Shown: piece after piece, positions 1-21,621 of the stretch
Layout of the letters: each line of letters opens with the position of its first letter
How positions within the stretch are numbered: the first letter of the stretch is position 1
Source: a virus
Virus record (IMG/VR): IMGVR_UViG_3300042868_006149
Location: 1 to 21,621 of that record
DNA: 21,621 bases
Reading direction: 5' to 3' (one strand)
Translations under genes and position numbers: made by a program
Notes under the pieces: generated by a model
What the model saw: the letters and a program-made list of their open reading frames with translations, nothing else
Databases searched by the model: none
What the model was told of the DNA's origin: nothing

Positions 1-1
1 G

Positions 2-364
2 TTGGCAACCATCCCCGGTTTGCGTGTTGCAGACCATTTGCCGGAACAGGTCGCCCCGCCAATGGCAGTGATCCAGTTGCAAACGGTGACCTATCACCGG
101 GCAATGGGTGGCGGGCTGTCTGAATGGCGTTATGTGATTTCACTGATTGCAGGGCGCATGGGTGACCGTGGCGCACAACGCCAGTTGGACGCATGGCTTT
201 CATATGACGGTGCGCAATCTGTGCGTGCCGCAATTGAAAGTGACCCAAAACTTGGCGGCAAATGTTCAACACTCATTGTTGAAGAAATGATTTCAGTTCG
301 CCCGCTAACTGTTGGTGATGCCGCATATGTCACCTGCGAATTCAACGTCAATGTTCACGTCTAG
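2..364 (+). CDS. Tail terminator-like protein (left edge, start uncertain)
   Basis: Probable tail terminator, the protein that caps the tail tube and joins it to the head-completion proteins. The support is family resemblance: an opening like LATIPGL-R---DH-PEQ--PP, a central stretch on duplicated-ring features (DRGAQ, LDAWLSYDG, SVRAAIESD, LGG) and a beta-rich C-terminus, which is the arrangement I know from actinophage tail terminators of about 120-140 residues. It directly precedes a small connector-type gene and the major tail protein, the expected place. The TTG at position 2 is only the first start visible in the window; the frame is open to the edge, so the true start is probably upstream and some N-terminal residues are missing. 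It ends with TAG at 362-364. Confidence 0.7.
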   Translation: MATIPGLRVADHLPEQVAPPMAVIQLQTVTYHRAMGGGLSEWRYVISLIAGRMGDRGAQRQLDAWLSYDGAQSVRAAIESDPKLGGKCSTLIVEEMISVRPLTVGDAAYVTCEFNVNVHV

Positions 365-376
365 AGAGGGAACAAA

Positions 377-550
377 GTGAACGAATACAAAATCGTTGGC
401 AACCACAATGTGGTTTGTCACGAACCCGGCAGCATCATCACAGATGATGACCTCGCCGCAGTAGATGTGCAGCACCTCATTGGTGCAGGACATATCACGC
501 CAGTATCCAAAGCAACGAAGGTTGCACCCGTCATCAATGAAAAGGACTGA
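377..550 (+). CDS. Small conserved-type protein between tail terminator and major tail protein
   Basis: A 57-residue ORF starting with GTG at 377 and ending with TGA at 548-550. It has a good ribosome-binding context (GAGAGGGAACAAA directly upstream of GTG). It begins MNEYKIVGNHNVVCHEPG and contains an AVDVQHLIGAGHI segment. Short proteins of this shape (a beta strand, a loop rich in GE/PG, then a helix ending in hydrophobic-x-x-GxI) are common in head-tail regions of actinophages and resemble the small FluMu-type structural proteins. The exact role is not known; a minor head-tail joining or head-decoration role is inference from position only. It fills the gap between the tail terminator stop and the major tail protein RBS, which supports it being real. 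Confidence 0.6.
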   Translation: MNEYKIVGNHNVVCHEPGSIITDDDLAAVDVQHLIGAGHITPVSKATKVAPVINEKD

Positions 551-555
551 CCAAA

Positions 556-963
556 ATGGCTCAGGTAATCACGAACGCTTCCGTCAGTATCGGTGGCGTT
601 GATCTGTCGCAGCACATCACCAAAGTCACGCTTTCTACAACGCGTGCGGAAATCGAAACAACCACGTTTGGCAACACTGCCAAGCGCCGTGTTGCTGGTC
701 TCGCTGACAGCAGTGCAGCGTTTGATTTTAACAATGATTACACCGGTACAGGCAACGTTGAACAGACCCTGTACGCGCTGCTTGGCAGCACCGCACAGGT
801 GATTGTTCTGCCCGCCGGAACCACTGTTGGAACCGCTAACCCCAAGTACACGTTCAACGTTCTTGTCACTGAATGGATGCCACTTGATGCGCAGGTTGGG
901 GAGCTTACAACGGCAAGTATCACATGGCCGATTGACGGCACCATCGCGAAGGCGACCGCCTAG
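556..963 (+). CDS. Major tail tube protein
   Basis: Predicted 135-residue subunit that polymerises into the tail tube. It has the features I associate with actinophage tube proteins: an early SVSIGGVDLSQHITKVTL segment, followed by an ETTTFG motif (the TTxxG signature with an intervening substitution region), then alternating beta strands and a final strand like TASITWPIDG. The start ATG at 556 has AAAGGA ten bases upstream, in the 3' end of the preceding small gene. It sits between the tail terminator/connector pair and the tail assembly chaperone, the canonical siphovirus order. The length is at the short end for siphovirus tube proteins but within the range. No signs of an Ig-like C-terminal addition are seen. 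Confidence 0.8.
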   Translation: MAQVITNASVSIGGVDLSQHITKVTLSTTRAEIETTTFGNTAKRRVAGLADSSAAFDFNNDYTGTGNVEQTLYALLGSTAQVIVLPAGTTVGTANPKYTFNVLVTEWMPLDAQVGELTTASITWPIDGTIAKATA

Positions 964-965
964 TC

Positions 966-1241
966 ATGGCCGCGCTAATGCGCTTACGGGTCATCCCTTC
1001 TGAGGGTGAAGCGTTTGATGTGAACGTCACACCGCTGGTGATTGTTTCTGCTGAACGTCAGTTTGGCAAAGGCATGCAACAGTTGTTTGGCGAATCAGCA
1101 TCCTATGAAGCACTTTGTTGGGCCGCGTGGAAAGCCTCGCATGTTGCAGGTCACGTTGTGAAACCGTTTGATGAATGGTTGACCAGCATTGACAGCATCG
1201 AAGCAGCCGAGGTTGAACGCGTCCCTTTGGCGAATCCATGA
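966..1241 (+). CDS. Tail assembly chaperone, short form (gpG-like)
   Basis: The 91-residue zero-frame product of the two-form tail assembly chaperone. Such chaperones bind the tape measure protein during tail tube assembly and are not in the finished virion. The sequence has the actinophage pattern: a beta-rich opening (LRVIPSEGEAFDV), an SAERQFGKGM helix, an ALCWAAWKAS helix and VVKPFDEWL. It lies between the tail tube and tape measure genes, where gpG-type genes lie. ATG at 966 is two bases after the previous stop; ATG at 978 (MRLRV) is an equally plausible start because neither has a clear ribosome-binding site. The last codons contain a C CCT TTG slippery heptamer (1223-1229) from which ribosomes can shift by -1 into the downstream frame. 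Confidence 0.8.
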   Translation: MAALMRLRVIPSEGEAFDVNVTPLVIVSAERQFGKGMQQLFGESASYEALCWAAWKASHVAGHVVKPFDEWLTSIDSIEAAEVERVPLANP

Positions 1242-1279
1242 CAATGCTGGTCGCACAGGTCGCTGTTGCGACCAGCATT
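1223..1279 (+). promoter_or_regulatory. Programmed -1 ribosomal frameshift signal
   Basis: The heptamer C CCT TTG at 1223-1229 is in the X XXY YYZ format in the frame of the upstream gene. After a 13-base spacer, positions 1243-1254 and 1268-1279 form a perfect 12-bp stem (AATGCTGGTCGC with its complement). The stem extends inward with ACAG (1255-1258) pairing CTGT (1263-1266), a GTCG loop and one bulged T (1267), making 16 base pairs. The spacer is longer than the typical 5-9 bases. The -1 direction matches the frame of the downstream extension. Confidence 0.85.
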
Positions 1280-1369
1280 TCCCCGGTTGATTTGTTAGAC
1301 ACACCACCTGACATTTTTTTTGCAATAGTTGGTTTGTTGAAACAACAGGCAAGGGACGCGAAACGATAA
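1238..1369 (+). CDS. Tail assembly chaperone, frameshift extension (gpGT-like T portion)
   Basis: Open frame downstream of and in -1 register relative to the gpG-like gene. Read on its own it could start at ATG 1238 (ATGA overlap with the upstream stop) and give 43 residues. Read as a -1 frameshift product from the heptamer at 1223-1229 it gives a fused protein of about 134 residues whose extra part continues GESMTMLVAQVAVATS and then SPVDLLDTPPDIFFAIVGLL. The SPxDLL---P-IF-A-V-LL pattern is what I know as the C-terminal extension of actinophage tail assembly chaperones. Its length (46 added residues), position before the tape measure gene and the signals at the junction all fit a gpG/gpGT system. 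Independent initiation at 1238 cannot be excluded. Confidence 0.78.
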   Translation: MTMLVAQVAVATSISPVDLLDTPPDIFFAIVGLLKQQARDAKR

Positions 1370-1378
1370 GGGTCAAAT

Positions 1379-1957
1379 ATGGCTAGGCAAAAACCGTCAT
1401 CAATTATGCCTGCAAGTTCCAGCCGGTCAGGTTGGGATTTGGAAGTGTCGCTGTACAACTACAGTGAAACAAAAGTGTTGATGAAATCAGTTGACCCTGA
1501 GCTACGCAAAGCAATGGACAAAACAATCAAAGCGTTGTTGAACCCAATTGCGAAGCGTGCAAAATCGTTGGTGCCTGAACAGCCTTTGTCGGGCTGGAAT
1601 TACGGGGACGCAGGTGAACGCTACATGCCCGGGCGTTTGCCGTTTTGGAATCCAGCACTTGCCAAACGTGGCATTGCTGTACGTCAAGGCGGCAAACGGT
1701 CAAAGGGTTCAGCTACACAAGCGGCATGGAAAATCACGAACAGCAGCGCACCGGGTGCAGCGTTTGAAACAGCGGGGTTCGGTCCATCCAAAACCGCGTT
1801 CATTGATGCAATACAAAAAACACACACCAGCAAACCACGTTTGATTTGGCGTGCATGGGACGAAGCCGGTGGCGACGCAACCGTCAGCACAAAGGTTGTT
1901 GCCACAATCAAAGAATACGAATCGTTGCTGCAAACGCAGTTGAACGCAAGGGACTGA
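1379..1957 (+). CDS. HK97 gp10-like / tail completion-type protein
   Basis: A 192-residue protein of uncertain role. It contains a basic helical N-terminal half (LRKAMDKTIKALLNPIAKRAKSL), then a central segment YMPGRLPFWN and a beta-rich segment with AWKITNSSAPGAAFETAGFG, which resembles HK97 gp10-type connector or minor tail proteins (helix plus a beta sheet that ends in the xxPxAxxxExGxG pattern). Its position, between the tail chaperone and the tape measure, is unusual for a gp10 homologue, which more often lies before the tail tube gene. ATG 1379 is preceded by AAGGGT at a good distance. Its last ~100 bases overlap the open frame of the tape measure gene. A head-tail or tail-tip role is inference. 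Confidence 0.5.
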   Translation: MARQKPSSIMPASSSRSGWDLEVSLYNYSETKVLMKSVDPELRKAMDKTIKALLNPIAKRAKSLVPEQPLSGWNYGDAGERYMPGRLPFWNPALAKRGIAVRQGGKRSKGSATQAAWKITNSSAPGAAFETAGFGPSKTAFIDAIQKTHTSKPRLIWRAWDEAGGDATVSTKVVATIKEYESLLQTQLNARD

Positions 1958-4092
1958 AAAAAGCCACTGACGAACTGGACAAATTCAGCAAGGCAACAGA
2001 AAACACCATTGGCAAAACATCAAAAGCAATGGGTGCTGTTGGTTTTGGCATCCTTGCCGGTGCTGGTGCTGTAGGTGTTGGGCTGTACAAAATCGGTTCA
2101 TCGTTTGATGAAGCGTTTGATGCGATTCGCACGGGCACCGGGGCAACCGGTCCTGTGTTGGATCAGTTGAAAAACGATATGAAAGCGGTTGCCAGTGCGG
2201 TGCCCGCATCGTTTGGTGATGCCGGTACTGCAATCACCGTGTTCAATCAAAAACTTGGGTTGACCGGGCAACCGTTGCAACTGCTGTCTGAACAGGCTTT
2301 GGAACTGTCGCGCATCACAGGAACGGAACTTGCGGGCAACGTCGAATCAATCACCAATGTCATGCAAAACTTTGGTGTGTCTGCCGGTGACCAGTCAAGC
2401 AAACTTGATTTGTTGTTCCGTGCGTCTCAGCAGTCAGGCATTTCTGTTGCCGATCTGTCAACACAAATGTCAGGTGCCGGTGTTGTTCTGCGTTCTGTTG
2501 GTTTGGACTTTGACCAGTCCGCAGCTTTCCTTGCCACGCTAGGCAAGGCCGGTATTGATGCGGGTGATGTTATGCCTGCCCTGTCAAAGTCATTGGCTGT
2601 TGCTGCCAAGAACGGCAAAAATGCCACAACTGTTTTCAATGAAACGTTTGATGCAATCAAGAACGCACCAACTGATGTTGATGCTGCTGGTATTGCGTTG
2701 GATACGTTTGGCGCAAAGGCAGGCCCAAAGTTTGCGGCAATGATCCGTGAGGGCAAACTATCCTATCAAGACATGCTTGCCGGTCTGCAAGGTGGTAGTG
2801 ACACCATCATTGGTGCAGGCAAAGACACACAAGATTTTGGTGAGAAACTGACCCTGCTAAAGAACAGGGTCTTTGTTGCGTTGGAACCTGTGGCAACACA
2901 GGTGTTCAATGCGATTGGTGACGCAATGGACCGCATCGGTCCCATTGTTGAAAACCTCACGAACTGGATGATGGAACACAAAACGGTGATGATGATTGTT
3001 GCCGGGGTGTTGGGTGGCGTGATGCTTGTTGCATTAGCTGCTTACACCGTTGGGATGATTGCTGCCGCTGCTGCAACGATTGCAGCCGGTGCGCCTTTTG
3101 TCATCATTGGGCTTGCGATTGCTGCAATGGTTGCTGCCGTAATTTATCTTTGGACAAATTGGGATCAGGTTTGGACATGGATAATGGGACACAAAGCAAT
3201 CGCCGCGATCATTGCCATACTTGGCGGGCCAATCATTCTGCCAATTTTTGCACTGGTTGCTGTTGGCAAATGGTTATGGGCTAATTGGAAAACGATTTGG
3301 TCAGGAATTCAAACAGTAGTTCAAGTCGTGTGGTCTGTTCTGAAAACGGTTTGGAATGCGCTGATTGTTGCTGTTCAATCAATTTGGGGTGCAATGCAAT
3401 TCCTTTGGGATGTTGCACAAAATGTTTGGTCTGGCATTGTCAGCGCAATTGATGCTGCTTGGACTGTCATTCAAGTGATTTGGGACGGCATCAAAATTGG
3501 CATTCAAATTGTTGTGTTCTATTACCAATTTTTGTGGCAGGTTGTGCAAACCGTATGGGATGCAATAACCGGTGCCATTGGTGCCGCTTGGGGATTCATC
3601 AGTGCCGTGTTTGAAAAAATCAAAAACGGCATTGCAACCGTTTGGGGTTTTTTCCAAACCGCTAAGGACATCATTGGCACCGTGTTTACAAACATTGCTG
3701 ATGTGATTTATTTGCCGTTTAGAACAGCGTTCAATTTGATTTCTGATGCATGGAACAACACGGTTGGTGGACTGTCATGGACAGTTCCCGGTTGGGTTCC
3801 AGTTCTTGGGGGTAAAACTGTCAGTGCCCCCCGACTGCCTAAGTTTGCTGATGGTGGAATATTCAACACATCGATGGGCGGCGGTTCCGGGCTTGCCGTG
3901 CTGCACGATAACGAAATGATCCTGAACCCGCAGCAACAAAAAGCGTTGTTCAGTGGCAATGGTTTGGGTGGTGGTCAGCAGATCGTTGTCAATATCAACA
4001 CGGTTGCTGGTGACCCTGACGCAATTGAACGTGTTGTCATTGATGCCATAGCGCGCGCTAACCGTCGTGGTGCAACGGTCCTTGTCCCATGA
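1855..4092 (+). CDS. Tape measure protein (start uncertain)
   Basis: Large tail protein that sets tail length and occupies the tail lumen. From ATG 1855 it would be 745 residues. The visible parts are: an N-terminal helical region (GLKKATDELDKFSKATENT); the phage TMP core with TELAGNVESITNVMQNFG, GISVADLS and ALDTFGAKAGPKFAAM; a hydrophobic, probably membrane-active segment around residues 375-450; a tryptophan-periodic helical region; and a C-terminus LPKFADGGIF then GLAVLHDNEMILNPQQQ typical of TMPs. At about 0.15 nm per residue the tail would be near 110 nm (inference). The start is a problem: no start codon with a ribosome-binding site is visible. TTG 1846 and ATG 1855 overlap the previous gene by 103-112 bases, and the next in-frame ATG is 2029. 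RIRIVAANAVERKGLKK before residue 35 looks native, which argues for an upstream start. Confidence 0.85.
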   Translation: MGRSRWRRNRQHKGCCHNQRIRIVAANAVERKGLKKATDELDKFSKATENTIGKTSKAMGAVGFGILAGAGAVGVGLYKIGSSFDEAFDAIRTGTGATGPVLDQLKNDMKAVASAVPASFGDAGTAITVFNQKLGLTGQPLQLLSEQALELSRITGTELAGNVESITNVMQNFGVSAGDQSSKLDLLFRASQQSGISVADLSTQMSGAGVVLRSVGLDFDQSAAFLATLGKAGIDAGDVMPALSKSLAVAAKNGKNATTVFNETFDAIKNAPTDVDAAGIALDTFGAKAGPKFAAMIREGKLSYQDMLAGLQGGSDTIIGAGKDTQDFGEKLTLLKNRVFVALEPVATQVFNAIGDAMDRIGPIVENLTNWMMEHKTVMMIVAGVLGGVMLVALAAYTVGMIAAAAATIAAGAPFVIIGLAIAAMVAAVIYLWTNWDQVWTWIMGHKAIAAIIAILGGPIILPIFALVAVGKWLWANWKTIWSGIQTVVQVVWSVLKTVWNALIVAVQSIWGAMQFLWDVAQNVWSGIVSAIDAAWTVIQVIWDGIKIGIQIVVFYYQFLWQVVQTVWDAITGAIGAAWGFISAVFEKIKNGIATVWGFFQTAKDIIGTVFTNIADVIYLPFRTAFNLISDAWNNTVGGLSWTVPGWVPVLGGKTVSAPRLPKFADGGIFNTSMGGGSGLAVLHDNEMILNPQQQKALFSGNGLGGGQQIVVNINTVAGDPDAIERVVIDAIARANRRGATVLVP

Positions 4093-5579
4093 GCCTCACC
4101 AATATGCCCACCATTCAAGTCCTGTTTGCACCTTCTGTTGTTGGTGGGAACACGGGAACACGATTGGTGTTGGATGTTGGTCCCGGTCTCAATACTGGAA
4201 CCCTTGGTGATGGTGCGTTCTTTTATGACATCAGTTCATCTATTCGTAGTTTGTCCACTTCGCGTGGGCGTAGACGCGCGTTGGAACGGTTCGGAACGGG
4301 GACAGCGTCTGTTGTTCTAGACAATCTTGATCGCTCATTTGATCCAACCAACACAGCTTCACCGTATTACAACGCAACTGTTGGTGTGACCGGTGTTGTA
4401 CCTTCAATCCCGGTGATCATCCGGGCAACTTGGAACGGTGTCACCTACCCCATCTTCCGTGGCTCAATTGATTCTTGGACGTTCAACTATTCTGACGCAG
4501 GTGTTGGTGATGCAACTGCAACCATTGCGTGTTCGGATGCTTTCAAATCGTTGTCAAATGTGATTGGTGGTTTGCCATCGTCAGCAAGCATCACGTCAAG
4601 CGGTACCACTTCATATGACATTGGTGTGTCTCAGCCGTCAGATGGTGGCGGGTATGCCCCGTCATCAATTGATGTGACTGGTTCAGGGACAACCGGTGCA
4701 ATCAATGTTTCCGCTGGTACTGAAACCACACCTGTGATTGGGTCAGGCACTGACCTTCCCGGTGTCAGGATCACAACGATTCTTGACGCTATCGGATGGC
4801 CAGACAACCTTCGCCACATTGACGATGGCGTGACATACCTTGCACCACAGGACGCGTCAAAGACACCAATTGAAATGTTGCAGGAAGCAGCACAAGCTGA
4901 CTCCGGCGCAATCTACGTTGACGATGACGGAACAATCATCTTTGATGACCGAAATTCTATTATCTCTGAACCTCGCTGTATCACGGTTCAGTCTGTTTAT
5001 GACACCACGGATGTTGCAGGGAAGAAGTTCATTGACACATCAATTGTGTACGATGATTCCCTAATCTACAACATTGTTCGTGTTGACCGGAAGGTGACTA
5101 CCGCTGCTGGTGGTGAAGCTCTCACGGGAACAACTGTTGTTGTTGCTAATGCTGAGTCTGTGTCCCTGTACGGTGCGCGCACGCTGACAATCGATGTCCC
5201 CATTGTTTCCATAGTTGGATCAGACACAACGTATGGACAGGAGCAGGCATCTGGTCTCGCTTTGTTCCTTGCGTCTCAGTACGCAAATCCTGAATTGCGC
5301 CCGGAAGAAATCAGGTTTACGCCACAGGGTGACCCTGATGTGTTGTTCCCTGATCTTCTGTCACGGAAGATCCGTGACCGTGTGACAGTTAAGTTCGCTG
5401 TCCCCGGTGGTGGTGCTGCTGTGGAACGTGACTGCTTTGTTGAGTCCGTAGCGCACACAATCACGGCTGGAACGTGGAGTGTGACGTTGGGGCTATCATC
5501 AGCAACTTTCTATTCCGGTTTTTTTATTCTTGACAACAACAACTTTGGTGTGTTGAACACCAACAAACTTGCCTACTAG
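4089..5579 (+). CDS. Minor tail protein (tail tip / baseplate hub type)
   Basis: A 496-residue protein directly after the tape measure, where distal-tail and tail-associated (hub) proteins are found. The N-terminal 150 residues carry a pattern I know from actinophage minor tail proteins: RRRALERFGTGTASVVLDN then FDPTNTASPYYN, followed by PVIIRATWNGVTYPIFRGSIDSW. The rest is a repetitive hub-like beta fold with AIYVDDDGTIIFDDR and long beta segments. It starts ATG 4089, overlapping the tape measure stop (ATGA), so translation is probably coupled. It seems to combine Dit-like and hub functions, since no separate Dit gene is present between it and the tape measure. Receptor contact is inference. 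No catalytic motif was recognised. Confidence 0.75.
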   Translation: MSLTNMPTIQVLFAPSVVGGNTGTRLVLDVGPGLNTGTLGDGAFFYDISSSIRSLSTSRGRRRALERFGTGTASVVLDNLDRSFDPTNTASPYYNATVGVTGVVPSIPVIIRATWNGVTYPIFRGSIDSWTFNYSDAGVGDATATIACSDAFKSLSNVIGGLPSSASITSSGTTSYDIGVSQPSDGGGYAPSSIDVTGSGTTGAINVSAGTETTPVIGSGTDLPGVRITTILDAIGWPDNLRHIDDGVTYLAPQDASKTPIEMLQEAAQADSGAIYVDDDGTIIFDDRNSIISEPRCITVQSVYDTTDVAGKKFIDTSIVYDDSLIYNIVRVDRKVTTAAGGEALTGTTVVVANAESVSLYGARTLTIDVPIVSIVGSDTTYGQEQASGLALFLASQYANPELRPEEIRFTPQGDPDVLFPDLLSRKIRDRVTVKFAVPGGGAAVERDCFVESVAHTITAGTWSVTLGLSSATFYSGFFILDNNNFGVLNTNKLAY

Positions 5580-5593
5580 CAGGAGGAAATGAA

Positions 5594-6229
5594 ATGGGTT
5601 CAGGTTTCAAGACGTTTACAGCGGGAGCGGTTCTGACTGCTTCTGATGTCAACAACTATCTGCAGGAACAGTCCGTAATGTATTTCGCAACTACCGCCGC
5701 GCGTGACTCAGCGTTGTCTGCTTCGCTTGAAGATGGCCTGGTCGCGTACATTGGAAGCAACGATGAAAACGAAGGTTTGTACACCTACAACGGGACCAGT
5801 TGGCGTAGGGGTCCGGGTTGGAACGCTCCGTGGGGGTACAGCACGTTCCTTCAGAACACCAGCACCGGAACACAGAACATGGTTTCGTCAACGGTTGTTA
5901 CTGGTCTGACCGGAACTGTGGCGCTAGTTGCAAACCGCCGCTACAAGGCGACTTTTCAGATCAACCAGTCGGGCACCAGCGTTCTTGGGCAGTACGCAAT
6001 TCAGGACAACGGGGTGGTTGTCGGTTCGACTTGGGTCAGTGTCGTTACAGCAGGAACCACGCCGATCACGTTCACCGGCGTTATCTACTTCACGTCAGCT
6101 GCTACGTCTTCACGCACAGTCCGTCTTGTTGGAACATCGGCAGTAGGTACAGCAACGCTAAACGTCGATACCGTGATCCGTCAGTCACTTCTGATTGAAG
6201 ACATTGGCCCATCTGGCGCGCCGGTCTGA
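5594..6229 (+). CDS. Tail fiber / receptor-binding-type minor tail protein
   Basis: A 211-residue beta-rich protein with the strongest Shine-Dalgarno of the window (AGGAGG at 5581-5586, seven bases before ATG 5594). The N-terminus, FKTFTAGAVLTASDVNNYL followed by MYFATTAARDSAL and a LVAYIG---GLYTYNGTSW stretch, is an adaptor-like module that recurs in actinophage tail appendage proteins. Residues from about 85 to 211 form short alternating beta strands (ending VDTVIRQSLLIEDIG), like the jelly-roll head domains of receptor-binding proteins. It follows the hub gene and ends in a TGATG overlap with the endolysin gene. The host receptor is not predictable. Confidence 0.65.
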   Translation: MGSGFKTFTAGAVLTASDVNNYLQEQSVMYFATTAARDSALSASLEDGLVAYIGSNDENEGLYTYNGTSWRRGPGWNAPWGYSTFLQNTSTGTQNMVSSTVVTGLTGTVALVANRRYKATFQINQSGTSVLGQYAIQDNGVVVGSTWVSVVTAGTTPITFTGVIYFTSAATSSRTVRLVGTSAVGTATLNVDTVIRQSLLIEDIGPSGAPV

Positions 6230-7287
6230 TGAGCTACTACCTGCTCGACCATCCGCCTGCCACCCCACAGTTCTACACAACACGGAACCGTGAACTGTCA
6301 GGTGGTGTGGTGATCCACACAACTGAAGGTTCAGGTGGCGACACCGCAGCAGAAAACACTGCCGGTTTCATTTCTCGCCGTTCCGACCCGGGCAGCTACC
6401 ACATGATTGTTGATACTGATTCCAGTGTTGCGATGATGCCTGATGAGTACACCGCTTTTGGTGTGGCCACCCCGGGGTTCAATTCTGCGTGTTGGATGAT
6501 TGCCATTGCCGCAAGGTCATCTGACCTTGACGGAACCAACCCGTTGACCCTGTTGGAAATTGATCGCATGGGTTCAGAAATCGTGGCGTTTTGGGAACGC
6601 AACAATGTTGATGTTGCGGCAGCGTCACAGTTCATTGGTGACGATGTGAAGAACCGCCCGGGCTTAGCCCATCACGGTGACGTGCAACCATCAGACAGGT
6701 CTGATGCGTGGTCACGCAGGGCTGACCGTTGGGTGTTTGACTCGCTGCTACTGCAAGCCATTGAACGGCACAGTGGGCAGCAGCCTGCCGTGCCACCTGT
6801 CCCCACCGAACCGACACCTGACCCTGCGGGTTCGGTGTTTGGCCCGGGGTCAACTGGTGACAAGGTGCGTGATATTCAGAAGGTTGTTGGCACCCCACAG
6901 GATGGCGTGTACGGGCCACAAACACAGGCCGCGGTTTTCCAGTGGCAAACCAACCTGAACGTGCCCGCAGACGGCATTTGGGGGCCACTCACGGCAAGTG
7001 CAACGCATGACCTGTTTGTGTTCCTGAACAACCTGCCTGCCGTGTCCCCGTCGAACCCGTGGTTGCAGGCGCTGGACTCAGCCCGGCAACAGGTACTGCG
7101 TGCCGGTTCGCAAGGTGATGCGGTGAAGGTCGCGCAAACCCTGTTGAACAACAAGGGTCATTGGCTGGTTGCTGATGGTGTGTTTGGCCCGGCAACGGAC
7201 AACGCAACCCGGCAGTTCCAACACAATTGTGGCCTTGCCGTTGACGGCATTGTTGGCACGCAGACTTGGAACGTGTTGGTGGCATGA
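6229..7287 (+). CDS. Endolysin: N-acetylmuramoyl-L-alanine amidase with two peptidoglycan-binding domains
   Basis: A 352-residue lysis enzyme that should cut the amide bond between muramic acid and the stem peptide. The N-terminal domain (about 1-180) is Amidase_2/PGRP-like. VVIHTTEG places the first zinc ligand at H30; HGDVQPSDRSD supplies H149 and D159, spaced ten residues apart as in AmpD-type enzymes. SYHMIVD (H58) is the usual mid-domain motif. A proline-rich linker (about 182-203) leads to two PG_binding_1 repeats: about 204-265 (DGVYGPQT, DGIWGPLT) and 290-352 (ADGVFGPATDNATRQFQ, DGIVGTQTW). There is no signal peptide, so holin-assisted release is expected. ATG 6229 overlaps the preceding stop. 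Confidence 0.92.
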   Translation: MSYYLLDHPPATPQFYTTRNRELSGGVVIHTTEGSGGDTAAENTAGFISRRSDPGSYHMIVDTDSSVAMMPDEYTAFGVATPGFNSACWMIAIAARSSDLDGTNPLTLLEIDRMGSEIVAFWERNNVDVAAASQFIGDDVKNRPGLAHHGDVQPSDRSDAWSRRADRWVFDSLLLQAIERHSGQQPAVPPVPTEPTPDPAGSVFGPGSTGDKVRDIQKVVGTPQDGVYGPQTQAAVFQWQTNLNVPADGIWGPLTASATHDLFVFLNNLPAVSPSNPWLQALDSARQQVLRAGSQGDAVKVAQTLLNNKGHWLVADGVFGPATDNATRQFQHNCGLAVDGIVGTQTWNVLVA

Positions 7288-7290
7288 ACC

Positions 7291-7584
7291 ATGTTTGCGC
7301 AAATTGTTGATTCACCGGGTTTTGGTGCCGCTGAATGGGTGGCAATCCTCACCTGCATCAGCCTTGTGTTGGGTGCCATCACTGCACTGGTTGTGCAGAT
7401 AGTGCGCCTAAGAAATGAGAACACCGAACAGCACGCAGATAACCGGCAGGTTGTGGTTGATGTTCGTGACCGGCTGCTTGATTTGCACCAGTCAGTTGAA
7501 CGTGTTGACAACAAGGTTGGAAAGCTTGACGCACGCCTTGACAGGCATGAGAATATCCATCACCGCGGCAAGCGGCGCTGGTAG
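7291..7584 (+). CDS. Membrane-anchored coiled-coil protein (possible lysis accessory, DUF2746-like)
   Basis: A 97-residue protein with one strong transmembrane segment (about residues 13-39, WVAILTCISLVLGAITALVV) and a charged helical C-terminal half with heptad-like spacing (LLDLHQSVERVDNKVGKLDARLD), ending in HENIHHRGKRRW. Small proteins with one N-terminal TM and a coiled coil, located next to the endolysin, are common in actinophages (DUF2746 type) and are considered holin-like or spanin-like accessories. It starts three bases after the endolysin stop. A clear holin of another family lies at 9016-9294, so this one is more likely an accessory than the main pore-former; that is inference. 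Confidence 0.6.
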   Translation: MFAQIVDSPGFGAAEWVAILTCISLVLGAITALVVQIVRLRNENTEQHADNRQVVVDVRDRLLDLHQSVERVDNKVGKLDARLDRHENIHHRGKRRW

Positions 7585-7612
7585 TCCTATCGTCTAAAGA
7601 ACGGGCAAGGGC

Positions 7613-8431
7613 ATGACAGAACAAAAGCCGCGCACACATTTGGTGATCCCCGACACGCAAGCAAAGCCGGGTACACCTAACGATGCGTTGGGTTGGATCG
7701 GTGCCTACATAGTCGAAAAGCAACCTGACGTTGTTGTGCATTTGGGTGACCATTTCGATGGCCCTAGCCTGTCCAGTTGGGATGTTGGCAAAAAGGATTT
7801 TGAAGGTCGCCGTTACCGTGATGACGTTGACGCTGCCAACAAAGCGTTTGATGTGTTGTGTGAACCTATGGAAAAGCACAACCGGCAGAAAGCCAAGCAA
7901 AGCAAAAAGCAATACCGCCCTGAACTGGTCATGTTGCACGGCAACCATGAACACCGCATACAACGCGCCATTGATAGCAATGCGGCGCATTTGGATGGCA
8001 TCATCAGTTTGGATGATCTGAACTACGCAGATCACGGTTGGCAGGTTGTGCCGTTCCTGCAACCCATCAACATTGATGGTGTCTGGTACGCGCATTATTG
8101 GGCTAACCCCATGACGGGCAGACCGTATGGGGGCAATGCCACTACACGGTTGAAACAGGTGGGCCACAGTTTCACGATGGGCCATCAACAGGTTTTGGAT
8201 TACGCAATCAGGTTTGTTGCGGGGCGTTCACAACACGCTTTGATTGCCGGCAGTTCGTATTTGCATTCCGAAAAATACTTAGGGCCACAAGGCAACGATC
8301 ATTGGCGCGGCATCATTGTGAAACATCAGGTTGAAAACGGTTCTTACGATCCGATGTTTGTTAGCCTTGATTATTTGTGCCGACGTTTTGAAGGCAAACC
8401 ATTGTCCAAATTTATGCAACACATTTACTGA
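7613..8431 (+). CDS. Calcineurin-like metallophosphoesterase
   Basis: A 272-residue enzyme of the metallophosphoesterase superfamily, which uses two metal ions to hydrolyse phosphoesters. Ordered motifs are visible: PDTQ (D14, with Q in place of the usual H), HLGDHFD (GD45-46 and D49), LHGNHEHR (GNHE 110-113), YAHYW (H161) and MGHQQ (H191). These correspond to the metal-binding blocks of the family, with the first block altered from DxH to DTQ, as seen in many phage members. The substrate is not predictable; DNA ends, cyclic nucleotides and phosphoproteins are all possible. It lies in the late region after the lysis genes, with a clear SD-like CAAGGG before ATG 7613. The gene ends upstream of the promoter/inverted-repeat region at 8432-8517. 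Confidence 0.85.
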   Translation: MTEQKPRTHLVIPDTQAKPGTPNDALGWIGAYIVEKQPDVVVHLGDHFDGPSLSSWDVGKKDFEGRRYRDDVDAANKAFDVLCEPMEKHNRQKAKQSKKQYRPELVMLHGNHEHRIQRAIDSNAAHLDGIISLDDLNYADHGWQVVPFLQPINIDGVWYAHYWANPMTGRPYGGNATTRLKQVGHSFTMGHQQVLDYAIRFVAGRSQHALIAGSSYLHSEKYLGPQGNDHWRGIIVKHQVENGSYDPMFVSLDYLCRRFEGKPLSKFMQHIY

Positions 8432-8442
8432 ATAGTTTAGTT

Positions 8443-8483
8443 GCGTAACCGTCCACAATTTTGAACCATGTGAACGGTTACGC
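8443..8483. repeat. Perfect 10-bp inverted repeat over a candidate promoter
   Basis: GCGTAACCGT (8443-8452) and its exact complement ACGGTTACGC (8474-8483) are separated by 21 bases. The right arm falls between the candidate -35 and -10 boxes. A competing hairpin, CGGTTA (8475-8480) with TAACCG (8486-8491), uses the same right arm, so the two cannot form together. There is no U-tract, so it is not an ordinary terminator. It could be an operator or an RNA switch. Confidence 0.55.
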
Positions 8484-8489
8484 GATAAC
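8461..8489 (+). promoter_or_regulatory. Candidate promoter upstream of the DUF6378-like gene
   Basis: TTGAAC (8461-8466) and GATAAC (8484-8489) are separated by 17 bases and each match 4 of 6 positions of the bacterial -35 and -10 consensus. A second GATAAC is at 8491-8496. The region lies in the only sizeable gap of the block between 6229 and 10216. Sigma specificity is unknown and the match is modest. Confidence 0.4.
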
Positions 8490-8517
8490 CGATAACTACT
8501 GATCGCAGGGGATCGCA

Positions 8518-8910
8518 ATGAATGATGAACTGTTTGAATACGTTGACAATGAAATTGGTTCAACGTTGCTGAATGCTTTTGCGCTCACGCACGGGGACCG
8601 GAACAACCAGTACGGGCCTTTTGCTGAAGATTACCTGCGGGTTTCTAATACTTGGAACGCGTTGTGTGATGGTGACCCGGTTGAAATGTGCCCTGAGTAC
8701 GCGCTGCTTTTTATGGCGACCATGAAACTGTGCAGGATTGCGCACGCGTTGCATTCCGGTTTGGCGTTTGAATCCCCGGCAATGATTGAAGATTCAATTA
8801 CCGATTGCTGCGGGTACCTTGACGGCATTTGGACTGTGTTGAACCGCCCTGATGACGTTGACGATTCTGATGATGCTGATGATTGGGATGACGATGACGA
8901 TTGTGATTGA
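8518..8910 (+). CDS. DUF6378-like protein with a poly-aspartate tail
   Basis: A 130-residue protein. The centre matches the family recalled as DUF6378: HGDRNNQYG, then VSNTWNAL, ALLFMATMKLCRIA and an EDSITDCCGYLDGIW helix, all-alpha and possibly related to MazG-type folds. The function of the family is unknown. The last ~18 residues are almost purely acidic (DDVDDSDDADDWDDDDDCD), which is not part of the domain and is encoded by a GAT/GAC-rich repetitive stretch that overlaps the next gene's start. ATG 8518 is supported by CAGGGGATCGCA upstream. Whether the acidic tail mimics DNA or is just low-complexity is not known. Confidence 0.65.
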   Translation: MNDELFEYVDNEIGSTLLNAFALTHGDRNNQYGPFAEDYLRVSNTWNALCDGDPVEMCPEYALLFMATMKLCRIAHALHSGLAFESPAMIEDSITDCCGYLDGIWTVLNRPDDVDDSDDADDWDDDDDCD

Positions 8911-9016
8911 TCCCGAGACGATCCCGGTGCCGGTTGATGAACCTGAACCGTATGACCCGGATGATTACGAATTCCCTGATGAGCAGGATTACCCTAAAAA
9001 AGATTGGAACATCTGA
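8888..9016 (+). CDS. Tiny acidic, proline-rich peptide
   Basis: A 42-residue ORF from ATG 8888 to TGA 9014-9016. It overlaps the DUF6378-like gene by 23 bases in another frame and its TGA overlaps the ATG of the holin gene (TGATG). Composition is striking: 13 acidic residues and 8 prolines against 2 lysines, with segments such as VDEPEPYDPDDYEFP. A second ATG three codons in (8894) is an alternative start. The tight overlaps on both sides and the perfect fit between two genes support expression, but I recognise no family. It may also be only a translational coupling ORF. Confidence 0.5.
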   Translation: MTMTIVIDPETIPVPVDEPEPYDPDDYEFPDEQDYPKKDWNI

Positions 9017-9294
9017 TGTTGAACCCCGTGTTTTTGCGTGGCGTTGCTGAACGTGCAATAAAGACTGCGGTGCAGTCGGTGTTGTTGGCTGTCGCTGGTG
9101 CCACTGGTGCTGACCTGTTCAGTCTTGATTGGCAGACCATTGGCATGGCTGCGTTGGCTGGTGCGGTGCTGTCTGTGTTGACTTCGATTAGTTCGCTGCC
9201 GTTTGGCCCTACCGGTTCGCCGTCGCTTGTTGCTACTGCTGAGCCGGTGCGGAAGACGCCACAGGTCGAGCCTGTACGGAAGATGTCTGCCTGA
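9016..9294 (+). CDS. r1t-type holin
   Basis: A 92-residue small membrane protein that should form the lysis pore letting the endolysin reach the wall. It shows the r1t holin layout: an amphipathic start with ERAIKTAVQSVLLAVAGATG (first membrane helix about residues 15-32), a short loop (FSLDWQTIG), a second helix (MAALAGAVLSVLTSISS, about 43-59) and a LPFGPTGSPSL segment after it, as is typical of actinophage members. A basic tail (KTPQVEPVRK) follows. ATG 9016 overlaps the previous stop; a TTG at 9004 in the same frame is less likely. It is about 1.7 kb away from the endolysin gene rather than adjacent. Confidence 0.82.
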   Translation: MLNPVFLRGVAERAIKTAVQSVLLAVAGATGADLFSLDWQTIGMAALAGAVLSVLTSISSLPFGPTGSPSLVATAEPVRKTPQVEPVRKMSA

Positions 9295-9632
9295 TGGGTT
9301 CCCCCGCAAATTACCCGTTGACTGTTCGCACAGGTGACACCGAAACGGTGACTGTCACGTTGCAAGATGCTGCCGGTGCTGCCGTCAACATCACGGGCCG
9401 CACCTATCAGGCACAGGTTCGCAGCAGTGCCGCGTCAACCGCAGTGTTGGCAACGTTTACTTGTGCTGTCACTAATGGCACCGCAGGCACGTTTGCTTGC
9501 ACACTTGGCACCGCTACCACTGCGGCGTTGTCTGAACAAACCGCGGTTTGGGATTGTCAGGAAACCAATGCCGGTGTGGTGACCACGTTGTTGGCAGGTC
9601 AGGTTTGGGTTGTTCAGGATGTGACACGGTGA
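9294..9632 (+). CDS. Beta-rich structural protein (BppU/Ig-like N-terminal type)
   Basis: A 112-residue protein with a pattern familiar from phage tail appendages: YPLTVRTGDTETVTVTLQDAAGAAVNITGRTYQAQV, i.e. a strand with an RTGDT turn, a hydrophobic-D-G strand and an xxYxxQVR strand, ending in AGQVWVVQDVTR. It resembles the N-terminal domain of receptor-binding proteins such as BppU. The ATG overlaps the holin stop (TGATG) and the end overlaps the next gene by four bases (GTGA). It is therefore translationally coupled to both neighbours. Placement after the holin and away from the tail genes is common for late appendage genes in small actinophages. The role in host binding is inference. Confidence 0.55.
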   Translation: MGSPANYPLTVRTGDTETVTVTLQDAAGAAVNITGRTYQAQVRSSAASTAVLATFTCAVTNGTAGTFACTLGTATTAALSEQTAVWDCQETNAGVVTTLLAGQVWVVQDVTR

Positions 9633-10216
9633 GTGTTGCCCTTACTGTTCAACAGGACACGGTGACGTTGCGCACAGGTGGCAGTGCTGTTGTTGTCCGG
9701 CAATCAAACAACGATGTTGTTGCCGCTGGTGTCGCAGGGCCTGCGGGTTCGTTGGGGTATTTCGGTGCGTTCTCATCGTCACAAACACAAACTGTTGGTG
9801 CCGGTACTGCCGTGCCAATGACATTGAACACAACTGATGATGCCGTTGGCGTGTCGATTACTGACGGCAGCCGGGTGGTGTTGTCCAATCCGGGTGTTTG
9901 GAATGTGCAGTTTTCCGCACAGTTGCGGAAAACATCCGGCGGCACTGGCACAATTTCCATTTGGTTGGCACAGAACGGCAGCCCCGTAGCCCGGTCATGC
10001 ACTGATGTGAAGGTGCAGGGCAACAACACTGAGGAAGTGGCGGCATGGAATTGGGTGATCCGCACCACCGGGGTCAATGAGTATGTGCAGGTAATGTGGT
10101 CTGATACCACGGGCGATGTTTCCCTTTATGCGGTTGGGACTCGCACCGGCCCTGTTCGGCCTGCGGTGCCGTCTGTGATCCTCACAGTGACCCCCGTACT
10201 GGCCAACCCCTACTGA
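9629..10216 (+). CDS. Beta-sandwich appendage protein (jelly-roll, receptor-binding candidate)
   Basis: A 195-residue protein starting at GTG 9629, which overlaps the preceding TGA (GTGA). It opens with VALTVQQDTVTLRTGGSAVVV and a short AGVAGPAGSLG segment reminiscent of a collagen-like turn, then LGYFGAFSSSQTQTV and many short beta strands (GVWNVQFSAQLRK, GTISIWLAQNGSPV, WNWVIRTT, EYVQVMWSDTTG, VSLYAVGTR, SVILTVTPV). This order is typical of C1q/TNF-like or phage head-domain jelly rolls that end tail spikes or decorate capsids. No catalytic residues seen. It is the last gene before the intrinsic terminator at 10323-10374. Confidence 0.55.
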   Translation: MSVALTVQQDTVTLRTGGSAVVVRQSNNDVVAAGVAGPAGSLGYFGAFSSSQTQTVGAGTAVPMTLNTTDDAVGVSITDGSRVVLSNPGVWNVQFSAQLRKTSGGTGTISIWLAQNGSPVARSCTDVKVQGNNTEEVAAWNWVIRTTGVNEYVQVMWSDTTGDVSLYAVGTRTGPVRPAVPSVILTVTPVLANPY

Positions 10217-10322
10217 CTGCCCTAAAGTTCTCCGGTCCATGCACGCACCATTCCCCTGCGGTGCGATTGGCTGCCACAAGGCTTGAATGCCTACTGAGCA
10301 AACCCCCATTTGGACCGGCTGC

Positions 10323-10374
10323 AAAGCCCCCCTGCCCCACCTGTTTATTCAGGTGCCGGGCGGGGGGGCTTTTT
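10323..10374 (+). terminator. Rho-independent terminator closing the late block
   Basis: AAAGCCCCCC (10323-10332) pairs with GGGGGGCTTTTT (ending 10374); inside it GCCC/GGGC and CACCTG/CAGGTG pair around a TTTATT loop. The run of T follows at 10370-10374. Small internal mismatches near GCCC and CCGGGC do not break the stem. Confidence 0.85.
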
Positions 10375-10420
10375 GCGTTCCCTGTCCCCCGTTGGGCTTT
10401 TGGGGTTTCTGTGGGGGTTG

Positions 10421-10450
10421 TTGCTTGTGTTGGGAATGTGTGCCTAAACT
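10421..10450 (+). promoter_or_regulatory. Candidate promoter for the early block
   Basis: TTGCTT (10421-10426) and TAAACT (10445-10450), 18 bases apart, are a weak -35/-10 pair. The ATG of the next gene begins seven bases after the -10 box, so a transcript from here would be leaderless or nearly so, a common arrangement in actinobacteria. Support is position plus modest consensus only. Confidence 0.35.
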
Positions 10451-10456
10451 GGACAC

Positions 10457-10693
10457 ATGAACCACACCGCAACCACCGTTGAAATTGGCACCACCAAAAC
10501 CGGCACCAAAACACATCTGATGTACCAAAACCGCCCATCATGTTCAATTGATGGGGGTTGGAACACGGGCCGGGCCAACATCACCAAATCAATGACTGTT
10601 CAAATCAGTGAATTGGCTGACACAGTTGAAGGCATGGACGTTTGCAACAAGTGCGTGCGATCCATCAACCGCATCATCAAAAACCACGCCTGA
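10457..10693 (+). CDS. Small zinc-binding-type protein, first early gene
   Basis: A 78-residue hypothetical protein. H20, C29 and the pair C63/C66 (CNKC) are spaced as a single HCCC zinc site, similar to small actinophage early proteins I cannot name. The N-terminus is threonine-rich (MNHTATTVEIGTTKTGTKTH). It begins directly at the promoter candidate with only a GGACAC context before ATG. A perfect 8-bp hairpin (10702-10723) follows the stop by nine bases. The function is unknown. Confidence 0.6.
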   Translation: MNHTATTVEIGTTKTGTKTHLMYQNRPSCSIDGGWNTGRANITKSMTVQISELADTVEGMDVCNKCVRSINRIIKNHA

Positions 10694-10701
10694 ACAATCC
10701 T

Positions 10702-10723
10702 GCCGGGGGGTCAAACCCCCGGC
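10702..10723 (+). repeat. Perfect 8-bp hairpin after the first early gene
   Basis: GCCGGGGG (10702-10709) pairs perfectly with CCCCCGGC (10716-10723), with a GTCAAA loop. No T-run follows, so it is either a U-tract-less (I-shaped) actinobacterial-type terminator or an mRNA stabiliser. Confidence 0.55.
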
Positions 10724-10759
10724 AACCAAACCAAACCAACCAGCAAAGGAAACCAAAAC

Positions 10760-10933
10760 ATGAAATGCCATCTTGTTGAATTCAAAGAAGTCCACACCCG
10801 TCAAGTCACTGTGGTTGCCGAAACGAAAGCTGAAGCAATCCAATTGGTGAGGGCTGAAGAATTTGGCCATGACCTAGCTGTCAATTTTGGTATGCCGTAT
10901 TCCGTGCGGGTCATTGAAACGGTGAACGCATGA
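10760..10933 (+). CDS. Small hypothetical protein
   Basis: A 57-residue ORF from ATG 10760 to TGA 10931-10933, with a good SD (AAAGGA at 10745-10750). It opens MKCHLVEFKEVHTRQVTVVAE and then TKAEAIQLVRAEEF. The beta-strand then helix arrangement (xxVxVxAxxxxEAxxxxxxxE) is often seen in small phage proteins of the double-stranded beta / Arm-type shape, but I do not recognise a family. Its stop overlaps the ATG of the HTH gene (ATGA), so the two are likely co-translated. Confidence 0.6.
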   Translation: MKCHLVEFKEVHTRQVTVVAETKAEAIQLVRAEEFGHDLAVNFGMPYSVRVIETVNA

Positions 10934-11115
10934 CTAAAACCGAACTGATCACAACCGGGGAGGCTGCCCGCATGTTGCGGGTCTCACCGGAAACTGTGCG
11001 CCGCTGGATCAAACGGGGCTACATTCACGCAACACAAATGCCATCAGGTCAATCACGCATCAACAAGCAAGCCATTGTTGAAATTCAAAACCAACTGAAG
11101 GATCAAACCAAATGA
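10930..11115 (+). CDS. Helix-turn-helix DNA-binding protein (excisionase/MerR-like)
   Basis: A 61-residue protein that is essentially one winged HTH_17-type domain: TTGEAARMLRVSPETVRRWI (first and recognition helices, residues 8-27), then RGYIHATQMPSGQSRI (the wing) and a short helix. This fold is used both by excisionases and by small transcription regulators. No integrase is seen in the window, so an early regulator is at least as likely as an excisionase. ATG 10930 overlaps the previous stop; its own stop overlaps the following ATG (ATGA at 11112-11115). It may autoregulate the early operon, which is inference. Confidence 0.8.
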   Translation: MTKTELITTGEAARMLRVSPETVRRWIKRGYIHATQMPSGQSRINKQAIVEIQNQLKDQTK

Positions 11116-11315
11116 ACATTGACATCACATACCACCAATCAATCAGGTTGCGGCGTGTTCTCGCTGAAGCGTTTGTGAACGCTGAACGCATGGCACACCA
11201 CCCTGACATTTCTGCTGTCTCACAGGACGAATACCAAATGGTTTCTGAAATCTGTTTGGACATCATCAACAAGCTGGTGCATGCCACGAACCTTGAAACC
11301 GATGGGGGGTTTTGA
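11112..11315 (+). CDS. Small hypothetical helical protein
   Basis: A 67-residue protein, mostly helical (IRLRRVLAEAFVNAERMAHH then DEYQMVSEICLDIINKLVHA). No motif recognised. It starts at ATG 11112 in an ATGA overlap with the HTH gene and ends at TGA 11313-11315, one base before the next gene. It is part of the tightly packed early operon. The function is unknown. Confidence 0.6.
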   Translation: MNIDITYHQSIRLRRVLAEAFVNAERMAHHPDISAVSQDEYQMVSEICLDIINKLVHATNLETDGGF

Positions 11316-11316
11316 A

Positions 11317-11598
11317 ATGTCTGAAATGAAACGGGCCTACGAAAGCACGGCAGCAGGTATCAATGCTTTCCGTGAAGGGATCAAAGCAACCAACAGGGCT
11401 GATGCCTATCGGGTCATGTCTGAGATACTGCAAAAGGATGCGTTGGAAACCATCAACAATGCGGTTGATGAAATCCTTGATGCCTTGTGCCTCGACCCGT
11501 CACATGATGCTGACATTTGGGCGGCACTGTTGGACACATCCACACCGGTTGATGACATGGTGGCACGTTTGTTTGACCTGAAGGCGGGTGTCAGGTGA
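11317..11598 (+). CDS. Hypothetical helical protein
   Basis: A 93-residue protein from ATG 11317 (MSEMKRAYEST). I prefer this start over TTG 11281 because a GGGGGGT ribosome-binding stretch (11304-11310) lies seven bases upstream and the upstream gene ends at 11315. Predicted all-alpha, with INAFREGIK, VMSEILQKDALETINNAVDEI and VDDMVARLFDL helices. No family recognised. It ends in a GTGA overlap with the next gene. Confidence 0.6.
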   Translation: MSEMKRAYESTAAGINAFREGIKATNRADAYRVMSEILQKDALETINNAVDEILDALCLDPSHDADIWAALLDTSTPVDDMVARLFDLKAGVR

Positions 11599-11882
11599 CA
11601 GCAAAGATGCGGTGCGTGATGTGCGGTGCAAGGTTCGATGCGGGGTCAGCCTCGCAGCGTGTGGCAGATTTGAACCGGCACACCTGTGAACCTTTGCAGC
11701 CCGCAACCCGGGCAGAATCAACACGCATTGTGTTGGCCCTAATTGCAATAGTGGTTGTCCTCATGGTGTTCAACTGGTTGGCTGACGTACTTGCCGGGCA
11801 AGGTTGGCTGACACCAGTGGCCATTGTCGGAACCCTGATTTTCGGTTTGCTGCTCGCCTTCAAACTGAACACAGGTGATTGA
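11595..11882 (+). CDS. Zinc-finger plus two-TM membrane protein
   Basis: A 95-residue protein starting GTG 11595. The N-terminus has a zinc-like set C7-x2-C10, H29 and C31 (MRCVMCGARF ... LNRHTC), like a short rubredoxin-type or C2H2-like knuckle. Two hydrophobic helices follow (about 44-65, IVLALIAIVVVLMVFNWL; and 71-90, TPVAIVGTLIFGLLLAF). The combination suggests a membrane protein with a cytoplasmic metal knuckle. Function unknown; in phages such proteins might modify host membranes or exclude superinfection, which is speculation. Confidence 0.6.
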   Translation: MTAKMRCVMCGARFDAGSASQRVADLNRHTCEPLQPATRAESTRIVLALIAIVVVLMVFNWLADVLAGQGWLTPVAIVGTLIFGLLLAFKLNTGD

Positions 11883-11883
11883 C

Positions 11884-11970
11884 ATGAAACAGGCGGCACC
11901 GCTCATTGCGGTTGGTGTAATCGTCACCCTGTTCATGCTGTACGCGTATGCGATAACACGGGGGTTTTGA
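11884..11970 (+). CDS. 28-residue single-TM peptide
   Basis: ATG 11884 to TGA 11968-11970, coding MKQAAPLIAVGVIVTLFMLY and AYAITRGF. It is almost entirely one hydrophobic helix with K2 and R26 at its ends. It is tightly placed: one base after the previous stop and with TGATG coupling to the resolvase-like gene. Such tiny membrane peptides are easily missed. The tight fit supports translation, but no family is recognised. Confidence 0.5.
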   Translation: MKQAAPLIAVGVIVTLFMLYAYAITRGF

Positions 11971-12299
11971 TGGCCAACGCAAACAAACAAAAAGGTGACC
12001 TAGCTGAACGCGAAGTGACCCGCTACCTGCAAGGTTCCGGGTTCATCGCGTCACGCATTCCTGCCGGGTCAAACGCTGACATTGGTGATGTGTGGTTGCC
12101 ACCCCCGTTGCCTGCGGTGCAGGTAAAGAACGTTGCCAAAGTGGATTTGTCCGGTTGGTGCAATCAGGTGCAGGAACAGGCTGACAACGCCAAACGTGAT
12201 TGCGGTGTGGTTGTTCATAAACGACGGGGCAAAGCTGACCCGGGTGACTGGTTTGTCACGATGACATTGGAAACTTTAGCGAAACTAATGAAAGGTTGA
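11970..12299 (+). CDS. Holliday-junction-resolvase-like nuclease
   Basis: A 109-residue protein from ATG 11970 with a PD-(D/E)XK-like layout seen in small actinophage resolvases: NKQKGDLAEREVTRYLQG (E13/E15 on the first helix), PAGSNADIGDV (D37/D40, the catalytic acid block) and AVQVKN (Q51-x-K53), followed by CNQVQEQADNAKRDCGVVVHKRRG. Resolvases act on branched DNA made during recombination and before packaging. The region also encodes a RecB-like nuclease and an SSB-like protein, which fits a recombination role. Other small nucleases of the same fold cannot be excluded. Confidence 0.7.
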   Translation: MANANKQKGDLAEREVTRYLQGSGFIASRIPAGSNADIGDVWLPPPLPAVQVKNVAKVDLSGWCNQVQEQADNAKRDCGVVVHKRRGKADPGDWFVTMTLETLAKLMKG

Positions 12300-12301
12300 A
12301 C

Positions 12302-12511
12302 ATGGAAACATTCAATTTGGAAACGCTGCAGCGCATGTGGGACACGTTGCAGGATGCTGCTGACGCTGAAATGCCTGACATGGAACTGTTCTTAGATGCT
12401 GCCGATGCGTTGCATGTTTGTTTGGACCGCATCGATTACTTGGAACAGTTGAACACCAACCTGCGGGCTGAACTGCAACGGCATCGGGCTATGGAAACAG
12501 CGGGGTATTGA
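12302..12511 (+). CDS. Small coiled-coil protein
   Basis: A 69-residue acidic helical protein (METFNLETLQRMWDTLQDA ... LHVCLDRIDYLEQLNTNL). ATG 12302 is chosen because AAAGG is at the right distance; TTG 12296 would overlap the previous gene's stop and is possible. The last 40 residues have heptad-like leucines. No function is known. It lies immediately upstream of the WhiB-like gene and its TGA overlaps a TTG of that frame. Confidence 0.55.
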   Translation: METFNLETLQRMWDTLQDAADAEMPDMELFLDAADALHVCLDRIDYLEQLNTNLRAELQRHRAMETAGY

Positions 12512-12513
12512 TT

Positions 12514-12882
12514 GTGCCCACGATCCCAAACGCACCGGGCCGGTGGGCTGACCGTGCCGCATGCAAAGGCATGGGCAAAACGTTCTACGCAAACAACAAC
12601 AACCTAACTGCCATTGATGCAGCGTTGGCGTTGTGTTGCACCTGCCCGGTGGTTATGGAATGCCAACAGTACGCGTTGGCTAACAATGAGGAATTCGGGG
12701 TGTGGGGTGGCATGACACCTGAACAACGGAAGGTGAACGTTGCCCCGCCCCGCAAGCGTGCGTTGTTTGTTTCTTGCGGCACTAATTCGGGGTACGTCAA
12801 AGGGTGCCGGTGCGATGCGTGCCGTGAGGCGCACACGTTCGCTGTCAACAAATACCGTGACAGCAAACGCAGCAACCTTTGA
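12514..12882 (+). CDS. whiB: WhiB-family transcription factor with C-terminal zinc motif
   Basis: A 122-residue (from GTG 12514) WhiB-like regulator. WhiB proteins are actinobacterial [4Fe-4S] proteins that bind the housekeeping sigma factor. The four cysteines are present: C17, then C41-x2-C44-x5-C50, and the GVWGGM motif follows. The N-terminal WADRAAC and CPVVMEC patterns are family typical. Residues ~80-122 add another cysteine motif (FVSCGTNSGYVKGCRCDACREA), a small knot found in many actinophage proteins, so this is a WhiB with an extra zinc module. The start is uncertain: TTG 12508 lies too close to GCGGGG, so GTG 12514 is preferred. The gene identifies the host as an actinobacterium and may tune host or phage transcription. 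Confidence 0.88.
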   Translation: MPTIPNAPGRWADRAACKGMGKTFYANNNNLTAIDAALALCCTCPVVMECQQYALANNEEFGVWGGMTPEQRKVNVAPPRKRALFVSCGTNSGYVKGCRCDACREAHTFAVNKYRDSKRSNL

Positions 12883-12885
12883 CTG

Positions 12886-13116
12886 TCACACCGGGTTGGT
12901 ACGGTTCCGATACCAGCGAACAGCACCGGCACCGTTCACGATTTGCCACATGGCGAACATGGCCAAAAACCCGGGCTGATCAGTGAGAACAGCAAACAAA
13001 GCCCACGGGTACGAATGAACTAGGACGATCAGAAAGCCCCACCATTTGCCACGGCTGATGAACCACTGGCCTGACACACCTACCAGTTCACAAACAAACA
13101 AAACCATTGGCCACAT
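12886..13116 (-). CDS. Small PnuC-like multi-TM membrane protein, opposite strand
   Basis: A 76-residue ORF on the - strand, the only credible gene facing that way. It reads MVLFVCELVGVSGQWF, then GKWWGFLIVLVHSYPWALFA, QPGFLAMFAMWQIVNGAGAV and RWYRN. Three hydrophobic helices with conserved-looking W/G/P positions resemble short actinophage membrane proteins related to PnuC-type (vitamin/NMN) transporters. It almost fills the otherwise empty 264-bp gap between WhiB and the RecB-like nuclease. The start CAT at 13114-13116 has only a weak SD; ATG 13107 (four codons in) is an alternative. I rate it probable rather than certain. Confidence 0.6.
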   Translation of the reverse strand: MWPMVLFVCELVGVSGQWFISRGKWWGFLIVLVHSYPWALFAVLTDQPGFLAMFAMWQIVNGAGAVRWYRNRTNPV

Positions 13117-13146
13117 CAGGCCATTCTAAACGGGAGCAAACAAACA

Positions 13147-14667
13147 ATGACAGACATGATCGGCAAGCCCTTGACCGATGGCGCACGCAGGGACGGCAAC
13201 GGCAGGTATTCCGTAGTTGGCCCTGACGGGGGCAAGGCCCGGGGGTACACGCGTGCCACAAACGTGGCCAAAGTGATTGACGACATGGGCGGGCTGATGG
13301 TTTGGAAAGCCCGGGTTACAGCGGTAGGACTCGCCGCCCGCCCTGACCTGATGGCCACACTGGTTGCCGCTGAACCTGACGACAAGGCAACCATTGATGC
13401 GGTTTGCAGGCGTGCCGCTGAAGCCGGTGGGCAGGACGCCAAAAGCGCATTAGGTACAGCCATTCACGCCATGCTGGAACAGGCGTACACGAACCCTGAT
13501 TACGTTGCCCCGGCAGAACACGCAGCAGACATTGCCGCAGTGCTGCAAACGTTGCGTGAAGCCGGTGCCCGGGTGCTGCCTGAATACGTTGAACGCATCG
13601 TGGTGCTGGATGATCTGAAGATTGCCGGAACGTTTGACGGGGTGCTTGAAATCGGCGGTGAACTATTCCTGTTCGACAACAAAACAGGCAACACCAAAAA
13701 CCTTGACTACGGAAACCTTGCGTGGGCAATCCAGTTGGCGATTTATTCGCAGGCTGACGCCATCTACACGCAGGGGCTTGCCGCTGACGGGTCACAAGAT
13801 ACCCGTGAACCGATGCCGCAGGTGAGCAGGGAACGGGCAGTGATTGTGCATGTTGAACCGGGCAGTGCGCGTTGTACCCTGCATTGGCTTGACCTGACCG
13901 TTGGGGCTGAAGCGTTGGGCACAGCGTTGGATGTGATTAGGTTTCGCAAAGCCAAAGCCCTGCAACCTTTCCCTGTGGCGCTCGGCGACTTGTGGGTTGA
14001 ATCGACACGGCAACGGTTGCAGGTGATTGTTGGCCACCCTGAAGCCAAACAAATGGTTGGTTACCTGTGGCCAACGGGTGTGCCAACCTTGAAATCAGGT
14101 GACCCCATCACACCTGACCAGCGTGAACAGGTAGACGTTGCCCTAGCTGAGATAGAAAAGCAGCATTGTCTACCGTTCCCCACCATTTCCACCACAGTGG
14201 CCCCTGAAGCCCCCGTGAAGGAATTGCGCAAACCTGCCGCAGATGAAGGCAGAACGGTCACACAGGATGAAATAACGGGTGTGAACGCTATGGCTGAGGC
14301 GTTGCCCGCTAACTGTCAGGCCATTGTGAAAACCACAATGAAAGCCTGCACGAAAGCCAATCGGAACATCCGACTGTCCGGGCACGGGGGCAAGCCAACT
14401 GAACACCGCATGGAAGTGTGCAAGGCACTGGTTGCGTTGGCACATTTTGATGACGTTGAAATCATTTTGGCGGCAATTGCTATTGCTACAGGTGAGCAGC
14501 GTAAGAATGCAGACGCGTTGGGGGACACGTTGGGTGGGCTAACCATTCAACAGGCCCGCGATGTGCAGGGTGTTGCTGAACACATTGCAGCGGGGCGTTT
14601 GGTTCCAATGTGGAACGACAACGCAACGGTGTACCTGTTTGGCAATTGGCCACCGGTCAACCGTTGA
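13147..14667 (+). CDS. RecB/Cas4-like PD-(D/E)XK exonuclease
   Basis: A 506-residue protein. The core (about 95-210) has the PD-(D/E)XK exonuclease set: GTAIHAMLE with H107, an AGTFDGVLEI segment with D164, LFDNKTG with D177 and K179, and AWAIQLAIYS with the distal Q of motif IV. This is the RecB/Cas4-type nuclease domain found in phage recombination modules (lambda-exonuclease-like roles). It is followed by an SSB-like gene. The C-terminal ~130 residues (ITGVNAMAEALPANCQ onward) are an additional, unrecognised domain. The start ATG has GGGAGCAAACAAACA upstream (GGGAG SD). Whether it processes ends for replication or degrades host DNA is open. Confidence 0.8.
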   Translation: MTDMIGKPLTDGARRDGNGRYSVVGPDGGKARGYTRATNVAKVIDDMGGLMVWKARVTAVGLAARPDLMATLVAAEPDDKATIDAVCRRAAEAGGQDAKSALGTAIHAMLEQAYTNPDYVAPAEHAADIAAVLQTLREAGARVLPEYVERIVVLDDLKIAGTFDGVLEIGGELFLFDNKTGNTKNLDYGNLAWAIQLAIYSQADAIYTQGLAADGSQDTREPMPQVSRERAVIVHVEPGSARCTLHWLDLTVGAEALGTALDVIRFRKAKALQPFPVALGDLWVESTRQRLQVIVGHPEAKQMVGYLWPTGVPTLKSGDPITPDQREQVDVALAEIEKQHCLPFPTISTTVAPEAPVKELRKPAADEGRTVTQDEITGVNAMAEALPANCQAIVKTTMKACTKANRNIRLSGHGGKPTEHRMEVCKALVALAHFDDVEIILAAIAIATGEQRKNADALGDTLGGLTIQQARDVQGVAEHIAAGRLVPMWNDNATVYLFGNWPPVNR

Positions 14668-14706
14668 CCAGTGGCAGCAAACAAACAACAGAAACGGAAA
14701 CCAACA

Positions 14707-15129
14707 ATGTCCATCGATCCATCAATTATCAGTGACCTGAACGCAACATCAGGTGACGTTGCCAAATGGGAAAACATTGGCGACACACACAAGGTGCGCA
14801 TTGCCACGGCAACAAAGCAGCAGGTAACCAACTTCGCGACCGGTGAACCGGAAACGTGGGGTAACGGTGAACCCAAATGGCAGCTTGTGTTCAGTGGCGT
14901 GAACCCTGACACGGGTGAGGATACCCGCATCTTTGCAAAGGGTTTCATGTACACGGCAGTCAAGAAATGCTTTGCCGCTGCCGGGCAGGTGCCCGAAGTC
15001 GGTGGTGTTCTCGCCATCCAATGGACCGGTGAAGAGCCTGCGAAGGTGAAGGGTTACAACCCATCAAAGACTTGGCGGGCTCAGTACGCGCCGCCTGCAA
15101 TCAGCATTGATGCGGATGATTTGATTTAA
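14707..15129 (+). CDS. Putative single-stranded DNA-binding-like protein
   Basis: A 140-residue protein from ATG 14707. It has a beta-rich OB-like centre (HKVRIATATKQQVTNF, WQLVFSGVNPDTGEDTRIFA, GGVLAIQWTGEEPAKVKGYN) and a final acidic/hydrophobic tip (DADDLI), a hallmark of SSB proteins that recruit partners. It lies directly after the RecB-like nuclease, as recombination-module SSBs do. I infer SSB function from shape and location; it is not a close copy of bacterial SSB. The start GTG 14671 would add twelve basic residues but lacks an RBS; ATG 14707 has GGAAACCAACA upstream, a context used by several genes here. Confidence 0.6.
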   Translation: MSIDPSIISDLNATSGDVAKWENIGDTHKVRIATATKQQVTNFATGEPETWGNGEPKWQLVFSGVNPDTGEDTRIFAKGFMYTAVKKCFAAAGQVPEVGGVLAIQWTGEEPAKVKGYNPSKTWRAQYAPPAISIDADDLI

Positions 15130-15135
15130 CGGTTT

Positions 15136-15182
15136 ACCTGCACCGGGTTGGTTTTGTTCATGCCAATCCGGTGCAGGTTTAT
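15136..15182 (+). terminator. First of two tandem terminators
   Basis: ACCTGCACCGG (15136-15146) pairs perfectly with CCGGTGCAGGT (15168-15178), and GTTGG/CCAAT extends the stem (one G-U). The loop is 11 bases, and a short T-rich tail (TTTATT) follows. It lies seven bases after the SSB-like stop. Confidence 0.75.
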
Positions 15183-15184
15183 TC

Positions 15185-15226
15185 TGACCCCCAACATGCA
15201 CGGGCTTGTTGGGGGTCAGTTTTTTA
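15185..15226 (+). terminator. Second tandem terminator, stronger
   Basis: TGACCCCCAACA (15185-15196) and its perfect complement (15207-15218) make a 12-bp stem with a 10-base loop, followed by GTTTTTTAT. The pair of terminators makes this the strongest transcription stop in the window. Confidence 0.88.
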
Positions 15227-15256
15227 TCCAAACACAACCTGAATGGAAACAACCCG

Positions 15257-15442
15257 GTGCGCAAGAATCAAACAAGGATTGAAGTATCTAAGGACCGCAG
15301 CACCGGCAGGTTTGTGATAGCGGTTGTGCGCAACGCTGATTGGGTGTTTGTGCGTGATGAACCAATTTTGGTTGACGCGTTGCAGATAGCGCAACGGGCG
15401 GCAACAAGTTTGGGTGTACCAGTCACAGAAAAAATGGGCTGA
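15257..15442 (+). CDS. Small hypothetical protein after the terminators
   Basis: A 61-residue protein from GTG 15257. It begins MRKNQTRIEVSKDRSTGRFV and continues with VFVRDEPILVDALQIAQRA. Alternating charged strands and a helix suggest a small alpha/beta protein. The longer ORF from 15206 starts inside the terminator and is rejected. No clear SD is present. The gene ends in a TGATG overlap with the next. Function unknown. A promoter must exist near 15180-15256, or termination is incomplete. Confidence 0.55.
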   Translation: MRKNQTRIEVSKDRSTGRFVIAVVRNADWVFVRDEPILVDALQIAQRAATSLGVPVTEKMG

Positions 15443-15717
15443 TGCAACACGGACCTGACCCGTACACGCGCATGCTTGCCCTGTTTGATCAATGGCACGA
15501 ACAGCACCCGCAACCAACCGCGCAACTGATACAACAAACAGCCCTGTTGCAGAACATCACAGAAACCGGTGAACAAATGGCGCAAACACTCACTGCGATC
15601 ACCGGGGCTGAACGGACCCGCACAAAAGGTTCATGGCAAATTGTGATCAGCAACCAAACCTTGACAGAAACGTTGGCCACACTGGATGTGTGGGCCACGC
15701 TCACCAACCCGCAATGA
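15442..15717 (+). CDS. Hypothetical helical protein
   Basis: A 91-residue mostly helical protein rich in Q and T (QHPQPTAQLIQQTALLQNI; AQTLTAITGAERTRTK). No motif recognised. It starts at the TGATG overlap of the previous gene and its stop overlaps the next ATG (ATGA), so it is in the middle of a coupled gene chain. Function unknown. Confidence 0.6.
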   Translation: MQHGPDPYTRMLALFDQWHEQHPQPTAQLIQQTALLQNITETGEQMAQTLTAITGAERTRTKGSWQIVISNQTLTETLATLDVWATLTNPQ

Positions 15718-15875
15718 AACAAACATGGCTTTGTGACCGTTGCGGGCACGTTTACACAACCGGCATCACCATCCGTGAAGTTTCGTGTGCGTTTTGTACG
15801 AAACGGAAAGGGAACAAATTGCAATGGATGAGATTAGACGAAACACCATCGCCATCATCGGGGTTGCAGTCCTGA
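15714..15875 (+). CDS. Zinc-ribbon protein
   Basis: A 53-residue protein that begins at ATG 15714 in an ATGA overlap and ends at TGA 15873-15875. C7-x2-C10 (LCDRCGH) and C25-x2-C28 (SCAFC) form a treble-clef or zinc-ribbon pair. Its last 52 bases overlap the start of the Rpf-like gene in another frame, so the C-terminal ~17 residues (TPSPSSGLQS etc.) are constrained by two coding frames. It could be a transcription or nucleic-acid-binding accessory; no family is recognised. Confidence 0.6.
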   Translation: MKQTWLCDRCGHVYTTGITIREVSCAFCTKRKGNKLQWMRLDETPSPSSGLQS

Positions 15876-16330
15876 TGTTGACTACGGGCACGACAACCAA
15901 AGTTGAACCGGCACCACACCCTGAGCCTGAACCTGTCGCGTATGTTTATGGGGACCAGTACGGGGCACCCGCACAGGCGGTGCAGACACTGGTACAGCAC
16001 CTGCAAAATCTCGAGATTTTACGGGTGCAAAGCACAACAACAACTGTCACGGAATACCGGTACACGGAACCTGACGCCACGATGTGGGACACCCTCGCCG
16101 CCTGCGAAAGCAGCGGCAACTGGTCACACCAACCCGTTGCCGGGGGGTTTTCCGGTGGCCTGATGTTTCACATTGGAACATGGCGGGCAATGGGTGGGCT
16201 TGCCTACGCGCCTGATGCGTACCTTGCGACCCGTGAACAGCAGATTGACATTGCTGAACGCACACGAACCGCAGCCCGGGGGTCAATGCGTGACTGGCCC
16301 GGATGCGCACGCAAACACGGATGGCAATAA
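15824..16330 (+). CDS. Rpf-like transglycosylase with N-terminal membrane anchor
   Basis: A 168-residue protein from ATG 15824. An N-terminal hydrophobic stretch (residues 7-21, NTIAIIGVAVLMLTTG, with basic IRR before it) acts as signal or membrane anchor. A proline-rich spacer follows (VEPAPHPEPEPVAYVYG), then the Rpf domain from about 87: MWDTLAACESSGNW with the catalytic glutamate E95, SGGLMFHIGTW, APDAYLATREQQIDIAERT and the WPGC end (cysteines C94 and near 162 probably a disulfide). Rpf enzymes are actinobacterial muralytic transglycosylases that wake dormant cells and remodel peptidoglycan. The gene lies in the early block, far from the lysis genes. ATG 15824 has AAAGGG upstream and the gene overlaps the zinc-ribbon gene by 52 bases. 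Confidence 0.87.
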   Translation: MDEIRRNTIAIIGVAVLMLTTGTTTKVEPAPHPEPEPVAYVYGDQYGAPAQAVQTLVQHLQNLEILRVQSTTTTVTEYRYTEPDATMWDTLAACESSGNWSHQPVAGGFSGGLMFHIGTWRAMGGLAYAPDAYLATREQQIDIAERTRTAARGSMRDWPGCARKHGWQ

Positions 16331-16635
16331 TGAGTGACAACTTTGAAGTTTGTTGTGAAGTATGCGGTTGGCCCATTGAACTGGAAGATGAACCGCACTT
16401 TGGCCACAATGACGGGTGCCCGGAAACTGAACCTAATGGGTGTTCATGTGATGTGGTTTACCATCCTGCCTGCTGCCCTGAATGCGTTTTGGTTGACACT
16501 GTGGCAATCATTCTTGACCGTGACCTTGCAACCAAAATGGTGCGACCGTGGTACCTAATCAAAAAACGTGAAGCTGACATTGTGCGTGCAGCAATCCAAA
16601 CCGCACTAGACAACAACGGGGGCAACGGTGCTTGA
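16330..16635 (+). CDS. Cysteine-rich zinc-binding protein
   Basis: A 101-residue protein from ATG 16330 (TAATG overlap with the Rpf-like stop). The first half is packed with metal ligands: C8/C9, C12, H23, H26, C30, C38, C40, H45, C48/C49 and C52 (VCCEVCG; HNDGC; CSCDVVYHPACCPEC), enough for two interleaved zinc sites. The second half is helical (LATKMVRPWYLIKKREADIV). It may be a RING-like or treble-clef protein. I do not recognise the family. It has an 8-base overlap with the next gene. Confidence 0.6.
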   Translation: MSDNFEVCCEVCGWPIELEDEPHFGHNDGCPETEPNGCSCDVVYHPACCPECVLVDTVAIILDRDLATKMVRPWYLIKKREADIVRAAIQTALDNNGGNGA

Positions 16636-16843
16636 CCTTTTGGAACAGTTGCAAACCGTGGCCACATCCAAACAACCCATTGACCCCATTTGGTTGCGTT
16701 ACGCAATCACAGAAATTGAACGGTTGCGCACAGAAAACCGGCGGTTGGCTCACCTGCTCATGTCGCCGCTGGTGTACGTCAATGAACGCATCATCACAGA
16801 AGTTGACCAAATACTTGAACCGTACATTGGGGGACAAACATGA
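16628..16843 (+). CDS. Small coiled-coil protein
   Basis: A 71-residue protein starting at GTG 16628, overlapping the previous gene by eight bases. It is helical with leucine heptads (LDLLEQLQTVATSK; AITEIERLRTENRRLAHLL) and ends YIGGQT. No family known. It ends in an ATGA overlap with the next gene, so its expression is tied to both neighbours. Confidence 0.55.
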   Translation: MLDLLEQLQTVATSKQPIDPIWLRYAITEIERLRTENRRLAHLLMSPLVYVNERIITEVDQILEPYIGGQT

Positions 16844-17046
16844 AATGCCCGAACTGCCCACGATTGGTGAACATTGGCAGGGGGTATGGCCTGTCACGCA
16901 GGTTTTGCAGCACCAAATGCGCACACAAACACGCGCAACAAGCCATGAAAACAGTCAAAGCGAACTACCAAACCAACTACACAAAACCGAAACCTGAAGG
17001 GGAAACAAATGGAAACATCAATGTGGACGATGGCACCAACGGCTGA
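16840..17046 (+). CDS. Small zinc-knuckle protein
   Basis: A 68-residue protein starting ATG 16840 with a GGGGACAAAC context. CPNC (C3, C6) and FCSTKCAHKH (C23, C27, H29, H31) form a likely zinc site; the rest is polar (KPKPEGETNGNINVDDGTN). It overlaps the next gene by 38 bases in another frame. Likely nucleic-acid-associated, but function unknown. Confidence 0.6.
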   Translation: MKCPNCPRLVNIGRGYGLSRRFCSTKCAHKHAQQAMKTVKANYQTNYTKPKPEGETNGNINVDDGTNG

Positions 17047-17209
17047 ATGCATCATTGAAGCCGGTTGCAGGGTGGCACACCGGGCGGGCATGCACGGCTG
17101 CCCCGGTTGTTTAGGTGACGGCAGGCGCGCACTGTTGGGTGCGGCAATCAGCATCACAGTCACATTGGATGATCACGGCAACCCAATTGGCATTGACAAA
17201 AATGGATGA
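17009..17209 (+). CDS. Small cysteine-containing protein
   Basis: A 66-residue protein from ATG 17009, preceded by the strong context GGGGAAACAA. C14, C20 and the pair C31/C34 (HGCPGCLGDG) suggest a zinc knuckle, followed by a beta-rich C-terminus (ISITVTLDDHGNPIG). It is embedded in overlaps: 38 bases upstream with the zinc-knuckle gene and 8 bases downstream with the methyltransferase. Function unknown. Confidence 0.55.
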   Translation: METSMWTMAPTAECIIEAGCRVAHRAGMHGCPGCLGDGRRALLGAAISITVTLDDHGNPIGIDKNG

Positions 17210-18428
17210 ACAACCGCACGTTCAAATCAGGTTGGGTGATTGCCGTGACCTGATTGCAGCCATGCCCACAGAATCAGTTGATTCAATTGTCACTGACCCG
17301 CCGTATGAACTTGGGTTCATGGGTAAGAAATGGGACGCATCAGGCATTGCGTACAACGTTGCCTTGTGGCGTGAATGTTTGCGTGTCCTGAAACCGGGCG
17401 GGCACATGCTTGCGTTCGGTGGAACACGCACCTATCACCGCATGACCTGTGCAATAGAGGATGCGGGGTTTGAAATCCGTGACTGCATCGTGTGGTTGTA
17501 TTCGTCCGGGTTCCCCAAATCACACAACGTTTCAAAATCAATTGACCGCAAAGCCGGTGCAAAACGTGAAGTTGTTGCAACGCGGCCACTGACCGGAAAC
17601 GGCAAAACAATGCGTTCAGGTTTTCACCAACCTGACGGCACTGGTGCAGGCAACACCGTGATGCAAGACGTTTTTGAAATCACTGCACCGGCAACTGATG
17701 CAGCACAACAGTGGGACGGTTGGGGCACTGCGTTGAAACCAGCCAATGAACCAATCGTGGTTGCACGCAAACCATTGAATGGAACAGTTGCTGAAAGTGT
17801 GCAGCAGCACGGCACTGGTGCCATGAACATTGACAGCGCACGCATTGACATGGGTGATGAATATGACCCTGACAAAGTGCAACGGCAACAACACAGTGCC
17901 GGTGCGATTGATGGCGCATTTGGTGCTGCATCATTAGTTGGCAAAGAAATCCCCACCTACAACGCAAAAGGGCGTTGGCCTGCCAATGTAATTGCCAACG
18001 AACTAATGGTGGAAGATTGGGTCAAATACTTCTTCACCCCGAAAGCGTCACGGGCCGAACGTAACGCAGGGCTAGACGCACTGGAACTGAAACACACAGA
18101 CTTTGGCGGGGGTGGCAAACCCGGTTCAGGGTTCAACGAAGTCACACACGGCAAAGCACCGGCACCAGCACCCAACAATCACCCAACCGTGAAACCGTTA
18201 GCGTTGATGCGTTACCTTGTGCGCCTAGTCACCCCACCAAACGGCACAGTGCTGGAACCGTTCGCAGGGTCAGGCACCACACTTGTTGCAGCAGTGTTGG
18301 AAGGGTTCAACGCCATAGGTTGCGAACTGACCCCCGACTACCTGCCAATAATTGAAGGCCGGGTGCAATGGGCACGCGAACAACACCACAACCAACCATC
18401 AACACTGTTTGGGGACAGCAATGGATGA
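17202..18428 (+). CDS. DNA methyltransferase, beta-class N6-adenine type
   Basis: A 408-residue S-adenosylmethionine-dependent DNA methyltransferase. DPPY (residues 32-35) is catalytic motif IV, with the Asp expected for adenine-N6 enzymes; motif I, EPFAGSGTT, comes late (352-358). Catalytic motif before cofactor motif is the beta-class order. Other family signs are LKPGGHMLAFGGTRT (motif V/VI region) and HPTVKPLALMRYLVR just before motif I. It could protect phage DNA from host restriction or regulate timing; no partner nuclease is beside it. ATG 17202 has the sequence ATGGATGA shared with the upstream stop, identical to the junction downstream at 18421. Confidence 0.85.
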   Translation: MDEQPHVQIRLGDCRDLIAAMPTESVDSIVTDPPYELGFMGKKWDASGIAYNVALWRECLRVLKPGGHMLAFGGTRTYHRMTCAIEDAGFEIRDCIVWLYSSGFPKSHNVSKSIDRKAGAKREVVATRPLTGNGKTMRSGFHQPDGTGAGNTVMQDVFEITAPATDAAQQWDGWGTALKPANEPIVVARKPLNGTVAESVQQHGTGAMNIDSARIDMGDEYDPDKVQRQQHSAGAIDGAFGAASLVGKEIPTYNAKGRWPANVIANELMVEDWVKYFFTPKASRAERNAGLDALELKHTDFGGGGKPGSGFNEVTHGKAPAPAPNNHPTVKPLALMRYLVRLVTPPNGTVLEPFAGSGTTLVAAVLEGFNAIGCELTPDYLPIIEGRVQWAREQHHNQPSTLFGDSNG

Positions 18429-20634
18429 CGTAATCGATTACGCAGAAACATACGCAGCAAACGGTTGGCCCGTCATCCCAATCATTCCCGGGGGCAAAAG
18501 GCCACCAATGCATTCATGGCAGCACGTTGCCACTACCGAACTTGAAATAATCCACCAATGGTTTGCGAACCAGTACACCGGGCATGGGGTCGGGGTCGCC
18601 ACAGGCAATGGGCTGTTCATTCTAGATGTGGACATTTCAAACGGTAAAACTGGAGACGAAACCCTTCACGAACTGGAACAGGCATACGGGCCACTTCCCG
18701 ACACTGCCACAGTGCTGACGGGCAGCGGCGGGGTTCACTATTACTTCACACACCCTGATGGCATCGAAATCAGGAACGATGCAGGCAGAAGATTAGGCCC
18801 CGGCATCGATGTGCGGGGGGCAGGTGGGCAGTGCGTGGCCCCCCCAACAGTTCACGCAAATGGCACCCCCTACACATGGGTTGGTGGTGAACCCTCAGCA
18901 GTGGCCCCTGCCCCCGGATGGTTGCTGCACATGCTCACCCACACAGAAACCCCCGCAACGCAGCACACGGGCACACAGGGGGCAATCACGGCACCTGACG
19001 ATTCTGTTGCCGCCCGATACAACCAGCGGACAACGTGGGCCGGGCTACTCACAGACGACGGTTGGACCCTCGCACACACAGACCGGTCAGGTGAACAGCA
19101 CTGGACCCGGCCCGGCAAAGACGAACGTGACGGCACCAGCGCAACCGTAGGGTGGAATCAGCAAGACATGATGCGGGTGTTCACCACATCCATTGACTGG
19201 TTACCCGAAGCCGCGTACTCACGGTTCGGGTACTACGCCTGCCGACATCACGCAGGTGACAGGTCAGCGGCAGCGAAACACCTAAACGAACTAGACAACG
19301 CAGCGTTCAACACATGGCAAAACAACCTGCCCACCACCACACCAACCACACCAACCAACACACCACCCGCAGATGACCCCGAACTGCAACACGGATGGGA
19401 ACCAACCGACCTTGCCGCCATCATCAAAGCCGGATGGGAACCCGTAAAACCTGAGCTACTGCAACGCGCAGACGGGGCGTGCCTGTTCTACCCCCAAAGA
19501 ATAAACGCACTGTACGGGGAATCAGGCAGCGGCAAAACATGGGTGGCCATGACCACCGCAGCCCAACAAATAAACAAAGGGCAACGCGTCCTATTCCTCG
19601 ACTTCGAAGATCACCCCGGCAGTGTCACCGACCGGATGCGGCAACTTGGATGCAATGACAAACAACTAGTGGAACTGTTCACCTACATCAGCCCCCTAAT
19701 GCCATTCACCGAACGGGCCGGGCACTACCTTGAAACCCTCATCATCACACTGAACATCAGCCTGTGCATCATCGATTCAACCGGCGAGGCAGTCAGCATG
19801 GACGGCATCAACCCCAACGCTGACGAAGAAATCGCAGCATGGTTCCGCAAAGTGCCCCGCCGCATCACCCGGGCCGGGGCCACCGTCCTACTGCTAGACC
19901 ATGTGCCCAAATCAAACGAATCCAACAAACGGTTTGCCATCGGATCACAACGCAAACTTGCTGCCATCGATGGCGCGTCATACCGGGTGGACGCAACCAC
20001 CCCGCCCGCCAAAGGCATGGAAGGCAAACTGAAACTGACCGTAGCCAAAGACAGACACGGCAACTACCAGCACGGCAGCATCGTGGCCAACATCACAGTC
20101 ACAGACACACAGACCGGTGTGCATGTCACAGTCACAGACCCCCAACACACACAACCCAATGAGGCAATGGAAATCATCAGCCGGACATTGGGCATGGGTT
20201 CCCAAACCCAAAACGCACTGATCAAAGCGTGCGCCCCGATACCCGCCCGGCAAGTCAAAGCATCACTGGAAGAAATGATTGCCACAGGTTATGTGGAACG
20301 CACCGTGAGAACAGGTCAAGGCGGGGGGTTCAACCTCTCACTAATCAAAGCATTTGACCCCATCGACACGCTCACAATCACAGACCCAACAGGGCCACAA
20401 CAACCACAACAACCACACACTGAACCGAACTGTTACAACCGCGCCGAACTGATACAACCGGAAGCGGAACAGTTGCCAGAATCGAACTGTTACAACCGCG
20501 CCGCCCCTTTACAAAAAGGGGCGCGTGAAACAGTTCAATGGGACCAAAAAACAGAACCCCAAACACCGAACCTTTCCGCACCCACCGAAACAGTTCCAGC
20601 CCCGCAACCCACCCAACCATTCAACCCGTTCTGA
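18421..20634 (+). CDS. Bifunctional primase-polymerase / RecA-like helicase
   Basis: A 737-residue replication protein. The N-terminal archaeo-eukaryotic primase (PrimPol) domain (about 1-200) shows FILDVDIS with D69 and D71, GGVHYYF with H106, and GIDVRGAGGQCVAPP with D130, the three active-site blocks of bifunctional primase/polymerases. A low-complexity Thr/Pro linker (near residues 303-318) leads to a RecA-like ATPase: Walker A GESGSGKT (366-373), VLFLDFEDHPG, the Walker B-like CIIDST (D452) and LLLDHVPK (D493, H494), as in RepA/AAA_25 helicases. A winged-helix region follows (about 580-650), then a disordered Q/P-rich tail. ATG 18421 has GGGGACAGCA upstream. The last third of the gene carries a repeat cluster (20426-20523). 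Confidence 0.88.
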   Translation: MDDVIDYAETYAANGWPVIPIIPGGKRPPMHSWQHVATTELEIIHQWFANQYTGHGVGVATGNGLFILDVDISNGKTGDETLHELEQAYGPLPDTATVLTGSGGVHYYFTHPDGIEIRNDAGRRLGPGIDVRGAGGQCVAPPTVHANGTPYTWVGGEPSAVAPAPGWLLHMLTHTETPATQHTGTQGAITAPDDSVAARYNQRTTWAGLLTDDGWTLAHTDRSGEQHWTRPGKDERDGTSATVGWNQQDMMRVFTTSIDWLPEAAYSRFGYYACRHHAGDRSAAAKHLNELDNAAFNTWQNNLPTTTPTTPTNTPPADDPELQHGWEPTDLAAIIKAGWEPVKPELLQRADGACLFYPQRINALYGESGSGKTWVAMTTAAQQINKGQRVLFLDFEDHPGSVTDRMRQLGCNDKQLVELFTYISPLMPFTERAGHYLETLIITLNISLCIIDSTGEAVSMDGINPNADEEIAAWFRKVPRRITRAGATVLLLDHVPKSNESNKRFAIGSQRKLAAIDGASYRVDATTPPAKGMEGKLKLTVAKDRHGNYQHGSIVANITVTDTQTGVHVTVTDPQHTQPNEAMEIISRTLGMGSQTQNALIKACAPIPARQVKASLEEMIATGYVERTVRTGQGGGFNLSLIKAFDPIDTLTITDPTGPQQPQQPHTEPNCYNRAELIQPEAEQLPESNCYNRAAPLQKGARETVQWDQKTEPQTPNLSAPTETVPAPQPTQPFNPF
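20426..20523. repeat. Degenerate ~19-bp repeats plus a perfect hairpin, candidate origin
   Basis: Within the 3' part of the PrimPol-helicase gene. Copy 1 at 20426-20446 and copy 2 at 20483-20503 are identical over 21 bases (core CGAACTGTTACAACCG). A copy with one mismatch lies at 20445-20460 and a weaker one at 20466-20477. The 57-bp distance is three 19-bp steps. Immediately after comes a perfect 9-bp hairpin: CGCCCCTTT (20502-20510), loop ACAA, AAAGGGGCG (20515-20523). GAAACAGTTC occurs twice further on (20527 and 20587). Repeats beside a hairpin near a replication initiator gene are typical of iteron origins. Confidence 0.55.
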
Positions 20635-20643
20635 AAGGCCGAC

Positions 20644-21147
20644 ATGAACAACCCACAGCTACTAGTCAACATCCACACCACCATCACACTGCTCACCCAA
20701 ATCACCGAACAAATACAACAAGCCATCACCGAACTACAAAACAACCAACCCGGATTCCCAACCAACACCGCAGGCACAGGAGCAGCCCCAACCCTCACAC
20801 AAGCCGGAACCCCCGCAGGACTAGAACGCTACCTAAACAGCAAAGACGCAGCACGCACAGACCTAACCCAACTGAAACACGCCACACAAACATCATTGGC
20901 AAACGCTGCCGCAATCCACCGCATCATCACCACATGGGCCAACCCCGCACACCCCGCAACACCAACCCCCAACAACCAATGCCTGACCTGCGATCACTAC
21001 ACAACCAGCAAAGGAAACGACAGGCTACGCAGCGGACTATGCCAAGCGTGTCACCGCTCATGGGCTAGGGCACGGGCCACCACAGACCGGGGCACATGGA
21101 TGATGCAACGCACACGGCAAGCAACTGGTGACATGGTGACAACCTGA
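20644..21147 (+). CDS. Helical protein with C-terminal zinc site
   Basis: A 167-residue protein. The first ~100 residues are helical and repetitive in Thr, Gln and Asn (ITLLTQITEQIQQAITEL; SKDAARTDLTQLKHATQTSL). Residues 113-136 carry C113-x2-C116 and C133-x2-C136 (CLTCDHYT ... GLCQACHRSW), a zinc ribbon, followed by a basic tail (RARATTDRGTW). It might bind DNA or RNA; I do not know the family. The gene follows the PrimPol-helicase by nine bases (GAAAGG as SD) and is the most A/C-rich of the window. It ends 167 bases before the HNH gene. Confidence 0.6.
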   Translation: MNNPQLLVNIHTTITLLTQITEQIQQAITELQNNQPGFPTNTAGTGAAPTLTQAGTPAGLERYLNSKDAARTDLTQLKHATQTSLANAAAIHRIITTWANPAHPATPTPNNQCLTCDHYTTSKGNDRLRSGLCQACHRSWARARATTDRGTWMMQRTRQATGDMVTT

Positions 21148-21314
21148 GAACCCAACAAACACAACAGTAAAGGTGGCGTTACTACACGCAACCATTTACT
21201 ATCTGTTTCAATCAGGGGTGTGTGTCTGACGTTTGAAATCGGCGGCACACACCCCACCCGCGTACAAACTGCACACACTGCACACAATGCAGCATAAACA
21301 CGCACGGTGAACGC
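21148..21314 (+). other. Intergenic region before the HNH gene
   Basis: 167 bases without a gene. It holds the inverted repeat at 21215-21255 and a 9-bp tandem duplication, ACTGCACAC at 21268-21276 and 21277-21285, next to AATGCAG. No convincing -35/-10 pair was found, and no U-tract terminator is present. The region probably separates the early block from the packaging genes and may hold regulatory sites. Confidence 0.5.
21215..21255. repeat. Perfect 10-bp inverted repeat with 21-bp spacer
   Basis: GGGGTGTGTG (21215-21224) and its exact complement CACACACCCC (21246-21255), spaced 21 bases. It has the same arm length and spacer length as the inverted repeat at 8443-8483, but a different sequence. 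It lies upstream of the HNH endonuclease gene. Could be an operator or an RNA hairpin. Confidence 0.6.
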
Positions 21315-21572
21315 ATGCCAAGCAAATACACCGGACGATCCACACGCAAGTTTCAACAGCAACGCAAACGCATCTTGGAAACCAACACACTGTGCTGGTT
21401 GTGCGGGCAGCCCGGTGCAGACACCATTGACCACATCGTCCCCCTGTCAGTAGCTCCCCACTTAGGCGAGGACACAGGGAACATGATGCCCGCTCACAGA
21501 TCATGCAACAGCAGGCGCGGAACCAAACCAGTTGATGCCGCACGGAACATGCCCGCATCACGCACATGGTGA
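21315..21572 (+). CDS. HNH homing-type endonuclease (packaging-associated)
   Basis: An 85-residue HNH nuclease. C27-x2-C30 and C64 give zinc ligands; DHIVPL (D39-H40), GNMMPAH (N56, H61) and HRSCNSRRG are the HNH finger. Small HNH proteins of this length lie next to the terminase genes in many siphophages and are needed for correct cos cleavage and packaging. That position is consistent here: the window ends shortly after it and terminase would be next. ATG 21315 has a weak GGTGA context. Other roles, such as a mobile homing nuclease, remain possible. Confidence 0.85.
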   Translation: MPSKYTGRSTRKFQQQRKRILETNTLCWLCGQPGADTIDHIVPLSVAPHLGEDTGNMMPAHRSCNSRRGTKPVDAARNMPASRTW

Positions 21573-21621
21573 CAGGCACCCCCCCCGGCACCCCTTTTTT
21601 CTACAAGGGCCACAGGGATAC
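21573..21621 (+). other. Right edge of the window, no gene
   Basis: 49 bases: a run of C followed by GGCACCCC, which also appears shifted upstream (CAGGCACCCC), then TTTTTT. A T-run without a stem is seen, so it is not called a terminator. It may be the start of a packaging or terminase region, which cannot be judged from here. Confidence 0.35.

Follow-up and report, generated by a model that had tools for sequence, protein, structure and literature searches.

The 3' tail of the PrimPol-helicase gene in this viral record (approximately positions 20428-20595) is very probably the replication origin of the phage, overprinted on the coding sequence for its initiator's unstructured C-terminus. 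This reading, which comes from comparative sequence analysis, is supported by several observations: the DNA layout is kept while the amino acids change in the closest relatives; the words that compose the array cluster only in the tail, where a predicted extended stem-loop contains compensated pairs; tails are repeat-rich family-wide, with words in multiple frames and on two strands and with DnaA boxes in relatives; and arrays lie in non-coding DNA right after the gene in more distant relatives. It also draws on protein matches to pRN1 ORF904 and RSF1010 RepA, and on the precedents of pRN1 and pWTY27. Against it stand a window subgroup with neither a DnaA box nor an AT-rich tract, an uninformative GC skew, a nearly unchanged helix-turn-helix region despite different words, and relatives that carry no array (L038-L040 and about half of the distant elements). 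An earlier note had proposed a candidate origin at this place, and the comparison supports that proposal through the retained layout with changing residues and through the DnaA boxes and non-coding arrays of relatives.

To our knowledge, most tailed phages have no mapped origin. Should the origin be the 3' tail of the PrimPol-helicase gene, sequence alone would suffice to locate it in a large group of uncultured phages and in some plasmids. Dozens of natural origin and initiator pairs with different words would then be available, making the joint change of specificity and sites testable, and the low-complexity tails of these proteins (NCYNRA, SVSRVS, CAPCAPCAH, GTTWEP, PVDN) would be explained as DNA sites, not protein motifs.

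The end of the replication gene

The window, meaning the whole 21.6 kb viral record (G000), carries genes for tail, endolysin, exonuclease, methyltransferase, and replication functions, the PrimPol-helicase gene being the last large one. Its product comprises a PrimPol domain (aa 7-166; PF09250, E 4.7e-45), a conserved middle region (~190-290), a helicase (~345-520; PF13481, AAA_25, E 5.2e-12), a helix-turn-helix region (~580-650), and a disordered tail (~653-736). When the family profile was compared with solved structures, the PrimPol part matched pRN1 ORF904 (1rni, E 1.3e-6; 3m1m) and the helicase part RSF1010 RepA (1g8y, E 3.4e-8). There is no SF3 helicase domain, its place being taken by AAA_25/RepA; the initiator belongs to a PrimPol/RepA family instead of showing homology to lambda O; and no RepC-like gene was seen among the proteins searched, with PrimPol fused to the helicase. 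The structure model, which is only moderately confident (mean pLDDT 67.5), predicts helices at residues 580-590, 596-602, and 608-620 that would be compatible with a helix-turn-helix, while pLDDT falls below 50 for residues 622-736. The top results of a structure search were swamped by generic RecA/KaiC folds, and two scans of bacterial genome contigs returned no close relative.

The middle region (window 18991-19293) reads ARYN..TTW..LL..DGW...EQHWTRPGKD...SAT and is conserved in all 57 loci studied below. It is common to proteins with entirely different helicase modules and received no Pfam name in the scans.

Between 18115 and 21621 of the window, and likewise in records G002, G003, and G004, the PrimPol gene and the next gene are C-rich on the sense strand, against a G-rich remainder. 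This local break in composition suggests that the PrimPol module has a separate history. The turning point of the skew is therefore no marker of an origin, and GC skew was set aside as uninformative in the window record.

Table 1. Coordinates of the initiator gene and of the elements in its tail (window positions).
Feature	Position	Strand	Sequence and remarks
Initiator gene	18424-20634	+	PrimPol, middle region, RepA/AAA_25 RecA-like helicase, helix-turn-helix region, disordered tail
21-bp repeat, copy 1	20426-20446	+	CGAACTGTTACAACCGCGCCG; words AACTGTTAC (20428-20436) and AACCGCGCC (20437-20445)
Degenerate word site	20447-20459	+	AACTGATACAACC; 12/13 copy, 19 bp beyond 20428
Inverted word	20466-20474	-	GGAACAGTT; 38 bp beyond first site; present in all relatives (GGAGCAGTT in L015, L017)
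21-bp repeat, copy 2	20483-20503	+	CGAACTGTTACAACCGCGCCG; AACTGTTAC (20485-20493) is the left outer arm; AACCGCGCC (20494-20502)
Perfect hairpin	20502-20523		CGCCCCTTT-ACAA-AAAGGGGCG; 9-bp stem, 4-nt loop
Inverted word, right outer arm	20527-20535	-	GAAACAGTT; partner of 20485-20493, hairpin between them
Distal inverted word	20587-20595	-	GAAACAGTT; GGCGCGGTT in L014-L017

The final ~200 bases of the replication gene hold the repeats and the stem-loop (Table 1). The two identical 21-bp repeats are offset by 57 bp, or 3 x 19, and the word sites at 20428, 20447, 20466 (inverted), and 20485 follow 19-bp steps, a regularity of four sites seen in the window subgroup. This step is no whole number of helical turns, and other lineages use another spacing. 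Much of this had been described in the earlier note: the identical repeats, the perfect 9-bp hairpin adjoining them, and the location in the disordered 3' end of the gene (in keeping with the predicted disorder) were all confirmed, as was the repetition of the residue string NCYNRA in the protein tail, the exact repeats sharing a reading frame through their 57-bp offset. Where it had placed further degenerate copies at 19-bp steps, the first step holds a 12/13 copy and the second an inverted word. The note had missed the three inverted words, and its extent of 20426-20523 proved too tight, since the element covers at least 20428-20595.

The repeat analysis that the note had called for showed that no other 300-nt window in the record is as rich in repeats as the tail (34 shared 8-mer pairs, against 21 for the next window), and none of 200 dinucleotide shuffles of the tail reached its score. 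Allowing at most one mismatch, AACTGTTACAACC occurs three times in the window, always within the tail. The predicted DNA fold of 20481-20541 has an energy of -19.4 kcal/mol (z -5.6), and none of 200 shuffles was equally stable. Tails of the window subgroup contain no AT-rich tract, with a GC content of 0.52-0.55 in and around the element versus 0.53 record-wide, and no DnaA box. Genome-wide stoperator-like sites were considered and rejected, as there are no word clusters outside the tail.

Changing words in a constant layout

The same protein, 67-82% identical right through to the tail, is encoded in six IMG/VR records, all of which retain the slots, their spacing, and the hairpin region, with varying slot filling. 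The word in the direct slots is AACTGTTAC in the window, AACTGTTCC in L013 and L018, and AACCGCGCC in L014-L017, and the inverted slots hold the matching complements (GAAACAGTT, GGAACAGTT, GGCGCGGT), so that the switch between TGTT-type and CGCG-type words occurs at direct and inverted slots together. The tail residues vary with the DNA (NCYNRA, NCSNRA, NRANRA). That layout and hairpin are kept while the encoded residues change is the opposite of the outcome that had been named beforehand as counting against an origin. Most genomes keep GGAACAGTT in the inverted slot at 20466, and CGCG-type words predominate at the second position of each pair; each genome thus mixes both word types, and the concerted change is strong at five slots, not total. 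In L014, segments of the tail are like the L016 lineage and the flanks like L013, and recombination of tails may lie behind part of the concerted change. In every record searched, clusters of the words are confined to the tail.

Segment 20485-20535 and its counterparts are predicted to form one extended stem-loop as DNA, with z from -5.6 to -6.9 in the window and the four relatives folded. The outer stem contains three doubly compensated pairs in the relatives, a signal that is lost on sliding the partner columns, and none of 500 shuffles reached the observed covariation score. As only six distinct sequences were available, the compensatory pairing is better taken as suggestive than as strong evidence.

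The most interesting question raised by the locus is what reads the word. Between L001 and L002 the helix-turn-helix region is 91% identical although the words differ, and recognition of the word by this region was rejected as an explanation because TGTT-type and CGCG-type genomes are not told apart by any residue there. Of the folded parts, the middle region at 167-290 differs most between the same two proteins (74% identical, compared with 98% for PrimPol). It is conceivable, if somewhat doubtful, that the tail is a swappable origin cassette, whose word can switch in concert, inverted copies included, with no matching helix-turn-helix change, either because the initiator recognizes chiefly the shape of the stem-loop that the words build or because the middle region (aa ~190-290) determines specificity. 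Were this so, overprinting on a disordered tail would keep origin and initiator together through every recombination event.

Searching with a profile built from the N-terminal part recovered 62 loci, and repeat statistics on the last 400 nt of the gene cover 57 loci. Helicase modules vary among them (AAA_25 or DUF3987) and the tails are unalignable between groups, nearly all being filled with repeats of their own lineage-specific word. The last 400 nt are the most repeat-rich 400-nt stretch in 45 of the 57 loci, and the tail scores above all 200 shuffles in 51. Both orientations are used, and a word commonly falls in two or three frames; that of L043, GGAACCAC, occupies all three forward frames (3, 2, and 2 copies) and is found twice in reverse, so that the protein reads GTT, WEP, GNH, and VVP. 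Such multi-frame, two-orientation words would not be the product of protein-level selection. Most tails also carry a C-run/G-run or other perfect hairpin. In the tails of one large subgroup, L052-L069, there are three words, GGGAACCA or GGTACC, and usually a hairpin CCGTACCGATAGGTACGG, with HRTDRYG encoded; this array is a reduced, minimal version of the element.

No tail array was found in L038-L040, IMG/VR relatives. The windows that outscore the tail in L038, L072, and L078 were dismissed as low-complexity coding sequence or tandem repeats that are not origin-like, the one in L038 being an ordinary threonine-rich coding repeat. In L072 (4290-4500), near-perfect in-frame repeats of LPHLGDAGQGVNRQ lie in an apparent DNA methyltransferase gene, and this repeat is missing from the top repeat scores of sister loci.

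A perfect DnaA box, TTATCCACA, is present in 16 tails, with 18 boxes in total compared with 6 elsewhere in the loci. Taking one representative per protein cluster (n=12), there are 6 boxes in 4,800 nt of tail versus 3 in 96,092 nt elsewhere (p 9e-7), and tails of 6 of the 12 clusters have a box. The box usually encodes PVDN, and all 17 PVDN tetrapeptides in tails, which lie 9 to 82 residues before the protein end in five clusters, use exactly CCTGTGGATAAC; in L048 the box has the opposite orientation. Because the window's own subgroup has no box, this evidence bears on the family and not directly on the window. DnaA boxes are common, not universal, in iteron-type origins.

A proposed mechanism and competing explanations

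The precedents of pRN1, pWTY27, RSF1010, and lambda allow us to propose how such an origin could operate. The initiator would bind the short words at 19-bp steps in both orientations, and binding would bend and open the DNA. The segment made of word, hairpin, and inverted word, whose predicted structure is kept by compensatory change, could then be extruded as an extended stem-loop. Judging by its fold, the RepA-like hexameric helicase domain would load at the element, and by analogy with pRN1 ORF904 and RSF1010 RepB' the PrimPol domain may prime on or beside the exposed stem-loop, to be extended by the host polymerase. In many relatives, where a perfect DnaA box lies in the same tail, it is plausible that host DnaA assists.

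Downstream of the tail come a small gene, an HNH gene, and, in L016, terminase genes, and clustered words in two orientations would also suit an operator or a partition site. Some other cis-acting role, in packaging (pac), partition, or the control of downstream genes, is nevertheless unlikely: the array is tied to the end of the primase-helicase gene across helicase modules, phages, and plasmids, DnaA boxes occur in the same tails, and a promoter scan found no promoter-like site within or after the element. It is less likely still that the repeats are a by-product of an RNA element at the mRNA end, such as a terminator, attenuator, or stability hairpin. Both the hairpin and the extended stem-loop could form in RNA too, but an RNA element does not account for words in two orientations over 170 bp, for the DnaA boxes, or for arrays running into non-coding DNA, and at this place an Rfam scan gave no match to the element and a terminator scan no call at the hairpin.

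We regard as very improbable a repeat maintained at the protein level, in which a short linear motif of the disordered tail (NCYNRA and the like) would bind SSB, a polymerase, or a similar partner. The two exact repeats do stand in frame, 57 bp apart, with the same residues; close relatives, by contrast, change the residues and keep the DNA layout, words are inverted and spread over two or three frames, and comparable arrays are non-coding in relatives. Selfish or recombination-prone repeats with no replication role, acting as a hotspot of exchange at the gene end, seem just as remote, since the repeats are absent from the rest of the genomes, follow a single gene through several lineages, preserve compensatory pairing, and are accompanied by DnaA boxes, even if the mixed L014 tail (part L016-lineage-like, part L013-like) indicates that exchange probably occurs.

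Known replicons and more distant relatives

The origin reading has close precedents. In the Sulfolobus plasmid pRN1 an essential, movable stem-loop lies directly 3' of orf904, its structure kept while its sequence varies; its authors noted that direct proof of an origin was lacking and proposed the same for Bordetella phage BIP-1 (PMC4234260). Like the window, pRN1 combines a PrimPol-helicase initiator bearing a C-terminal DNA-binding domain with a stem-loop at the gene's 3' end that survives sequence change. It differs in having an SF3 helicase, no iterons, and a stem-loop outside the reading frame, whereas the window has a RepA/AAA_25 helicase, iteron-like words, and an element inside the frame. 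The minimal replicon of the Streptomyces theta plasmid pWTY27 consists of a primase/polymerase gene (RepB), repA, and, next to them, an iteron whose words run in either direction and in which RepA binds and protects an inverted repeat (PMC3583192). This plasmid and pFP11 share with the window a primase/polymerase gene, a short word in both orientations, and long inverted repeats, but their primase and RepA are separate genes and the iteron is non-coding. The pFP11 array lies ~540 bp behind the rep gene, and pFP11 RepA has no Pfam match.

The oriV of RSF1010 (IncQ), as summarized in PMC4234260, contains iterons and stem-loops used in priming. RSF1010 resembles the window in these and in its RepA-type hexameric helicase, and departs from it in using three separate proteins (RepA, RepB', RepC), a different primase, and a non-coding origin; in the window primase and helicase are fused and the candidate origin is overprinted. 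Phage lambda carries iterons within gene O, the coding sequence of its own initiator (PMC7466680), a placement shared with the window, although the initiator is unrelated, the site lies mid-gene, and an AT-rich tract stands where the window has a GC-rich hairpin. In the window a short site recurs several times close together at the initiator gene, a trait of iteron origins, and we would say that its element works like the classical AT-rich iteron origins rather than that it is a member of them. Origins placed at the end of a PrimPol-helicase gene are already known, as, separately, are origins within an initiator gene. Their combination, in which iterons, a stem-loop, and often a DnaA box occupy a disordered PrimPol/RepA-type tail and lineage-specific words extend through a large group of phages, did not turn up in the open-access papers searched.

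Among more distant elements, Rhizobium phage RHph_X2_25 (PrimPol plus AAA_25) has its array in non-coding DNA from the gene's stop onward, where GCGTGACA occurs 14 times, in direct and inverted form, alongside a CCCC-TTTA-GGGG hairpin. Comparable non-coding arrays come immediately after the helicase gene in Microcystis phage MinS1, phage P8625, and a Pseudonocardia plasmid; the Streptomyces NBC_00859 plasmid has one that runs across the stop; and Microbacterium phage Rasputia has a weaker array and a DnaA box behind the gene. About 11 other named PrimPol phages and plasmids, roughly half of those sampled, lacked a clear array where the gene ends, and the arrangement is thus common, not universal. 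In the Kineococcus plasmid pKRAD02 (L094) the array is in frame within the tail of an AAA_25 protein (4600-4790) and uses GGAACCAC, the word of L043-L048; an initiator specificity common to this plasmid and those phages is possible. Achromobacter phage 83-24 (L107) contains a dense array of short repeats at 7251-7700, with more than 1000 shared 8-mer pairs in 300 nt, ~0.8 kb behind its PrimPol gene and beside an annotated terminator.
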